In this document: piece by piece, positions 1 through 64,000 of the stretch
Numbering within the stretch: the stretch's first letter is position 1
Layout: each line of letters begins with the position of its first letter
Source: Sulfuriferula multivorans
Lineage (GTDB): Bacteria; Pseudomonadota; Gammaproteobacteria; Burkholderiales; Sulfuriferulaceae
Direction: 5' to 3'
Length of the DNA: 64,000 bases
Assembly: GCF_003851125.1 (NCBI RefSeq)
Contig: NZ_BGOW01000003.1
Span: 62,001 to 126,000, forward strand
Position numbers and translations under genes: made by a program
The notes under the pieces: model-generated
Told to the model about the DNA's origin: nothing
The model's database searches: none
Seen by the model: the letters and a program-made list of their open reading frames with translations, nothing else

Positions 1-26
1 CCAGGCTGAATGACGATTTTGTCCAT
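1..26 (-). CDS. N-terminal fragment of an unidentified protein, cut by the window edge
   Basis: On the minus strand an ATG at 26-24 opens a frame reading MDKIVIQP before the window ends. It follows a strong ribosome binding site (AAGGAGAGAG) at ordinary spacing, which is why I call it a real start although only eight codons are visible. The product cannot be identified from so few residues. It would be transcribed in the same direction as the next minus-strand gene, which ends about 75 bp upstream of this start. Confidence 0.55.
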
Positions 27-102
27 GACTCTCTCCTTGGTAAAGGGAAGACCCCTATTGCCAGTCTAGAACATCATGGCGATTTTGGATGAGCAGGTTA
101 AT

Positions 103-573
103 TTACTCGGGCTCGGTGAAGGCAACATCAAAGTCCACCGCATTATCTGATACCGGTATCCCGCGCGTGACGGCAAAGCCCTTGCCTCCGACGGTCAGAA
201 CCAGGTGAGCGCGTTCGGGAAACTCACCCAGCATCCAGTAGATTTCGGAAGGGTGAACCGGCGCATGGTTGCGGGTAAGATGGCGAATCAATAGCTGATC
301 GGTACTCACCTTGACCAATAAGGGCAGCGGCAACCTATGCGGCAGAATGTGCTGGTGCACCACCCATTCAATCGGGGTGGGTTTACGGTCTGGCACATTG
401 CGTGCATCGATGCGAAAATGCGCGCCGCCGCCGGCTTCTTTATTCAACTCGCTCACCCAACCGATGCTGAGGCCGTCGTGGACAATAATGGTCTTGCCTG
501 CAAAACGCTGTAAAAAGCGTGCGCGCAAGGCTGTGGGATCGGGGCGGAATGCGGCTATAATCTTCGCTAACAT
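103..573 (-). CDS. Hypothetical protein, divergent from metX
   Basis: About 156 residues from the start MLAKII. I do not recognise the family. It has no signal peptide, no membrane segment and no cysteine-rich motif; it looks like a small soluble alpha/beta protein with a basic middle region. In-frame ATGs at 594 and 657 would overlap the start of metX on the other strand. I chose 573 because it clears metX and lies just downstream of a minus-strand TATAAT-like box (580-585), but no clear Shine-Dalgarno sequence supports any of the three. The divergent arrangement means it shares a very short promoter region with metX. Confidence 0.6.
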   Translation of the reverse strand: MLAKIIAAFRPDPTALRARFLQRFAGKTIIVHDGLSIGWVSELNKEAGGGAHFRIDARNVPDRKPTPIEWVVHQHILPHRLPLPLLVKVSTDQLLIRHLTRNHAPVHPSEIYWMLGEFPERAHLVLTVGGKGFAVTRGIPVSDNAVDFDVAFTEPE

Positions 574-592
574 CGCTAAATTATAACCAGAC

Positions 593-1720
593 ATGCAGCC
601 TGCTTCATCTGTTGGCATTGTCGTACCCCAGACCGCCCATTTCACCACCCCGCTCACCCTTAAAAGCGGCGCGGTGCTGCCCAGCTACGACCTGGTATAT
701 GAAACCTACGGCATGCTGAATGCGGATAAAAGCAACGCCATCCTGGTGTGCCATGCTTTGTCCGGCAACCATCACGTGGCGGGCGTGTATGCCGAACAAG
801 ACAAAAAACCGGGCTGGTGGGACAACATGGTGGGGCCAGGCAAACCCATCGACACCGACCGCTTTTTTGTGATCGGGCTGAATAATCTGGGGGGGTGCCA
901 CGGCTCTACCGGCCCGGCTTCAATTGACCCGATCACGGGCCAGCCGTTCGGCTCGCATTTTCCGTTGGTGACCGTGGAGGATTGGGTGGAAAGCCAGGCC
1001 CGGCTGGCGGACAGTCTGGGTATACGACAGTTTGCCGTGATCATGGGCGGATCGCTGGGCGGCATGCAAGCGTTGCACTGGAGCATCAAGCACCCCGAAC
1101 GCGTACGCCATTGCCTGGTGATCGCCTCGGCACCCAAACTCACCGCGCAGAACATTGCTTTTAATGATGTGGCGCGCCAGGCGATACTGACCGACCCGGA
1201 TTTTCACGGCGGCGATTTTTACGCGCACGATACCCGCCCCCGGCGCGGCCTGCGGCTGGCGCGCATGCTCGGGCACATCACCTATCTTTCCGACGATGTG
1301 ATGGGCAGCAAGTTTGGCCGCGTGTTGCGCTCCGGCGCATTCAACTATGGCTACGACGTGGAATTCGAGATTGAATCCTATCTGCGCTACCAGGGCGACA
1401 AGTTCGCCGAAAGTTTCGACGCCAATACCTATTTGCTGATGACCAAGGCGCTGGATTATTTCGATCCCACCCACCACAGCGGCGGCAAATTGTCGGATGC
1501 CCTCAAACCCGCGCAGGCGGATTTTCTGGTGCTGTCATTCACCAGCGACTGGCGCTTTGCGCCGGAACGTTCGCGCGAAATCGTCAAGGCGCTGCTGGAT
1601 AACGAATGCCGCGTGAGTTACGCCGAGATCACCTCCGGCCATGGCCACGATGCCTTTCTGATGCCCGATGCGCATTATCACAGCCTGGTACGCGCCTATA
1701 TGGAAAGGGTCGCGTCATGA
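593..1720 (+). CDS. metX: Homoserine O-acyltransferase MetX
   Basis: 375 residues, normal family length. Alpha/beta-hydrolase fold enzyme of the first committed step of methionine synthesis, which acylates the hydroxyl of homoserine. The nucleophile elbow GGSLGG places the catalytic Ser at about residue 154, and the C-terminal GHGHDAF supplies the catalytic His near residue 350. Early motifs CHALSGNHH and [12 protein letters not shown] are typical. In many Proteobacteria that pair MetX with MetW, the enzyme uses succinyl-CoA rather than acetyl-CoA; which donor is used here cannot be told from reading alone. Its last four bases overlap the metW start (ATGA), so the two are translationally coupled. 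Confidence 0.96.
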
Positions 1721-2301
1721 CACGCCATGATTTCCAGACCATTGCCAGCTGGGTCAAACCGGGTTCCAAGGTGCTCGACCTCGGTTGCGGCGACGGCAGC
1801 CTGCTCAAATTTTTGCAGGACACGCGTCAGGCGCGCGGCTATGGGGTGGAGCTGACCGATGCCAATATCCTGGCCGGGGTGAAGAACGGCATCAACATCA
1901 TCCAGAACGACCTGGAATCCGGGCTGTCGGTGTTTGAATCCGGCTCCTTCGATCACGTCATCCTGTCGCAAACGCTGCAGGCCATGCGCCATACCGAGGC
2001 CATTCTGCGCGAAATGCTGCGTGTGGGGCGAGAAGGCATCGTCACTTTCCCCAATTTCGGCTACTGGAAAAACCGCCTGCAAGTGCTGCGCGGCCATATG
2101 CCGGTGTCTGACGACATTCCCTATCAGTGGTACGACACGCCCAACGTGCATCTGTGCACCATGCATGATTTCGAAGCGCTGTGCGTCAAACTGGGTTTCC
2201 ACATCCGCGAGCGCGTGGTGATGACCGCAGGCGCACCGGTGCATATCCTGCCCAACCTGGCCGGCAGCCTGGCGGTGTATCGTTTCGAGCGCGGGCAATA
2301 A
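1717..2301 (+). CDS. metW: Methionine biosynthesis protein MetW
   Basis: 194 residues. Class I SAM-methyltransferase fold; motif I reads [12 protein letters not shown] near residues 20-31, followed by the MetW-typical segments QNDLESGL and SQTLQAMRH. MetW proteins are almost always encoded next to metX and are thought to support or activate MetX rather than methylate a known substrate. The start was chosen at the ATG in the ATGA overlap with metX; a longer open frame reaching back to 1606 lies inside metX and is not needed. It is followed within 3 bp by the lipid transporter operon, so read-through is possible. Confidence 0.94.
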
Positions 2302-2304
2302 GCC

Positions 2305-3420
2305 ATGACCACCCCGCTGATTAGCTCGGAACGACAAGCGAACAGCGTGGTAGTGCGAGTGTCGGGCGATTGGCTGCTGCAAAACCTGGCAAGCCTGACA
2401 CTGGCGCCGCTGCCAGCATTGCCAGCCGGCGCTGTAGCGCTCGATGGTGCCGATCTCACCGCGCTGGACACCAGCGGCGCGCTACGGTTGCTCGAGACCA
2501 TGCGCGCCGCGGGGGCTGATCCGCAACAAATCACCCCGGTGAATTTTTCTGCTGCCCATGCAGCGGTGTATGAACTCGTGCAGCGCAATTTTGCCGATAG
2601 CATGGTCGCTACTCCGCCTGCCCGAGGCGGTATGCTGGCGCATATCGGACGCGTTTCTGTGGAGACATGGCAGCATGTGCGCGGCACGGTCAGTTTTGTC
2701 GGTGTATTAAGCTACCAGATGCTGCAACTGGTGCGCCACCCAGGTGCGTTTCGTCGCAAAGAGTTTGTCGCACAAATCGAGGCAATCTTCGTCAATGCCA
2801 TCCCTTTGGCATTTATCATGATGTTCCTGATGGGCGTGGTGTTCGCTTACCTGCTGGGCATTCAGGCCGAGCAATATGGCGCCAGCATTTTTGTGGTGGA
2901 CGGCGTAGCGCTGGCCATGTCGCGCGAGATGTCCCCGGTAATCGTCGCCATCCTGGTGGCGGGACGTTCCGGTGCCGCGATGACCGCACAAATCGGGGCG
3001 ATGAAGGTGAACGATGAGATCGACGCGATCAGCGTGCTGGGGCTGTCGCCTTACAATGTGCTGGTCGTGCCGCGCATTCTGGCGCTGCTGTTGGCATTAC
3101 CGCTGCTGGTGTTTATCGGCGATGTTGCGGGTATCCTGGGGGGAATGCTGGTAGCAGAGCGCCAGCTGTCAATCGGGGCGTCCGCATTCATTGCCCGTCT
3201 GGATCAGGTGCTGCCCATACAAACCGTGTTGCAGGGGTTGGTCAAGGCCCCGGTGTTTGCGCTGTTTATCGGCGTGATTGCCTGCCGCATGGGGCTTAGC
3301 GTGGCGCGCGACGCCCGCAGTGTAGGTGCCAATACCACGTCTACCGTGGTGCAAAGCATCGTCGCAGTGATTATTATCAATGCGTTGTTTGCAATTGCTT
3401 TCGTCGAACTGGGATTTTGA
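2305..3420 (+). CDS. MlaE-type lipid ABC transporter permease with N-terminal STAS domain
   Basis: 371 residues, about 110 longer than plain MlaE. The first ~100 residues resemble a STAS domain (LTALDTSGALRLL near residues 51-63), the role that MlaB plays as a separate protein in E. coli. The rest is the MlaE/YrbE permease with several hydrophobic helices and the motif FVAQIEAIFVNAIPLAF, plus the conserved EIDAISVLGLSPYNVLVVPR cytoplasmic loop. The complex moves phospholipids or related lipids between inner and outer membranes. First gene of a tightly overlapping operon with MlaF, MlaD and a lipoprotein. Confidence 0.92.
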   Translation: MTTPLISSERQANSVVVRVSGDWLLQNLASLTLAPLPALPAGAVALDGADLTALDTSGALRLLETMRAAGADPQQITPVNFSAAHAAVYELVQRNFADSMVATPPARGGMLAHIGRVSVETWQHVRGTVSFVGVLSYQMLQLVRHPGAFRRKEFVAQIEAIFVNAIPLAFIMMFLMGVVFAYLLGIQAEQYGASIFVVDGVALAMSREMSPVIVAILVAGRSGAAMTAQIGAMKVNDEIDAISVLGLSPYNVLVVPRILALLLALPLLVFIGDVAGILGGMLVAERQLSIGASAFIARLDQVLPIQTVLQGLVKAPVFALFIGVIACRMGLSVARDARSVGANTTSTVVQSIVAVIIINALFAIAFVELGF

Positions 3421-4178
3421 TGGATGCGCAACCGGTTATCGAGCTTGATCACATCGTGACCCGCTTTGGCACGCAAAGCGTGCATGACGGAGTGAGCTTA
3501 AGCGTGAATCGGGGCGAAATGGTCGCGCTGATTGGCGGTAGTGGTTCCGGTAAATCGGTTCTGCTCAAGGAGCTGGTCGGCTTGATCAAACCGACAGCCG
3601 GCACGGCACGCCTGTTTGGCGAGGACGTGTGGGCGGCGGATGGCGCGCAACTCAATCGCTTGCGCCAGCGTTTTGGCATGTTGTTTCAGGACGGCGCGCT
3701 GTTCTCATCGTTAACCGTGGAGCAGAACGTGGCAGTGCCTCTGCTGGAACATACGCCTCTGCCCAAGCCCGAATGCCTGCGTCTGGCGCGGCTCAAGCTG
3801 GGGTTGGCCGGGCTGCCGCAATCCACCGCGACTAAAATGCCCAGCGAACTGTCCGGCGGGATGCGCAAACGTGTCGCGCTGGCGCGCGCGCTGGCGCTGG
3901 ATCCGGAGCTGCTGTTTCTGGATGAGCCCACTTCCGGCCTGGATCCGATCTCAGCGCGCGCCTTTGACCGGCTAATCCGCGTGCTGTCGGATGGGCTGGG
4001 GCTCACCGTCTTTCTGATTACCCATGACTTGGATACACTCTTATCCATTATTGATCGTGTGATCGTGCTGGCGGATCATCAGGTGCTTGCTGACGGAACG
4101 GTGGCGATGTTGCAAAAAATTAACGATCCATGGCTGCGTGATTATTTTTCTGCACGTGCCCGGATAGAGGAGCTCTGA
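3420..4178 (+). CDS. mlaF: MlaF-type lipid ABC transporter ATP-binding protein
   Basis: 252 residues. ABC ATPase with Walker A GGSGSGKS (around residues 39-46), signature LSGGMRKRVALARA, Walker B LLFLDEPTSGLDP and a switch His in LITHDLD. The signature and the DEPTSGLDPISA stretch are characteristic of the MlaF/Ttg2A subfamily. The ATG at 3420 overlaps the TGA of the permease by one base (TGATG); a TTG one codon earlier is possible but less likely. It energises the permease encoded immediately upstream. Confidence 0.95.
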   Translation: MDAQPVIELDHIVTRFGTQSVHDGVSLSVNRGEMVALIGGSGSGKSVLLKELVGLIKPTAGTARLFGEDVWAADGAQLNRLRQRFGMLFQDGALFSSLTVEQNVAVPLLEHTPLPKPECLRLARLKLGLAGLPQSTATKMPSELSGGMRKRVALARALALDPELLFLDEPTSGLDPISARAFDRLIRVLSDGLGLTVFLITHDLDTLLSIIDRVIVLADHQVLADGTVAMLQKINDPWLRDYFSARARIEEL

Positions 4179-5119
4179 TGGAAGCGGAAGCACGCTATAC
4201 CCTGGTCGGCACGATCGTGCTGATCGCCGCACTGCTGCTGGTTATCGGGCTGCTGTGGCTGGCAGGTGGAGCCGACAGAGTCTCTTATCGACATTACACG
4301 ATTTATTTCAGTCACCAATCCATGGATGGCCTGGATATAGGCAGCGCCGTCAAAATGCGCGGCATCAAGGTCGGCGTGGTGGATAGCTACCAGTTCGCCG
4401 GCGGCGGACAGGATGCCGTGCGCATGGATGTCAAGGTGGCTCAGGACACTCCGATACGCAGCAACGCCGAGGCGCTGGTCAAGCGCAACATCGTGACCGG
4501 ACTGGCAACCATCGAAATCCGCAACCCTGACGCAAGCAGCCCGCTATTGACCGAAGTGTTGCCGAATGAGCACTATCCGGTCATTGCCGAAGGCAAATCG
4601 GATCTGGATAACGTTGCCAATGCAGTCTCGCAAATGGCCGAAAATGGCGCGCTGGTACTGGACAAGATGAATTTGCTGCTGTCCGACGACAATCGCAAAG
4701 GCATCTCCGACACCATTCAAAATTTGCAGGTGATCTCTACCAATCTGGCCGACAACAAGCAGGCGCTTACCGCGGCAATAAAAAGCGTACATGATGCCGC
4801 CGAGGAGTTTCGCGTGGCGGGTGTCAGCATTACCCGGGCTGCCAACAGTGCCGAGATCAGCATCCAGAGTGTAAGCAAGAATGCCGACGGTGCGATCAAT
4901 CAGGCCTCCAGTGCCATGGAAAACCTGCAACGCCAGACTACTGACGTATCCAATCGTTTGCAGGGGCTGGCAGAAATTGGCACGCTGGAATTCACCAGTG
5001 TCAGCCGCGATCTGCGCAGCAGCGCCGACTCCGTCAGCACTGCCGGACAGCGCTTGTCCAATCCGCGCGGCATTCTGTTTGGCACCGGCAAACAGCAACC
5101 CGGACCGGGAGAAAAATAA
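4178..5119 (+). CDS. MlaD-type MCE domain protein
   Basis: 313 residues. One N-terminal transmembrane helix (about 10-30) anchors a periplasmic MCE domain; the typical MCE stretch SMDGLDIGSAVKMRGIKVG is near residues 48-66. The long C-terminal half (about 150-300) is predicted helical and rich in Asn, Ser and Ala, as in MCE proteins that form a hexameric ring or needle between membranes. It binds lipid and connects the inner-membrane transporter with outer partners. TGATG overlap with MlaF shows translational coupling. It is longer than E. coli MlaD and closer to the Ttg2C/Pqi-like length class. Confidence 0.92.
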   Translation: MEAEARYTLVGTIVLIAALLLVIGLLWLAGGADRVSYRHYTIYFSHQSMDGLDIGSAVKMRGIKVGVVDSYQFAGGGQDAVRMDVKVAQDTPIRSNAEALVKRNIVTGLATIEIRNPDASSPLLTEVLPNEHYPVIAEGKSDLDNVANAVSQMAENGALVLDKMNLLLSDDNRKGISDTIQNLQVISTNLADNKQALTAAIKSVHDAAEEFRVAGVSITRAANSAEISIQSVSKNADGAINQASSAMENLQRQTTDVSNRLQGLAEIGTLEFTSVSRDLRSSADSVSTAGQRLSNPRGILFGTGKQQPGPGEK

Positions 5120-5121
5120 AC

Positions 5122-5757
5122 ATGAAAAGCTACCTGATTGCCGGGATGTTGGCACTGAGCCTGAGCGGCTGTTTCAGCCTGACGGGTAACAACAAAGCCT
5201 CCGAAATCACTACCTACGTGCTTGAGGATGGTGGCAACGCCACCCCGGCTACGGCCATCAACCCACGCACCCTGCTGGTGCTGGACACCGCAACCAATGC
5301 TTTCTATAACACGGACAGCATTGCTTTTAGCCGTGCCCCTGGCACACTGGGGCTGTATCAGTATGCACGCTGGGCTGATCGTCCCGGCAAGCGTCTTGGC
5401 GAACTGTTGCTGACACGCCTGGAAGCGGACCACATTTTCGCGACAGTCGCCTCCAGCGGCAGCGGCATCAAGGGCAACTGGGTGCTCGATACCAGCTTGC
5501 TGGCCTTTTATCATCAGGCCAGCACCGCGCCCGGCAGCGCCCATGTGGAATTACGTGCTGAAGTCACAGATTTACGTACCCGGACATTGATTGCACGCAA
5601 ACTTTTTATCCAGAATGTCCCCGCGCCGACCTACAATGCAGCGGGGGCGGTCACCGCCTTCAATATTGCCACCGGCAAACTGCTCGATGATATTGGGGCA
5701 TGGTTACAAACCCTACCCACAAAGGGATCAGACGTGACAGCAAACAAGCTTCCTTAG
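5122..5757 (+). CDS. ABC-type transport auxiliary lipoprotein (PqiC-like)
   Basis: 211 residues. The signal peptide ends in the lipobox LSGC with Cys17 as the likely lipidated residue. The mature part fits the ABC_trans_aux/PqiC family: a beta-strand TLLVLDTATN, then IAFSRAPGTLGLYQYARWADRPGKR, where the Y-A-x-W-x-D-R-P motif is the family hallmark. Such lipoproteins sit in the outer membrane and pair with MCE proteins. Two bases separate it from the MlaD gene, making it the last member of the operon. No MlaC-like soluble carrier is encoded nearby. Confidence 0.88.
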   Translation: MKSYLIAGMLALSLSGCFSLTGNNKASEITTYVLEDGGNATPATAINPRTLLVLDTATNAFYNTDSIAFSRAPGTLGLYQYARWADRPGKRLGELLLTRLEADHIFATVASSGSGIKGNWVLDTSLLAFYHQASTAPGSAHVELRAEVTDLRTRTLIARKLFIQNVPAPTYNAAGAVTAFNIATGKLLDDIGAWLQTLPTKGSDVTANKLP

Positions 5758-5771
5758 TCATCCAAGGAATT

Positions 5772-5799
5772 TTGTCTATATTGGTAGCAATACCATAAT
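5772..5799 (+). promoter_or_regulatory. Putative sigma-70 promoter of the DUF4426 gene
   Basis: TTGTCT (5772-5777), a 16-bp spacer and CATAAT (5794-5799) precede an AAAAGGAG ribosome binding site and the ATG at 5817. The spacing is close to consensus. The call rests on sequence match alone. Confidence 0.4.
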
Positions 5800-5816
5800 C
5801 ATAAAAGGAGTGTCGC

Positions 5817-6275
5817 ATGAATATATTCGCTAACTTCACCCTGGTCGCCAGCCTGCTGGCATTACCTTTCGCTGCTCATGCCGCACAGACGAATCCGGCC
5901 GAACAGGTTGTAAAATACGGCAATATTGAAATCCATTACAACGCCATGCCCACCGATGAGTTGCAACCAGAGGTGGCGAAAAATTACCACATCGAACGCA
6001 GCCGTAACCGCGGGTTGCTGACCATCGCAGTACTGCGCAAAAACAAGCTGGGGGTTTCCGAGCCCGTGTCCGCGGTAATTACTGCTACGGTGGTCAATCT
6101 CAATTCCCAGCTGGCCGAAATTGACATGCGCACAGTGAAAGAGGGCAGTGCTGTGTATTATCTCGGCGAGTTCCGGATTACACCTCCTGACACGCTGAAA
6201 TTTAACGTCAGCGCGAAACCGGCGGGTGAAACGCGAAAATATCAGGCTGAATTCAGCAGGCCATTTTTTCAATAG
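5817..6275 (+). CDS. DUF4426 domain protein, exported
   Basis: 152 residues. Signal peptide with cleavage probably after AAHA (about residue 22). The mature part matches DUF4426: YGNIEIHYNAMPTDELQPEVAKNY, then IERSRNRGLLTIAV and a C-terminal beta-rich half. The family is periplasmic and of unknown function, widespread in Beta- and Gammaproteobacteria. A strong AAAAGGAG site sits eight bases before the ATG. It stands alone, with the downstream htpX gene convergent. Confidence 0.85.
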   Translation: MNIFANFTLVASLLALPFAAHAAQTNPAEQVVKYGNIEIHYNAMPTDELQPEVAKNYHIERSRNRGLLTIAVLRKNKLGVSEPVSAVITATVVNLNSQLAEIDMRTVKEGSAVYYLGEFRITPPDTLKFNVSAKPAGETRKYQAEFSRPFFQ

Positions 6276-6345
6276 CGCACTCTTCGCCCACTTTCTTCAA
6301 CCCGACATGGTATGGATGGGTCGGGCGGGGCCATTATTACAACTA

Positions 6346-7200
6346 TTACATTTGGCCGCGCATCGCCAGCAGGCGTGCCACGCGTTCATCCGTGGCGGGG
6401 TGGGTTGCAAACAGACTCTTGATGCCATCCCCGGAAAGCGGGTTGATAATCATCATCTGCGCGGTTTCCGGGTGCAATTCTGCAGCCTGCATGGGCGTGC
6501 CATGCGCGTATGCCTCGATTTTGCGCAATGCGGAAGCCAGCGCTTCGGGATCGCCGGAAATTTCCGCACCGCCCTGGTCCGCACCGAATTCACGCGCGCG
6601 TGAAATCGCCATCTGGATCAGCATCGCCGCAAGGGGCGCCACGACCATGATGAGGATGGCTACCGCCGGGTTTACGTTGCGTTCACCATTGTTACTGCCG
6701 CCACCGAACAGCATGCCGAATTGCGCGAGCGCAGCAATGGCACCCGCTACCGTCGCTGACATGGTGGATATCAGGATATCGCGGTGTTTGACGTGAGTAA
6801 GCTCATGCGCCATCACGCCGCGCAGCTCGCGGTGGCTGAGTAACTGAATTATCCCGGTCGTCGCCGCTACTGCCGCGTGTTCCGGGTTGCGTCCGGTGGC
6901 GAATGCATTGGGTTGCGCCTCGTCAATAATGTATACCTTGGGCATGGGCAGCCCTGCGCGCTGGGCCAGTTCCGCCACGATCCCGTAGAACTCTGGCGCG
7001 GCACTGGCATCGACCTGTTGGGCGTTGTACATTTTCAATACCATCTGATCGGAAAACCAGTAGGCGTATACGTTCATTCCCCCTGCGAACAGCAACGCAA
7101 TCAGCATGCCCTTTTGCCCGCCCAGCAACATGCCCACTGTACCAAACAGAACGACGATGCCCGCCATCAGTATGGAAGTTTTTAACCAGTTGCCAAACAT
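6346..7200 (-). CDS. htpX: Membrane zinc metalloprotease HtpX
   Basis: 284 residues. M48-family protease of inner-membrane quality control. Two hydrophobic helices at the N-terminus (about 5-50), the HELTH zinc motif in [12 protein letters not shown], and two further hydrophobic segments after it. The downstream [12 protein letters not shown] supplies the third zinc ligand (Glu) and Asp typical of HtpX. The start at 7200 has an AAGGAAT site upstream; an open frame continues to 7458 but that part has no family similarity and overlaps the fmt region. It shares orientation with fmt and def, with a 62-bp gap. Confidence 0.95.
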
Positions 7201-7262
7201 TGTCCGATTCCTTGTCAGCCGTCGAAATTGACGCTGGTTAGATGGTGCGCATAGCGCAAAAT

Positions 7263-8189
7263 TCAATCGCCGAATTGTGTATCGCTTGATAGCGGATGGC
7301 CCGCCAAAAACTGGCTGACGGATTGACGCTTGCCGCCGGCGGGCTGCACCTCGGTAATACATAGCGCACCGTTGCCACAGGCAACCACAATACCGTGCGC
7401 TGCAGTTGCAATGACTTTGCCGGGAACACCACAGTGATCGACAACATGCGCTGACCATATTTTGAGCGACGTGCCATGCAGTTGGGTCGTTGCGCCCGGC
7501 GCGGGATTGTATGCCCGCACAGCGCGCGCCAGCTCGGTGGCCGGCCGGTTAAAATCCAGCGTAGCCTCAGCTTTGCTGATTTTGGCAGCGTAGCTCGCAC
7601 CTTCATCCGGCTGAGGTATTGGCACGCGTGCGCCCTTGCTCATCTGATCAAGTACGGCAACGATGGCCTGCCCGCCCAGCGTAGCGAGTTTGTCATGCAG
7701 GCTGGCGCTGGTGTCGTCCTGCGCGATCGGGATGGCGTCGCGGCGCAGCATGGCGCCGGTATCCAGCCCGGCGTCCATCTGCATGATGGTGATGCCGGTC
7801 TCGGTGTCGCCTGCCAGAATGGCGCGCTGGATCGGCGCGGCGCCACGCCAGCGTGGCAGCAGCGAGGCGTGGATATTCAGGCAGCCGTGGCACGGGATGT
7901 CCAGAACTGTCTGCGGCAGGATCAAACCGTAGGCGGCGACCACCATTAAATCGGCATCCAATGCGCTCAACGCATCCTGAGCCTCGGGCGTCTTCAGGGA
8001 GGCCGGCTGCAATATCGGCAAGCCCAGCCGTAACGCTTCCTGTTTGACCGGGCTGGCCTTGAGCTTCATGCCGCGTCCGGCAGGCCGGTCCGGCTGCGTC
8101 AGCACCGCCGCGACCGTATGGCCGGCCGCGTGCAGCGCGGTCAGCGCAACCCGTGCGAATTCCGGAGTCCCGGCAAAAATGATATGCAT
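7263..8189 (-). CDS. fmt: Methionyl-tRNA formyltransferase
   Basis: 308 residues. Transfers a formyl group from 10-formyltetrahydrofolate to initiator Met-tRNA. The N-terminal Rossmann half starts [10 protein letters not shown]; the catalytic region contains [15 protein letters not shown], with the SLLP signature, and [17 protein letters not shown]. The C-terminal OB-like domain begins near residue 205. It follows def by 22 bp on the same strand, the usual def-fmt operon that pairs addition and removal of the formyl group. Confidence 0.97.
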
Positions 8190-8211
8190 GTGAATAACGG
8201 CGAGGTCTGCG

Positions 8212-8715
8212 CTACATGGTTTCGCGCAGATGTTTTTTGAGCTTGTTCTTGATGCGGGTCTGTTTCAGGCTGGACAGATATTCCACGAATACCTTGCCCA
8301 GCAAGTGATCCATTTCATGCTGAATGCACACTGCCAGCAAACCATCCGCGTCAAGCGTAAAAGAAGCGCCTTCAGTATTCAGCGCTTCGACTGTAATACG
8401 CTCGGCGCGAGTGACCTTATCGTAGATGCCGGGTACCGATAGACAACCCTCTTCGTGGACTGCACTGCCGTCGGCCTTAAGCAATCTAGGATTAATGAAT
8501 ACGCGCAGATCGTCGCGCGTTTCCGAAATGTCGATCACAATCACTTGCTCGTGCACGTCGACCTGGGTAGCCGCCAGGCCGATACCAGGCGCGGCATACA
8601 TGGTTTGCGCCATGTCGGCGACCAGTTTACGGATGCGCTCATCAACTTGCGCGACAGGTTTGGCGACGGTATGCAAACGCCGATCAGGGTAGTGAATAAT
8701 GTTTAATAGCGCCAT
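8212..8715 (-). CDS. def: Peptide deformylase
   Basis: 167 residues. Metal-dependent enzyme that removes the N-formyl group from new proteins. All three family motifs are present: [17 protein letters not shown] (Cys is a metal ligand) and QHEMDHLLG (two His ligands and the catalytic Glu). First gene of the def-fmt operon. The start [11 protein letters not shown] is the standard beginning of the family. Confidence 0.97.
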
Positions 8716-8834
8716 AATTGCTTGCCTGCATAAACCATTCCATGCAGAATCCAGATCAAGTCCCTAAATTAATTGCCGAATCGGCCGTTAAAACACAAGC
8801 TACAACAGGAAGACGCCACATTACTACACGGCAC

Positions 8835-8862
8835 TTGGGATAGACAAGGTCTAAACTAAAAT
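8835..8862 (+). promoter_or_regulatory. Putative sigma-70 promoter of the LysM gene
   Basis: TTGGGA (8835-8840), a 16-bp spacer and TAAAAT (8857-8862) precede the ATG at 8881, in the divergent gap between def and the LysM gene. The spacing is good and the -35 match moderate. Confidence 0.4.
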
Positions 8863-8880
8863 CCGCGCCAAGGGGATACC

Positions 8881-9888
8881 ATGCGCAAGCTCGCTTTATC
8901 GTTGTTTTTAACTGGTTTTATGGCTCTTTCCAGCCATGCCGACACACTCAAGATGCAGGCTAACGCCCCGGACCGCTATGTTGTGGTCAAGGGTGATACC
9001 TTGTGGGACATTTCCGGAAAATTCCTCAAGGATCCATGGAAGTGGCCTCAAATCTGGGGTATGAACAAGGAAGAAATCAAGAATCCGCACTGGATTTATC
9101 CGGGTGACGTGATTGTGCTCGACAGAAGCGGCGCCAACCCGCGACTTTCATTGCTCAAGACGGGAAAATCGGACACGGTGAAATTGTCCCCGCAGGTTCA
9201 CGCTGAATCAGAAGCCGAACAAGGCGTTCCGTCGATCCCGGCGTCAGCGGTGAGTGCTTTCATCAGCCAGCCCTTTGTAATGGACGAAGGCGCACTCAAC
9301 GACGCTCCGCGCATCATTGGTTCACAGGATGACCGCATGGTTCTTGGAACCGGTGATCAGGCCTACGCTACCGGCGGCAAAGACGATACCCGCAACTGGA
9401 AAATTCTACGCCCCGGCAAGGCGCTCAAAGATCCTGACACCCAAGAGACTCTGGGATATCAAGTTGAATACCTGGGCGACGCGCACACCGTCACGCCGGG
9501 TGATCCGCAGAAGATTCTGATTACTCGCTCTACTGAAGAAATTCAGGCCGGCGACAAGCTTAAACCCGCAGAGGATATCTACTCGTTCCGCTATATTCCC
9601 CACCCTCCTGCGTCCAATATTCAGGGCCGGGTAATCTCGATCTATGGCGGGGTATCCGAAGCCGGGCAATATGCCACTGTGGTGCTCAACAAGGGCAGTC
9701 GCGACAACCTGGATGTCGGTACGGTATTGGCCGTGTACAAAAAAGGCAACATTGTGGACAAAATCCAGCTTCCTGACTCGCGTAGCGGGCTGTTGATGGT
9801 ATACCGCGTGTTCGACAAGGTGTCTTACGCCTTGGTGATGGAGATCCATCGCCCGGTTAACCTGCTGGACACTGTGCGCAATCCTTGA
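8881..9888 (+). CDS. LysM peptidoglycan-binding domain protein, exported
   Basis: 335 residues. Signal peptide ending near SSHA (about residue 20), then one LysM domain (about 33-80: YVVVKGDTLWDISGKF ... IYPGDVIVL) that binds glycan strands. The remaining ~250 residues form the conserved C-terminal part seen in the betaproteobacterial protein encoded between def and dprA, with segments KILRPGKAL and GDKLKPAED. Probably periplasmic or attached to the cell wall; the exact role is unknown. Its stop codon overlaps the proposed TTG start of dprA. Confidence 0.88.
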   Translation: MRKLALSLFLTGFMALSSHADTLKMQANAPDRYVVVKGDTLWDISGKFLKDPWKWPQIWGMNKEEIKNPHWIYPGDVIVLDRSGANPRLSLLKTGKSDTVKLSPQVHAESEAEQGVPSIPASAVSAFISQPFVMDEGALNDAPRIIGSQDDRMVLGTGDQAYATGGKDDTRNWKILRPGKALKDPDTQETLGYQVEYLGDAHTVTPGDPQKILITRSTEEIQAGDKLKPAEDIYSFRYIPHPPASNIQGRVISIYGGVSEAGQYATVVLNKGSRDNLDVGTVLAVYKKGNIVDKIQLPDSRSGLLMVYRVFDKVSYALVMEIHRPVNLLDTVRNP

Positions 9889-10955
9889 ACCGGGCTGAGC
9901 GCTGCGCCTGGCTGGGTCTGGCGCACACGCGCGGGCTGGGCGGGCAATCCTACCGGGCTTTGCTGGCCGCATTTGGCGGCCCGGAGCAAATCTACGCTGC
10001 TTCTGGCAGCGCCCTGAAACCCTATCTTTCCCAGCCGGTTATCCAACGCCTATCCGCCGGCGTGGATGACGCAGCCATCAAGCCGGCTCTGCGCTGGCTC
10101 GATGCGCCCGGCAATCATCTGGTTACCCTGGCTGACAGCGACTATCCGTCGCGTCTTCTGGAAATCCCCGATCCTCCGCCATTGTTGTACCTGAAAGGCC
10201 GCCGCGAATTGCTCGGTGCACCGATGCTCGCCATTGTCGGGAGCCGCAATGCCACGCCTCAGGGTGCGTCCAACGCCGAAGCTTTCGCGAGCGCGCTATC
10301 GCAGGCCGGGCTTTCCATCGTCAGTGGTCTGGCGCTGGGTATCGATGCTGCTGCGCATCGCGGGGGACTGGCTGGCGCAGCGGGCAGCCTGGCGGTAGTC
10401 GGTACCGGACTGGATATCGTTTATCCGGCACGCAACAAGGCGCTTGCCCATCAACTGGCCGAGGGCGGAGCGCTGCTCTCGGAATTCTCCATCGGAACGC
10501 CCTCCATTGCCGCCAATTTTCCACGCCGCAATCGAATTATCAGTGGTCTGAGCCTGGGCTGTCTGGTCGTGGAGGCCGCTTTGCAAAGCGGCTCGCTCAT
10601 TACAGCAAGGCTGGCGGCAGAACAAGGCAGAGAAGTTTTTGCCATCCCCGGTTCGATCCATTCACCCGTGGCGCGCGGTTGTCATGCGCTCATTAAACAA
10701 GGCGCCAAACTGGTCGAATCGGCGCAGGACGTGCTTGATGAATTGCATTGGCAAGTTACCATTCCCTCCCTTGCCCCTGGCGCTACAGGGGATGATCCAT
10801 TGCTGTCTGCGCTGGGTTTTGAACCCGTCAGCCTGGATGTGCTGGCCGAGCGCTGCGGGTTGACGCCTGATAGGCTTTCCGCCATGCTGTTGGAAAGGGA
10901 GCTTCAGGGCTATGTCGCCACACTCCCTGGTGGTTTCTACCAACGTATTGTTTAA
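9885..10955 (+). CDS. dprA: DNA processing protein DprA
   Basis: 356 residues. Loads RecA on incoming single-stranded DNA during natural transformation. Central Rossmann-like domain with AIVGSRNATPQG, SGLALGIDAAAHRGGL, VVGTGLDIVYPARNK and NFPRRNRIISGLSLGCLVVEA; a C-terminal winged-helix part (about 300-355) ends in GYVATLPGGFYQR. The start is a TTG overlapping the LysM gene stop, without an obvious ribosome binding site, so translation is likely coupled; the true start could differ by some codons. Same order, LysM-dprA-smg-topA, as in many Betaproteobacteria. Confidence 0.94.
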   Translation: MNRAERCAWLGLAHTRGLGGQSYRALLAAFGGPEQIYAASGSALKPYLSQPVIQRLSAGVDDAAIKPALRWLDAPGNHLVTLADSDYPSRLLEIPDPPPLLYLKGRRELLGAPMLAIVGSRNATPQGASNAEAFASALSQAGLSIVSGLALGIDAAAHRGGLAGAAGSLAVVGTGLDIVYPARNKALAHQLAEGGALLSEFSIGTPSIAANFPRRNRIISGLSLGCLVVEAALQSGSLITARLAAEQGREVFAIPGSIHSPVARGCHALIKQGAKLVESAQDVLDELHWQVTIPSLAPGATGDDPLLSALGFEPVSLDVLAERCGLTPDRLSAMLLERELQGYVATLPGGFYQRIV

Positions 10956-10963
10956 AAAAGATA

Positions 10964-11425
10964 ATGTTAGAAATCCTAATTTACCTATTTGAAAATTACC
11001 CGCATGTTGAACTGGCTCCGGATCGCGATGCGCTGGCGCTCAAGTTGACTGCCGCCGGTTTCAACGGCGATGAAATCGACCATGCGCTGGACTGGTTCTC
11101 GGATCTGAGCACACTCAACAGTGCAGAATACCCGGCGAGTCTGGTTCACAGCCAGGCCACCCGATTTTACGCCGAACTGGAGCAGGACCGGCTGGATACC
11201 GAGAGTCAGGGTTTGCTGATATTCCTGGAACAGGCTGGCATACTCAACCCCTTGCAGCGTGAATGGGTGATCGATCGCGTTCTGGCTCTGGATGAAGACG
11301 AAATCACTCCGGACAAAATCAAGTGGATCGCGCTGATGGTGCTGTGGAGCCAGAACCCAAACCAGGACTACTTATTACTCGAGGATATGCTGTTTAACGA
11401 TGGCCATAACCTCTCCATCCATTAA
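10964..11425 (+). CDS. smg: Smg/DUF494 family protein
   Basis: 153 residues, all-helical acidic protein. The beginning MLEILIYLFENY and the end WSQNPNQDYLLLEDMLFNDG are family hallmarks. The function is not established; the gene is classically found between dprA and topA, exactly as here, eight bases after the dprA stop. Confidence 0.93.
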   Translation: MLEILIYLFENYPHVELAPDRDALALKLTAAGFNGDEIDHALDWFSDLSTLNSAEYPASLVHSQATRFYAELEQDRLDTESQGLLIFLEQAGILNPLQREWVIDRVLALDEDEITPDKIKWIALMVLWSQNPNQDYLLLEDMLFNDGHNLSIH

Positions 11426-11449
11426 CGCCCCCGCGGCGCACTGATACAC

Positions 11450-13963
<2,514 letters not shown>

Positions 13964-14185
13964 TGTGTATCGGCGTGATTTCTATGACGGCACCGGCCCA
14001 CGATAAATAATCATCGATATCCATACAGCCGGTATCTTCCGTAATGGTGGTGTATTGTTTTTAAAATCATTTCCATGATAAGTTGAAAAAGGCTAGCCAC
14101 TCAGTTTGCGGGTGCCGGGCGAAAACAGTGCTTCGTATGCGCCATTGTGCCGTATCGCGTCTCTTGCCGACCTACTCCAAGATAC

Positions 14186-16843
14186 ATGTCACAACAAAAA
14201 ATTGATCAGCAAAGAATTGGGCTTGTTGCCGGGACGATCCTGGTTGCAGTCGCCATTCTGGTCGGCATGATGGTGTTTTACATCATGCAACGCCATGCCG
14301 AGAATCTGCTCAGACAAACTCTTCAGACATCGCTGCAAAACCACGTCGATATCGCTCAATCGGAAATCCGGGGCGGCTTTGAGAAAGGCCTGACGGTTGC
14401 CACGCGCCCTCTTTTGATTAATCAAATAGAGTACGCGAACACGCATTCTGGAGATAACGCAACGCTAACCGTGCTTACCAAGGCTGCCCAATCCTTTCTT
14501 TCGACCGGGCTCACGGCAATTTCGTTATTCGATGCGCAAGGGAAAGAGGTCGCCCATGCCGGGGCTTTCTTGCGGAAGCCCGCACTCAGCGTTCCGGTGA
14601 GTACTGTCGGCCACACGCAAATCCTGTACAGCAACCAGTTTTTTTTGCGCACGGATGTAAACATGGTGAAAGCCGGGCGCGTCGTCGGACGGGTGATCAC
14701 CGAAACACCATTACCCACGTTGAGCAGCATGTTCAAGAGTGTGGAGCGTTCGGGCAAAACTGCGGAACTGGCATTGTGTGCATCCACGGGAGCCAATCAA
14801 ATGCAGTGCTTTCCCACAACACTCACTCATCACATCTTCACTTTAGCCAAAAGATCACCGACAGGCGCGCCATTACCCATGACCCATGCCCTGGAGGGAG
14901 AAACCGGATTCGTTATTGCGCAGGACTACCGCCATCAGGAGGTGGTAGCGGCATATAGCCCGGTCGACGATTTAGGGCTGGGTATGGTTTTGAAAATGGA
15001 TAGCGCTGAATTGTATGCGCCGATCTGGAGCCAGCTACGTTATCTGTTGCCGCTAATCGTCGCCATGCTCGCTATAGCGCTATTGTTGCTGCGCTGGCTG
15101 CTGACCCCGCTGGTGACAGAATTGGTGCGCTCGGAACGGGAAGCGCGCGCGGCGAATGTACGTTTGCGCGACAGTGAAAACCGCGTGCGGATGCTGCTCG
15201 ACAATGTTGATGAAGGCATCGTCAGTATCTCGTCCAATGGAAGGATTGAACTGTTCAACCCGGGTGCGGAACGGATGTTCAATTATCGCAGCGCAGACAT
15301 TCTTGGCGAAAACATATCCATACTAATGCCCGAGCCTTACCGCAGCGAGCACGATCAATACCTGGAGCGCTATCTTCAGACCGGCGAATCCCACGTAATC
15401 GGTACCGCACGCGAAGTGGCGGCACAGCGCAGTAATGGCGAGACTTTTCCGATGGAGTTGCGGGTTTCAGAGTTTAGCCTGGATGGGCAACGCATGTTCA
15501 TTGGCATCATGCGCGACATCACCGAGCGCAAGGCAACCGAGGAAAAAATCATTCATCTGGCGCATTTCGATGCGCTCACCGACTTACCCAACCGGCGTCT
15601 GGTCCAGGACAGGACTCAGCAAACCATTGCATGGGCCCGGCGCGCCGATGCTCAGTTTGCTGTCATGTTCATCGATCTGGATAAATTCAAGAGCATTAAC
15701 GATACTCTCGGACACAACGTGGGAGATCAACTGCTGCAAAGAGTCGCCCAACGGCTCATCGAGTCTTTACGGGCGGAAGATACGGTTGGCAGGCAGGGGG
15801 GCGATGAGTTCATTGTGCTGTTGGCAAGTCTGAGTGCTGCCGAGGATTCTGCTGTGGTGGCGCAAAAAATACTCAGCGCCCTGTCAGCGCCATTTGTTAT
15901 CAACGGACAAGACTTGCGCACCGGCGCCAGCATCGGCATCGCGGTTTATCCGCAGGATGGTGAGGATGTCGAAACGCTGCTCAAGAACAGCGATACGGCC
16001 ATGTACCATGCAAAGGAAGCGGGGCGTAGCAATTACCAGTTCTTCGCGCAGACAATGAATGCGGCAGCCGCTGAACGCTTGCTGCTGGAAAGCAGTCTGC
16101 GCCAGGCCATTGATCGCAACCAGTTGCTGCTTCATTATCAGCCCCTGGTGAATATTGCGGATGGCCGTATCGTTGCTACCGAAGCACTGGTACGCTGGAA
16201 CCATCCCGAACTGGGGCTGATTTCCCCGGCCCGGTTTATTCCCATCGCCGAAGACTCCGGCGTGATTATACCGCTCGGTGACTGGGTGCTTAGGCGGGCT
16301 TGTTATCAGCTTAAACAATGGCGCGAACAGGGGATACCGCTACAGCGAATGGTGGTCAATCTGTCGCCGCGCCAATTCCGCCAGAAACACCTGGTACAAA
16401 CCTTCACTCAAGTGCTGAAGGAAACCGGCGTGGATCCGCACTGGCTGGGACTGGAAGTCACCGAGAGCGTCATCATGGAAAACCCGGAAGAAGCCATTGG
16501 CATTCTGTGCGAGCTGAAGGCGTTGGGTATTGAATTGTCGCTCGACGACTTCGGCACAGGCTATTCCAGCTTGAGCTATCTCAAGCGTTTCCCCATCGAC
16601 AAGCTCAAGATTGACCAGTCTTTTGTACGCGATATCACCACAGACCCGGACGATGAGGGCATGGTTGCAGCAATCATCGTGATGGCGCACCAGCTCAGTA
16701 TCCGGGTGGTGGCAGAAGGCGTCGAAACCGAAGCCCAGCTTGCCTTCCTGCGCGGTCAGGGTTGTGACGAATATCAGGGTTACTACTTCAGCCGGCCGCT
16801 CCCTGCCGATGAACTGGATACCACTTCAGTTGCAGCGTGCTGA
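14186..16843 (+). CDS. Membrane sensor with PAS, GGDEF and EAL domains
   Basis: 885 residues. Two transmembrane helices (about 12-34 and 287-307) flank a ~250-residue periplasmic sensing region of double-CACHE type. Then a PAS domain (about 335-455), a GGDEF domain with an intact GGDEF motif near residue 538, and an EAL domain with EAL near 665 and DDFGTGYSS. Both catalytic signatures are complete, so it could make and break cyclic di-GMP; which dominates cannot be decided. A GTG at 14147 would add 13 residues; the ATG was preferred because the membrane helix follows directly. It stands alone. Confidence 0.9.
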   Translation: MSQQKIDQQRIGLVAGTILVAVAILVGMMVFYIMQRHAENLLRQTLQTSLQNHVDIAQSEIRGGFEKGLTVATRPLLINQIEYANTHSGDNATLTVLTKAAQSFLSTGLTAISLFDAQGKEVAHAGAFLRKPALSVPVSTVGHTQILYSNQFFLRTDVNMVKAGRVVGRVITETPLPTLSSMFKSVERSGKTAELALCASTGANQMQCFPTTLTHHIFTLAKRSPTGAPLPMTHALEGETGFVIAQDYRHQEVVAAYSPVDDLGLGMVLKMDSAELYAPIWSQLRYLLPLIVAMLAIALLLLRWLLTPLVTELVRSEREARAANVRLRDSENRVRMLLDNVDEGIVSISSNGRIELFNPGAERMFNYRSADILGENISILMPEPYRSEHDQYLERYLQTGESHVIGTAREVAAQRSNGETFPMELRVSEFSLDGQRMFIGIMRDITERKATEEKIIHLAHFDALTDLPNRRLVQDRTQQTIAWARRADAQFAVMFIDLDKFKSINDTLGHNVGDQLLQRVAQRLIESLRAEDTVGRQGGDEFIVLLASLSAAEDSAVVAQKILSALSAPFVINGQDLRTGASIGIAVYPQDGEDVETLLKNSDTAMYHAKEAGRSNYQFFAQTMNAAAAERLLLESSLRQAIDRNQLLLHYQPLVNIADGRIVATEALVRWNHPELGLISPARFIPIAEDSGVIIPLGDWVLRRACYQLKQWREQGIPLQRMVVNLSPRQFRQKHLVQTFTQVLKETGVDPHWLGLEVTESVIMENPEEAIGILCELKALGIELSLDDFGTGYSSLSYLKRFPIDKLKIDQSFVRDITTDPDDEGMVAAIIVMAHQLSIRVVAEGVETEAQLAFLRGQGCDEYQGYYFSRPLPADELDTTSVAAC

Positions 16844-17179
16844 TTTTCATAACCCGGTAATGACCCGATGCCGGTATTCATCGGCTGTCCTATCGGTTTT
16901 TGCAGCTGGCAAATAAAGCTCAACAGCCTCAAAATTCGCTGCGTGTAACACATCCTCGTTCTTTTTTTATGTTCTCCGTCAGATGCCTGCAAGGCTAAGC
17001 CGGGATCATTGCCTGCTTCGCAGGCCTGCCAGACATGATACTGCCCAGTGCCAGCTTGCGGCAGTGTCTGTCGGCGGCATCGCCATCTGGCACGTTGTTT
17101 ACCTCGAAGCCGCTGCTGCCAGTGTTTCGGTGATTTAATCTTAAATAGCGCATTTATCACGCAGCTCAAGGAAAAAACC
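16844..17179 (+). other. 336-bp gap without a gene, upstream of the two-component operon
   Basis: No supported reading frame. It holds a 6-bp hairpin (GCCTGC/GCAGGC, 17011-17025), several GC-rich partial repeats and an AT-rich stretch near 17135-17155 (TTTAATCTTAAAT) that probably contains the promoter of the response regulator gene. A good AAGGAAA site precedes the ATG at 17180. Confidence 0.6.
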
Positions 17180-17860
17180 ATGCGTATTCTGATAGTAGAA
17201 GATGACGAACTCCTTGCCGCCGGACTGGCGATTTCGCTGGCATTGCCTGGCTATGCCGTGGATCGCGCGGTCAGCGGCGAAAAAGCCTTACTTTCACTGG
17301 GCGCCGAACATTATGACCTGGTCGTACTGGATATCGGCCTGCCCGGTCAGGATGGCTTTGCCGTGCTGAGCAAGCTGCGCGAACGCGGGCTTACCGTACC
17401 GGTGCTGATCCTCACCGCACGGGATGCGGTGGCCGATCGCGTGCGCGGCCTCGACCTGGGTGCGGATGACTATATGGTCAAGCCATTCGCCTTGGGTGAA
17501 TTCGAAGCGCGGGTGCGCGCCCTGCTGCGGCGCGGACATCACGCGCAAAGCGCCAAACTCAGTTGCGGGCGTCTCACCATGGATACGCTGGCGCACCGGG
17601 CGTGGCTGGGCGATAGCCAGCTCGGGCTCACCGCGCGTGAATGGGGCGTGCTGGAATATCTGTTGATGCGCCAGGGGCAGGTGCTGAGCAAAGACAAGAT
17701 CATGCAGGCGGTATGCAACTGGGACGAAGAAATCAGCACCAATGCAGTGGAGGTGTACATGTCGCGTCTGCGCGCCAAGCTGGAGCCTGCCGATATCAAG
17801 ATTCGCACCATACGCGGCTTCGGCTATCTGCTCGAAGAAGCGAAAAATGCACACCCGTAG
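17180..17860 (+). CDS. OmpR-family response regulator (TctD/QseB-like)
   Basis: 226 residues. Receiver domain (1-118) with acidic pocket EDD near residues 7-9, phosphorylation site Asp51 in VVLDIGLPGQDG, the Thr in ILTARD and the Lys in MVKPF. The C-terminal winged helix (about 128-222) has GLTAREWGVLEYLL and VEVYMSRLRAKL. Controls transcription as a phosphorylated dimer; target genes are not visible. The start follows an AAGGAAA site; an open frame extends back to 17048 without similarity. It overlaps the kinase gene by 14 bp. Confidence 0.94.
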   Translation: MRILIVEDDELLAAGLAISLALPGYAVDRAVSGEKALLSLGAEHYDLVVLDIGLPGQDGFAVLSKLRERGLTVPVLILTARDAVADRVRGLDLGADDYMVKPFALGEFEARVRALLRRGHHAQSAKLSCGRLTMDTLAHRAWLGDSQLGLTAREWGVLEYLLMRQGQVLSKDKIMQAVCNWDEEISTNAVEVYMSRLRAKLEPADIKIRTIRGFGYLLEEAKNAHP

Positions 17861-19220
17861 CCTGCGACGCCTGCTGCTGGGCTGGCTTCTGATTCCGCTG
17901 CTGGTGCTGCTGGCGCTGGGGTCAGTGGGCACTTTTTACATGGCCCGCAATGCCGCCAATGACGCCTACGACAAGGAGCTGCTCGATCCCATGCTCGCGT
18001 TGGCGCAGTATATCCAGGTAGTGAACGGCAAACCGGTGTTGAACCTGCCGCCCGGTGCCCGCGACCTGCTGCTGGTGAATGCCTACGACAATATCTACTA
18101 TCAGCTTGTCGCCGCCGATGGCACGCGCCTGGCGGGCAACCTGTACTTGCCGGTACCGGCGCAGATCAGCGACAAACCGTTTTTCTACAACAGCGCGTTT
18201 CGCGGACGCGATATCCGTATCGCCGCATTAAAGATGCATTTGCCCAATGGCAGCAGCGCCTATTTACAGGTGGCGGAAACCCTGAACAAACGCGACCATC
18301 ACCTGGCCGGCATTCTGGCCGAGATGCTCGCGCCGGCCGTGGTGATTGCACTGGCTGCAGTGCTGCTGGTGTGGTTCGGCATCCGCCGCGGCCTCGCACC
18401 GCTGCAAAGCCTGCAGGAAGAAATCGCCGCGCGCTCGCACCGCGACCTGCGCCCGGTACCCGAACATCATGCACCCGACGAAGTACGGCCAGTGGTCGCC
18501 TCGCTCAACGCGCTGCTGGCGCGACTCAACGATTCCATGAATGGCCAGCAGCGCTTTCTGGCCAACGCTGCGCACCAGTTGCGCACGCCGCTGTCAGGAC
18601 TGCAAACGCAAGTTGAGCTTGCCTTGCGCGGCACCATGTCGGCTGAACTGCGCGCTACGCTCACGCATCTCCTGGATGCCACCGTGCGCACCGCGCATCT
18701 TGCCAACCAGCTGCTCACGCTGGCGCGCGCCGAGCCCGGTGCCATGTCGCCCGATGCCATGCAGCCGCTGGATCTGCGCAATGTAGTCGAAGATGCTGCG
18801 CGCGAATGGGTGCCCCGCGCCATGGAGCGGCAAATTGATCTCGGCTTCGATATGGAGAACACATCCCTGGTGGGCGAGCCCCTGTTGATTCGTGAACTGC
18901 TCGCCAACCTGATTGACAACGCCCTGCGTTATACCCCGGCGGGCGGCAGCGTCACCGTGCGCTGCCTTCAGGCTGGCGCTGCGGTGCTGGAAGTAGAGGA
19001 CAACGGCATCGGCATCCCCGAGTCGCAGCGCGACAAGGTGCTGGAACGTTTTCACCGGGTCGAAGGCAGCCCGGGTGACGGCTGCGGTCTGGGACTGGCG
19101 ATTGTGCAGGAAATTGCGCGGGTGCACGACGCCACGCTGGAAATCCTCGCACCGCCAGCGGGCCGCGGCACCCTGATCCGGGTAAGCTTTTCTCAATCCA
19201 GCGTTTTTTCCAGCACGTAG
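17847..19220 (+). CDS. Sensor histidine kinase (TctE/2CSK_N type)
   Basis: 457 residues. Two transmembrane helices (about 9-32 and 155-176) enclose a ~120-residue periplasmic region that resembles the two-component sensor kinase N-terminal domain of TctE-like proteins. The phosphoacceptor His lies in ANAAHQLRTPL, and the ATPase domain shows NLIDNALRYTP (N box), VEDNGIGIP (G1) and GCGLGLAI (G2). TctE-type kinases often sense carboxylates, but no transporter gene is adjacent, so the signal is unknown. Its last 28 bp overlap the 3' end of the convergent acetyltransferase gene. Confidence 0.93.
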   Translation: MHTRSLRRLLLGWLLIPLLVLLALGSVGTFYMARNAANDAYDKELLDPMLALAQYIQVVNGKPVLNLPPGARDLLLVNAYDNIYYQLVAADGTRLAGNLYLPVPAQISDKPFFYNSAFRGRDIRIAALKMHLPNGSSAYLQVAETLNKRDHHLAGILAEMLAPAVVIALAAVLLVWFGIRRGLAPLQSLQEEIAARSHRDLRPVPEHHAPDEVRPVVASLNALLARLNDSMNGQQRFLANAAHQLRTPLSGLQTQVELALRGTMSAELRATLTHLLDATVRTAHLANQLLTLARAEPGAMSPDAMQPLDLRNVVEDAAREWVPRAMERQIDLGFDMENTSLVGEPLLIRELLANLIDNALRYTPAGGSVTVRCLQAGAAVLEVEDNGIGIPESQRDKVLERFHRVEGSPGDGCGLGLAIVQEIARVHDATLEILAPPAGRGTLIRVSFSQSSVFSST

Positions 19221-19705
19221 TCATCCATCACAAACCCTGCGCCTATCTCGGTGATCACCTGCGCCGTGACGACAAAACCGTATTTCTGATACGCGGCGAG
19301 CGCGGTGTGGTTGTGCTTGTTGGTGCGTAACGTGAGGGTGGTGCGGCCTTGTCTGCGCGCCTCGGATTCGACGCTGTCAAGCAGCGCAGCGCCTACACCG
19401 CGGCGCTGCCAGGCAGGGTGCACATAGAGCTTGTCGAGCTTGATGCGTTGCGGGTCGCTATCCAGGAAATAATGCACAAAACTTATCATCCCGGCGTCAT
19501 TCTGCGCCACTTTCCACCAGTGGCCGGGCTGGACAAGCTGTTGCCGGACAAGCGCAGCGCCATAGCGTTGATCCAGCATGTAATCTATCTGGGCCTGGCT
19601 GATGATGCCCGGATAATGCCGTTCCCAGATGTACCGTGCCAGCGCGCCCAGTGCCTCGGCTTGGCCGGCTTGCAGCGCGGCAATGTGCCAGACTGGAGCA
19701 ATCAT
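19193..19705 (-). CDS. GNAT family N-acetyltransferase
   Basis: 170 residues. The acetyl-CoA binding motif is HPAWQRRGVGAALLDSVE, followed by TLTLRTNKHNHTALAAYQKYGFV, the typical second half of the fold. The acceptor substrate is unknown. The start overlaps the stop of the upstream acyltransferase gene by four bases (ATGA), so it is the last gene of a three-gene minus-strand operon. The 3' end overlaps the histidine kinase gene on the opposite strand. Confidence 0.88.
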   Translation of the reverse strand: MIAPVWHIAALQAGQAEALGALARYIWERHYPGIISQAQIDYMLDQRYGAALVRQQLVQPGHWWKVAQNDAGMISFVHYFLDSDPQRIKLDKLYVHPAWQRRGVGAALLDSVESEARRQGRTTLTLRTNKHNHTALAAYQKYGFVVTAQVITEIGAGFVMDDYVLEKTLD

Positions 19706-20574
19706 GGATACAGTTTCGGCTCGCCCGGTGGCCGTGTCTTGAAGCGCTTGTGCAGCCAGAAATATTGCTCGGGCATTTCACGCACGCGGTCTTCGATGAA
19801 GGCGTTCATGCGCCGGGTATCGGCTTCCACATCTTCGCTCGGGAAATTGTCCCAGGCCGGGTAAAACTGCGCCACATAGCCCTTGCCGCCGGGTAACTGA
19901 CGCGTGACGCAGGGCACCACGCGGGCGCCCGCCACGCGCGCGATGCGCGGCAGCGCGGTCACCGTGGCCGCGGCAACGCCGAAAAATGACACAAATGCAG
20001 CATCCTTGGCGCCGAAATCCTGATCCGGCAGGTAATACAGCGGCAAGCCCTGGCGCACCTCGCGCACCAGCGGACGCACGCCGTCGTGACGGGAAAACAT
20101 TTTCGAGCTGCCGAAACGGGTCCGGGCATGCAGCATGAGCCGGTCGAAATGGGGATTTTTCATGCGACTGTACATGGATACTATCGGCGCATAGCTGGCA
20201 GTGAAGCGCACGCCCCCCATGTCCAGACCAACAAAGTGCGGCGCCAGCAGGATCACCGGCTGGCCTTGCAGCGGCTGGAAATGTTCCAGCCCGGCAAAAT
20301 GCACCAGGCGCTTCACCCGTTTAACGGGCGACCACCACAGAATGCCATGCTCCAGCGCAGCCCGTGCGGCACAGCGGAAATGCGCGCGCAGCACTGCATT
20401 GCGATGAGCCTGAGGCCATTGCGGAAAACACAATTGCAGATTGATTTCGCCGATGCGGCGGCGCCGGCCGGCAAAACGATACAGCAGATTGCCTAGCAGA
20501 TTGCCCAGCGCCGCCTGCATGGGCAGCGGCAGCCAGTGCACCAGCCACAGAAAAAATATGCCGATATGGGACAT
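19702..20574 (-). CDS. LpxL/LpxM-type lysophospholipid/lipid A acyltransferase (second of a pair)
   Basis: 290 residues. One N-terminal membrane-associated helix, then the HX4D catalytic motif in APHFVGLDMGG, and later motifs RQGLPLYYLPDQDFG and FFGVAAATVTALPRIAR. The C-terminus ends RFKTRPPGEPKLYP. Such enzymes add the late acyl chains to lipid A (or an ornithine-type lipid) at the inner membrane. The ATG at 20574 lies four bases after the stop of the first acyltransferase gene; a longer frame to 20601 overlaps it. Confidence 0.92.
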   Translation of the reverse strand: MSHIGIFFLWLVHWLPLPMQAALGNLLGNLLYRFAGRRRRIGEINLQLCFPQWPQAHRNAVLRAHFRCAARAALEHGILWWSPVKRVKRLVHFAGLEHFQPLQGQPVILLAPHFVGLDMGGVRFTASYAPIVSMYSRMKNPHFDRLMLHARTRFGSSKMFSRHDGVRPLVREVRQGLPLYYLPDQDFGAKDAAFVSFFGVAAATVTALPRIARVAGARVVPCVTRQLPGGKGYVAQFYPAWDNFPSEDVEADTRRMNAFIEDRVREMPEQYFWLHKRFKTRPPGEPKLYP

Positions 20575-20578
20575 ACGC

Positions 20579-21445
20579 CTACTGCTCCGGTGGCGGCTCA
20601 ACGCCGCCGGGGCGCTTGTAGCGGTTGTAGCTCCACAGGTATTGCGCCGGATACTTGCGGATCAGTGCTTCCAGGGCGGCGTTGAGTTGCGCGGCGGTGT
20701 GCTCCTTGCTGCCGGTCAGATCGGCGTTAAGCGGCTCGATGTGGATGCGATAGCCCTGCCCCTTGGGCAGGCGTTCGCCGAACATCAATAGCGGCACCGC
20801 ACCGGTGGACTGGTGCAGGCGCGCGACCAGCGTCGGCGTATAGGCCTGGCGGCCAAAAAAACTCGCCCACGCGCCTTCGCCTTTGCTGGCCACCTGATCG
20901 GGCAAAATGCCTGCCGCTTCACCTTTTTTAAGCGCAGTGAGCAGCGCGCGCACGCCTTTGACATCGGTTTTGGCGAGATTGACTTTGCCGCGCCCGCGTC
21001 CGGCGCGCATGATGCCTTCCAGCCATTGCTGGCGCGGCGGACGGTACAAAACCGTCATCGGCAGACGTGCCGCATAGTACAGGCTGACAATCTCGAAGCA
21101 GCCCAGATGCGGGGTCATCGCCAGCACACCCTTGCCTTGTTTGACGGCAGCTTCGACATGCTCCCAGCCCTGGCAGTCTTGCACCAGTTTTAAAGTCTGC
21201 TCGTAAGGACGCAGCCAGATCGGGATGATTTCCGCGCCGCCCTTGCCGATTTCCGCTGCGCACTGGCGTAGCAGCGTCTGGTATTCGCTCGCACCGGCAA
21301 CGATGCCGCTCTGCCGTAAATTGTCCGCCAGACGTGCGGCGTAGCGGGCGTTGTAACGATACGTCAGGCGTCCACCCAGCGCGCCCACAACGTGCCACCA
21401 ACGTAGCGGGAGGCGGGCAAACAAGCGGAGCAGAAATTGCGTCAT
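20579..21445 (-). CDS. LpxL/LpxM-type lipid A acyltransferase (first of a pair)
   Basis: 288 residues. The catalytic motif is HX4E (TPHLGCFEIV), also seen in family members, followed by LYRPPRQQWLE and GEGAWASFFGRQAYTP. The C-terminus YPAQYLWSYNRYKRP is a close match to the family end. Paired with the next gene, it probably adds one of two secondary acyl chains to lipid A. It is divergent from metK; only about 70 bp separate the two starts. Confidence 0.92.
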   Translation of the reverse strand: MTQFLLRLFARLPLRWWHVVGALGGRLTYRYNARYAARLADNLRQSGIVAGASEYQTLLRQCAAEIGKGGAEIIPIWLRPYEQTLKLVQDCQGWEHVEAAVKQGKGVLAMTPHLGCFEIVSLYYAARLPMTVLYRPPRQQWLEGIMRAGRGRGKVNLAKTDVKGVRALLTALKKGEAAGILPDQVASKGEGAWASFFGRQAYTPTLVARLHQSTGAVPLLMFGERLPKGQGYRIHIEPLNADLTGSKEHTAAQLNAALEALIRKYPAQYLWSYNRYKRPGGVEPPPEQ

Positions 21446-21516
21446 GATAGGGAATGGTGTCGGGCGCAGCTAAAGTTTGCTACCATCCTCGCCTATTGCG
21501 ATTTGGGAATGGTGCC

Positions 21517-22680
<1,164 letters not shown>

Positions 22681-22691
22681 GCCGTTCAGGG

Positions 22692-22716
22692 GAGCGCAGC
22701 AAAAAATGCTGCGCTC
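22692..22716 (+). other. Strong hairpin after metK, possible transcript end
   Basis: A perfect 9-bp stem (GAGCGCAGC with GCTGCGCTC) closes a 7-base A-rich loop, 11 bp after the metK stop. There is no T run after it, so it is not a classical intrinsic terminator; it may stabilise the metK mRNA 3' end or help termination. A TAGAAT box at 22733-22738 follows and suits a new promoter for the riboswitch-ahcY transcript. Confidence 0.55.
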
Positions 22717-22747
22717 GACCCGCCCTCTGCGGTAGAATTACCAACCA

Positions 22748-22818
22748 GCCTTGAGGAGCGTTGCGACGGGTATCCATCCCGCCAGGCTCAAGGCGTTTCA
22801 ATTTGAAACCGCGCTCAC
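22748..22818 (+). promoter_or_regulatory. S-adenosylhomocysteine (SAH) riboswitch of ahcY
   Basis: The core GAGGAGCGTTGCGACGG and CCAGGCTC, and the end CGCTCACG, match the SAH riboswitch consensus. Structure can be read directly: P1 GCCTTGAG (22748-22755) pairs with CTCAAGGC (22787-22794); a P4 hairpin GTTTCA/TGAAAC spans 22795-22809; the pseudoknot pairs GAGCG (22756-22760) with CGCTC (22812-22816). Members of this class turn genes on when SAH binds. Here the ahcY ribosome binding site (GGAGG, about 22849-22853) lies 30 bases downstream, suiting translational or short-range control. Confidence 0.95.
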
Positions 22819-22858
22819 GTCTTGCTTTTTTGGTCTTTATTACAGAAAGGAGGGCGTG

Positions 22859-24277
22859 ATGAACGCCGTCACCCATTCCAGTACTACCCCCGATTACATT
22901 ATTGCCGACCTGTCGCTGGCCGACTGGGGACGCAAGGAAATCAACATCGCCGAAATCGAAATGCCCGGCCTGATGGCGATCCGCGAGGAATTCGCCGCCA
23001 GCCAGCCGCTCAAGGGTGCGCGCATCACCGGTTCGCTGCATATGACCATCCAGACCGCAGTGCTGATCGAAACCCTGCAGGCGCTGGGTGCCGAAGTGCG
23101 CTGGGCATCGTGCAATATTTTTTCCACGCAGGATCATGCGGCGGCGGCGATTGCCGCGACCGGCACGCCGGTGTTTGCGGTCAAGGGCGAATCGCTGACC
23201 GACTACTGGGATTACACCCATCGCATTTTTGAATGGGCGGACGGCGGCTATTCCAACATGATCCTGGATGACGGCGGCGACGCCACCATGTTGCTGCATC
23301 TGGGCACCCGTGCCGAATCCGACATCGGCGTACTGTCCAAGCCGGGCAGCGAAGAAGAGCGTGTGCTGTTCGCAGCAATCAAGGCCAAGCTGGCGATCGA
23401 TGCCACATGGTATTCCACGCGCCTGGCGCAAATCAAGGGCGTGACCGAGGAAACCACCACAGGCGTGCATCGTCTGTACCAGATGTTTGAACGCGGCGAG
23501 CTGAAATTCCCGGCTTTCAACGTCAACGATTCGGTCACCAAGTCCAAGTTCGACAACCTCTACGGCTGCCGCGAATCGCTGGTGGATGGCATCAAGCGCG
23601 CCACCGATGTGATGATTGCCGGCAAGGTCGCGGTGGTTGCAGGCTACGGCGACGTCGGCAAAGGCTCGGCGCAGGCGCTGCGTGCACTGTCCGCGCAGGT
23701 CTGGGTGACCGAGATCGACCCGATTTGTGCCCTGCAGGCAGCCATGGAAGGCTATCGCGTGGTGACCATGGACTACGCCGTGGACAAGGCCGACATCTTC
23801 GTCACCGCCACCGGCAACTACAATGTCATTACCCATGACCACATGGTGAAAATGAAAAACCAGGCCATCGTCTGCAATATCGGCCACTTCGATAACGAGA
23901 TCGACGTCGCCGGCATCGAAAAATACCAGTGGGAAGAAATCAAGCCGCAGGTGGATCACGTGATTTTCCCGGACGGCAAACGCATCATTCTGCTGGCCAA
24001 AGGCCGCCTGGTGAATCTGGGCTGCGCCACCGGCCACCCGTCCTACGTGATGAGTTCGTCCTTCGCCAACCAGACCATCGCCCAGATCGAGCTGTTTACC
24101 CGTACCGCCGACTATCCGGTAGGCGTGTACACGCTGCCCAAGCACCTAGACGAAAAAGTGGCGCGCCTGCAGCTGAAAACGCTGAATGTGCAGTTGACCG
24201 AACTGACCGAGAAGCAGGCTGCCTATATCGGCGTGGACAAGAACGGTCCGTACAAGGCGGCGCATTACCGCTATTAA
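22859..24277 (+). CDS. ahcY: Adenosylhomocysteinase (SAH hydrolase)
   Basis: 472 residues. NAD-dependent enzyme that splits SAH, the inhibitory product of methylation, into adenosine and homocysteine. Motifs: [30 protein letters not shown], the NAD-binding [19 protein letters not shown] (about residues 257-275) and the C-terminal [10 protein letters not shown]. The bacterial long form with the extra internal insertion is present. The start MNAVTHSS follows an AGGAGGG site and the SAH riboswitch; an upstream in-frame ATG at 22751 lies inside the riboswitch and is rejected. Confidence 0.98.
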
Positions 24278-24324
24278 GCCGGATCAAAGGCGACGGCAGA
24301 CACTTTACGAACCGGAGCACGACA

Positions 24325-24672
24325 ATGCGTCTATTGTTACTGTGGTTATTGAATGCCGTGGCTTTGCTGGCTGTCGCGTACCTGCTGCCGGCCATCCAGG
24401 TGGCAAGTTTTGGCTGGGCCCTGGTGGCCGCGTTGGTACTGGGTTTGATCAACAGCGTGGTGCGCCCGGTGCTGACCATTTTGACCCTGCCGATTACGCT
24501 GCTGACGCTGGGCCTGTTTTATTTTGTGCTGAACGGCCTGCTGTTCTGGCTGGCCGGCAGTTTGCTGCCGGGCTTTCATGTCACCAACTTCGGCGCTGCA
24601 TTTGTCGGCGCCATTCTCTATGGCGTGATTGCCTGGGTGCTCTCGGCTTTCATACCCGGCAATAAGGATTAA
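24325..24672 (+). CDS. Phage holin family 4-type small membrane protein
   Basis: 115 residues, four hydrophobic helices with short loops; the segment ALVLGLINSVVRPVLTILTLPITLLTLG is split by helix boundaries and is the hallmark of the family (PF04020). Despite the name, no phage gene is nearby. It sits between ahcY and metF, a placement found in many Betaproteobacteria. Function unknown. A CGGAG site lies nine bases before the ATG; the long open frame reaching back to 23929 overlaps ahcY and is not real. Confidence 0.88.
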   Translation: MRLLLLWLLNAVALLAVAYLLPAIQVASFGWALVAALVLGLINSVVRPVLTILTLPITLLTLGLFYFVLNGLLFWLAGSLLPGFHVTNFGAAFVGAILYGVIAWVLSAFIPGNKD

Positions 24673-24680
24673 ACCTGAAT

Positions 24681-25511
24681 ATGGTCAAGCGTACTTTCAG
24701 CTTTGAGTTTTTCCCGCCCAAAACGCCGGAAGGCATGGACAAGCTGCGCGCCACGCGCGACCAGCTGGCCTTGCTGAAACCCAAGTTTTTCTCGGTAACG
24801 TTCGGCGCCGGCGGTTCCACCCGCGACCATTCGCTGGAAACCGTGCTCGACATCCAGCGCGCCGGCTACGCAGCCGCACCGCACCTGTCCTGTATTGGCT
24901 CCACCCACGACAATATCCGCGCCATCCTGCAGCAATACCAGACCCATGGTATCCGCCACATTGTGGCACTGCGCGGCGACCTGCCCTCGGGCATGGCCAG
25001 CACCGGCGAGTTTCGCTACGCCAACGAACTGGTGGAATTCATCCGCAGCGAAACCGGCGACTGGTTCAACATCGAAGTGGCGGCGTATCCGGAATACCAT
25101 CCGCAAGCCCGCAGCGCGCGTGACGATCTGCTCAACTTCAAGCGCAAGGTGGACGCGGGCGCCAATTCCGCGATCACCCAGTATTTTTTCAACGCCGACG
25201 CGTATTTCAATTTCGTCGACGAATGCGCCGCGCTGGGAGTCACCCTTCCCATCGTGCCAGGCATCATGCCGATCAGTAATTTCTCGCAGCTGGCGCGCTT
25301 CTCCGACGCCTGCGGCGCAGAAATTCCGCGCTGGATGCGCAAGCAGCTGGAAGGCTACAGCGACGACATCGAATCCATCCGCGCCTTCGGTCTGGATGTG
25401 GTGACCGATTTATGCGAGCGCCTGCTCAAGGCGGGCGCCCCCGGCTTGCACTTCTACACCATGAACCAGGCAACGCTCACCACGACCATCTGGCAGCGGC
25501 TGGGGTTATAG
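24681..25511 (+). CDS. metF: 5,10-methylenetetrahydrofolate reductase
   Basis: 276 residues. FAD-dependent TIM barrel that makes 5-methyltetrahydrofolate, the methyl donor for MetH. Motifs: FSFEFFPPKTPEG at the start, SVTFGAGGSTRDHS, HIVALRGDLP, and ITQYFFNADAYFNFVDEC. The C-terminal LHFYTMNQA is typical. It follows the holin-like gene by eight bases and ends convergently with mgtA, 15 bp apart. Confidence 0.97.
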   Translation: MVKRTFSFEFFPPKTPEGMDKLRATRDQLALLKPKFFSVTFGAGGSTRDHSLETVLDIQRAGYAAAPHLSCIGSTHDNIRAILQQYQTHGIRHIVALRGDLPSGMASTGEFRYANELVEFIRSETGDWFNIEVAAYPEYHPQARSARDDLLNFKRKVDAGANSAITQYFFNADAYFNFVDECAALGVTLPIVPGIMPISNFSQLARFSDACGAEIPRWMRKQLEGYSDDIESIRAFGLDVVTDLCERLLKAGAPGLHFYTMNQATLTTTIWQRLGL

Positions 25512-25526
25512 CCGGCAAGCCCTTGC

Positions 25527-28292
25527 TTACTGCCAGCCGTAGCGGCGCGTATAGAACCGCTTCATTGCCTGAATCAGTAGCACGTAGGCGAACAGGATGG
25601 CGACCAGGAACGGAAAGTAGGCGAGCGGCAGCGCTTGCAGCCTGAAGTAATGCGCGAACGGCCCCATCGGCAACAGCACCCCGACCATCATCACAGCCAT
25701 CGTCGTTGCCAGCAGCGGCCAGCCGATGCGGCTCTGGATGAACGGTATTTTCTGGGTGCGCAGCATATACACGATCACCGTCTGCGACAGCAGGCTCTCG
25801 ATGAACCAGCCCGACTGGAACAGGGTCTGATGCGCTACCGTGTTGGCACCAAAAATGAACCACATCAGGGCATAAGTAGCGATGTCGAAGATGGAACTGA
25901 CCGGCCCGAAAAACACCATGAAGCGGCTGATATGCTCCGGATTCCAGCGTTGCGGCAGCCTGACCTGCTCCTCGTCGACGTTGTCGAAGGGTATGGCGGT
26001 CTGCGAGATATCGTAGAGCAGGTTCAGCACCAGCAGATGCAGCGGCAGCATTGGCAGGAACGGCAGGAAGGCGCTCGCCACCAACACCGAGAACATGTTG
26101 CCGAAGTTCGAGCTGGCAGTCATCTTGATGTACTTGAGCATATTGGCGAAGGTCTTGCGGCCTTCGATCACGCCTTCTTCCAGCACCATCAGGCTCTTTT
26201 CCAGCAGGATAATGTCGGCAGCCTCCTTGGCGATGTCCACTGCGGTATCCACTGAAATGCCGATGTCGGCGGCGCGCAAGGCGGGCGCGTCGTTGATGCC
26301 GTCGCCCATGAAACCCACCACATGACCATTGGCTTTGAGCGCGCGCACGATGCGCTCCTTGTGTGCAGGCGAGAGTTTGGCGAACACGTTGTGCTGTTCG
26401 ACCACGAGCGCCAGCTCGGCATCGCTGATTGCCTCGATCGTATTGCCCAGTATCACGCCTTGCGTCGGCAAGCCGACTTCACGGCAGATTTTGGCAGTGA
26501 CGCGCTCGTTGTCCCCGGTCAGGACTTTCACGGCGACACCGTGTGCCTGCAGCGCCTTGAGTGCAGGGGCGGTGGATTCCTTGGGCGGGTCGAGGAAGGC
26601 GATATAGCCCACCAGGACCAGGCCGGATTCGTCCGCCACACTGTAAACGCTCTGGGTGGGCGGGGTTTCTTTCATCGCGACCGCCACCACGCGCAGGCCC
26701 TCTTCATTGAGTGCGGCGGTCAGGCTATTCACCTGCGCCAGCAGTTCAGCCGAGAGCGGCTCGATCGCATCGCCATGCTGCACCCGGTTGCACACACCGA
26801 GGATCTCCTCCACCGCGCCTTTGCAGATCAGCTCGTGGTGATCGTCGCGTTCTGACACCACGACGGACATGCGCCGCCGCTGAAAATCGAAAGGGATTTC
26901 GTCCACCTTGCGGTAGTGCTTTGCGACGTTGAGTTCACGATGCACTTCGGCGTGTTCCAGCACCGCAACGTCGAGCAGGTTTTTCAGGCCGGTCTGATAA
27001 TAGCTATTGAGATAGGCATACTCCAGCACCTGATCCGACACCTCGCCGAACACGTCAGTGTGACGAGCCAGGAAAATTTTGTCCTGGGTCAGGGTACCGG
27101 TCTTGTCGGTGCACAGCACGTCCATCGCGCCAAAGTTCTGGATCGCGTCCAGGCGTTTGACGATGACTTTCTTGCGCGACAGAACCACTGCGCCCTTGGC
27201 CAGAGTGGCAGTGACGATCATCGGCAGCATTTCCGGAGTCAGTCCCACCGCAACCGACAACGCGAACAGGAACGCCTCGACCCAGTCGCCCTTGGTAAAG
27301 CCGTTAATGAACAGCACCAACGGCGTCATCACGAACATGAAGCGGATCAGCAGCCAGCTGACTTTGTTCACCCCGGCCTGGAAGGCGGTCGGCGCGCGGT
27401 CGGTGGTGGTCACGCGCTGGGCCAGCGCCCCAAAATAAGTGTGGCTGCCGGTAGTGACCACGATGGCCGTTGCCGAACCACTCACCACGTTGGTGCCCAT
27501 GAACAGGATATTGTCCAGTTCCAGCGGATTGGTGGCCTCCGGGTTACGTGGGTTGGCGTACTTCTCCACCGGCAGCGATTCACCCGTCATTGCCGACTGC
27601 GCCAGGAACAGGTCTTTGGCGGTCAGCACGCGCAGGTCCGCGGGGATCATGTCGCCCGCCGACAGCACCACCAGATCTCCCGGCACCAGTTGCCTGATCG
27701 GCACTTCGACCTTGCGCGGACCTTTCGGATGCAGGACTGCGTTGAAGTATTTGCGTGCGTCCTCGGCAGCCTCTTCGGCCGGATCACGGCGCATCACGGT
27801 GGCCGTGTTGCTCACCATCGCCTTCAGTTTGTCCGCCGCCTTGTTGGATTTGGACTCCTGCCAGAAACGCAACAGCGTGGACAGCACCACCATGGTCGAA
27901 ATGACGATAGTCGCCTTCATGTCCCCGGTAAGGTAGGACACCAGTGCAAGAATGGTGAGCAGCAGATTGAACGGATTGCGATAGCTGTGCCATAGATGCA
28001 GCCACCACGGCATGGGTTTTTCGTGCTCAACCTCATTGGCGCCGACGCGCTCGCGGATAGCCTCGGCCTCGTTTTCGCTCAGGCCGTCGGCATGCGAGCC
28101 AAGGCTGTTCAGCAACGCATCGACGTCGCTTTTGGCGGCGCCCGTCAGGGTCTGTGCCAGCGAATGTGGCACTTCTTTGCTGACACCCGTGCCGGTGAGC
28201 GCATCGAGAAGGACAAGCCGCCGGAAGTGCCGGCTCATGGCGCGACTGCGAATGAAGCCGGCAAAAACCTCTTTCAGAATATTGAAATTCAT
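25527..28292 (-). CDS. mgtA: Magnesium-translocating P-type ATPase (MgtA/MgtB family)
   Basis: 921 residues. P3B-type ATPase with the phosphorylated Asp in DKTGTLT, the TGES dephosphorylation motif (AMTGESLPVEKY), and the hinge GDGINDAPALRAADIGISV. About ten membrane helices, including the C-terminal group after residue 680. The family imports Mg2+ into the cytoplasm. The ATG at 28292 has GGAAAA just before it; a TTG seven codons earlier is possible. A long structured leader region lies upstream, but I see no M-box consensus and no MgtL-like leader peptide. Confidence 0.93.
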   Translation of the reverse strand: MNFNILKEVFAGFIRSRAMSRHFRRLVLLDALTGTGVSKEVPHSLAQTLTGAAKSDVDALLNSLGSHADGLSENEAEAIRERVGANEVEHEKPMPWWLHLWHSYRNPFNLLLTILALVSYLTGDMKATIVISTMVVLSTLLRFWQESKSNKAADKLKAMVSNTATVMRRDPAEEAAEDARKYFNAVLHPKGPRKVEVPIRQLVPGDLVVLSAGDMIPADLRVLTAKDLFLAQSAMTGESLPVEKYANPRNPEATNPLELDNILFMGTNVVSGSATAIVVTTGSHTYFGALAQRVTTTDRAPTAFQAGVNKVSWLLIRFMFVMTPLVLFINGFTKGDWVEAFLFALSVAVGLTPEMLPMIVTATLAKGAVVLSRKKVIVKRLDAIQNFGAMDVLCTDKTGTLTQDKIFLARHTDVFGEVSDQVLEYAYLNSYYQTGLKNLLDVAVLEHAEVHRELNVAKHYRKVDEIPFDFQRRRMSVVVSERDDHHELICKGAVEEILGVCNRVQHGDAIEPLSAELLAQVNSLTAALNEEGLRVVAVAMKETPPTQSVYSVADESGLVLVGYIAFLDPPKESTAPALKALQAHGVAVKVLTGDNERVTAKICREVGLPTQGVILGNTIEAISDAELALVVEQHNVFAKLSPAHKERIVRALKANGHVVGFMGDGINDAPALRAADIGISVDTAVDIAKEAADIILLEKSLMVLEEGVIEGRKTFANMLKYIKMTASSNFGNMFSVLVASAFLPFLPMLPLHLLVLNLLYDISQTAIPFDNVDEEQVRLPQRWNPEHISRFMVFFGPVSSIFDIATYALMWFIFGANTVAHQTLFQSGWFIESLLSQTVIVYMLRTQKIPFIQSRIGWPLLATTMAVMMVGVLLPMGPFAHYFRLQALPLAYFPFLVAILFAYVLLIQAMKRFYTRRYGWQ

Positions 28293-28681
28293 TTTTTTCC
28301 ATTCAAACGACAAATTTGAATTAGCGCATTATGTCGCAGCAGGCTGTCTCGCAGCTTACCGTGGCCATTGCATTCCAAAGGAGAACGATGAGGCGAGTTC
28401 GAAGCCATGCGCCAACATGAATGTATGGCCACGCAAAGCAGGGTCGGTGCGAAGTGATGCAAGGGAGCCGGTCAGGGAATGACCGGTGTTTGACACCGCT
28501 TCTCGCGCTCGGCGAGATAGCGGCAGAAGAGGTTCTGCGGGTTATCTAACCGGGCAATCGCCAGTTATGCACTGGCGCCAACTGTCACCTGAACTAGTAC
28601 CCACAAAGCATCTCCGCTTTAAATAACAGCGCGCATGGTAGCCCAACATGGTGGGCTTGGAAAGTGACTTTTTTGTGTCAG
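28293..28681. other. 389-bp gap between mgtA and a rhodanese gene, with a hairpin array
   Basis: No long reading frame. At 28459-28577 six hairpins stand almost end to end (described as a separate entry). A ten-codon plus-strand frame at 28388-28420 (MRRVRSHAPT) follows AAAGGAG by four bases and points toward the array; whether it is translated is unknown. The promoter of mgtA must also lie here. A short inverted repeat (AGCCCA ... TGGGCT) is found at about 28640-28657 near the rhodanese end. Confidence 0.55.
28459..28577. repeat. Cluster of consecutive hairpins in the mgtA upstream region
   Basis: Stems read directly: CCGGTCA/TGACCGG (28468-28486), CGGTGT/ACACCG (28484-28498), CCGCT-TCTCGC/GCGAGA-T-AGCGG (28496-28523), GCAGAA/TTCTGC (28523-28538), GGTT/AACC (28540-28551) and CGCCAGT/ACTGGCG (28559-28577). 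The first two share CGG (28484-28486), and neighbours at 28496-28498 and 28523 also share bases, so some structures exclude each other. This could be a regulatory leader, a small RNA or a remnant of a structured element. I do not recognise a known RNA family. Confidence 0.6.
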
Positions 28682-29068
28682 TCAGCACTGTTCCCAGGGC
28701 AGGCCCTCGAAGCGCCAACCGGAGAGGCTGCCGCGGTGATGATGATCGTCGAGCGGGCCTTCAAAACCGTGCAGCACGTTGTAAACTTCAGAGTAGCCAT
28801 GCTGCTCGAGAAACTGCCCGGCTTCAGCGGAACGGTTGCCGCTGCGACAGATCAGTACCAGCGGGCGGTCGACCGAAGTCGCGCGCCGCACCTGGGCAAG
28901 AAAGTGCGGATTCACATCCCAGTCCGGAAATTCGTTCCAGGCGATATGGATGCTATCTTTCGGGTGGCCGATGAACAGGAACTCCATTTCCGAACGCACG
29001 TCGATGAATACCGCATCCGGATGGGTTTGCAGGAAAGCGTCTGCTTCTTTCGGGCTGAGATGTTGCAT
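28682..29068 (-). CDS. Single-domain rhodanese-like sulfurtransferase
   Basis: 128 residues, one rhodanese domain. The active-site loop CRSGNRS places the catalytic Cys at residue 74. The start MQHLSPKEADAFL and FIDVRSEMEFLFIGHP (CDC25-like entry) are typical of the short cytosolic proteins. It probably carries persulfide sulfur; the partner is unknown. The metH gene is divergent, 105 bp away. Confidence 0.9.
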   Translation of the reverse strand: MQHLSPKEADAFLQTHPDAVFIDVRSEMEFLFIGHPKDSIHIAWNEFPDWDVNPHFLAQVRRATSVDRPLVLICRSGNRSAEAGQFLEQHGYSEVYNVLHGFEGPLDDHHHRGSLSGWRFEGLPWEQC

Positions 29069-29173
29069 GGGGCAACTCCTTGAACGTAAATGGTGCTAAG
29101 GCATCCAGCCGCATTGGCTTAAGCCACTGATTCCACGTATCATAACCGCCTTTCCGCCGTACCATACACCGTC

Positions 29174-32869
<3,696 letters not shown>

Positions 32870-32932
32870 AGACGGCTGCTTTTGAGGCCGCTTTAAAAAA
32901 AGCGTTACCGGCCGTGTCAGAGATGCTGGCGG

Positions 32933-35900
32933 TCAGTTCATGCGGAGCCGTGCCTCGAGCCCGGAGTATTCCAGACTTTTCTCGATGCCCTTTGCAATTG
33001 CGTGCATCTTGGCATCGTGACACTGCGCGGCATCGCGCTGACCCTGCGCAGCAAGCAGACGAGCCAGCGCGGCCTGCACATCCATCTGCAGTCGCACACG
33101 GCCGATATCCTGCGCCAGCGCCGCGGCGCGGGACAATTCTGCCTGCGCCTCCCGGTATTCTTCCTCCATCAACATCGCCTCCCCGCGCCAACGTCGCGCC
33201 ACCGCTTCGAGCTCGCGCAGGCCGTTCGGCTCGGCGATTGCGAGCAGTTCGTCACCATACACGCGACAGCGGCTCGCGTCGCCCGCCGTGAGTGCGATCT
33301 CCGCCAACCCGTCAAGACACCGGACCGTCATGTAGCGCTCTGAAGTGCGGCATGTTTGTTCGAGCGTGGTCTGCAGGGCCCGCGTACTAAGCTTTTTCCC
33401 GAGCCTCGACCGCGCGACGGCAAGGTGTGTGTCGATCGCGGCGCGCCAGAACAGGATGCCGGTGTCGCGCCCGAGCGTGAGTCCGCGTTCCAGATGTTCG
33501 ATCGCCAGCTCGTTCAAGCCGAGGTCGAGCAGGAGATGACCGATGCAATCGCAGGCGATGAGCTGGTAGCGCACCTGACTGAGACTCTCGAGCCAGTGCA
33601 GGGTCTTTTGCATACCAGTCCACGCCTCGCCGTAACGGCCCGTGCAGGCCCGGGCATGATCGAGCCCGAGCAGTGTGGGACCAAAGTGCCACTGCAGGTC
33701 TGCGGAACGCGCGATGTCGAGCGCCGCCTCGAAGCTTGCCGTGGCGCGCGGGTAGTCACCGAGCCCCCTGGTCCCGATGCAGGCGTGCCCGATCATCATC
33801 AGGTTCTCGGACTCGTAACTCTTGTCGCCGATGCCGCGGGCCAGCGCGAGAGAGCGGGTGTAGCATGCGATCGCCGCCGCGGGTTCCGCGTTCGCGAAGT
33901 GCGCCTCACCGCGGCCATGATAAGCCTGCACCGCGACGAGATCGGTGAAACCCGTGCGCTCGCAGATATCGACCGCCTGCTGGTGGAATCCGATTGCCTG
34001 ATCGTTCTGCCCGGTGCTCCACGCGACCGTCCCAAGGTGATAAAGGGTGTCGGCCGCATGGCGCTCATCGTTCATTGCGCGAGACTCGGTCAGCGCTTCG
34101 GTGAGGCACGCCGTCGCTGCTTCATATTGATCTGCGCGCCGATAGGCCATGCCCAGCTGGATCAGCGCGTCACGCGTCTTGGCGCGTTCGCCGCCGGCAC
34201 GCAACACATCAATGACGCGGCGCATGTCGGCGACGGCACCCTGAGTCTGTCCGGCCTGCGCGCGCGCCGCACCGCGCTGCTCGTAGATCGCAAGACGTTG
34301 CCGCGCGTCCAGCGATTCCGGGTGCGCCTCGAACAGCGCGACCGCGCGATCCAGCCAGTGCAAGGCATCGCGCATCGCAAACAGCGTCTGCGAGTGTTCT
34401 CCGGCGAGGACCAGGTAATGGAGCGCCTTCGACCAGACGTGTGCGCGCTCGTAGTGTTCCGCCAGCTCGGCATCGCGTTCGTGCGTTGCGTCCTCACCGC
34501 GGCGTTCCAGAGCCTCCGCCACCGACTGATGCAGCAGCCTGCGCCGTGCACCGCCGATGTCACGATAGAGCACCTCGCGAAGCTTGTCGTGGCTGAAGTC
34601 GTATACGCCGCCCTCCGGTTCCTCGCGCAGCAAACGGCGCTTGACGAACGCCTCCACCGCGTCGAGCAGCGGCGTTTCCGGCTCGCGCGTGACATCGAGA
34701 AGCGTATCGAAGTCGAAGCGGCGGCCGAGGACTGCGGCGGTTTCGAGCAGCGGTCGGATCGCTTTGGGCACGTGCGCGAGCCGCACGCGCACGGCGGCTC
34801 GCAACGCGTCGGGGAGCAACCCCGGCGCGCTGCTCGCGGATTCCAGCTGCGTCTCGCCATCGCTCAAGGATTGCAGAATCGACATCAGGAAGAACGGATT
34901 GCCTTCGGTTTCGCGATGCAGGCGCTCGGCCAGGCCGGGTATGCCGAGGTTCGCATCGGCAAGCGCCGCGACCAGGCTCTCGGTATCGGCATAATCCAGC
35001 CGGGCGAGTGGCACACGGCGTGCATCGGTGTCGCGGCGCAAGCCCTCAACCAGCTGCGCGAACCGCTCGTCGCTGTCGACAGCCTCGTCACGATAGGCGT
35101 AGATCACAAGCACCGCGCGCTGCGCGGCATGGCGCGCGAGATAATGCAGCACTTGCGCGCTGGCATCGTCGGCCCACTGGATGTCGTCCACCATGAAAAC
35201 AGCCGGGCGACCGCCTCGCGATGCCTCGAGCAGTTGATCCACGGCACGCGACAAGCGCGCCTGTCGCGCCTCGGGAAAATCCTTCGACAATTGCGGCAGG
35301 TCCGGAATACGCTCGCCAACCTCGGGCACCAGGGCGGCGAGTTCGGCGAGCGACACGGGCGACATGGCGCGCAACGCCGCGTCCGACACGCGGTCCAGCG
35401 CGCGCGTCACGAGGCCAATCACGGGCTGATATGGCATCGCGCGTTCGATCTCGTAGCAGTTCGTCGCGAGCGTCGGCAAGTCCTGGGCGTGCGCATAGCG
35501 CGTGACCTCGCGCAGCAAACGGCTCTTGCCGATTCCCGGCTCGCCTTCGATCAGGACGGTGTACCCGGCGCCGGCGGTGAGCCGCGCAATGAGTCCGATG
35601 AGTAGGCCATACTCGTTACTGCGACCGACGAAGGGCGTGGTATCGCTCGCAGCGCCAATGGCCGAATCGGGCAGGGGAAGAATCGGTGCGGCGGGTGCAG
35701 CGGCACGCGCACCGGTACCGACCGGCGCGCGGTCCAGTTGCAGATGGCTCGTGGCGTGCAGCGCACGTGCCGCATCGAGGAAATCGCGCCGCTCCATTTC
35801 GGGTATGGCGAGCGATGCGGCGAGTCTTTCCGCGAGTCGCCGCGAAGGGCGACGCTCGTCGGCCTCGATCTTTCTGATGGTGAAACCCGAGCAGCAGACC

Positions 35901-35986
35901 CGCTGGGCGAGCGCCTCCTGGGTAAGATCCAGCGATTTGCGGCGGCGCCGCAGCCAGTAACCAAATGAATGTGTCTGGTCCTCCAT
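32933..35986 (-). CDS. Large regulator: HTH, AAA/STAND ATPase and TPR repeats
   Basis: 1017 residues. N-terminal XRE-type helix-turn-helix (about 8-62: LRRRRKSLDLTQEALAQRV). A STAND-type ATPase follows with FVGRSNE near residue 119, Walker A GEPGIGKS (148-155) and Walker B VFMVDDIQWADD near 255. From about 500 to the end the protein is a chain of TPR-like helical repeats. This MalT/AfsR-like plan is used by signal-dependent transcription switches. The gene is very GC- and Arg-rich compared with its neighbours, suggesting different origin. It is divergent from a methyltransferase gene, with tandem 12-bp repeats between them. Confidence 0.88.
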   Translation of the reverse strand: MEDQTHSFGYWLRRRRKSLDLTQEALAQRVCCSGFTIRKIEADERRPSRRLAERLAASLAIPEMERRDFLDAARALHATSHLQLDRAPVGTGARAAAPAAPILPLPDSAIGAASDTTPFVGRSNEYGLLIGLIARLTAGAGYTVLIEGEPGIGKSRLLREVTRYAHAQDLPTLATNCYEIERAMPYQPVIGLVTRALDRVSDAALRAMSPVSLAELAALVPEVGERIPDLPQLSKDFPEARQARLSRAVDQLLEASRGGRPAVFMVDDIQWADDASAQVLHYLARHAAQRAVLVIYAYRDEAVDSDERFAQLVEGLRRDTDARRVPLARLDYADTESLVAALADANLGIPGLAERLHRETEGNPFFLMSILQSLSDGETQLESASSAPGLLPDALRAAVRVRLAHVPKAIRPLLETAAVLGRRFDFDTLLDVTREPETPLLDAVEAFVKRRLLREEPEGGVYDFSHDKLREVLYRDIGGARRRLLHQSVAEALERRGEDATHERDAELAEHYERAHVWSKALHYLVLAGEHSQTLFAMRDALHWLDRAVALFEAHPESLDARQRLAIYEQRGAARAQAGQTQGAVADMRRVIDVLRAGGERAKTRDALIQLGMAYRRADQYEAATACLTEALTESRAMNDERHAADTLYHLGTVAWSTGQNDQAIGFHQQAVDICERTGFTDLVAVQAYHGRGEAHFANAEPAAAIACYTRSLALARGIGDKSYESENLMMIGHACIGTRGLGDYPRATASFEAALDIARSADLQWHFGPTLLGLDHARACTGRYGEAWTGMQKTLHWLESLSQVRYQLIACDCIGHLLLDLGLNELAIEHLERGLTLGRDTGILFWRAAIDTHLAVARSRLGKKLSTRALQTTLEQTCRTSERYMTVRCLDGLAEIALTAGDASRCRVYGDELLAIAEPNGLRELEAVARRWRGEAMLMEEEYREAQAELSRAAALAQDIGRVRLQMDVQAALARLLAAQGQRDAAQCHDAKMHAIAKGIEKSLEYSGLEARLRMN

Positions 35987-36034
35987 GCCGCTTGGCCCTC
36001 CGTTACATCCTGCGCATTTAAGTCTAGCAGCTTA

Positions 36035-36075
36035 GTCCGCGCTTTTGTCCCGCTTTTTGTCCCGCTTTGCGGGAC
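36035..36075. repeat. Three tandem 12-bp repeats ending in a hairpin, possible operator
   Basis: The units GTCCGCGCTTTT (36035-36046), GTCCCGCTTTTT (36047-36058) and GTCCCGCTTTGC (36059-36070) follow each other without a gap. The last unit forms a hairpin with the following GGGAC (GTCCCGC/GCGGGAC, 36059-36075). They lie about 50-90 bp before the regulator start and about 130-170 bp before the methyltransferase start, so they are candidates for regulator binding sites. Confidence 0.6.
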
Positions 36076-36207
36076 CCCGTACCCTCTCTCCTGGGGTGAA
36101 ATGGGCGTGTCTACCGGTAAGCACCAGGCGGTTCCGATGTTGCGCAACAGGACCGCGATGCTACACGCAGACAAATCCCAGTCCACCTCATAAAAAGGAG
36201 TACAGCC

Positions 36208-37041
36208 ATGTCAGCAGTTATTTCCACTTCCACCCCCCTCATTGATCTTGCTGCCGTGAAGAACAAGCAGCACCTGGCCTGGTCGGCTGGCGATTATGCC
36301 GTCGTCGGCACCACGCTGCAGATCGTCGGCGAGTCGCTGTGCGAAGCGCTCGACCTGCATGCCGGCGAACGCGTGCTCGACGTCGCCGCCGGCAACGGCA
36401 ATGCGACACTTGCCGCCGCACGGCGCTGGTGCGACGTGGTCTCGACCGATTACGTTCCGGCGCTGCTCGAGCGCGGACGCGCCCGGGCGAGCGCCGATGG
36501 CCTGCCGGTGCAGTTCGAGCCGGCGGACGCCGAGAATCTGCCATATAAAGACCACAGTTTCGATGTGGTGTTGTCCACCTTCGGCGTAATGTTTACGCCC
36601 GACCAGGAGAAGGCGGCCGCGGAAATGGCGCGCACCTGCAAACCTGGCGGCAGGATCGGCCTCGCGAACTGGACACCGGCCAGTTTTGTCGGCGAAATCT
36701 TCAAGACCATGGGCAAATATGTGCCCCCGGCAGCCGGCGTGAAGTCGCCCGCGCTCTGGGGTACCGAAGCGCGGCTGCGCGAGCTGTTCGGCGAGCGGCT
36801 CGACTCGATCGTGATCGAACGCAGGGACTTCGTGTTCCGCTACCGCAGCGCGGCCCATTGGCTGGAGGTCTTTCGCACCTTCTACGGTCCGATGCACAAG
36901 GCGTTCGGGGCGCTCGACGCCGAGAAGCAGGAAGCGCTCGCCACCGACCTGATCGCTCTGGCCGAACGCTTCAATCGCGCGACCGATGGCACGCTGGAGG
37001 CCCCGAGCGAGTACCTGGAGGTAGTCATCCGGCGCAAGTAG
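36208..37041 (+). CDS. Class I SAM-dependent methyltransferase (UbiE-like fold)
   Basis: 277 residues. Motif I VLDVAAGNGNATLAAA (near residues 53-68), then FEPADAENLPYKDHSFDVVLSTFGVMF (acidic loop and motif post I, read as separate blocks) and CKPGGRIGLANWTP. The substrate is unknown; relatives methylate quinones, sterols and other small molecules. A strong AAAAGGAG site precedes the ATG. It is divergent from the HTH-STAND regulator, which may control it, and is followed by the 75-residue HMA-like gene 47 bp on. Confidence 0.87.
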   Translation: MSAVISTSTPLIDLAAVKNKQHLAWSAGDYAVVGTTLQIVGESLCEALDLHAGERVLDVAAGNGNATLAAARRWCDVVSTDYVPALLERGRARASADGLPVQFEPADAENLPYKDHSFDVVLSTFGVMFTPDQEKAAAEMARTCKPGGRIGLANWTPASFVGEIFKTMGKYVPPAAGVKSPALWGTEARLRELFGERLDSIVIERRDFVFRYRSAAHWLEVFRTFYGPMHKAFGALDAEKQEALATDLIALAERFNRATDGTLEAPSEYLEVVIRRK

Positions 37042-37088
37042 TGCGCGGATACAGCCATAGACATCCCACCGCAATAAGGAGCCACAAA

Positions 37089-37316
37089 ATGAATATTAGC
37101 GATGTCATGATTCACATCAATGAGTCTCTGAGTGAAGAAGCACGCACCTCTCTCGAGAACACACTGCGAAAGGTCGAGGGGGTCGTTTCGCCAAAGTTTA
37201 ACGCCGGCAAGGAGCATCTCCTGGTGATCGCCTATGACACGGAAACAACCAGCACTGCGGCCTTGTTGGAGCAGGCCCGGGCAGCAGGCTATACCGCCCA
37301 GCTGGTAGGTATGTAA
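37089..37316 (+). CDS. Small HMA-like (ferredoxin-fold) protein lacking the CxxC motif
   Basis: 75 residues from an ATG after an AAGGAG site. The length, the start MNISDVMIHINESLS and the pattern strand-helix (EEARTSLENTLRKVEGV)-strand-strand-helix resemble heavy-metal-associated domains, and the end AAGYTAQLVG is a typical HMA end. The metal-binding CxxC of that family is absent; there is no Cys at all. So it may bind another ligand or a protein. The longer frame from 36858 overlaps the methyltransferase gene and is not used. Confidence 0.75.
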   Translation: MNISDVMIHINESLSEEARTSLENTLRKVEGVVSPKFNAGKEHLLVIAYDTETTSTAALLEQARAAGYTAQLVGM

Positions 37317-37433
37317 ACGAGGCGGTGTTCTGCTGGCCGGTTGCCGAACTGCGTACGTTAGCAAGATGGAAATATGTTGCGCGGGAAGTTGACATCCGAC
37401 TCGTGCGTGGGGAGACCTGAAACAAGGCTGGTC

Positions 37434-37473
37434 AGTAGTTGCACCCGGCTGCAACAGCTACTTTATTTTTCTC
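37434..37473 (+). terminator. Hairpin with T-rich tail upstream of the truncated hemoglobin gene
   Basis: AGTAG-TTGCA (37434-37443) pairs with TGCAA (37450-37454) and, after a 3-base bulge, CTACT (37458-37462). The T-rich TTATTTTTCTC follows at once. This fits an intrinsic terminator for the upstream genes or an attenuator in front of the hemoglobin gene. Confidence 0.5.
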
Positions 37474-37505
37474 ATACAGCCCTGTAAAACTGAAAGGAAT
37501 TCATC

Positions 37506-37868
37506 ATGACTACTACACTCTATCAACGTCTGGGCGGAGCTGATGGCATTGCCCGCCTCGTGGACGACGTCATTGCTGCACATCTGGATAACCCCATCGT
37601 CAAAACCCGCTTCGAGAACATCAAAGACATGGAACACGCCAAACGGATGGCACGCGAATTTTTCTGCGCGGGCTCCGGCGGTCCGGAACCCTACACGGGC
37701 AAGGACATGCTCGCCGCACATAAAGGCATGAACATCAGTGAGCAGGAGTACCTGGCGGTGATGGATGACATTGTCGGCGCAATGAACAAACATAGACTGG
37801 ATGAGGGCACGAAAAATGACGTGATCGCCATTCTCTACTCGCTGAAGGGCAACATCATTCGCGTATGA
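37506..37868 (+). CDS. Group 1 truncated hemoglobin
   Basis: 120 residues. Starts LYQRLGGADGIARLVDDV, the glycine motifs and 2-on-2 helical pattern of truncated hemoglobins. The proximal heme His is residue 72 in AAHKGMNIS, preceded by PYTGKDM, which resembles the HbN group. Members bind O2 or NO and often detoxify [13 protein letters not shown] site precedes the ATG. The hairpin upstream and terminator downstream suggest it is its own transcript. Confidence 0.93.
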   Translation: MTTTLYQRLGGADGIARLVDDVIAAHLDNPIVKTRFENIKDMEHAKRMAREFFCAGSGGPEPYTGKDMLAAHKGMNISEQEYLAVMDDIVGAMNKHRLDEGTKNDVIAILYSLKGNIIRV

Positions 37869-37886
37869 CAATGGATCGCTGCATTC

Positions 37887-37906
37887 GGGTGGGGCACCCC
37901 TTTTTT
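37887..37906 (+). terminator. Intrinsic terminator after the hemoglobin gene
   Basis: GGGTG (37887-37891) pairs with CACCC (37895-37899) over a three-base loop, followed by C and six T residues. It is 18 bp after the stop codon. Confidence 0.65.
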
Positions 37907-38045
37907 GGCGTGCCCATCAATTTGAACATTGGGCGAGGATGGGCAAGGGAGTCATGTTTTATAAAGCGCTATAAAGGAGCTATATAGTGGATGCCAACGC
38001 CGCCGACAAGATCCGGCAGCCACCAAGAACCCGGGGAGAACAGCC

Positions 38046-39533
38046 ATGGGCAAGCGATACGACAGCATTCTGGGCACCATCGGCAACACGCCGGTGATTC
38101 GCATCAACAAGTTGGGTCCCAAGGGCGTCAACCTCTACGTCAAGGTGGAGTCTTTCAATCCGATGGGGTCGGTAAAGGACCGGCTGGCCCTAGGGGTGAT
38201 CGAGGACGCCGAACGGCGCGGAGAACTCAAGCCCGGACAGACGATCGTCGAGGCCACGAGTGGCAATACCGGCATCGGCCTGGCCATGGTCTGCGCCCAG
38301 AAGGGCTATCCCCTGGTCGTCACCATGGCCGAGAACTTCAGCGTGGAGCGGCGCAAGCTGATGCGATTTCTCGGCGCCAGGGTCGTTCTGACGCCGGCCG
38401 CCCAGAAGGGCTCGGGGATGGTGGCGAAGGCCGAGGAGTTGGCCAGGGCGCATGGCTGGTGGCAGCCGCGCCAGTTCGAGAACCCGGCCAATGCGGAGAT
38501 CCACGCCCGAACCACCGCCGTGGAGATCCTCGAGGACTTCGCCGATGTTTCGCTCGACTACTGGGTCACCGGTTTCGGCACCGGCGGCACGCTGAACGGC
38601 GTGTCGCGAGTGCTGAAGGAGAAAAGCCCGCATACGCAGATCATCGTCTGCGAGCCGGATAATTCGGCCATGCTGGCCAGCGGCATCGCGCAGGCGAGGC
38701 ACGACGACGGATCCCACCGCGCGAGCCATCTCCGATCGCGGCCGCACCTGATGCAGGGATGGTCCCCGGACTTCATCCCCCGACTTGTGGAACAGGTCAC
38801 TGCGGCCAGCCGCATTGATGACTTTGTGTTGATCGACGGCCAGGACGCGCTGCGCTGTGCCAGGTCGCTGGCGCGACAGGAAGGCATCTTCGTCGGCATC
38901 TCTGCGGGCGCCACTTTTTCGGGTGCGCTGCAGGTCGCCCAAGCCGCGCCGCAGGGCGCCAACATCCTGTGCATGCTGCCCGATACCGGCGAGCGCTACC
39001 TTTCCACACCGCTGTTCGACGATATTGCCGTCGAGATGACCGAGGAGGAGATTGAACTGTCGAGGTCGACGCCGGGATTCCGATTCGATGTCACCCCGGC
39101 AGCCGCACCGGCGCCAGTGGAAACGGCGGATGCCCTGGACGAAGCGGCCACCAGCGAGGTCGATGCCATATTGCGCGACCCGGACCGGCCTGTCGTCATG
39201 TTCGCCTACGAGTGGTGCGAGTTCTGCAACGCGGTCCGCAAGGTGTTCTCGGAGTATGGCATCGCCTATACCTCGATTGATCTCGATTCGGTCGCCTATC
39301 AGCAAGGCGACCGCGGCATCAAGATATTCGAGGTTCTCAAGCGGCGCACCGGATCTTTCACCTTGCCTCAGATCTTCATCGGCGGCGACTTCGAAGGTGG
39401 TGGCACCGACGTGTTCGACAGTCTGAAGTCAGGCCGGCTGCACACCCGCCTGCAAAAACACGGGGGTACCATCGACCCGTCAGTCAAGACCAATCCCTAT
39501 GAACGTCTGCCCAAGTGGTTGCACCCACGTTGA
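38046..39533 (+). CDS. Cysteine synthase fused to a C-terminal glutaredoxin domain
   Basis: 495 residues. Residues 1-310 form a PLP-dependent O-acetylserine sulfhydrylase: PLP Lys44 in SVKDR, the Asn-containing loop TSGNTGIG (71-78) and phosphate loop GFGTGGTLNG. After a linker (about 345-375, Ala/Pro rich) comes a glutaredoxin domain (about 380-480) with the CEFC active site (Cys391, Cys394) and the Grx motifs LPQIFIGG and GGGTDV. Fused, it may supply reductant or sulfide at the site of cysteine synthesis, or act on persulfides. A GGGGAG site precedes the ATG. The usual cysteine synthase is ~310 residues, so the Grx tail is an addition. Confidence 0.93.
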   Translation: MGKRYDSILGTIGNTPVIRINKLGPKGVNLYVKVESFNPMGSVKDRLALGVIEDAERRGELKPGQTIVEATSGNTGIGLAMVCAQKGYPLVVTMAENFSVERRKLMRFLGARVVLTPAAQKGSGMVAKAEELARAHGWWQPRQFENPANAEIHARTTAVEILEDFADVSLDYWVTGFGTGGTLNGVSRVLKEKSPHTQIIVCEPDNSAMLASGIAQARHDDGSHRASHLRSRPHLMQGWSPDFIPRLVEQVTAASRIDDFVLIDGQDALRCARSLARQEGIFVGISAGATFSGALQVAQAAPQGANILCMLPDTGERYLSTPLFDDIAVEMTEEEIELSRSTPGFRFDVTPAAAPAPVETADALDEAATSEVDAILRDPDRPVVMFAYEWCEFCNAVRKVFSEYGIAYTSIDLDSVAYQQGDRGIKIFEVLKRRTGSFTLPQIFIGGDFEGGGTDVFDSLKSGRLHTRLQKHGGTIDPSVKTNPYERLPKWLHPR

Positions 39534-39570
39534 ACCGGCGCCGATTGGTTCTTGAGTGGCCCACGTCTGA

Positions 39571-39942
39571 TTACCAATGCGCCTCTAGCCCGGTCTTCCA
39601 GTCATCCACGAACTGCTGAATTGAGTCGATGAAGTCCTGATCCTGTCCGGTACGGTTGATGGTGAGATGAATCACGGTATGCTGCGGGTTAGGTAGGTGC
39701 CCGGTGGTCACGGTCCATTGCAGGGCATTGGGACAACCGGGCAACGAAAAGCGCACGCCATGACTCAAATCCTCGCGGTGCGTATGGAACGTCCCCCACA
39801 CGCAATAGATTTCACCGCTCGACTTCGCGTCGCTCAGCACCTTTTCGACAGACGCACACCAGTGCGGCAGTTCGCTGATCGTCAGACGGCGCTGCAGATC
39901 AGCAGCCGAGGCGGGAATAATAGTCGTGGCAAAGAATTCCAT
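39571..39942 (-). CDS. Hypothetical protein, possibly SRPBCC/START-like
   Basis: 123 residues. I do not recognise it firmly. The pattern (short strand MEFFATTII, two helices, then beta strands with several Trp, and a long C-terminal helix QDFIDSIQQFVDDWKTGLEA) recalls SRPBCC ligand-binding proteins, whose C-terminal helix closes a hydrophobic pocket. No signal peptide. It is convergent with the cysteine synthase fusion gene. Confidence 0.6.
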   Translation of the reverse strand: MEFFATTIIPASAADLQRRLTISELPHWCASVEKVLSDAKSSGEIYCVWGTFHTHREDLSHGVRFSLPGCPNALQWTVTTGHLPNPQHTVIHLTINRTGQDQDFIDSIQQFVDDWKTGLEAHW

Positions 39943-40238
39943 GCGTAAATATTAATCGGAAACCGGGTGGCGCGCACGTGCCCGTCCCAGTCGTTTGCAA
40001 GGAAAGCGGGTGGGAATAAATATCTCGCAAAAATGACAGCAATGTGATGTCGGGCAGGATTCCGAGGGCGGAAATATCCCGCAACGCTCTGAAGTACGGG
40101 GTGTGGAAGCATAAACAATGCTATTTTCAATAGCTCAAACCACCCGCTTGGCCTACTAAAGCGGGACATATCAATCGCATCGTCAATAATGACGAGATTA
40201 GCTCACCGAAATCGGCACAATATGGCTGTCGATAAGTT
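39943..40238. other. About 300-bp gap between two minus-strand small genes
   Basis: No supported gene. A frame of 95 codons on the minus strand (40169-39882) runs into the next gene and has no similarity, so I leave it out. A perfect small hairpin (GCTATT/AATAGC, 40120-40134) and AT-rich stretches are present and may hold the promoter for the 123-residue gene. Confidence 0.5.
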
Positions 40239-40433
40239 TTACATTCTCGCCCGGGTACTGGCGCCGGTATGCTGCGACTCTATCCATATTGCTTCTTCCA
40301 GCGTCATCAAGCGGGGTACGGCAAAAGTCATATCGTGCCGCATTACGTCAGTCCCGGACTGCACCGGCACGGTGGAAGGATGATTAAAACTGGGGGCGTC
40401 AATGCGTCCGGATTCGATGTCGAATACAATCAT
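40239..40433 (-). CDS. Small hypothetical protein (64 residues)
   Basis: The ATG at 40433 is preceded, at ideal spacing, by a strong Shine-Dalgarno sequence (GGAGGTG), which is the main reason for calling it. The product is acidic at the start (MIVFDIESGRID) and basic at the end, with no Cys, no membrane segment and no family I recognise. It lies divergent to the permease gene. An overlapping plus-strand frame of 64 codons (40189-40383) has no ribosome binding site and was not called. Confidence 0.55.
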   Translation of the reverse strand: MIVFDIESGRIDAPSFNHPSTVPVQSGTDVMRHDMTFAVPRLMTLEEAIWIESQHTGASTRARM

Positions 40434-40519
40434 GATGCACCTCCATAGTGAAACTGCTCATGCCTGATATGCTGCCTGGCACCCAAAATTACAAGCAATA
40501 TTTACGCCCGATTAATACC

Positions 40520-41392
40520 ATGTCTATCCCTGCCGCCTATCTGGGCGTAATCCTGATCTGGTCTACCACCCCGCTGGCTATCCAATGGAGCGGGGTGGGG
40601 GCGGACTTCATGTTTCCGTTATTGGTGCGCATGCTCATCGGCCTGGTGGCGTGCCTGGTTCTGATGCGCGTGCTGCGCATCAGCATGGTGCGCTCGCGTG
40701 CCGCACTCAATGCCTATGTGGCTGCCGGTACCGGCATTTTTGGGGCAATGTTGCTGGTGTACTGGGGTGCGCGCTATGTACCGTCCGGTCTGATTGCCGT
40801 GTTGTTTGGCCTGATTCCGTTATTTACCGGGCTGATCGGCATGGTAATAAACGACGCGGAACGCCTGACCCCGGCCAAACTGGCGGGTATTGTGCTGGGG
40901 CTGGCCGGGCTGGTCGTCATTTTTGGCGCAGGTGCAAAAATAGGTGCGCAGGCGCTGCCCGGGATTGCGGCCATCCTGTGTGCGGTGGCGATACAGGCTG
41001 CCAGCCTGGTATGGGTCAAGCGTACCGGTGTTGCGCTACCTGTGCTGGCGCTGACCACGGGCGCACTGACTTTGGTGGTGGGACTGCTGCTGCCGCTGTG
41101 GCTGGTGCTGTTCGGACAGGTGCCGCAGTGGAGCATGCGTGCCGGGCTGTCCACGCTTTACCTGGGGATTTTCGGCTCGGTGGCGGGGTTTACCTTGTAT
41201 TTTTACGTCACCAAACATCTGCAAGCCGGTCAGGTCGCGCTGATTACCCTGATTACGCCGGTAAGCGCGCTGCTGCTCGGGCAGACGCTCAACGGCGAAC
41301 GCCCCGGTGCCGACGTATGGCTCGGCACCGTGCTGATTCTGCTCGGACTGGGCATGCATCAATGGCGTTTGTTGGTGCGTATGGCCAGATAA
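40520..41392 (+). CDS. EamA/DMT family permease
   Basis: About 290 residues with ten hydrophobic helices in two repeats of five, as in drug/metabolite transporters. The motif PLAIQWSG in helix 1 and the second EamA repeat from about residue 155 (ALPGIAAILCAVAIQAAS) are seen. These proteins export metabolites such as amino acids; the substrate is unknown. The first helix starts right after MSIPAAYLGV, so I chose 40520; an upstream GTG at 40448 would add 24 residues without improving the fold. Confidence 0.88.
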   Translation: MSIPAAYLGVILIWSTTPLAIQWSGVGADFMFPLLVRMLIGLVACLVLMRVLRISMVRSRAALNAYVAAGTGIFGAMLLVYWGARYVPSGLIAVLFGLIPLFTGLIGMVINDAERLTPAKLAGIVLGLAGLVVIFGAGAKIGAQALPGIAAILCAVAIQAASLVWVKRTGVALPVLALTTGALTLVVGLLLPLWLVLFGQVPQWSMRAGLSTLYLGIFGSVAGFTLYFYVTKHLQAGQVALITLITPVSALLLGQTLNGERPGADVWLGTVLILLGLGMHQWRLLVRMAR

Positions 41393-41469
41393 GTGCAACA
41401 GTTTTTATTCACGACGTTTTAACTGTTCTAAAGCGAAGGCCTCATACAACCGCATAAAGGGGAGCAAAC

Positions 41470-41883
41470 ATGGGACTGTTTGACGAAGCACTGAATATGG
41501 TCAAGGGTCAGATGGTCGGTGGAGAAGAGAGCCAGAGTGGCTTGATGAGCGTAGTGTTGGGATTGGTCAACAATCAGCAATCCGGTGGACTGGCCGGCCT
41601 GATTTCGCAACTCTCTCAAGGCGGGCTGGGCAGCGCCGTGTCCTCATGGGTCGGTACCGGTGAAAACCAGCCGGTTTCCGGCGAAGCCATTCAGCAGGCG
41701 CTGGGCAGCAGCAAGATTCAGGAACTCGCCGCGCAGGCCGGCGTCTCGCCAGACGCCCTGTCCTCAGGGCTGGCGCAAATGCTGCCCGGCGTTGTCGACA
41801 AGCTCACGCCCAATGGTAAGGTACCATCGGGCGATCTGGTAGAACAGGGCATGGCATTGCTCAAAGGCAAGCTGTTCGGGTGA
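41470..41883 (+). CDS. YidB family protein (DUF937)
   Basis: 137 residues. The start MGLFDEALN, the glycine/glutamine-rich middle (GGLAGLISQLSQGGLG, SSWVGTGEN) and the end VDKLTPNGKVPSGDL are diagnostic for YidB-like DUF937 proteins. Soluble, function unknown. An AAAGGGGAG site precedes the ATG and an intrinsic terminator follows the stop. Confidence 0.88.
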   Translation: MGLFDEALNMVKGQMVGGEESQSGLMSVVLGLVNNQQSGGLAGLISQLSQGGLGSAVSSWVGTGENQPVSGEAIQQALGSSKIQELAAQAGVSPDALSSGLAQMLPGVVDKLTPNGKVPSGDLVEQGMALLKGKLFG

Positions 41884-41901
41884 GATTGGGTAGTACAATT
41901 A

Positions 41902-41930
41902 AAAGCCGCGACGTTGTTGCGGCTTTTTTT
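41902..41930 (+). terminator. Intrinsic terminator after the YidB gene
   Basis: AAAGCCGC (41902-41909) pairs with GCGGCTTT (41919-41926) over a 9-base loop, followed by a run of T. It separates the YidB gene from the next plus-strand gene. Confidence 0.9.
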
Positions 41931-41979
41931 ATGCCCGCTGAACAGGCTATCATGCACAATTGCCCGAAAAAGGACAGCA

Positions 41980-42414
41980 ATGAGCCTCATCATCAATCCC
42001 AATGCGCCACCCGTTCCGCCGCAGGAAAAACGCGTTACCCTGAAGACCCGATCCGGCGAGATGGTGAGCGCGGACCTTACCCTGCAAGACGATAAAGGCC
42101 GCCAGAGCGCGGCCGAGTATATCCATCACCTGTTCCGGTCGATCCGCGAAAAGCTGGGCGAAGTGGTCATCACACAAGTGACGGAAAGCGCCGATCCCGA
42201 CGACGTGGCCGAAAACAAGCGTCGCATTCTCTACATCGCCGCGTTTCACGATTCCATGTTCGGCACCTTCAACCGCGTCACCAAGCTGCCTGAGGAGGAA
42301 CGTAACGAGTTCGTCGAAATCTTCCTGCTGGCGGTCGCCACGCTGATGCCGGGACGCAATATCCTGGTGGATTTAGGCAAGGGCACGATTAGCGACGGCG
42401 CAGGGCTCAGCTGA
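41980..42414 (+). CDS. Hypothetical cytosolic protein upstream of mpl
   Basis: 144 residues from an ATG with a weak GGACAG site. Not a family I recognise. No signal peptide; an N-terminal beta part (KRVTLKTRSGEMVSADLTL) and a helical C-terminal half containing IHHLFRSIREKLGE and NEFVEIFLLAVATLM. The ORF could begin earlier (41914) but that would overlap the terminator. It is 36 bp before mpl, so it may be cotranscribed. Confidence 0.7.
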   Translation: MSLIINPNAPPVPPQEKRVTLKTRSGEMVSADLTLQDDKGRQSAAEYIHHLFRSIREKLGEVVITQVTESADPDDVAENKRRILYIAAFHDSMFGTFNRVTKLPEEERNEFVEIFLLAVATLMPGRNILVDLGKGTISDGAGLS

Positions 42415-42450
42415 ACTTTTAACCGAACCAATTTTTACGATAGCGATTCC

Positions 42451-43794
42451 ATGCATCTGCACATTCTGGGTATCTGCGGCACCTTCATGGGCGGCATTGC
42501 CGCCATTGCCCGCGCCGCCGGGCACACTGTTACCGGCTGCGACACCAACGTCTATCCGCCCATGTCCGACCAGTTGCGCGCACTGGGCATAGAACTGATC
42601 GAAGGATTCGATCCCGCCCAGCTTGATCTCAAACCCGACGTATTCGTCATCGGCAATGTGGTCACGCGCGGCAACCCCTTGATGGAAGCGATACTCGATC
42701 GCGGGCTGGCATACATTTCCGGCCCGCAATGGCTGGCGGAAAACGTGCTGCACGGCAAATGGGTGCTGGCCGTCGCGGGTACCCACGGCAAAACCACCAC
42801 CACCTCCATGCTGGCGTGGATACTGGAAGACGCCGGCCTGACACCGGGCTTTCTGGTAGGCGGCATCCCGCAGAATTTCGGCATCTCTGCACGCCTGACC
42901 GAATCGCCATTTTTCGTGATCGAGGCGGACGAATACGACACCGCATTTTTCGACAAGCGTTCCAAGTTCGTCCACTATCGCCCGCGCACCGCGATCCTCA
43001 ACAACCTGGAATTCGATCACGCCGACATCTTTCCCGACCTGCCCGCCATCGAGACCCAGTTCCACCACCTGGTGCGCACCGTACCGGGACAGGGACGGAT
43101 CATCGCCAATGGCAGCGAAGACAGCCTGCGCCGCGTCATTGCGCGCGGCTGCTGGACCCCGCTGGAATGGCTGGGCGTGGCGGACGGCTGGACTGCCAGC
43201 GGCGGCGAGGCCAGCTTCGACGTGCAATTCAACGGCAAGCCGCAAGGCCGGGTGGAATGGGGACTGATGGGGGCGCATAACGTACACAATGCCCTGGCCG
43301 CCATTGCCGCCGCCCGCCACGCCGGTGTTTCCACACAAGTCGCGTGCGAGGCGCTGGGACGCTTCGAAAACGTCAAGCGCCGCATGGAAGTCCGCGGCAC
43401 CATCAATGGCATTACCGTGTATGACGACTTTGCTCACCACCCCACCGCCATCGCCACCACGGTAGGCGGCCTGCGCCGCAAGGTGGGCGCGGCGCGCATT
43501 CTCGCTGTACTGGAACCGCGCTCCAACACCATGAAGCTGGGCGCGATGAAAGACGCCTTGCCCGCCAGCCTGAAGGATGCAGACAAGGTGTTCTGCTACG
43601 CCGCCAATCTGGGCTGGGACGCCGATACAGTGTTTGCTCAGATGGGGGATACCGCCCGGGTACACAACAATCTCGATGCTCTGGTTGCAGCTATAGTCAG
43701 CGAGGCGCGGCCTGGCGACCAGGTGCTGGTAATGAGTAACGGCGGGTTTGGCGGCATCCATGAAAAGCTGCTGGAGCGTTTGGCCACGCGATAA
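42451..43794 (+). CDS. mpl: UDP-N-acetylmuramate:L-Ala-gamma-D-Glu-meso-DAP ligase
   Basis: 447 residues. Murein-recycling ligase related to MurC. Starts with the Rossmann motif ILGICGTFMGGIAAIAR; the ATP-binding loop is AGTHGKTTTTSML; EADEYDTAFFDKRSKFVHY and NNLEFDHADIF are Mpl-typical; DDFAHHPTAI lies in the C-terminal domain. It joins recovered tripeptide to UDP-MurNAc in the cytoplasm. Confidence 0.97.
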   Translation: MHLHILGICGTFMGGIAAIARAAGHTVTGCDTNVYPPMSDQLRALGIELIEGFDPAQLDLKPDVFVIGNVVTRGNPLMEAILDRGLAYISGPQWLAENVLHGKWVLAVAGTHGKTTTTSMLAWILEDAGLTPGFLVGGIPQNFGISARLTESPFFVIEADEYDTAFFDKRSKFVHYRPRTAILNNLEFDHADIFPDLPAIETQFHHLVRTVPGQGRIIANGSEDSLRRVIARGCWTPLEWLGVADGWTASGGEASFDVQFNGKPQGRVEWGLMGAHNVHNALAAIAAARHAGVSTQVACEALGRFENVKRRMEVRGTINGITVYDDFAHHPTAIATTVGGLRRKVGAARILAVLEPRSNTMKLGAMKDALPASLKDADKVFCYAANLGWDADTVFAQMGDTARVHNNLDALVAAIVSEARPGDQVLVMSNGGFGGIHEKLLERLATR

Positions 43795-43931
43795 CGGCCT
43801 TGTCTCTGTAACCTGCCGGAAACGATGCCCACTCCATCGGCTTCAAGTTCGACGGCCAAAAACCGATATAGCATTTAATGGCGTTGCCCCGAGAAACAGA
43901 AAAATCCGCAGGTATCGAGGAGGGATGGGGT

Positions 43932-44774
43932 ATGGGAAAGTTTATATCTGGTAAAGCCTGGCTACTCGCCTGCCTGCTGACACTATGGCCCATTCTGGGT
44001 GTTGCGCAGGGAAACACGCTGGTTGTGGGTATATTGCCCACGCTGAGTCCGCGTGTCCTGCTCAATAACTATCAGCCGGTTCGTATCTATCTCCAGCAGA
44101 CGTTAAAACGCCCGGTTGAATTGGTGACTGCAACGGATTTCACGGCTTTCCACAAAAGCACGATGGCGGGCGAATATGACATCGTGGTGACCGCCGCACA
44201 CTTGGGACGGCTTGCACAAATCGAGAGCGGTTATATCCCGCTGGCAACGTATAAAGCAGCGAATCGGGCCATACTATTGACCTCCCTAACTGCCCCGCTC
44301 AAATCCATTCGGGATTTGCACGGCCGTACAGTTGCCACTCTGGATCGCTTTGCGCTGATTACCGGTCAAGCCTTGGCCTGGCTGGAAGAGCAGGGGATAC
44401 GCGAGGGGTCGGATTTCCGTCTGCTGGAAACACCCAGCCATAACAGCTCGGGCTATTCAGTATTGAGTGGAGAAAGCGCCCTGGCCATCATCTCCCCAGC
44501 GGGCTGGAAACAGATGCCGGCGAATATCAAGGAGGGGCTCCAGGTTTATACCCGTCTCCCGGAGATACCGGGTCTCATGTGGCTGGCAAATCCACGTCTG
44601 GCGCGCGAAGTCCCGCAGCTCAAATCAGCGCTGCTGGCTTTTTCTCCAGCCCTGCCCGAAGGCAAGCAGTTCTTCGAAGTGACCGGTTATCTGGGCATGC
44701 GTGAAATCACGCCCGAGGAGATGAAGTCTCTCGATCCCTACACCCGCTATCTTCAGCAACATCTGGACCACTAG
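43932..44774 (+). CDS. PhnD-like periplasmic substrate-binding protein
   Basis: 280 residues. Signal peptide (about 1-24, cleavage near GVAQG), then a phosphate/phosphite/phosphonate-type binding fold with LVVGILPTLSPRVLLNNYQPV and the domain-typical AGEYDIVVTAAHL, PLKSIRDLHGRTVATL. GAGGAGG precedes the ATG; the frame open from 43878 is not needed. No ABC permease or ATPase is encoded next to it; instead the gene for a GGDEF-EAL membrane protein starts within 15 bp. This suggests a sensory, not transport, role. Confidence 0.88.
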   Translation: MGKFISGKAWLLACLLTLWPILGVAQGNTLVVGILPTLSPRVLLNNYQPVRIYLQQTLKRPVELVTATDFTAFHKSTMAGEYDIVVTAAHLGRLAQIESGYIPLATYKAANRAILLTSLTAPLKSIRDLHGRTVATLDRFALITGQALAWLEEQGIREGSDFRLLETPSHNSSGYSVLSGESALAIISPAGWKQMPANIKEGLQVYTRLPEIPGLMWLANPRLAREVPQLKSALLAFSPALPEGKQFFEVTGYLGMREITPEEMKSLDPYTRYLQQHLDH

Positions 44775-44788
44775 CCTTGTCTTTGAAT

Positions 44789-47200
44789 ATGCCGCGCGGC
44801 CTGTCGCTGCGTTCCAAGCTGGTCATACTCTCACTGATCGTGGAAGTGGTGATGCTGACCCTGCTGGTGGTCAACAGCGTACGCCTGAGCCAGGACAGCC
44901 TGCTCAACCAGGCACAAGTACGCTACACGGAACTCAATACCCTGTTCAATGCAGCCCTCGCTGCACCGCTGGCTCAACGGGATTACGCCACCCTGCATGA
45001 GATTCTTGCCGAAAGCGAGCACCAGGACGGGATCGTTTACGCCGTACTGGTAGACAATTCGGGACTTATCGTGGCATCTTCGGGCTGGGAAAAAGGCCGG
45101 GCATTGCCAACATCCATGGCGGCAACGAAGTTTAGCCATGCCCGCACAGATCAGTTCGATACCAGCACGCAAATCATGCTCGCCGGGCAAAAATACGGCA
45201 CTCTATACTATGGCGTCTCAACGCGGTTTCTATCCGAAGCACGCTCCCACCTGGTTCAACAAAGCATATTGATTGCGGGGGTGGAAATCCTTTTGTCTAC
45301 CTTGCTGCTGGCTGGCCTCGGATACTGGCTGACGCGTCACCTTGCCAGTTTGACCCGCGCTTCCGATGCCTTTGCGCAAGGACAGCTGGAAATCCGCCTG
45401 CCGATGCGCAGCAATGATGAGGTCGGCGCGCTGACCCATGCCTTCAACTCCATGGCGGATGCCATTGCCGGACAGATTGGGGCGCTGACGGCAAGCACGG
45501 CCCAACTGCATGAAGAGCAGGCACGCCTGATCGCATTACTGCACGCCATGAAACTGGGCATTCTATTTGCCGATACGGACAACCGCATCATCTATTACAA
45601 CCCGGCGTTTCAGCATATCTGGCGTCTGCCCCCGGACCTGTCCTTGCATGGCAAGTCGCCTGCCGAGGCGATCGCCCAGACTGGCTGCATGCTGGCCGAT
45701 CCAAACCAGCTCGTCAGCCTGATGACGGCATCGGCCGATTCCCCCGAAGAGCACCCTGCCACGGAAATTCGTTTGTCGGATGGTCGATTGCTTACCCGGC
45801 TCAGCCACCCGGTGTATGACGCAACAAAGAAATTTATCGGCCATTTATGGATGTTCGAGGATGTCACTCAGGAGCAGCAAACCGCGCAGCAGCTCGTCTA
45901 TCTCGCAGAACGTGACTCGCTCACCGGCTTGTTCAACCGCCACCGCCTGCATGAAGAAATGGAAAAACTGCTTGCTGAAGCCGAACGCACAGGTACCCAG
46001 GGGGCATTACTATTCTTCGATCTGGATGAATTCAAGTACATTAACGATACCTTCGGACACTATGCGGGCGACGCCACGCTGATCCGTATTGCCACGGAGC
46101 TTTCCACCCTGATCCGTCGCAATGAAGTCCTCGCCCGGCTGGGAGGTGATGAATTCGCGCTGCTGATTCCGCAGATTTCCGATCTGAAACAGGCTGAAGA
46201 TCTGGCGGAACGTGTCGTGCAGGCCATTGCCCGGCTCCCGCTCATTTTCGAAGAACAGCATCTGCACGTCACGATCAGTCTGGGAATTGCGCTCTATCCG
46301 CAACATGGCACCACCATCGAGGGGCTGATCGCCCATGCCGACACCGCCATGTACCAGGCCAAGGCGTGCGGCAAGAACACCTGGCAGGTGTACCGTCCCG
46401 AGCTGGATATGGGCAAGGAAATGGTGGCCCGCCTCACCTGGAATGAGCGGCTATCGCATGCATTCGAAAAAAACCTGTTCCGGCTGCATTTTCAGGGCGT
46501 GTATCACACCGCCGATCGTACCCTGTCGCACCTCGAGGCGCTGGTACGCATGATTGACGAGGAAAAGCCCGGCGAGCTGGTCATGCCGGCACTATTCATC
46601 CCCATCGCCGAAAAATCCGGCAAGATTCTCGAACTGGATCGTTGGGTCATTAACGAAGCGGTCACCGTCCTGGCACGTCACCTCAAGCTGCGCGCCCTGG
46701 CAATCAATCTGTCCGGACGCTCCCTGGCAGACCCGTCATTGCCCGGCTATATTCAGGACACCCTCGTCCGGCATGGCGTCGATCCGCGCCGTTTGCTGAT
46801 AGAGATCACCGAGACCTCGGCAATTGGTGACCTGCTTGACGCGGGCCGTTTCATCGAGGCACTGCATCTGACTGGTTGTGCGACCTGCCTGGACGACTTC
46901 GGCACCGGCTTCTCGTCGTTTGCCTACCTCAAATACCTGAAGGTGGATACGCTGAAAATCGACGGTCTGTTCATTCGCGACCTGCCCAACGACCCTGACA
47001 ATCAGTTGTTCGTTAAATCCATTGCCGACGTGGCCAGAGGAATGGGCAAGATCACCGTAGCCGAGTTCGTGGAGGACGAGGCCACCCTCGAATTGCTGAA
47101 CCGGTTCGGGGTCGACCTCGTGCAGGGCTATTTCCTCGACCGCCCGATTGCCGATCACCCCGCGCTGCGAGGTGAAGCACCCATGGAAAAGTCGGCTTGA
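44789..47200 (+). CDS. HAMP-PAS-GGDEF-EAL membrane protein
   Basis: 803 residues from the ATG. Two transmembrane helices (about 11-32 and 159-180) flank a periplasmic domain; then HAMP (about 181-233), a PAS-like domain (about 255-370), GGDEF (motif GGDEF near 451) and EAL (EAL near 584; DDFGTGFSS). Both cyclic di-GMP synthesis and breakdown motifs are intact. A TTG start at 44777 is also possible; neither start has a clear ribosome binding site, suggesting coupling with the upstream binding-protein gene, which probably feeds its signal. The 3' end is 10 bp from convergent cynS. Confidence 0.9.
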   Translation: MPRGLSLRSKLVILSLIVEVVMLTLLVVNSVRLSQDSLLNQAQVRYTELNTLFNAALAAPLAQRDYATLHEILAESEHQDGIVYAVLVDNSGLIVASSGWEKGRALPTSMAATKFSHARTDQFDTSTQIMLAGQKYGTLYYGVSTRFLSEARSHLVQQSILIAGVEILLSTLLLAGLGYWLTRHLASLTRASDAFAQGQLEIRLPMRSNDEVGALTHAFNSMADAIAGQIGALTASTAQLHEEQARLIALLHAMKLGILFADTDNRIIYYNPAFQHIWRLPPDLSLHGKSPAEAIAQTGCMLADPNQLVSLMTASADSPEEHPATEIRLSDGRLLTRLSHPVYDATKKFIGHLWMFEDVTQEQQTAQQLVYLAERDSLTGLFNRHRLHEEMEKLLAEAERTGTQGALLFFDLDEFKYINDTFGHYAGDATLIRIATELSTLIRRNEVLARLGGDEFALLIPQISDLKQAEDLAERVVQAIARLPLIFEEQHLHVTISLGIALYPQHGTTIEGLIAHADTAMYQAKACGKNTWQVYRPELDMGKEMVARLTWNERLSHAFEKNLFRLHFQGVYHTADRTLSHLEALVRMIDEEKPGELVMPALFIPIAEKSGKILELDRWVINEAVTVLARHLKLRALAINLSGRSLADPSLPGYIQDTLVRHGVDPRRLLIEITETSAIGDLLDAGRFIEALHLTGCATCLDDFGTGFSSFAYLKYLKVDTLKIDGLFIRDLPNDPDNQLFVKSIADVARGMGKITVAEFVEDEATLELLNRFGVDLVQGYFLDRPIADHPALRGEAPMEKSA

Positions 47201-47210
47201 ACCGCGCAAT

Positions 47211-47654
47211 TCAGTACGTCTTGTAGGGCAAAAATTTCCCGTTCAGCACAATCTTGACGCGGTCACCCTTGGGGTCGACCTCGCGCTGGATATCCATGCT
47301 GAAATCAATCGCGCTCATGATGCCGTCGCCGAATTCCTCGTGGATTAGCGCCTTGATGCTGGTGCCATAAACATTGATCAATTCATAAAAGCGATAGATC
47401 AGCGGGTCGGTAGGGATGGCCGTGGGCAGCGAACCTTTGTAGGGCACGATTTGCAGCGCGTCCACGGCTTCCGGCGGCAGGCTGAGCAGCTTGCCGATGA
47501 TGCCGGCCTGCTTCTTGTCCAGGGTCATTTGCCCCATCAGCGCGGCGGTTGTCCATTCCTTGCTCAAACCGATTTTTTTGGCGATATCCACCCATTTCAG
47601 GCCTTTTTTGAGCTTGGCGGCGAGGATCAATTCGGTGACTTCGGTGCGTTGCAT
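47211..47654 (-). CDS. cynS: Cyanate hydratase (cyanase)
   Basis: 147 residues. Converts cyanate and bicarbonate to ammonia and CO2. An N-terminal helix-turn-helix-like domain (1-75), then the catalytic part with Arg88, Glu91 and Ser114, matching E. coli cyanase Arg96, Glu99 and Ser122 in spacing. The end GKFLPYK is typical. AAGGAG precedes the ATG. It is the last gene of the operon with the three transporter genes and the sulfurtransferase, which supports cyanate as the transported compound. Confidence 0.97.
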   Translation of the reverse strand: MQRTEVTELILAAKLKKGLKWVDIAKKIGLSKEWTTAALMGQMTLDKKQAGIIGKLLSLPPEAVDALQIVPYKGSLPTAIPTDPLIYRFYELINVYGTSIKALIHEEFGDGIMSAIDFSMDIQREVDPKGDRVKIVLNGKFLPYKTY

Positions 47655-47682
47655 GGTTTCTCCTTATCGGGTTGTCGAATCA

Positions 47683-48600
47683 TTACACCAGGTGCATGGC
47701 GGGCTGTTTTTGCGCAGGCGGCGGTTTGGCTATGCCCTGATCATCCATTTCTTCGCCCGGCCTGACTTCGGGCGGGTGGCGTGGGTCGCTGTCTGCGGCG
47801 GGCGCCTGCGCCATCTCGCGCGAGCGGCTCACCAGGAAATCCACCAGGTGGTTGCGGATGCGGTAGTACTGCGGATCCTTGTGCACGTCATTGCGCGTAC
47901 GGTTGCGCGACAGCGTATTCACCACGATCTCGGCGATGCGGGCGCGCGGACCGTTGGTCATCAGGATGATCCGGTCGGACAACAGCATGGCTTCGTCCAC
48001 ATCGTGCGTAATCATGAACACGGTTTGCCCGGTGGCGGCGCAGATTTTTAACAACTCATCCTGAATCACGCCGCGGGTCAGTGCATCGAGCGCGCCGAAG
48101 GGCTCATCCAGCAGCAGCATTTTAGGCTGGATGGAAAAAGCGCGCGCAATACCGACGCGTTGCTTCATGCCGCCGGAGAGTTCGGATGGCTTTTTGTGCT
48201 CGGCACCGGTCAAGCCCACCAGGTCGATGAACTGCTGGCAGTGGCTGCGCACTTTGTCTTTTCGCCAGTCCGGCCAGCGCGACTTGACGGCGAATTCGAT
48301 ATTTTTCATCACCGACAGCCATGGCATCAACGCGTGGCCCTGGAACACCACACCGCGATCCAGGCTGGGGCCGGCTACCTCGCGTCCATCCATGATCACC
48401 ACGCCGGCGCTGGGCTCATCCAGTCCGGCCAGCACGTTGAGAATGGTGGATTTGCCACAGCCTGAGTGGCCGATAATGCAGACGAATTCGCCCTTGCCGA
48501 TACTGAAATGTACATTCTCGAACACCACCAGCGGCGCCTGGCCACGGCTGCCCGGATAGATCCGGCTCAAGGCTTCAACTTTCAAAAAATCGGTTTGCAT
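47683..48600 (-). CDS. NrtD/CynD-type ABC transporter ATP-binding protein
   Basis: 305 residues. Walker A GHSGCGKST, signature LSGGMKQRVGIARA, Walker B LLLDEPFGALDALT, H-loop ITHDVDEA. The C-terminal ~50 residues are Pro- and Ala-rich and not part of the ATPase fold. Belongs to the nitrate/sulfonate/cyanate group of importers. In the same operon as a matching permease, binding protein and cyanase. Confidence 0.93.
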   Translation of the reverse strand: MQTDFLKVEALSRIYPGSRGQAPLVVFENVHFSIGKGEFVCIIGHSGCGKSTILNVLAGLDEPSAGVVIMDGREVAGPSLDRGVVFQGHALMPWLSVMKNIEFAVKSRWPDWRKDKVRSHCQQFIDLVGLTGAEHKKPSELSGGMKQRVGIARAFSIQPKMLLLDEPFGALDALTRGVIQDELLKICAATGQTVFMITHDVDEAMLLSDRIILMTNGPRARIAEIVVNTLSRNRTRNDVHKDPQYYRIRNHLVDFLVSRSREMAQAPAADSDPRHPPEVRPGEEMDDQGIAKPPPAQKQPAMHLV

Positions 48601-48613
48601 GGTTTCGCCATCC

Positions 48614-49459
48614 TCAATCGTTATACGCCACCAGCCGCGACAGGCCGGCGAATACCAGGTCCAGCAGCATGCCGACCACGCCGATCATGAGGATGGCAAA
48701 GATGACATTGGTGAGGCTCAGGTTGTTCCACTCGTTCCACACGAAGTAGCCGATGCCGGTGCCGCCCACCAGCATTTCCGCCGCCACGATCACCAGCCAG
48801 GCGATCCCCATGGAAATGCGCATGCCGGTGAGGATGGTAGGCGCGGCGGCGGGCAGCACCACCCGAAACGCTTTGCGCAGCGCAGACACCTCCAGCGTTT
48901 TGGCGACATTGAGCCAGTCGCGCCTGACCGATGCCACGCCGTAGGCAGTGTTGATCAGCATCGGCCACAGCGAGCAGATGAAAATTACGAAAATCGCTGA
49001 AGCGGACGAGTCCTTGATGGTATAGAGCGCCAGCGGCATCCATGCCAGCGGCGAAATCGGCTTGAGCAACTGAATGTACGGGTTGAGTGCACGCTGCATC
49101 AACGGTGACATGCCCACCACAAAACCCAGCGGAATGGCCACCAGTGCGGCCAGCGCAAACCCTGCCAGCACGCGCGCCAGCGAATAGGCGAGCTGGATGC
49201 CGATGCCTTTGTCATTGGGGCCATGGTCATAGAACGGATCCGACAGCCTTTCGCGCAGGGTATGGCCCAATTCAGCCGGTGTCGGCATCCCCGAATTCTT
49301 CACTGCAGCGCCCCCCATCAGCGCCGCGTATTCCGGGTCGACAGCGGCTGTATCCGCTGCCTGCGGCAAGGTGGCCAGATACCATCCCAGCAGCACGGCG
49401 CTTAGCAGCAGCACGGATACAATCAGCGCCTTGAAATTCAGCGACTTGATCATGATCAT
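48614..49459 (-). CDS. NrtB/CynB-type ABC transporter permease
   Basis: 281 residues with about six to seven hydrophobic helices. The EAA-like loop VASVRRDWLNVAKTLEVSA and the motif GMRISMGIAWLVIVAAEML are typical of nitrate/taurine-type permeases. The start ATG overlaps the binding-protein stop by four bases (ATGA). The frame continues upstream to 49957, but that part lies inside the binding-protein gene and is not real. Confidence 0.93.
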   Translation of the reverse strand: MIMIKSLNFKALIVSVLLLSAVLLGWYLATLPQAADTAAVDPEYAALMGGAAVKNSGMPTPAELGHTLRERLSDPFYDHGPNDKGIGIQLAYSLARVLAGFALAALVAIPLGFVVGMSPLMQRALNPYIQLLKPISPLAWMPLALYTIKDSSASAIFVIFICSLWPMLINTAYGVASVRRDWLNVAKTLEVSALRKAFRVVLPAAAPTILTGMRISMGIAWLVIVAAEMLVGGTGIGYFVWNEWNNLSLTNVIFAILMIGVVGMLLDLVFAGLSRLVAYND

Positions 49460-50805
49460 GCCCGGCTGATCTTGAACGACTTCAGATATTGCTCGGGTTT
49501 GGCCGGGTCGAACACCTTGCCCATGATGGTGTACTTGGCGTAGTTGCCGGCAGGGGCAGGCAGACCCATCTCTTTCAGACGCTTGCGCGCATCGGTGGCA
49601 AGAAACACATTTTCCGCCACTCCCTGGTAGTTGACTTCGCCTTTGAGATAACCCCAGCGCTTGAGTTGGGTCAGCATCCACACCGCCATGGACGGCCACG
49701 GGAACGGATCGAAATCGACCCGGTCGGGCACGTTGCGCACCTTGCCCAAACCGTCGGCAAAACGTCCGGTCATTACCTGTTCCAGCACCGGGATGGGCTG
49801 GTTGAGGTAATTCGCCGGGGCGATGGCCTTGATGATATCGGCGCGGTTTTCCGGCTTGTGGGCATAGTCGGTGGCGCTGGCAATGGCGCGAAACAACGCC
49901 GCAAAAGTATTGGGGTGGGCCTTGGCGAAGCCCTCTGAAATGCCGAAGGCGCAACACGGATGGCCGTCCCAGATGTCGCGTGACAGGGTATGGATGAAGC
50001 CCACCTCCTCGTACACCGCGCGCTGGTTGAAAGGCTCCGGCCCGAGGAAACCATCGATGTTGCCGGCACGCAGGTTGGCCACCATGTCCGGCGGCGCCAT
50101 GATGCGCAGTTCCACGTCCCGGTCCGGATCCAGGCCATGCTCAGCCAGAAAATAACGCAGCAGCAGATTGTGGATCGAGTAGTCGAACGGCAGGCCAAAT
50201 TTGAAGCCTTTCCACTGCTTGGGGTCGAGCTTGTCCTTGTGTTTGACATGCAGGGTGATGGCCTGGCCGTTGATGTTCTCGATCGCCGCCACATCCATCG
50301 GCTGTGCCTGCGAGCCCAGCCCCAGGCTGATGGCGAGCGGCATCGGAGAGAGCATGTGCGAAGCGTCGTATTCCTTGTTCATTACCTTGTCGCGTACCAC
50401 AGCCCAGCCCGCTGTCTTGAGCAAGGAAACATTCAAACCCTCGCGCGAGTAGAAGCCCATCGGCCCGGCCATGATGATGGGCGTGGCGCAGGTGATGGGA
50501 ACAAATCCGATTTTCAGGTCAGTTTTTTCCAGGGGTGCACGGTCTGCAGCCAGCGCCTTGGCGGCAGATAGCGGAAAAAAAGTAGAGACCGCCGCCAGCG
50601 CAGTGCCTGCCCCCACCGCGCGAATAAAGTTACGGCGCGTCTCGTCATGCGGAAACAGTGCGCGCATGACTGTGGATTCGACCACCCGGCCGATACGAGC
50701 GTCTTCGTCCTGCTGGTGCTCGATCTGGCTGGCATGGCGACCACAACTGCAACCCTGGGCGGAGAGCTGGATATTAGGATCAAACGGATCGTCAAAACCG
50801 GACAT
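49456..50805 (-). CDS. CmpA/NrtA-type substrate-binding protein with Tat signal
   Basis: 449 residues. A long N-terminal cytoplasmic-type leader contains CSCGRH (Cys19, Cys21), followed by a twin-arginine signal RRNFIRAVG (Arg57-58) and a hydrophobic core, then the NrtA/CmpA binding fold starting LKIGFVPITCATPIIMA. Relatives bind nitrate, bicarbonate or cyanate; its position before cynS favours cyanate. The Tat motif implies folding, possibly with a cofactor, before export. It is the second gene of the operon, 60 bp after the sulfurtransferase gene. Confidence 0.92.
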   Translation of the reverse strand: MSGFDDPFDPNIQLSAQGCSCGRHASQIEHQQDEDARIGRVVESTVMRALFPHDETRRNFIRAVGAGTALAAVSTFFPLSAAKALAADRAPLEKTDLKIGFVPITCATPIIMAGPMGFYSREGLNVSLLKTAGWAVVRDKVMNKEYDASHMLSPMPLAISLGLGSQAQPMDVAAIENINGQAITLHVKHKDKLDPKQWKGFKFGLPFDYSIHNLLLRYFLAEHGLDPDRDVELRIMAPPDMVANLRAGNIDGFLGPEPFNQRAVYEEVGFIHTLSRDIWDGHPCCAFGISEGFAKAHPNTFAALFRAIASATDYAHKPENRADIIKAIAPANYLNQPIPVLEQVMTGRFADGLGKVRNVPDRVDFDPFPWPSMAVWMLTQLKRWGYLKGEVNYQGVAENVFLATDARKRLKEMGLPAPAGNYAKYTIMGKVFDPAKPEQYLKSFKISRA

Positions 50806-50865
50806 GGATATCTCCCTGATGTTATTGATTGATGTTGGCGGTGGTGGGTAAAAGCAACGTCCGGC

Positions 50866-51723
50866 TCAGCTAGCCGGAAAACCTTCTTCTATCGGTAGCG
50901 CCGGATCGCGTGACCACTCGTTCCACGAACCGAAGTAAATTTTCACGTCATGCACGCCCGCCTCTTTCAAGGCCAGGAAAGTATTGGAAGCGCGCGCCCC
51001 CTTGAAGCAATAAACGTAGACCCTGGAGTGCGGGTGGATACCGACGGTCTGGCATTCCGCCAGTACTTCATCGCGTGCCTTGAATACGATTCCTTCATCT
51101 ACCGGTTTCATCAGCCGGTACCATTCCAGCCAGCGCGCGCCGGGGATGCGGCCCTTGCGCGGACAAAAATCCGGACCGTAAGGCGAGGAGCTGGTAGCGA
51201 TCCATTCGTCCACATCACGCACGTCTAGCTTGATCACCGACGGATCATTCAGTGCAGCCAGCATTTCATCCTTGTCCACCATTACAGCACCCGGCTCACA
51301 GGCAAGCGGGAATTGGGCGGGGGTTGGCAGGGTAGGCTCAGTGGTGGTTGGCAAGCCAGCGCTGACCCAGGCCTGATACCCGCCATGCAGTACCCTAGCC
51401 TTGGGGTAACCCAGATATTTGAGCAAAAAATACCCCCGGCAGGATTGTCCAAAACCGGTGTTCATGGTGTCTTCGTAGACCACGGCGGTTTCCTTGCCGG
51501 ACAGGCCCACCGCGCCAAATGCTTCGGCGAACTTATGTTGCATGGCCTCCAGGCCTTCGTGGTCGGAGGTGGCGAGATAGGTAAAAATCTCGCGCAGATT
51601 AATTGCGCCCGGAATATGTCCGCTGGCGTAGGCGCCCGGATCACGCGTGTCGATCACCACGATAGGCTCGGCAGTCATTGCCTGTTGGAGTTGCGCTGGT
51701 TCGATCAAAACTTGGCCGCTCAT
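50866..51723 (-). CDS. Two-domain rhodanese (thiosulfate/mercaptopyruvate sulfurtransferase)
   Basis: 285 residues, two rhodanese domains (1-125 inactive, 145-280 active). The active Cys is residue 239 in the loop CFKGARAS, which is closer to the thiosulfate type than to the mercaptopyruvate CGTGVTA loop. Could form thiocyanate from cyanide and thiosulfate, or pass sulfane sulfur to another protein. It heads the cyanate operon, behind a near-consensus sigma-54 promoter and a 22-bp inverted repeat. Confidence 0.92.
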   Translation of the reverse strand: MSGQVLIEPAQLQQAMTAEPIVVIDTRDPGAYASGHIPGAINLREIFTYLATSDHEGLEAMQHKFAEAFGAVGLSGKETAVVYEDTMNTGFGQSCRGYFLLKYLGYPKARVLHGGYQAWVSAGLPTTTEPTLPTPAQFPLACEPGAVMVDKDEMLAALNDPSVIKLDVRDVDEWIATSSSPYGPDFCPRKGRIPGARWLEWYRLMKPVDEGIVFKARDEVLAECQTVGIHPHSRVYVYCFKGARASNTFLALKEAGVHDVKIYFGSWNEWSRDPALPIEEGFPAS

Positions 51724-51738
51724 GCTGATCCCCTTTCT

Positions 51739-51760
51739 GTTGATTCAGTGGTGAATCAAC
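51739..51760. promoter_or_regulatory. Perfect inverted repeat in the sulfurtransferase leader
   Basis: Arms GTTGATTCA (51739-51747) and TGAATCAAC (51752-51760) with spacer GTGG. It ends 16 bp before the sulfurtransferase start and overlaps the expected transcription start of its sigma-54 promoter. It may be an operator or an mRNA hairpin. Confidence 0.65.
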
Positions 51761-51764
51761 TTGA

Positions 51765-51779
51765 GCAGCAAACGTGCCA
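51765..51779 (-). promoter_or_regulatory. Sigma-54 (-24/-12) promoter for the sulfurtransferase-cyanate operon
   Basis: The minus strand reads TGGCACG TTTG CTGC. GG and GC are exactly 12 bases apart, and only one position differs from TGGCACG-N4-TTGC. Expected transcription start near 51753, giving a ~30-base leader. The nearby gene for a sigma-54 activator supports it. Confidence 0.8.
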
Positions 51780-51814
51780 GCTTCACAAATCGTCTTTCCA
51801 GGCCCTGCTGCGCC

Positions 51815-51822
51815 AATTGTTA
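51815..51822. promoter_or_regulatory. AATTGTTA motif, copy 1 (candidate activator site)
   Basis: Within CAATTGTTAAAA, about 60-70 bp upstream of the predicted sulfurtransferase transcription start. The same 8-mer recurs at 51872-51879 and 53516-53523. Confidence 0.4.
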
Positions 51823-51830
51823 AAAACGCC

Positions 51831-51845
51831 CGCACAATATGTGCG
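51831..51845. promoter_or_regulatory. Dyad CGCACA-ATA-TGTGCG in the divergent region
   Basis: A perfect 6-bp inverted repeat with a 3-base centre, midway between the sulfurtransferase and the activator gene. Candidate protein-binding site. Confidence 0.4.
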
Positions 51846-51871
51846 CGATTTTTGCTTACATTGTGTAGACA

Positions 51872-51879
51872 AATTGTTA
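51872..51879. promoter_or_regulatory. AATTGTTA motif, copy 2 (overlaps the activator's own -10)
   Basis: Follows the small dyad TTGT-GTAG-ACAA (51861-51872). A TTGCTT box (51852-51857) lies 17 bp before TGTTAT (51875-51880), a plausible sigma-70 promoter for the activator, so a protein bound here could shut off its own gene. Confidence 0.4.
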
Positions 51880-51899
51880 TTTCCAGAGGAAGCGCGTCC

Positions 51900-53489
51900 A
51901 TGTCTAAAGCTCAGTCCACCCATCGCCCCCTACCGGAAATCCTGGTGGATGAAGAATTGCTGGTGATGCGCGAGGCCTCCGCACTAATGGGTAAAAGCCC
52001 GGACCAGAACTATGTCATCCGAGAGATTCTGCATTTGTTGTCCGAATTGCTCGGCTTGAATCGTGGACGTGTGGTTTTGCCTGATATCGATAGTGGAGAG
52101 TTGTATATCGCCCACGCCTACGGTTTATCCGCCAAAGAGATGAAACGCGGCCGTTTCCAGCCTGGTGAAGGGATCACCGGGCGCGTGATGCAGAGCGGAC
52201 AAATGATGATTATCCAGGACGTGGATAACGAACCGGCATTCCTGTTTCGCAGCGTGGAACGCGAGCATCTGCCGCACGAAACGGTGTCGTTCATTGCCAT
52301 GCCGGTGGAGCAGGGTGGCCAGGTACTGGGGGTGCTGGGCGTGCACCGGCTACGGGACCGTCCACGGCCGCTGGCGCGCGATCTGCAAATACTGAAAATT
52401 GTCGCCACGCTGATCGCACAGGTAATCATGCTCAACCGTTATATCCAGGAACGCACCGCGCGCCTGGAGTCAGAAAATCGCGAACTCAAATGGGCGCTGA
52501 ACAAGAATCCGTCGAGCCTGGGCGCATTTGGCATTGTGGGCGAATCGATGCCGCTACGGCGTGCATTAAAACAGGTGGAGCAGGTGGCGCAAACCGATGC
52601 GACAGTTCTGCTGCTGGGGGAATCCGGCACCGGAAAGGAGCTGTTTGCGCGTGCCTTGCACCTATCCAGTGCACGCCGCGACTATCCGTTCATCAAGGTG
52701 AACTGTGGCGCGATACCGGAAAATCTGTTCGAGTCCGAGCTGTTTGGCTACGAGAAAGGCGCGTTTACCGGCGCCACCAGCAGCCGCCCCGGCTATTTCG
52801 AGCAAGCCAACGGTGGCAGCCTGTTCCTTGATGAGATTGGCGACATGCCGCTGGCGATGCAGGTCAAATTGCTGCGCGTATTGCAGGAGAACACCATTCA
52901 GCGCGTTGGCGCGCGCCGCGAAACCACGATCAATGTTCGTATCGTCGCCGCCACCAATCAGGATTTGCAGCAGCTGGTAAGCCGCGGAAAATTTCGGCTG
53001 GATCTGTTTTATCGAGTCAATGTGATCCCGGTGCGGCTACCCGCTCTGCAGGAGCGTCCGGAGGACATCCGCCATCTGGTGCGCTATTACTTGAACCAGA
53101 TCAACCAAAGCTACCAGCGCAATGTGAATATTGCGCCGGAGGCACTGGAGCGGCTGGCCGCTTATAGTTGGCCAGGCAATGTGCGGCAATTGTGCAACGT
53201 GCTGGAACGGCTGGCGCTGCTCTCCGAGAACCGGCTGATCGGCGCAGCGGAGGTGGCTGCGGTCATTGCAGCTGAATCGGCCGGTGAACACCTGGCGTTG
53301 CCAGTTACCGCGCCGGTATCCGCAATCCCGGACAGTTTGCGGCCCTACCATGCAGTGCAGTCCGGTGAACGTGACAGCATCGTGCAGGCACTGGCGCAAT
53401 GCAACGGCAACAAATCGCGTGCCGCGCAGCGAATCGGCATGACTTTGCGCCAGCTGAATTATCGGATCCAGCGCCTGGAAATTGCCTGA
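51900..53489 (+). CDS. NifA-like sigma-54-dependent activator (GAF-AAA-Fis)
   Basis: 529 residues. GAF sensor domain (about 25-185), then an AAA+ domain (about 210-440) with Walker A GESGTGKE, the sigma-54 contact loop GAFTGA, Walker B LFLDEIGD and arginine-finger region; the C-terminal Fis helix-turn-helix reads [29 protein letters not shown] precedes the ATG; an open frame to 51774 lacks similarity. No nif genes are nearby. Its neighbours on both sides have sigma-54 promoters, so these are its likely targets. The GAF ligand is unknown. Confidence 0.95.
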
Positions 53490-53515
53490 CCGGCATGCGG
53501 GAAAGCTGTCGCGCA

Positions 53516-53528
53516 AATTGTTAACAAT
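53516..53528. promoter_or_regulatory. AATTGTTA motif, copy 3, within the palindrome ATTGTTAACAAT
   Basis: A perfect 12-bp palindrome (53517-53528) about 110-120 bp upstream of the predicted OsmC-operon transcription start, a normal place for an enhancer-type activator site. It does not match the NifA site TGT-N10-ACA. Confidence 0.5.
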
Positions 53529-53611
53529 CTGTGCACCACCGTGACCGCTTCAATTTCCCATATTGTAAAAATAATATTTGAAATCATTGCATTAGTTTAC
53601 GCATACTGCCC

Positions 53612-53627
53612 TGGCATGGCGCTTGCA
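53612..53627 (+). promoter_or_regulatory. Sigma-54 (-24/-12) promoter of the OsmC operon
   Basis: Reads TGGCATG GCGC TTGCA; GG at 53613-53614 and GC at 53625-53626 are 12 bases apart. One mismatch to TGGCACG-N4-TTGCA. Expected start near 53639, 48 bases before the ATG. Confidence 0.85.
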
Positions 53628-53686
53628 TTGATGTCGGTGTGCCCTACAGGCCGCCACTATTCATTGAATGCGAGGAGGAATAAACC

Positions 53687-54229
53687 ATGCCCGAAGTTGC
53701 CGCTCTGAAAATGACTACCACGCTGACCCCGATTGATAAAAACGGGCTCGATGCGCTGGCGCAAAAAGGCAAAGCCAATCCAAACAATGTGGTCACGCTG
53801 AAAACGAAAACGGTGTGCGAGAGCAAATTCCGCAACCTCAATTTCGTGCGCGACCTGCCCGCCCATGTGATTGATGAACCGCCCAACCTGCTGGGTGATG
53901 ACACCGCGCCCAATCCCTCCGAAGCGGCGCTGGCCACGTTGGGCTCTTGCCTGTCGGTAGGTCTGCACGCCAATGCGGTGGCACGCGGCATCACGCTTAC
54001 AAAAATCGAGCTGGAGCTGGAAGGCGATATCAACGTCACGGCGGTGTGGGGCGTGGGCGACACATCACCGGACAAAACGCTGGGCTTGACCGATATTCGC
54101 GTCAAGGTGCATCTGGAAGGCGATGCCAGCGACGCGGAGCTGCAAGCGCTCGTCGCCCATGCCAATCAATGGTCTCCCGTAGCCAACACCCTGCGCAATC
54201 CGGTAAACGTGGCAGTGGCCCTGGCCTGA
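53687..54229 (+). CDS. OsmC-like protein missing the second conserved Cys
   Basis: 180 residues. OsmC/Ohr fold: the first conserved Cys is residue 88 in ATLGSCLSVG, followed by the central helix. The second active-site Cys of the peroxidase members, normally in a CPV motif, is Ser here (WSPVANTLRNPV). So a classical thiol-peroxidase cycle is unlikely; it may be a binding or sulfur-carrying protein. A long N-terminal part (1-40) precedes the fold. GCGAGGAGGAA precedes the ATG. First gene of the sigma-54-driven operon. Confidence 0.88.
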   Translation: MPEVAALKMTTTLTPIDKNGLDALAQKGKANPNNVVTLKTKTVCESKFRNLNFVRDLPAHVIDEPPNLLGDDTAPNPSEAALATLGSCLSVGLHANAVARGITLTKIELELEGDINVTAVWGVGDTSPDKTLGLTDIRVKVHLEGDASDAELQALVAHANQWSPVANTLRNPVNVAVALA

Positions 54230-54286
54230 TAGCACGATTGAAAAAGCACATCACCACGGCAGTCAGGTGGCGACTAAGGAGCTGAG

Positions 54287-55438
54287 ATGCAAATAGAAAT
54301 GATGGAGTACGCGCATGAAGCCGGTACGGATGAATCTCTCCCCGGTATTACTGCGCTGATCCGCGACCATCTTTGCCCACACGTGCTGGATATTGATCTC
54401 AAGGGTGAATATCCGGGCGAATTTTTGCACAGGCTCGGCGCTATCGGCGGCTTTGGTGCGCTTGTTGCGCCCCAGTTCGGCGGCACTGGTAGGGGTTTGA
54501 AAAACGCGGTTAGGGTCATCGAGGACGTATCGCGCGAATGCGTTGCCACCGGCTTTTTGGTATGGGCGCAGAATGCCTGTGCCTGGTACCTGCAAAACAG
54601 CAGCAATATTGCGATTCGTAACGGCGTATTGCCGCAAATCGCCAGGGGCGACGTGTTGGGAGGCACGGGCCAGTCGAATGCAATGAAATCCTGCGTTGCC
54701 ATCGAGGAAAACCGTCTTCAGGCAGTGCGCGTGAACGGCGGCTATTGCGTGAATGGCACGCTGCCGTGGGTATCCAACATCGGCGTGGATCACTATTTCC
54801 ATGTCGGCATAGCCGTGGCAGGCGAGCCGGGGCTGATGATCGCCCTGGTGCGCGGCGACTACCCCGGTCTGACCCTCAACCAGAATGCGCATTTTATTGC
54901 GATGGAAGGCACCAACACGTTTGCCTGCCAGTTCAAGAATGTATTCATCGCCGACGCCGTCGTGGTATCGCACCCGAATGAATTCGAGCGCTTTCGCGCG
55001 CGCACCAAATCCGCCTTTATCCTGATGCAGATGGGCATGGGGCTGGGATTGGTGGATGCCTGCGTGGCCATGATGAAGCGTTCCAACAAAACCCACGGCC
55101 ACGTAAACCGTTTCCTCGATGACCAGGCCGAGGATATCGAAGCGGCGTTGCTTGGCGCACGCGCAGCCTGCTATCGTCTGGCGGACGAAATCGACGCCTC
55201 GCCCGACACCAGCCAGGAGCGCGACACCATCGCCATGCGTCTGCTGGGCAGCGAGCTGTCGCTCAAGGCAGCCAACTCTGCCATGCTGCATCTCGGTGCC
55301 AAGGGTTATCTGGTGAGCAACGCCGCGCAGCGACGCGTGCGCGAAGCCTACTTTGTCGCCATCGTCACGCCGGCCATCAAGCATTTACGCAAGGAATTGC
55401 ACGACATCGACAGCGGCAACCACGCATGCAGCGTATAG
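54287..55438 (+). CDS. Acyl-CoA dehydrogenase-like flavoprotein
   Basis: 383 residues with the three parts of the acyl-CoA dehydrogenase fold: helical N-terminal domain (1-120), beta domain (about 120-235; LGGTGQSNAMKS and VNGTLPWVSN) and C-terminal helices. The C-terminal catalytic Glu region of true dehydrogenases (YEGT-type) is not present; the stretch is QRRVREAYFVAIVTP. That is more like the flavin-monooxygenase/desulfurisation branch (DszC, SfnC-like). In this operon with a rubredoxin it may act on a sulfur or nitrogen compound. Confidence 0.85.
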   Translation: MQIEMMEYAHEAGTDESLPGITALIRDHLCPHVLDIDLKGEYPGEFLHRLGAIGGFGALVAPQFGGTGRGLKNAVRVIEDVSRECVATGFLVWAQNACAWYLQNSSNIAIRNGVLPQIARGDVLGGTGQSNAMKSCVAIEENRLQAVRVNGGYCVNGTLPWVSNIGVDHYFHVGIAVAGEPGLMIALVRGDYPGLTLNQNAHFIAMEGTNTFACQFKNVFIADAVVVSHPNEFERFRARTKSAFILMQMGMGLGLVDACVAMMKRSNKTHGHVNRFLDDQAEDIEAALLGARAACYRLADEIDASPDTSQERDTIAMRLLGSELSLKAANSAMLHLGAKGYLVSNAAQRRVREAYFVAIVTPAIKHLRKELHDIDSGNHACSV

Positions 55439-55466
55439 ACGCAACACATAAACATTAAGGGACCCC

Positions 55467-55859
55467 ATGATCACTTTCAGTGTCAGCCTCGATGTTGATA
55501 CCACGACGGCCAAACTTACCGAAGCCATTCTCGCCGTACCGATGGGGCTGGTGGCGCATATCAATGGCCAGGCCAACGCCGCCAAGCGCGGCTTGACTGT
55601 ACCGTCCGACCAGATTCTGGAGGTATTCCGCCCGGATTTTGCGGTGCGCGTCTGGCAGGCGGACAAACGCGCCGGCATAGACATTCCGCTGCGTATCCAT
55701 GTTTACGAAGCGGGCGGCAAAACCTGGGTTGCCATGCGCAGCCCGGGCGCGGTGTTCGCCCCCTACAACAATGCCCTGCTAGACCAGATTGCAACCGAGC
55801 TGCAGCCAATTTTCGACAAAATCCTGTCCTGCCTTACTCCTTACAAGAAAACACCATGA
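55467..55859 (+). CDS. DUF302-like small protein
   Basis: 130 residues. The middle fits DUF302: an SDQILEVFRPDF segment, then AGIDIPLRIHVYEAGGKTWVAMRSP. Members are small alpha/beta proteins of unknown function, often near sulfur or redox genes. Stop and rubredoxin start overlap in ATGA, which shows tight coupling. Confidence 0.75.
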   Translation: MITFSVSLDVDTTTAKLTEAILAVPMGLVAHINGQANAAKRGLTVPSDQILEVFRPDFAVRVWQADKRAGIDIPLRIHVYEAGGKTWVAMRSPGAVFAPYNNALLDQIATELQPIFDKILSCLTPYKKTP

Positions 55860-56050
55860 ACGCAATGACTGAAACCGAAACGTTGACGCGCAAGTGGATA
55901 TGCATGATCTGCGACTATGTGTACGACGAAGCGCGCGGCATCCCGGACGAAGGCATTGCGCCCGGCACGCGTTTTGAAGACATTCCCGACAGCTGGGCAT
56001 GTCCGGACTGCGGCGTAACCAAGCACGATTTTGAACTTCTGCAAGAATAA
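55856..56050 (+). CDS. Rubredoxin
   Basis: 64 residues. Iron site from CMIC (about Cys18, Cys21) and CPDC (about Cys51, Cys54), with the family segments DYVYDEARG and WACPDCGVTKHDF. A ten-residue N-terminal extension precedes the domain. One-electron carrier; in this operon the flavoprotein two genes upstream is the natural partner. The stop lies 3 bp from the convergent YihY gene. Confidence 0.96.
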   Translation: MNAMTETETLTRKWICMICDYVYDEARGIPDEGIAPGTRFEDIPDSWACPDCGVTKHDFELLQE

Positions 56051-56053
56051 TCT

Positions 56054-57331
56054 TTATGCGGCCCGCACCTGATTCATCTGCTTCAGTCGCTGCGCCAGCG
56101 CACCAATAATTTCCCGCGCCAGCGCCGGACTGGTCGCCATCAATTCCTCCAGCACCTGGGGTGGAAATGCAATCAGGAAGACCTCGGTTTCAGCGACCAC
56201 TGTCGCGGTGCGTGGTTCGCCCAGCAGGTAGGCCATTTCGCCAAACATCTGCCCGGCGCTCAGGCTGGTGATTTTCACCGGCTGGCCATTGATGGCTTTC
56301 ATCATCGCCACCTGCCCGGACTGCAGAAAGTAGGTGAGTTGAGAGCTCTCGCCCTCACGGATAATGGTCGTGCCCGATGCGAACGTTTGGCCGTATTTGC
56401 GCGGCAGGCGTTGCGAGCGGCCAAACAGGAAGCGATCAGCCAGGGTTGTCTGTTTGCCGCTTCTGGCCAGAAACAGTTTTTCCAGACCCATCACATCCAC
56501 CCTGCCTGCCGCATACAGGCACTGCGCCCACAGCAGAAAAATCACCGCCACGATATATACCCAGATCAGCGAAAACACCACCGTACCCAGCGTGCCGTAG
56601 ATCGCCTGGTAGTTGTCCAGGCGCACGAAATAGCCAAACGCGGACTTGAGGGCGAGGACGCTGAGCGCGCACAGCAGGCTCACCAGCGCTGCCAGCCTGA
56701 CCGGCGGGCGCGGGATGGGCATACGCCAGTACGCCGTAAAAACCAGCAGCCACAGCACCAGAAAAGTAATCGCGCCGCCTGCCAGCCCGAGATTGGCCGC
56801 CAGATGGTGTCCAAGCAGCTCCATGCGCGACAGATAGGACAATATGCGCTGTGCCACGATCGCCAGCACAATCAAGGCAAACGCCAGCGGCATGGCCAGC
56901 AGCGACATCAGCCACGCCTGCCAGAAACTGCGCTTGCCACCCGCAAAAATCACCCGGAACGCACTTTGCAAAGCGTTCAACAGGCCACGCGAGGCCATCA
57001 CCAGGGTGAGCAGACTGGCGCCGCTGGCCACCGCGCGCGTTTGTTCCGGCAGCGCACCCAGCGCCTTGAGCGCACCCAGATTGAGCTGATCCCACAGGGC
57101 CACAAACAGCAGCGGCATATTCGCCGCCAGTTGCGGCAACTGGGTGAGCAGATTGGCCGCATACAACAGCAGCAACACAATGGGGACAATGGACAGCAAA
57201 AAGTAGAACGAGATCGCCGCGGCATGATTGGCCAGCTCGTTGCGCAGAAATAGTTGCACAGACACATAGCCAATCTGGCTCAGCCAATCAAGGCGATCGC
57301 GCGTCGGGGCAGATAGAGAAAACCGTTTCAT
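56054..57331 (-). CDS. YihY/BrkB-type membrane protein fused to a cyclic nucleotide-binding domain
   Basis: 425 residues. Residues 1-285 form the YihY (UPF0761) membrane domain with about six hydrophobic helices and NHAAAISFYFLLSIVPI. The rest (about 300-420) is a cNMP-binding domain: FASGTTIIREGESSQLTYFLQSGQV and the phosphate loop FGEMAYLLGEPRTATVVAE, where GEMAYLLGEPRTA is the cNMP hallmark with the ligand Arg. Plain YihY proteins lack this tail. It suggests gating or regulation by cAMP or a related nucleotide. Confidence 0.92.
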   Translation of the reverse strand: MKRFSLSAPTRDRLDWLSQIGYVSVQLFLRNELANHAAAISFYFLLSIVPIVLLLLYAANLLTQLPQLAANMPLLFVALWDQLNLGALKALGALPEQTRAVASGASLLTLVMASRGLLNALQSAFRVIFAGGKRSFWQAWLMSLLAMPLAFALIVLAIVAQRILSYLSRMELLGHHLAANLGLAGGAITFLVLWLLVFTAYWRMPIPRPPVRLAALVSLLCALSVLALKSAFGYFVRLDNYQAIYGTLGTVVFSLIWVYIVAVIFLLWAQCLYAAGRVDVMGLEKLFLARSGKQTTLADRFLFGRSQRLPRKYGQTFASGTTIIREGESSQLTYFLQSGQVAMMKAINGQPVKITSLSAGQMFGEMAYLLGEPRTATVVAETEVFLIAFPPQVLEELMATSPALAREIIGALAQRLKQMNQVRAA

Positions 57332-57413
57332 CGTTGCAATTTAACCTGCTTTGCACGGCGGCGACCAGCCCTGCCTTATAATGTGCGATTAAATTCGTCA
57401 CTCCGCCCGCGCA

Positions 57414-57971
57414 ATGATCCTTTACATCCACGGTTTCAATAGCTCATCCGGTTCGGGCAAGGCGCGCGAGCTTGAGGCCTGGCTTGACGCGCGTGGCCGC
57501 AGTGCGGAATTCGCCTGTCCCGACCTGCCGCATCGTCCGGCGGCGGCCATCGCGTTGTTGTCCGACCTGATCTCGGCATTGCCGCGCGCACAGGTAAAGC
57601 TCATTGGCAGTTCGCTGGGTGGTTTTTACGCCACCTGGCTGGCGGACCAGTTTGACGTCAAGGCCGCGTTGATCAACCCCGCAGTGCATGTACAGAACGA
57701 GCTCAAAAGCGTGCTGGGCCCCCTAAAAAATTACCACACCGGCGAGGAGTACCTGTTTACCCAGCAACATCTGGATGAACTGGCCGCCCTCGACAAGCCG
57801 GCGCCGTTGCGCCCGCAAAATCTGTTGCTGCTGGTGGAAACCGGTGATGAAGTGCTGGATTACCGCGCTGCGGTGAGCTATTACGCTGCCAGCCGGCAGA
57901 TTGTCGTGCCGGGAGGCGATCACGGTTTCCAAAGCTTCCCTCAATATATCGAAACCATTCTGGAGTTCTGA
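57414..57971 (+). CDS. YqiA-type esterase (UPF0227)
   Basis: 185 residues. Small alpha/beta hydrolase with ILYIHGFNSSSGSGKA at the start, nucleophile elbow GSSLGGFYATWLA and a C-terminal GGDHGFQSF with the catalytic His. Cytosolic esterase, natural substrate unknown. A TATAAT box at 57377-57382 lies 32 bp before the ATG; the -35 is unclear (TTGCAC with a 20-bp spacer). Followed after 12 bp by the RNB gene. Confidence 0.9.
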   Translation: MILYIHGFNSSSGSGKARELEAWLDARGRSAEFACPDLPHRPAAAIALLSDLISALPRAQVKLIGSSLGGFYATWLADQFDVKAALINPAVHVQNELKSVLGPLKNYHTGEEYLFTQQHLDELAALDKPAPLRPQNLLLLVETGDEVLDYRAAVSYYAASRQIVVPGGDHGFQSFPQYIETILEF

Positions 57972-57983
57972 ACGCAGGGGTGC

Positions 57984-59885
57984 ATGCCCCTCGCGTTACT
58001 CAATATGTATCTACTTTACGAAGAAAGCGGCAGCTTCAAGGCCGGCACCATCATTACTGACAACGATTCATCCTTGCAGGTGGACACCCAGCACGGCAAG
58101 CGCGTCAAGGTGAAAGCCGTCACGGTAATGATGCGTTTTAACGCACCGGCGCCAGCTGAATTCATGGACGCAGCGCATGTCGTCCGCGACGAGGCCGACA
58201 CGGATTTTCTGTGGGAGGTTGCGGGCAGCGAGGAATTCGGCTTTACCGATCTGGCACGCGAATACTTCGGCCACGAACCCACGCCTGCAGAAGCGGCAGG
58301 CATTCTGATGCGTTTGCACGAAGCGCCGATGTATTTCTACAAAAAGGGACGCGGCCGCTACAAATCCGCGCCGCCTGAAGCGCTGGCTGCCGCCAAGGCC
58401 GGCGTGGAACGCAAGCAGCGCGAGGCGGAATTACTGGCACGTTATGTTGCGCAACTGAGCGCGTACGAGCTGCCGGAAGAATTCGCCGCGCATCTCGACA
58501 TGCTGCTCTATGCGCCGGACAAAAATCAGCTGGAATGGAAAGCCCTGGACGAAGCCTGCAAGGCGACCAGCCTGACTCCGGTCAAACTGCTGGATCGCTG
58601 CGGCGCGATTCCTTCCAGCCACGATTACCACCTGGGTGCGTTCCTGCGCGAACACTTTCCGCGCGGCACCGGTTTCGGCGACGCGCACGAGCTGCCCGAT
58701 CCGCCACAGTTGCCGGATGCGGGGGTGCAGGCATTCAGCATGGACGACGCGGCCACCACCGAGATCGACGATGCGTTTTCAGTCACGCGTCTGGACAACG
58801 GCAACTGGCGCGTCGGCATCCATATCGCCGTGCCCGCGCTGGGCATCGTGCCGGCCTCGGCGCTCGACGAAATCGCCGCGCACCGCCTGTCCACGGTGTA
58901 TTACCCCGGCGGCAAGATCACCATGCTGCCGGATGACGCCATTCACCACTACACCCTGGGCGAGACCCACACCTGCCCGGCGCTGTCCATGTACGTGGAA
59001 GTGAGCGACGGCGAATGGAAAGTACTGAACCAGGAAACCCGCCTGGAGCAAGTCCACATCGCTGCCAACCTGCGCCATGAGACGCTGGAACCGCACTTCC
59101 ATACCGGCAGCATCGCCAACGACAGCGTCGATTACCCGTTCAAGACCGAACTCGACATGCTCTGGCATTTTTCCGGTGCGCTGGAGGCCGCGCGCGGCAA
59201 AACCCCCGACCCCAACGTGGTGCAGCGCGCCGATTACAACTTCAAGGTGGAAAACGACCGCGTCAGCATTACCGACCGGGTGCGCGGCAATCCGATCGAC
59301 CGCGTAGTGTCCGAGCTGATGATTTATGTGAATTCGGAATGGGGGCGCTGGCTGGCGGAAACCGACACCATGGCGCTATACCGCACCCAGCAGAACGGCA
59401 AGGTGAAAATGAGCACCAAGCCCGGGCCGCACGTCGGCCTGGGCGTGGCGCAATACACCTGGGCGAGCTCTCCGCTGCGGCGTTATGTGGATCTGGTCAA
59501 CCAGCGCCAGATCATGGCGCTGGCACAGGGCGTGGAACCGCCCTATGCAGCGAAATCCGAGGTGCTGTACACCGCATTGCGCGATTTCGAAGTGGCCTAT
59601 GACGCCTACAACGACTTCCAGCGCAACATGGAGCGCTACTGGTGCCTGCGCTGGCTGGTGCAGGAAGGCATCACCGAAATCAACGCGGGCGTCATCAAGG
59701 AAAACCTGGTGCGCCTCGACGGCTTGCCGTTCGTGACGCGCGTGCATTCATTGCCGGAACTGCCGCCGGGTAGCCGCGTCAGCCTGAAGGTGGACGGCGT
59801 GGACTTGTTCGACGTGGAACTGCTGTGCAGTTTCCAGCGCAGACTGGACATTGCACCCGATGCGACGGAGCCCGCAGCCCAATAA
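57984..59885 (+). CDS. RNB-domain exoribonuclease (RNase II/R family)
   Basis: 633 residues. A 3'-5' exoribonuclease. The catalytic RNB domain (about 240-560) shows the acidic motif TTEIDDAFSV and STVYYPGGKITMLP; near the end of the domain ASSPLRRYVDLVNQRQ gives the conserved Arg and Asp. It lacks clear cold-shock domains at the start, closer to the RNB-only family than to E. coli RNase R. The beginning MPLALLNMYLLYEE allows a later ATG at 58005. Confidence 0.92.
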   Translation: MPLALLNMYLLYEESGSFKAGTIITDNDSSLQVDTQHGKRVKVKAVTVMMRFNAPAPAEFMDAAHVVRDEADTDFLWEVAGSEEFGFTDLAREYFGHEPTPAEAAGILMRLHEAPMYFYKKGRGRYKSAPPEALAAAKAGVERKQREAELLARYVAQLSAYELPEEFAAHLDMLLYAPDKNQLEWKALDEACKATSLTPVKLLDRCGAIPSSHDYHLGAFLREHFPRGTGFGDAHELPDPPQLPDAGVQAFSMDDAATTEIDDAFSVTRLDNGNWRVGIHIAVPALGIVPASALDEIAAHRLSTVYYPGGKITMLPDDAIHHYTLGETHTCPALSMYVEVSDGEWKVLNQETRLEQVHIAANLRHETLEPHFHTGSIANDSVDYPFKTELDMLWHFSGALEAARGKTPDPNVVQRADYNFKVENDRVSITDRVRGNPIDRVVSELMIYVNSEWGRWLAETDTMALYRTQQNGKVKMSTKPGPHVGLGVAQYTWASSPLRRYVDLVNQRQIMALAQGVEPPYAAKSEVLYTALRDFEVAYDAYNDFQRNMERYWCLRWLVQEGITEINAGVIKENLVRLDGLPFVTRVHSLPELPPGSRVSLKVDGVDLFDVELLCSFQRRLDIAPDATEPAAQ

Positions 59886-59905
59886 TCCGGGCTAAAATAC
59901 CGGTC

Positions 59906-60811
59906 ATGAGCACGCCATCCCATTTGCCCTCCCTCCCTTCACGCCTCGGCATCACGCCGCTGCTGGGCATAGCGTTGCTGGCCTCCCTGGGCATCCATCT
60001 GTTCCTGCTCGGCTTCAGCTTCAAATTGCCGTCGGTGCGCGAGGACAACTTCCTCAGTCCGCCGCTGGAAGTGGTACTGGTCAACAGCAAATCCGCCCGC
60101 AAGCCGCTCAAGGCCGACGCCCTGGCGCAGGCCAACCTGGAAGGCGGCGGCAACACCGATCTCGACCGCCGCGCCAAAAGCCCGTTACCTTCTTCCGCAG
60201 TGGATCAGCGCGAATCCGGCGCAGATCAGGCGGAACAGCGTGTCAAACAGCTGGAAGCACAGGCACGCCAGATCATGACCCAGCTCAAGTCGGAGCAAAG
60301 CCTGCCCAATATGCAGAATGAACCGACGCCTGCCGAAACCAAGCCGGCCGAGGCCGACCCACGCCCCACCAGTCTGGTCGCGCGCAGCCTGGAAATGGCC
60401 AAACTGGAAGCACAAATCTCGCGCGAATACAGCGCTTATCAAAAACGCCCGAAGCGCATGTTTGTCGGCGCACGCACGCAGAGCTACGCGTTTGCGCGCT
60501 ATATTGAGGACTGGCGCATCAAGGTGGAACGCATCGGCAACCAGCATTATCCGGAAGCGGCGCGCTCGCAAAAACTCTACGGCAAGCTGCAGCTCACCGT
60601 ATCGATCAAGTCGGACGGCAGCCTCGACGACGTGGAGGTCACGCGCAGTTCCGGTTCCAAGATACTGGATGCGGCCGCGGTTGCGATCGTGAGGCGCGCG
60701 GCACCGTATTCACCCTTCCCGGAAGAAATTCGCAACAAGGCCGACATCCTCAGCATCACACGCACCTGGAATTTCATTCCTGGCGACCAGCTCAGCAGCA
60801 GCAACGACTGA
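59906..60811 (+). CDS. TonB family energy-transducing protein
   Basis: 301 residues. An N-terminal membrane helix (about 14-34, [18 protein letters not shown]), a Pro/Ala/Lys-rich periplasmic linker with a short coiled coil (about 105-175), and a C-terminal TonB domain (about 210-298) with [20 protein letters not shown] and the end PYSPFPEEI. Links the proton motive force to outer-membrane receptors with ExbB/ExbD, which are not in the window. Chosen ATG follows the RNB stop by 20 bp. Confidence 0.92.
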
Positions 60812-60827
60812 GCTTCCGGCATCAATC

Positions 60828-60836
60828 TGATATAAT
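60828..60836 (+). promoter_or_regulatory. Extended -10 promoter of fbp
   Basis: TG-A-TATAAT: a perfect TATAAT box (60831-60836) with an extended -10 TG (60828-60829). The -35 is weak, which is usual for extended -10 promoters. Expected start near 60843, 28 bases before the ATG of fbp. Confidence 0.6.
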
Positions 60837-60870
60837 TAGTACTTTTGAATATTCTGGAAAGGCTTTGGCC

Positions 60871-61878
60871 ATGCATATCGGCACCACTATCACCCAGTTC
60901 ATCATCGAAGAGCAGCGCCAGATCAAGGGCGCGACCGGTGATTTCACTTCGCTGCTGAATGACATCGTCACGGCCTGCAAGGTCATCTCCAATGCCGTCA
61001 ACAAAGGCGCGCTGATCGGCGTGATGGGCAGCCTCGATTCAGAAAACGTGCAGGGCGAAACTCAGAAGAAGCTCGACGTCATCACCAACGAAATCTTCAT
61101 CCAGTCCAACGAGTGGGCGGGCCACCTTGCCGCCATGGCCTCCGAGGAGATGGACGACGTCTACCAGATTCCCGGCCAGTACCCGCGCGGCAAATACCTG
61201 CTGGTGTTCGACCCGCTGGACGGCTCGTCCAACGTCGATGTCAACATCTCCGTCGGTACCATTTTCTCCATTCTGCGCTGCCCCGGCGAAGGCGATGCGC
61301 CGACTGCCGAGTCCTTCCTGCAGCCGGGCACCAAACAGGTTGCCGCCGGTTATGCGCTGTATGGTTCCTCCACCATGCTGGTGCTGACCACCGGCCACGG
61401 CGTCAATGGCTTCACGCTGGATCGCGACATCGGCGAGTTCATTCTCACCCACCCCCACATGACCATTCCCGCCGACACCAAGGAATTCGCCATCAACGCT
61501 TCCAACCAGCGTTTCTGGGAAGCTCCGGTCAAGCGCTACGTGCAGGAATGCCTGGAAGGCAAGACCGGGCCGCGTGCGCGCGACTTCAACATGCGCTGGG
61601 TCGCGTCCATGGTGGCCGAAGTGCACCGCATCCTGGTCCGCGGCGGCATCTTCATGTACCCCAAGGACACCAAAGACCCCGCCAAGGCCGGCAAACTGCG
61701 CCTGCTGTATGAGGCCAATCCGATGAGCTTCATCGTCGAGCAGGCAGGCGGTGCTTCCAGCACCGGCCGCGAACGCATCCTCGAACTCCAGCCGGAAGGT
61801 CTGCACCAGCGCGTGCCGGTCATCCTCGGCTCGAAAAACGAAGTGGAAAAAGTGGTTGCCTACCACAAGGAAGCTTAA
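60871..61878 (+). CDS. fbp: Fructose-1,6-bisphosphatase class I
   Basis: 335 residues. Gluconeogenesis and Calvin-cycle enzyme. Metal-binding [19 protein letters not shown], the lysine/arginine substrate loop, and [15 protein letters not shown] near the end. Starts [11 protein letters not shown], the normal beginning; a TTG two codons earlier is possible. A terminator follows. In a chemolithoautotroph it would serve CO2 fixation, but this window holds no RuBisCO gene to decide that. Confidence 0.97.
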
Positions 61879-61901
61879 ATTCCGGATCAGTAATAAACAT
61901 C

Positions 61902-61930
61902 AAGGGCGCAGCGCAGGCTGCGCCCTTTTT
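61902..61930 (+). terminator. Intrinsic terminator between fbp and phrB
   Basis: AAGGGCGCAG (61902-61911) pairs with CTGCGCCCTT (61918-61927), a 10-bp perfect stem with a 6-base loop, followed by a T run on the plus strand. It touches the stop codon of the convergent photolyase gene. Confidence 0.9.
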
Positions 61931-63371
61931 ATTTGGGCATTCGGTTTTTTCCGGCTGCCTTGTATAGGGCAAGTGTCAGTGCCCGCGCGGCAGCGTGGTC
62001 GACAATCGGGACCGGGTAATCACGGCCTATCGTCACCCCATACGCGTGCTGAAGATCCTCCGATAATAACCATGGTGTATGGATGTACCGCGCAGGCAAG
62101 GCCGCCAATTCAGGCAGGTAGCGCTTGATGAATTTGCCCTCGGCGTCGAATTTTTCCGACTGGGTAATCGGGTTGAAAATACGGAACCACGGTTGCGCGT
62201 CGCAGCCGGTGGAGGCCGCCCATTGCCAGCCGCCATTGTTGGCGGCGAGGTCGAAATCGATCAGCCGGTCGGCGAAATAGCGTTCGCCCAGACGCCAGTC
62301 CACATGCAGGTCTTTCACCAGAAACGACGCCGCCACCATGCGCAGGCGGTTGTGCATGGTGCCGGTCTGGTTGAGCTGGCGCATCGCGGCGTCGACCAGC
62401 GGGTAGCCGGTACGCGCTTCGCACCAGGCGGCAAAATGGCCCGCGGGATTCGGCCAGGCAATAACGTCGAATTCCGGCTTGTAGGAATGCCCGGCGGCCA
62501 CGCGCGGATGGTGCCAAAGCACTTGCTGGTAAAACTCGCGCCAGATCAATTCCGACAGCCAGGTCTGCGCACCTTCTCCACCGCTGCCGTCTGCTGTGGT
62601 CACCAATTGGCGGGTGGATACGGTGCCGAAGCGCAGGTGCACCGAAAGACAGGACGACCCTTCAAGTGCCGGGTAATCGCGCGCCGCCTTGTAGCGACCC
62701 ATGCGCCCGATAAAATCTTCGAACAGACGCTGCGCTCCGGCGCTGCCGGCCTGAATGCCCAGCGCGTCCAGATTGGTGCGCGAAAACCCCATACTGTCGA
62801 GGCTGGGCAGCGGCTGCGGCGGCATGGGTGCGAGCCGCTCCAGATAACGCGACACCGGGTAAGGCATGAGATAAAACGGTGAAAGTTTTTTCAGCCAGGC
62901 GTTCTTGTAGGGCGTAAACACCCCAAACGGCTTGCCCGCCTGGGTGAGCACTTCATCGGTGTCGAAAATCACCTGATCCTTGAACGCGCGCAGTACCCGG
63001 CCGTTTTGTGACAACTGTTCGGCCACCTCGGCATCGCGGGCGATGGCGGCAGGCTCATAATCGCGGTTGCAGAATACGGCCTGGGCATTCAATGCGTGCG
63101 CCAGTTGCGGAATCAGCTCGCACGCCCGGCCATAACGCGTAATCAGGCTGCTGCCATGCGCCTCCAGCTCCAGCTTGAGTGCGTCCAAGCTCTCCCGGAT
63201 GAATTCCACACGGCGGTCGGCACGGTCGGGCAATGCATCGAGAATGTCCGTGTCGAAAATGAATACGGGTATCACGGCGCGGCTCGATTTCAGGGCATGA
63301 TAGAACGCGGCGTGGTCGTCCAGCCGCAGGTCGCGGCGCAACCAGACCAGCGCAGTGTCAAATTCGGGCAT
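61929..63371 (-). CDS. phrB: Deoxyribodipyrimidine photolyase
   Basis: 480 residues. Light-driven repair of thymine dimers. The N-terminal antenna-binding part starts LVWLRRDLRLDDH; the FAD-binding helical half includes GYPLVDAAMRQLNQTGTMHNRLRMV and NNGGWQWAASTGCDAQPWFRIFNP, both diagnostic of CPD class I photolyases. Divergent from yqgE with 68 bp between the starts. Confidence 0.96.
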   Translation of the reverse strand: MPEFDTALVWLRRDLRLDDHAAFYHALKSSRAVIPVFIFDTDILDALPDRADRRVEFIRESLDALKLELEAHGSSLITRYGRACELIPQLAHALNAQAVFCNRDYEPAAIARDAEVAEQLSQNGRVLRAFKDQVIFDTDEVLTQAGKPFGVFTPYKNAWLKKLSPFYLMPYPVSRYLERLAPMPPQPLPSLDSMGFSRTNLDALGIQAGSAGAQRLFEDFIGRMGRYKAARDYPALEGSSCLSVHLRFGTVSTRQLVTTADGSGGEGAQTWLSELIWREFYQQVLWHHPRVAAGHSYKPEFDVIAWPNPAGHFAAWCEARTGYPLVDAAMRQLNQTGTMHNRLRMVAASFLVKDLHVDWRLGERYFADRLIDFDLAANNGGWQWAASTGCDAQPWFRIFNPITQSEKFDAEGKFIKRYLPELAALPARYIHTPWLLSEDLQHAYGVTIGRDYPVPIVDHAAARALTLALYKAAGKNRMPK

Positions 63372-63401
63372 GCTATTTTGAAAAGTATTTATCAGGCTAA
63401 A

Positions 63402-63430
63402 TTGTGATTGATGCGCTAGGCCGTTACAAT
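63402..63430 (+). promoter_or_regulatory. Sigma-70 promoter of yqgE
   Basis: TTGTGA (63402-63407), a 17-bp spacer and TACAAT (63425-63430). Both boxes match well. The expected start (about 63437) lies only about 3 bases before the ATG, so the mRNA may be leaderless. Confidence 0.65.
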
Positions 63431-63439
63431 TGAATTCAC

Positions 63440-64000
63440 ATGCAAACCGTTAACCTTACCGACCACTTCCTGATCGCCATGCCCAACATGGTCGACCCCA
63501 ATTTTTCCAAAACCCTGACCTATATCTGCGAGCACAACGAGGAAGGTGCGCTCGGTGTGATTGTGAATCGGCCTACCGATCTGGATATGGCGGCATTGTT
63601 CGACCAGATCGGCATCGAGCTGGAACGCACCGAACTGGCCGGGCAGGCCGTCTACTACGGTGGCCCGGTGCAGACCGAGCGCGGCTTTGTGCTGCACCAG
63701 CCGGCCGGGGAATGGCAGTCGACCATGGCGGTGAACGAGCGCCTTGGGCTGACCACCTCCAAAGACATTCTCGAAGCAGTCGGTCGCGGCCACGGCCCGG
63801 ACAAGCTGATGGTGTCGCTCGGTTATTCAGGCTGGTCGCCGGGGCAGCTGGAAGACGAACTCGGGCAAAACGCCTGGCTGTCGGTCAAGGCCGATCCGCA
63901 GGTGATTTTCGACTTGCCGGTGGAAGAGCGCCTGAATGCGGCGATGAAAATTCTCGGCATCGACTTTGCCATGCTGTCGGACGACGCGGGCCACGCCTGA
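63440..64000 (+). CDS. YqgE/AlgH family protein (UPF0301)
   Basis: 186 residues, complete; the stop codon is the last three bases of the window. The start [20 protein letters not shown] and the sequence [20 protein letters not shown] are family hallmarks, as are [15 protein letters not shown] and [16 protein letters not shown]. The fold is known and the molecular role is not; in many genomes it precedes yqgF/ruvX. There is no clear Shine-Dalgarno sequence in front of the ATG. Confidence 0.95.

Follow-up and report, generated by a model that had tools for sequence, protein, structure and literature searches.

Uptake and hydrolysis of cyanate are encoded by the cynABDS operon, which comprises a transporter and cyanase. 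SfnB/DszC-type enzymes of the broad acyl-CoA dehydrogenase-fold family have sulfur-linked functions other than dehydrogenation. Thiocyanate hydrolase (scnBAC) represents the carbonyl sulfide pathway, and passages of PMC5328954 already describe its operon layout with transporter and cyanase neighbours of the kind considered below. Thiocyanate dehydrogenase (TcDH), in the passages of PMC6504805 devoted to it, is a copper enzyme of energy metabolism, with cytochrome c as the acceptor of its electrons. It should be added that cyanase is characterised, in the relevant parts of PMC5328954 and PMC6504805, as an unreliable marker of the cyanate pathway.

We analysed a stretch of 64,000 nucleotides, referred to as the window, from Sulfuriferula multivorans (GCF_003851125.1, NZ_BGOW01000003.1, positions 62,001-126,000 of the forward strand). 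Ten of its genes rather probably constitute one sigma-54 regulon that assimilates thiocyanate through cyanate; the substrate, the electron flow, the order of steps and the binding of the activator are those that we infer.

Gene content and conservation of the locus

Open reading frames and profile searches in the window placed all ten genes where the sequence-only reading had located them, with a NifA-like activator gene between a minus-strand and a plus-strand operon. The minus strand encodes cyanase (cynS, 47211-47654; PF02560, 126 bits; NF002773, 224.5 bits, cut-off 150), the Nrt/cyanate-type ATPase (47683-48600; TIGR01184, 313 bits, cut-off 291.8), Nrt-type permease (approximately 48614-49462; TIGR01183, 227.8 bits, cut-off 209) and Nrt-type substrate-binding protein (49456-50805; PF13379, 285 bits) of an ABC transporter designated T1, and a two-domain rhodanese, a sulfurtransferase (50866-51723; PF00581 in two stretches). 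On the plus strand, the activator gene (51900-53489, a chosen start within an open frame beginning at 51774) is followed by genes for an OsmC-like protein (53687-54229; PF02566, 75 bits), an acyl-CoA dehydrogenase-fold flavoprotein, proposed as the thiocyanate-oxidising enzyme (54287-55438; PF02771 and PF00441), a DUF302 protein (55467-55859; PF03625, 51.8 bits) and rubredoxin (55856-56050; PF00301, 80.8 bits).

A genome search for the conserved neighbourhood, suggested by the sequence-only reading, found both operons co-occurring widely in relatives with the same activator. The neighbourhood was widespread and modular, its genes recurring together in varying orders and orientations, and plasmid cassettes with the same gene set were present in Acetobacter and Marinobacter. 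Among the loci of 50 activator-bearing relatives, OsmC was found in 49, rubredoxin in 48, an Nrt-type transporter in 45, cyanase in 34 and DUF302 in 28, and of a set of 70 loci, 67 contained a transporter, 55 rubredoxin or its reductase and 69 a partner of OsmC or AhpD-like type; these co-occurrence statistics, as those given below, ignore kinship among genomes. A search for further recurrent neighbours returned mostly synteny of close kin. Many relatives possess a second transporter, T2, and the window has T1 only. Only 3/14 genomes of a sister group, whose transporter is T2-like, had cyanase, one of the three also having a full cluster; two Halomonas genomes were also without cyanase.

Promoters, activator and upstream elements

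As had been claimed from the sequence, both operons are preceded by a -24/-12 site with correct spacing, each with one mismatch to TGGCACGN4TTGC: at 51765-51779 (minus strand) for the rhodanese-transporter-cyanase operon and at 53612-53626 (plus strand) for the OsmC-rubredoxin operon. The window alone holds four sites at no more than one mismatch versus 3.5 expected, so that the pair does not exceed chance there and has no significance by itself. In relatives, where 460-nt stretches were searched at up to two mismatches with GG and GC fixed (kin and two duplicate pairs included), sites lay upstream of OsmC in 52/81 loci, and in 33/62 stretches upstream of NrtA, 33/72 of the activator gene, 7/16 of rhodanese, 20/96 of the acyl-CoA dehydrogenase-fold (ACAD) gene and 7/49 of cyanase, versus 380/5000 random stretches. 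T2 operons showed no excess over this random frequency (ATPase, 5/47; binding protein, 2/41). Among the 17 closest loci the OsmC-side site was present in 16, the remaining one being without an intergenic region by the cut used; the Nrt/rhodanese-side site occupied its usual position in eight and was absent from it in nine, all of Thiobacillus type. That the two promoters are chance matches was rejected on the comparison with relatives only, the window statistics being insufficient for this.

The activator belongs to the sigma-54 enhancer-binding type by its domains, a GAF domain (PF01590), an AAA+ domain (PF00158, 243.7 bits) with GAFTGA encoded at 52758-52774, and a Fis-type HTH (PF02954); NifA proper was rejected at 473.7 bits, below the NCBIfam equivalog cut-off of 528.85. 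The genome gave one rpoN match. At a distance of 76-79 bp from each promoter there is an element of palindrome type; the two elements are related and flank the activator gene. The putative activator-binding palindrome at 53513-53532 is situated 79 bp from the OsmC promoter, and no other site of the genome comes within two mismatches of the element pattern (0 expected in the window); the variant element at 51856-51878, 76 bp from the minus-strand promoter, falls short of this pattern in the same search. Because both operons are widely found together with this activator, and because those of the window have the same type of promoter and related elements upstream, they are likely to be one regulon as judged from sequence, and the earlier claim that the activator controls both is retained in this graded form; the activator would bind the putative elements and drive both promoters.

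Flavoprotein, transporters and the proposed route

The AlphaFold model of the flavoprotein (pLDDT 91.8) has the overall fold of acyl-CoA dehydrogenases, and the 50 PDB matches listed for it were all of this type (TMq 0.80-0.85). Columns 244 and 361, the two known catalytic glutamate positions, carry Glu in 14/16 and in the other 2/16 ordinary enzymes, respectively, versus Phe/Met and Thr in 11/11 sampled family members; an ordinary acyl-CoA dehydrogenase was rejected on these grounds. Genomes with a strong flavoprotein homologue possessed cyanase in 13/14 cases (38/355 in genomes without it) and T1 or T2 in 14/14 (13/355). In the OsmC-like protein, Cys88 is kept in 52/52 sequences, and Ser163 stands where Ohr has its second cysteine in 52/52 and, in a second subgroup, 27/27, as placed by a weak match to Ohr 6mjn (E 0.028). 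The OsmC/Ohr thiol peroxidase mechanism, as presented in parts of PMC5157978, employs two cysteines, and an ordinary two-cysteine peroxidase was rejected on the second cysteine. Rhodanese Cys95 and Cys239 were present in 14/14 sequences with letters at these positions.

The T2 binding protein was found in 17 copies in 16/369 genomes (E<=1e-40), eight of them in the cluster, seven within 2 kb of the thiocyanate hydrolase gene scnC and two elsewhere; the copies linked to the hydrolase group in a single clade (96/99), close to those linked to the cluster. Since T2 is common to the cluster and to thiocyanate hydrolase operons, thiocyanate is favoured over cyanate or cyanide as substrate. This link, the best clue to the substrate, narrows the earlier idea of a pathway for cyanate, thiocyanate or cyanide to conversion of thiocyanate to cyanate as the proposed product. 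Cyanase was present in 15/17 genomes with a close T1 homologue, and five genomes had T1 and cyanase about 2 kb apart without a strong flavoprotein homologue; because T1 accompanies cyanase even then, it may carry cyanate only.

In the favoured scheme, the ABC importer (T1 type in the window, T2 type in many relatives) would take in a linear anion, and electrons from NAD(P)H would pass through rubredoxin to the flavoprotein, which would oxidise thiocyanate at sulfur. The oxidised sulfur species would be captured by the single invariant OsmC cysteine, or by an AhpD-like CxxC in other lineages, with cyanate set free and sulfane sulfur passed to rhodanese; cyanase would convert cyanate and bicarbonate to ammonia and CO2. 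The GAF domain of the activator would sense an effector, and both operons would be switched on from the elements just under 80 bp upstream. Against this scheme weigh the T1 transporter of the window in place of T2, the T2 operons with no excess of -24/-12 sites, the nine close loci in which the Nrt-side site is absent from its usual position, the sister group and Halomonas genomes in which cyanase is mostly or wholly missing, and the doubtful value of cyanase as a marker. Tentatively, and with more doubt than confidence, we extend this to a third biochemical way of breaking down thiocyanate, distributed across Proteobacteria and also present on plasmids, in which the rubredoxin-fed flavoenzyme would S-oxygenate thiocyanate to a hypothiocyanite-like intermediate, held on the OsmC/AhpD-like cysteine until cyanate leaves and a persulfide remains for rhodanese.

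Cyanase and rhodanese in one cluster would also suit a flavoprotein that oxidises cyanide to cyanate, with cyanase finishing the reaction and rhodanese detoxifying the remainder. Such a substrate needs no dedicated importer, since HCN diffuses in, and the apparently cyanate-type transporter of the window is compatible with this; however, 8/14 flavoprotein genomes have T2, whose other copies are mainly neighbours of thiocyanate hydrolase, and we regard a cyanide oxygenase as unlikely. Scavenging of sulfur from another small organosulfur compound, be it a sulfonate or a thio-compound, is about equally unlikely; the cyanase-transporter operon would then share the regulation only for the sake of nitrogen. 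A T2-type binding protein matches SsuA/TauA models below cut-off, sister clusters mostly are without cyanase, the best NCBIfam match of the flavoprotein, far sub-threshold, is a desulfinase, and a distant homologue lies near cysK on plasmid pANL, in a region that is presumably sulfur-regulated; against these stand the cyanase of nearly all flavoprotein genomes and the T2 copies beside thiocyanate hydrolase.

The almost constant OsmC or AhpD-like partner could also indicate stress defence, in which these proteins, rubredoxin and the flavoprotein would detoxify peroxide or hypothiocyanite and cyanase would remove cyanate; moreover, an AraC-type regulator from one sister cluster has RclR as its best, sub-threshold match (106.6 bits, cut-off 400). 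An importer and sigma-54 control would be odd in this role, and OsmC has only one of the two cysteines on which the peroxidase mechanism relies, making defence improbable. That the two operons are unrelated neighbours agrees with promoters not exceeding chance in the window, but the two are found together again and again, arranged in different orders and orientations and on plasmids too, and have related upstream elements, which makes this a very remote prospect, already disfavoured given the neighbourhood survey.

Comparison with known systems

In concordance with the sequence-only reading, which knew of no described system with this exact gene set, the parts of the open-licence PubMed Central literature consulted contained neither a description of it nor such an enzyme for conversion of thiocyanate to cyanate. 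A metatranscriptome (PMC6172326) revealed cyanase transcripts, mostly of unclassified Proteobacteria and Betaproteobacteriales, and no thiocyanate dehydrogenase transcript was identified in it.

The window's T1 transporter and cyanase resemble cynABDS, but stand beside a sigma-54 activator and are joined to an oxidative module. With SfnB/DszC-type oxygenases the flavoprotein shares the broad fold family, whereas it scores far under the cut-offs of their NCBIfam models (28.8 of 430.9 and 25.5 of 850) and has different partners. Thiocyanate hydrolase operons share the T2-type ABC transporter and, in several cases, a nearby cyanase; the present cluster has a flavoprotein-rubredoxin system instead of the hydrolase, and scnC (TIGR03887) had no match in this genome. 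The products proposed here, cyanate and sulfur, are those given for TcDH in parts of PMC5328954 and PMC6504805, but the candidate enzyme is an acyl-CoA dehydrogenase-fold protein with rubredoxin, and the cluster more likely serves nitrogen and sulfur supply than energy metabolism. The cluster represents a concrete candidate for the missing thiocyanate step, with its regulator, importer and partners.

Gene set and conserved neighbourhood

Gene calls and domain matches in the window agreed with the sequence-only reading on all ten genes and on their coordinates. The minus-strand operon runs in the order rhodanese, Nrt-type binding protein, permease, ATPase (together the transporter T1) and cyanase; the plus strand carries the GAF-AAA-Fis activator, in which a GAFTGA motif is present, followed by the genes of the OsmC-like protein, the acyl-CoA dehydrogenase-fold flavoprotein (54287-55438), a DUF302 protein and rubredoxin. 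A single rpoN match was found in the whole genome (3.62 Mb, 87 contigs). Convergent with cyanase, the plus-strand region 43878-47200 encodes a protein that by eye was PhnD-like and then an 807-aa protein, which by eye appeared to be of HAMP-PAS-GGDEF-EAL type; a relative of this second protein likewise stands before cyanase in two compared loci, L054 and L076.

Named genomes were scanned with a 15-row flavoprotein alignment and the best 80 loci (at least 80 exist) were taken, among which the closest flavoprotein relative, 78% identical, belonged to a Sulfuriferula MAG. Removal of one duplicate left 79 loci, 70 of them at least 10 kb long and containing the flavoprotein. The neighbourhood described by the sequence-only reading recurred in these relatives: the activator was present in 50 of the 70 loci, and these 50 kept OsmC (49), rubredoxin (48), NrtA (45) and cyanase (34), along with a rubredoxin-reductase-like protein (29), DUF302 (28), the binding protein of a second ABC transporter type, T2 (14), and rhodanese (7). 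Order and orientation of the cluster genes differed between loci. Among the 20 loci of this set with no activator in the covered stretch, some of which end at contig ends, T2 occurred in 16 and cyanase in one; OsmC was found in 10 and an AhpD-like protein in the remaining 10. Across all 70, OsmC or AhpD-like proteins were encoded in 69, T1 or T2 in 67 and rubredoxin or its reductase in 55.

The gene set was also found on plasmids of Acetobacter (OsmC, flavoprotein, rubredoxin, Nrt-type genes, cyanase and a sigma-54 gene), Marinobacter (transporter, sigma-54 gene, OsmC, flavoprotein, oxidoreductase and cyanase) and Rhodobacterales (transporter, OsmC, flavoprotein and sulfurtransferase). A Neisseria gonorrhoeae record (L134:6210-8365) holds an AhpD-like, flavoprotein and rubredoxin cassette, with no match to T1 or T2 within the 15 kb covered. 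Ahead of one activator-less cluster lies an AraC-type regulator (L100:3571-4524), whose top match, below threshold, was RclR, the reactive chlorine regulator.

Promoters and a putative activator-binding element

Both -24/-12 promoters of the sequence-only reading, at 51765-51779 (minus) and 53612-53626 (plus), are present with one mismatch each; within the window alone, the number of such sites (four, with 3.5 expected) was not above chance. The same promoter type was sought in relatives, namely 95 loci plus the window, including kin and two duplicate pairs, in which 460-nt stretches at gene starts were scanned with up to two mismatches, GG and GC being fixed. Sites were found at the starts of OsmC (52/81), NrtA (33/62), the activator (33/72), rhodanese (7/16), the flavoprotein (20/96), cyanase (7/49), the T2 ATPase (5/47) and the T2 binding protein (2/41), against 380 of 5000 random stretches. 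By these counts OsmC and Nrt genes are enriched, and T2 operons and cyanase are close to background. In the 17 closest loci, the OsmC-side site was found in 16 and the Nrt/rhodanese-side site stood in its usual place in eight, being absent there from nine loci of Thiobacillus type.

The dyad ACAA-N-TTGT, the top one out of many scanned, occurred in 22 of 34 intergenic regions of the same 17 loci, with 0.15 expected from simple shuffles. In the window, 79 bp separate the OsmC promoter from a full palindrome (53513-53532), which is the genome's sole place within two mismatches of its pattern; a variant (51856-51878), separated by 76 bp from that of rhodanese, falls short of that pattern at the same tolerance. 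The activator may bind either element. A perfect 8-base inverted repeat, TTGATTCA-GTGG-TGAATCAA (51740-51759), was noticed by eye in the gap that separates the rhodanese start from its promoter on the minus strand, and none was seen by eye at the equivalent place in L054.

Flavoprotein, its partners and the transporters

The predicted flavoprotein model (pLDDT 91.8) matched acyl-CoA dehydrogenase folds with TMq 0.80-0.85 at 16-23% identity among the 50 matches listed; no NCBIfam cut-off was reached (top score 71.4 of 600). Aligned with 16 ordinary enzymes, all 11 sampled family members lacked Glu at both of the known catalytic sites of acyl-CoA dehydrogenases, and acyl-CoA desaturation is accordingly an unlikely activity. 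Residues invariant in the family's 94 sequences include Cys85, Lys134, Glu140, Arg318, Arg349, Arg352 and Glu353. In the OsmC-like protein, Cys88 is conserved in 52/52 sequences and in 27/27 of a second subgroup, and Ser163 occupies the position of a hydroperoxide reductase's second Cys; of the AhpD-like proteins one representative was tested, which contains a CxxC motif and passed TIGR00778. Both kinds of protein could form a mixed sulfur intermediate.

Flavoprotein matches at E<=1e-20 were found in 48 of 369 genomes of the class; 14 genomes below 1e-45 were taken as members, and the other 34 matches (9.8e-27 or weaker, 23-28% identity) were counted as ordinary acyl-CoA dehydrogenases. With kinship uncorrected, cyanase occurred in 13/14 flavoprotein genomes versus 38/355 others (Fisher p 2e-11), and a T1 or T2 binding protein in 14/14 versus 13/355 (p 3e-18). 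The flavoprotein of the one genome without cyanase, G324, is 33% identical.

The T2 binding protein (E<=1e-40) is represented by 17 copies in 16 of the 369 genomes: eight in the flavoprotein cluster, seven within 2 kb of the thiocyanate hydrolase gamma gene scnC and two elsewhere, one of these at a contig end. The hydrolase gamma subunit exceeded its cut-off in nine genomes, seven of them with T2. The T2 tree groups the hydrolase-linked proteins in a single clade (96/99) next to those of the cluster, with weak support for the deeper branch (88/52) and with several long rows. We read T2 as a putative thiocyanate importer. Two consecutive T2-type permease genes were seen at hydrolase loci L143, L144, L163, L164 and L169, and one at L165-L168; a T2 binding protein that belongs to neither setting (L170:2440-8606) lies about 3 kb from a protein which by eye resembles AprA (APS reductase).

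T1 differs in its genomic company. Close homologues (at least 568 bits; next match 267 bits) occur in 17 genomes, 15 of which have cyanase, about 2 kb away in 10, and five of those 10 are without the flavoprotein. We read T1 as a putative cyanate-type importer that may take thiocyanate too. A second Nrt-type binding protein in the genome of the window (G000:C3:229590-230825), just 37% identical, perhaps serves nitrate uptake.

Proposed role and known thiocyanate systems

The gene system is real and conserved, and it is probably a sigma-54 regulon. Its role is most likely thiocyanate-to-cyanate assimilation, which we propose with moderate confidence; the presence of T1 without T2 in the window is the main gap in this reading. 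The distribution of cyanase in part speaks against it. Among 30 genomes picked from the best 80 loci, those of the sister type, activator-less and with a T2-like transporter, had cyanase in 3/14, one of the three also having a full cluster (L087), and if this type produces cyanate, cyanase would mostly not be its route. The remaining 16 had it in 14, the exceptions being two Halomonas genomes (L126, L127). On Synechococcus pANL, a distant flavoprotein homologue (27.8%) lies by a T2-like transporter near cysK, in a region that is presumably sulfur-regulated.

The literature matches listed, from searches of open-licence PubMed Central, held no description of this gene set, and the system is unnamed as far as that literature goes. 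The thiocyanate enzymes named in three papers are thiocyanate hydrolase and thiocyanate dehydrogenase (PMC5328954, PMC5744179, PMC6504805), and cyanase transcripts are reported without thiocyanate dehydrogenase in a fourth (PMC6172326).
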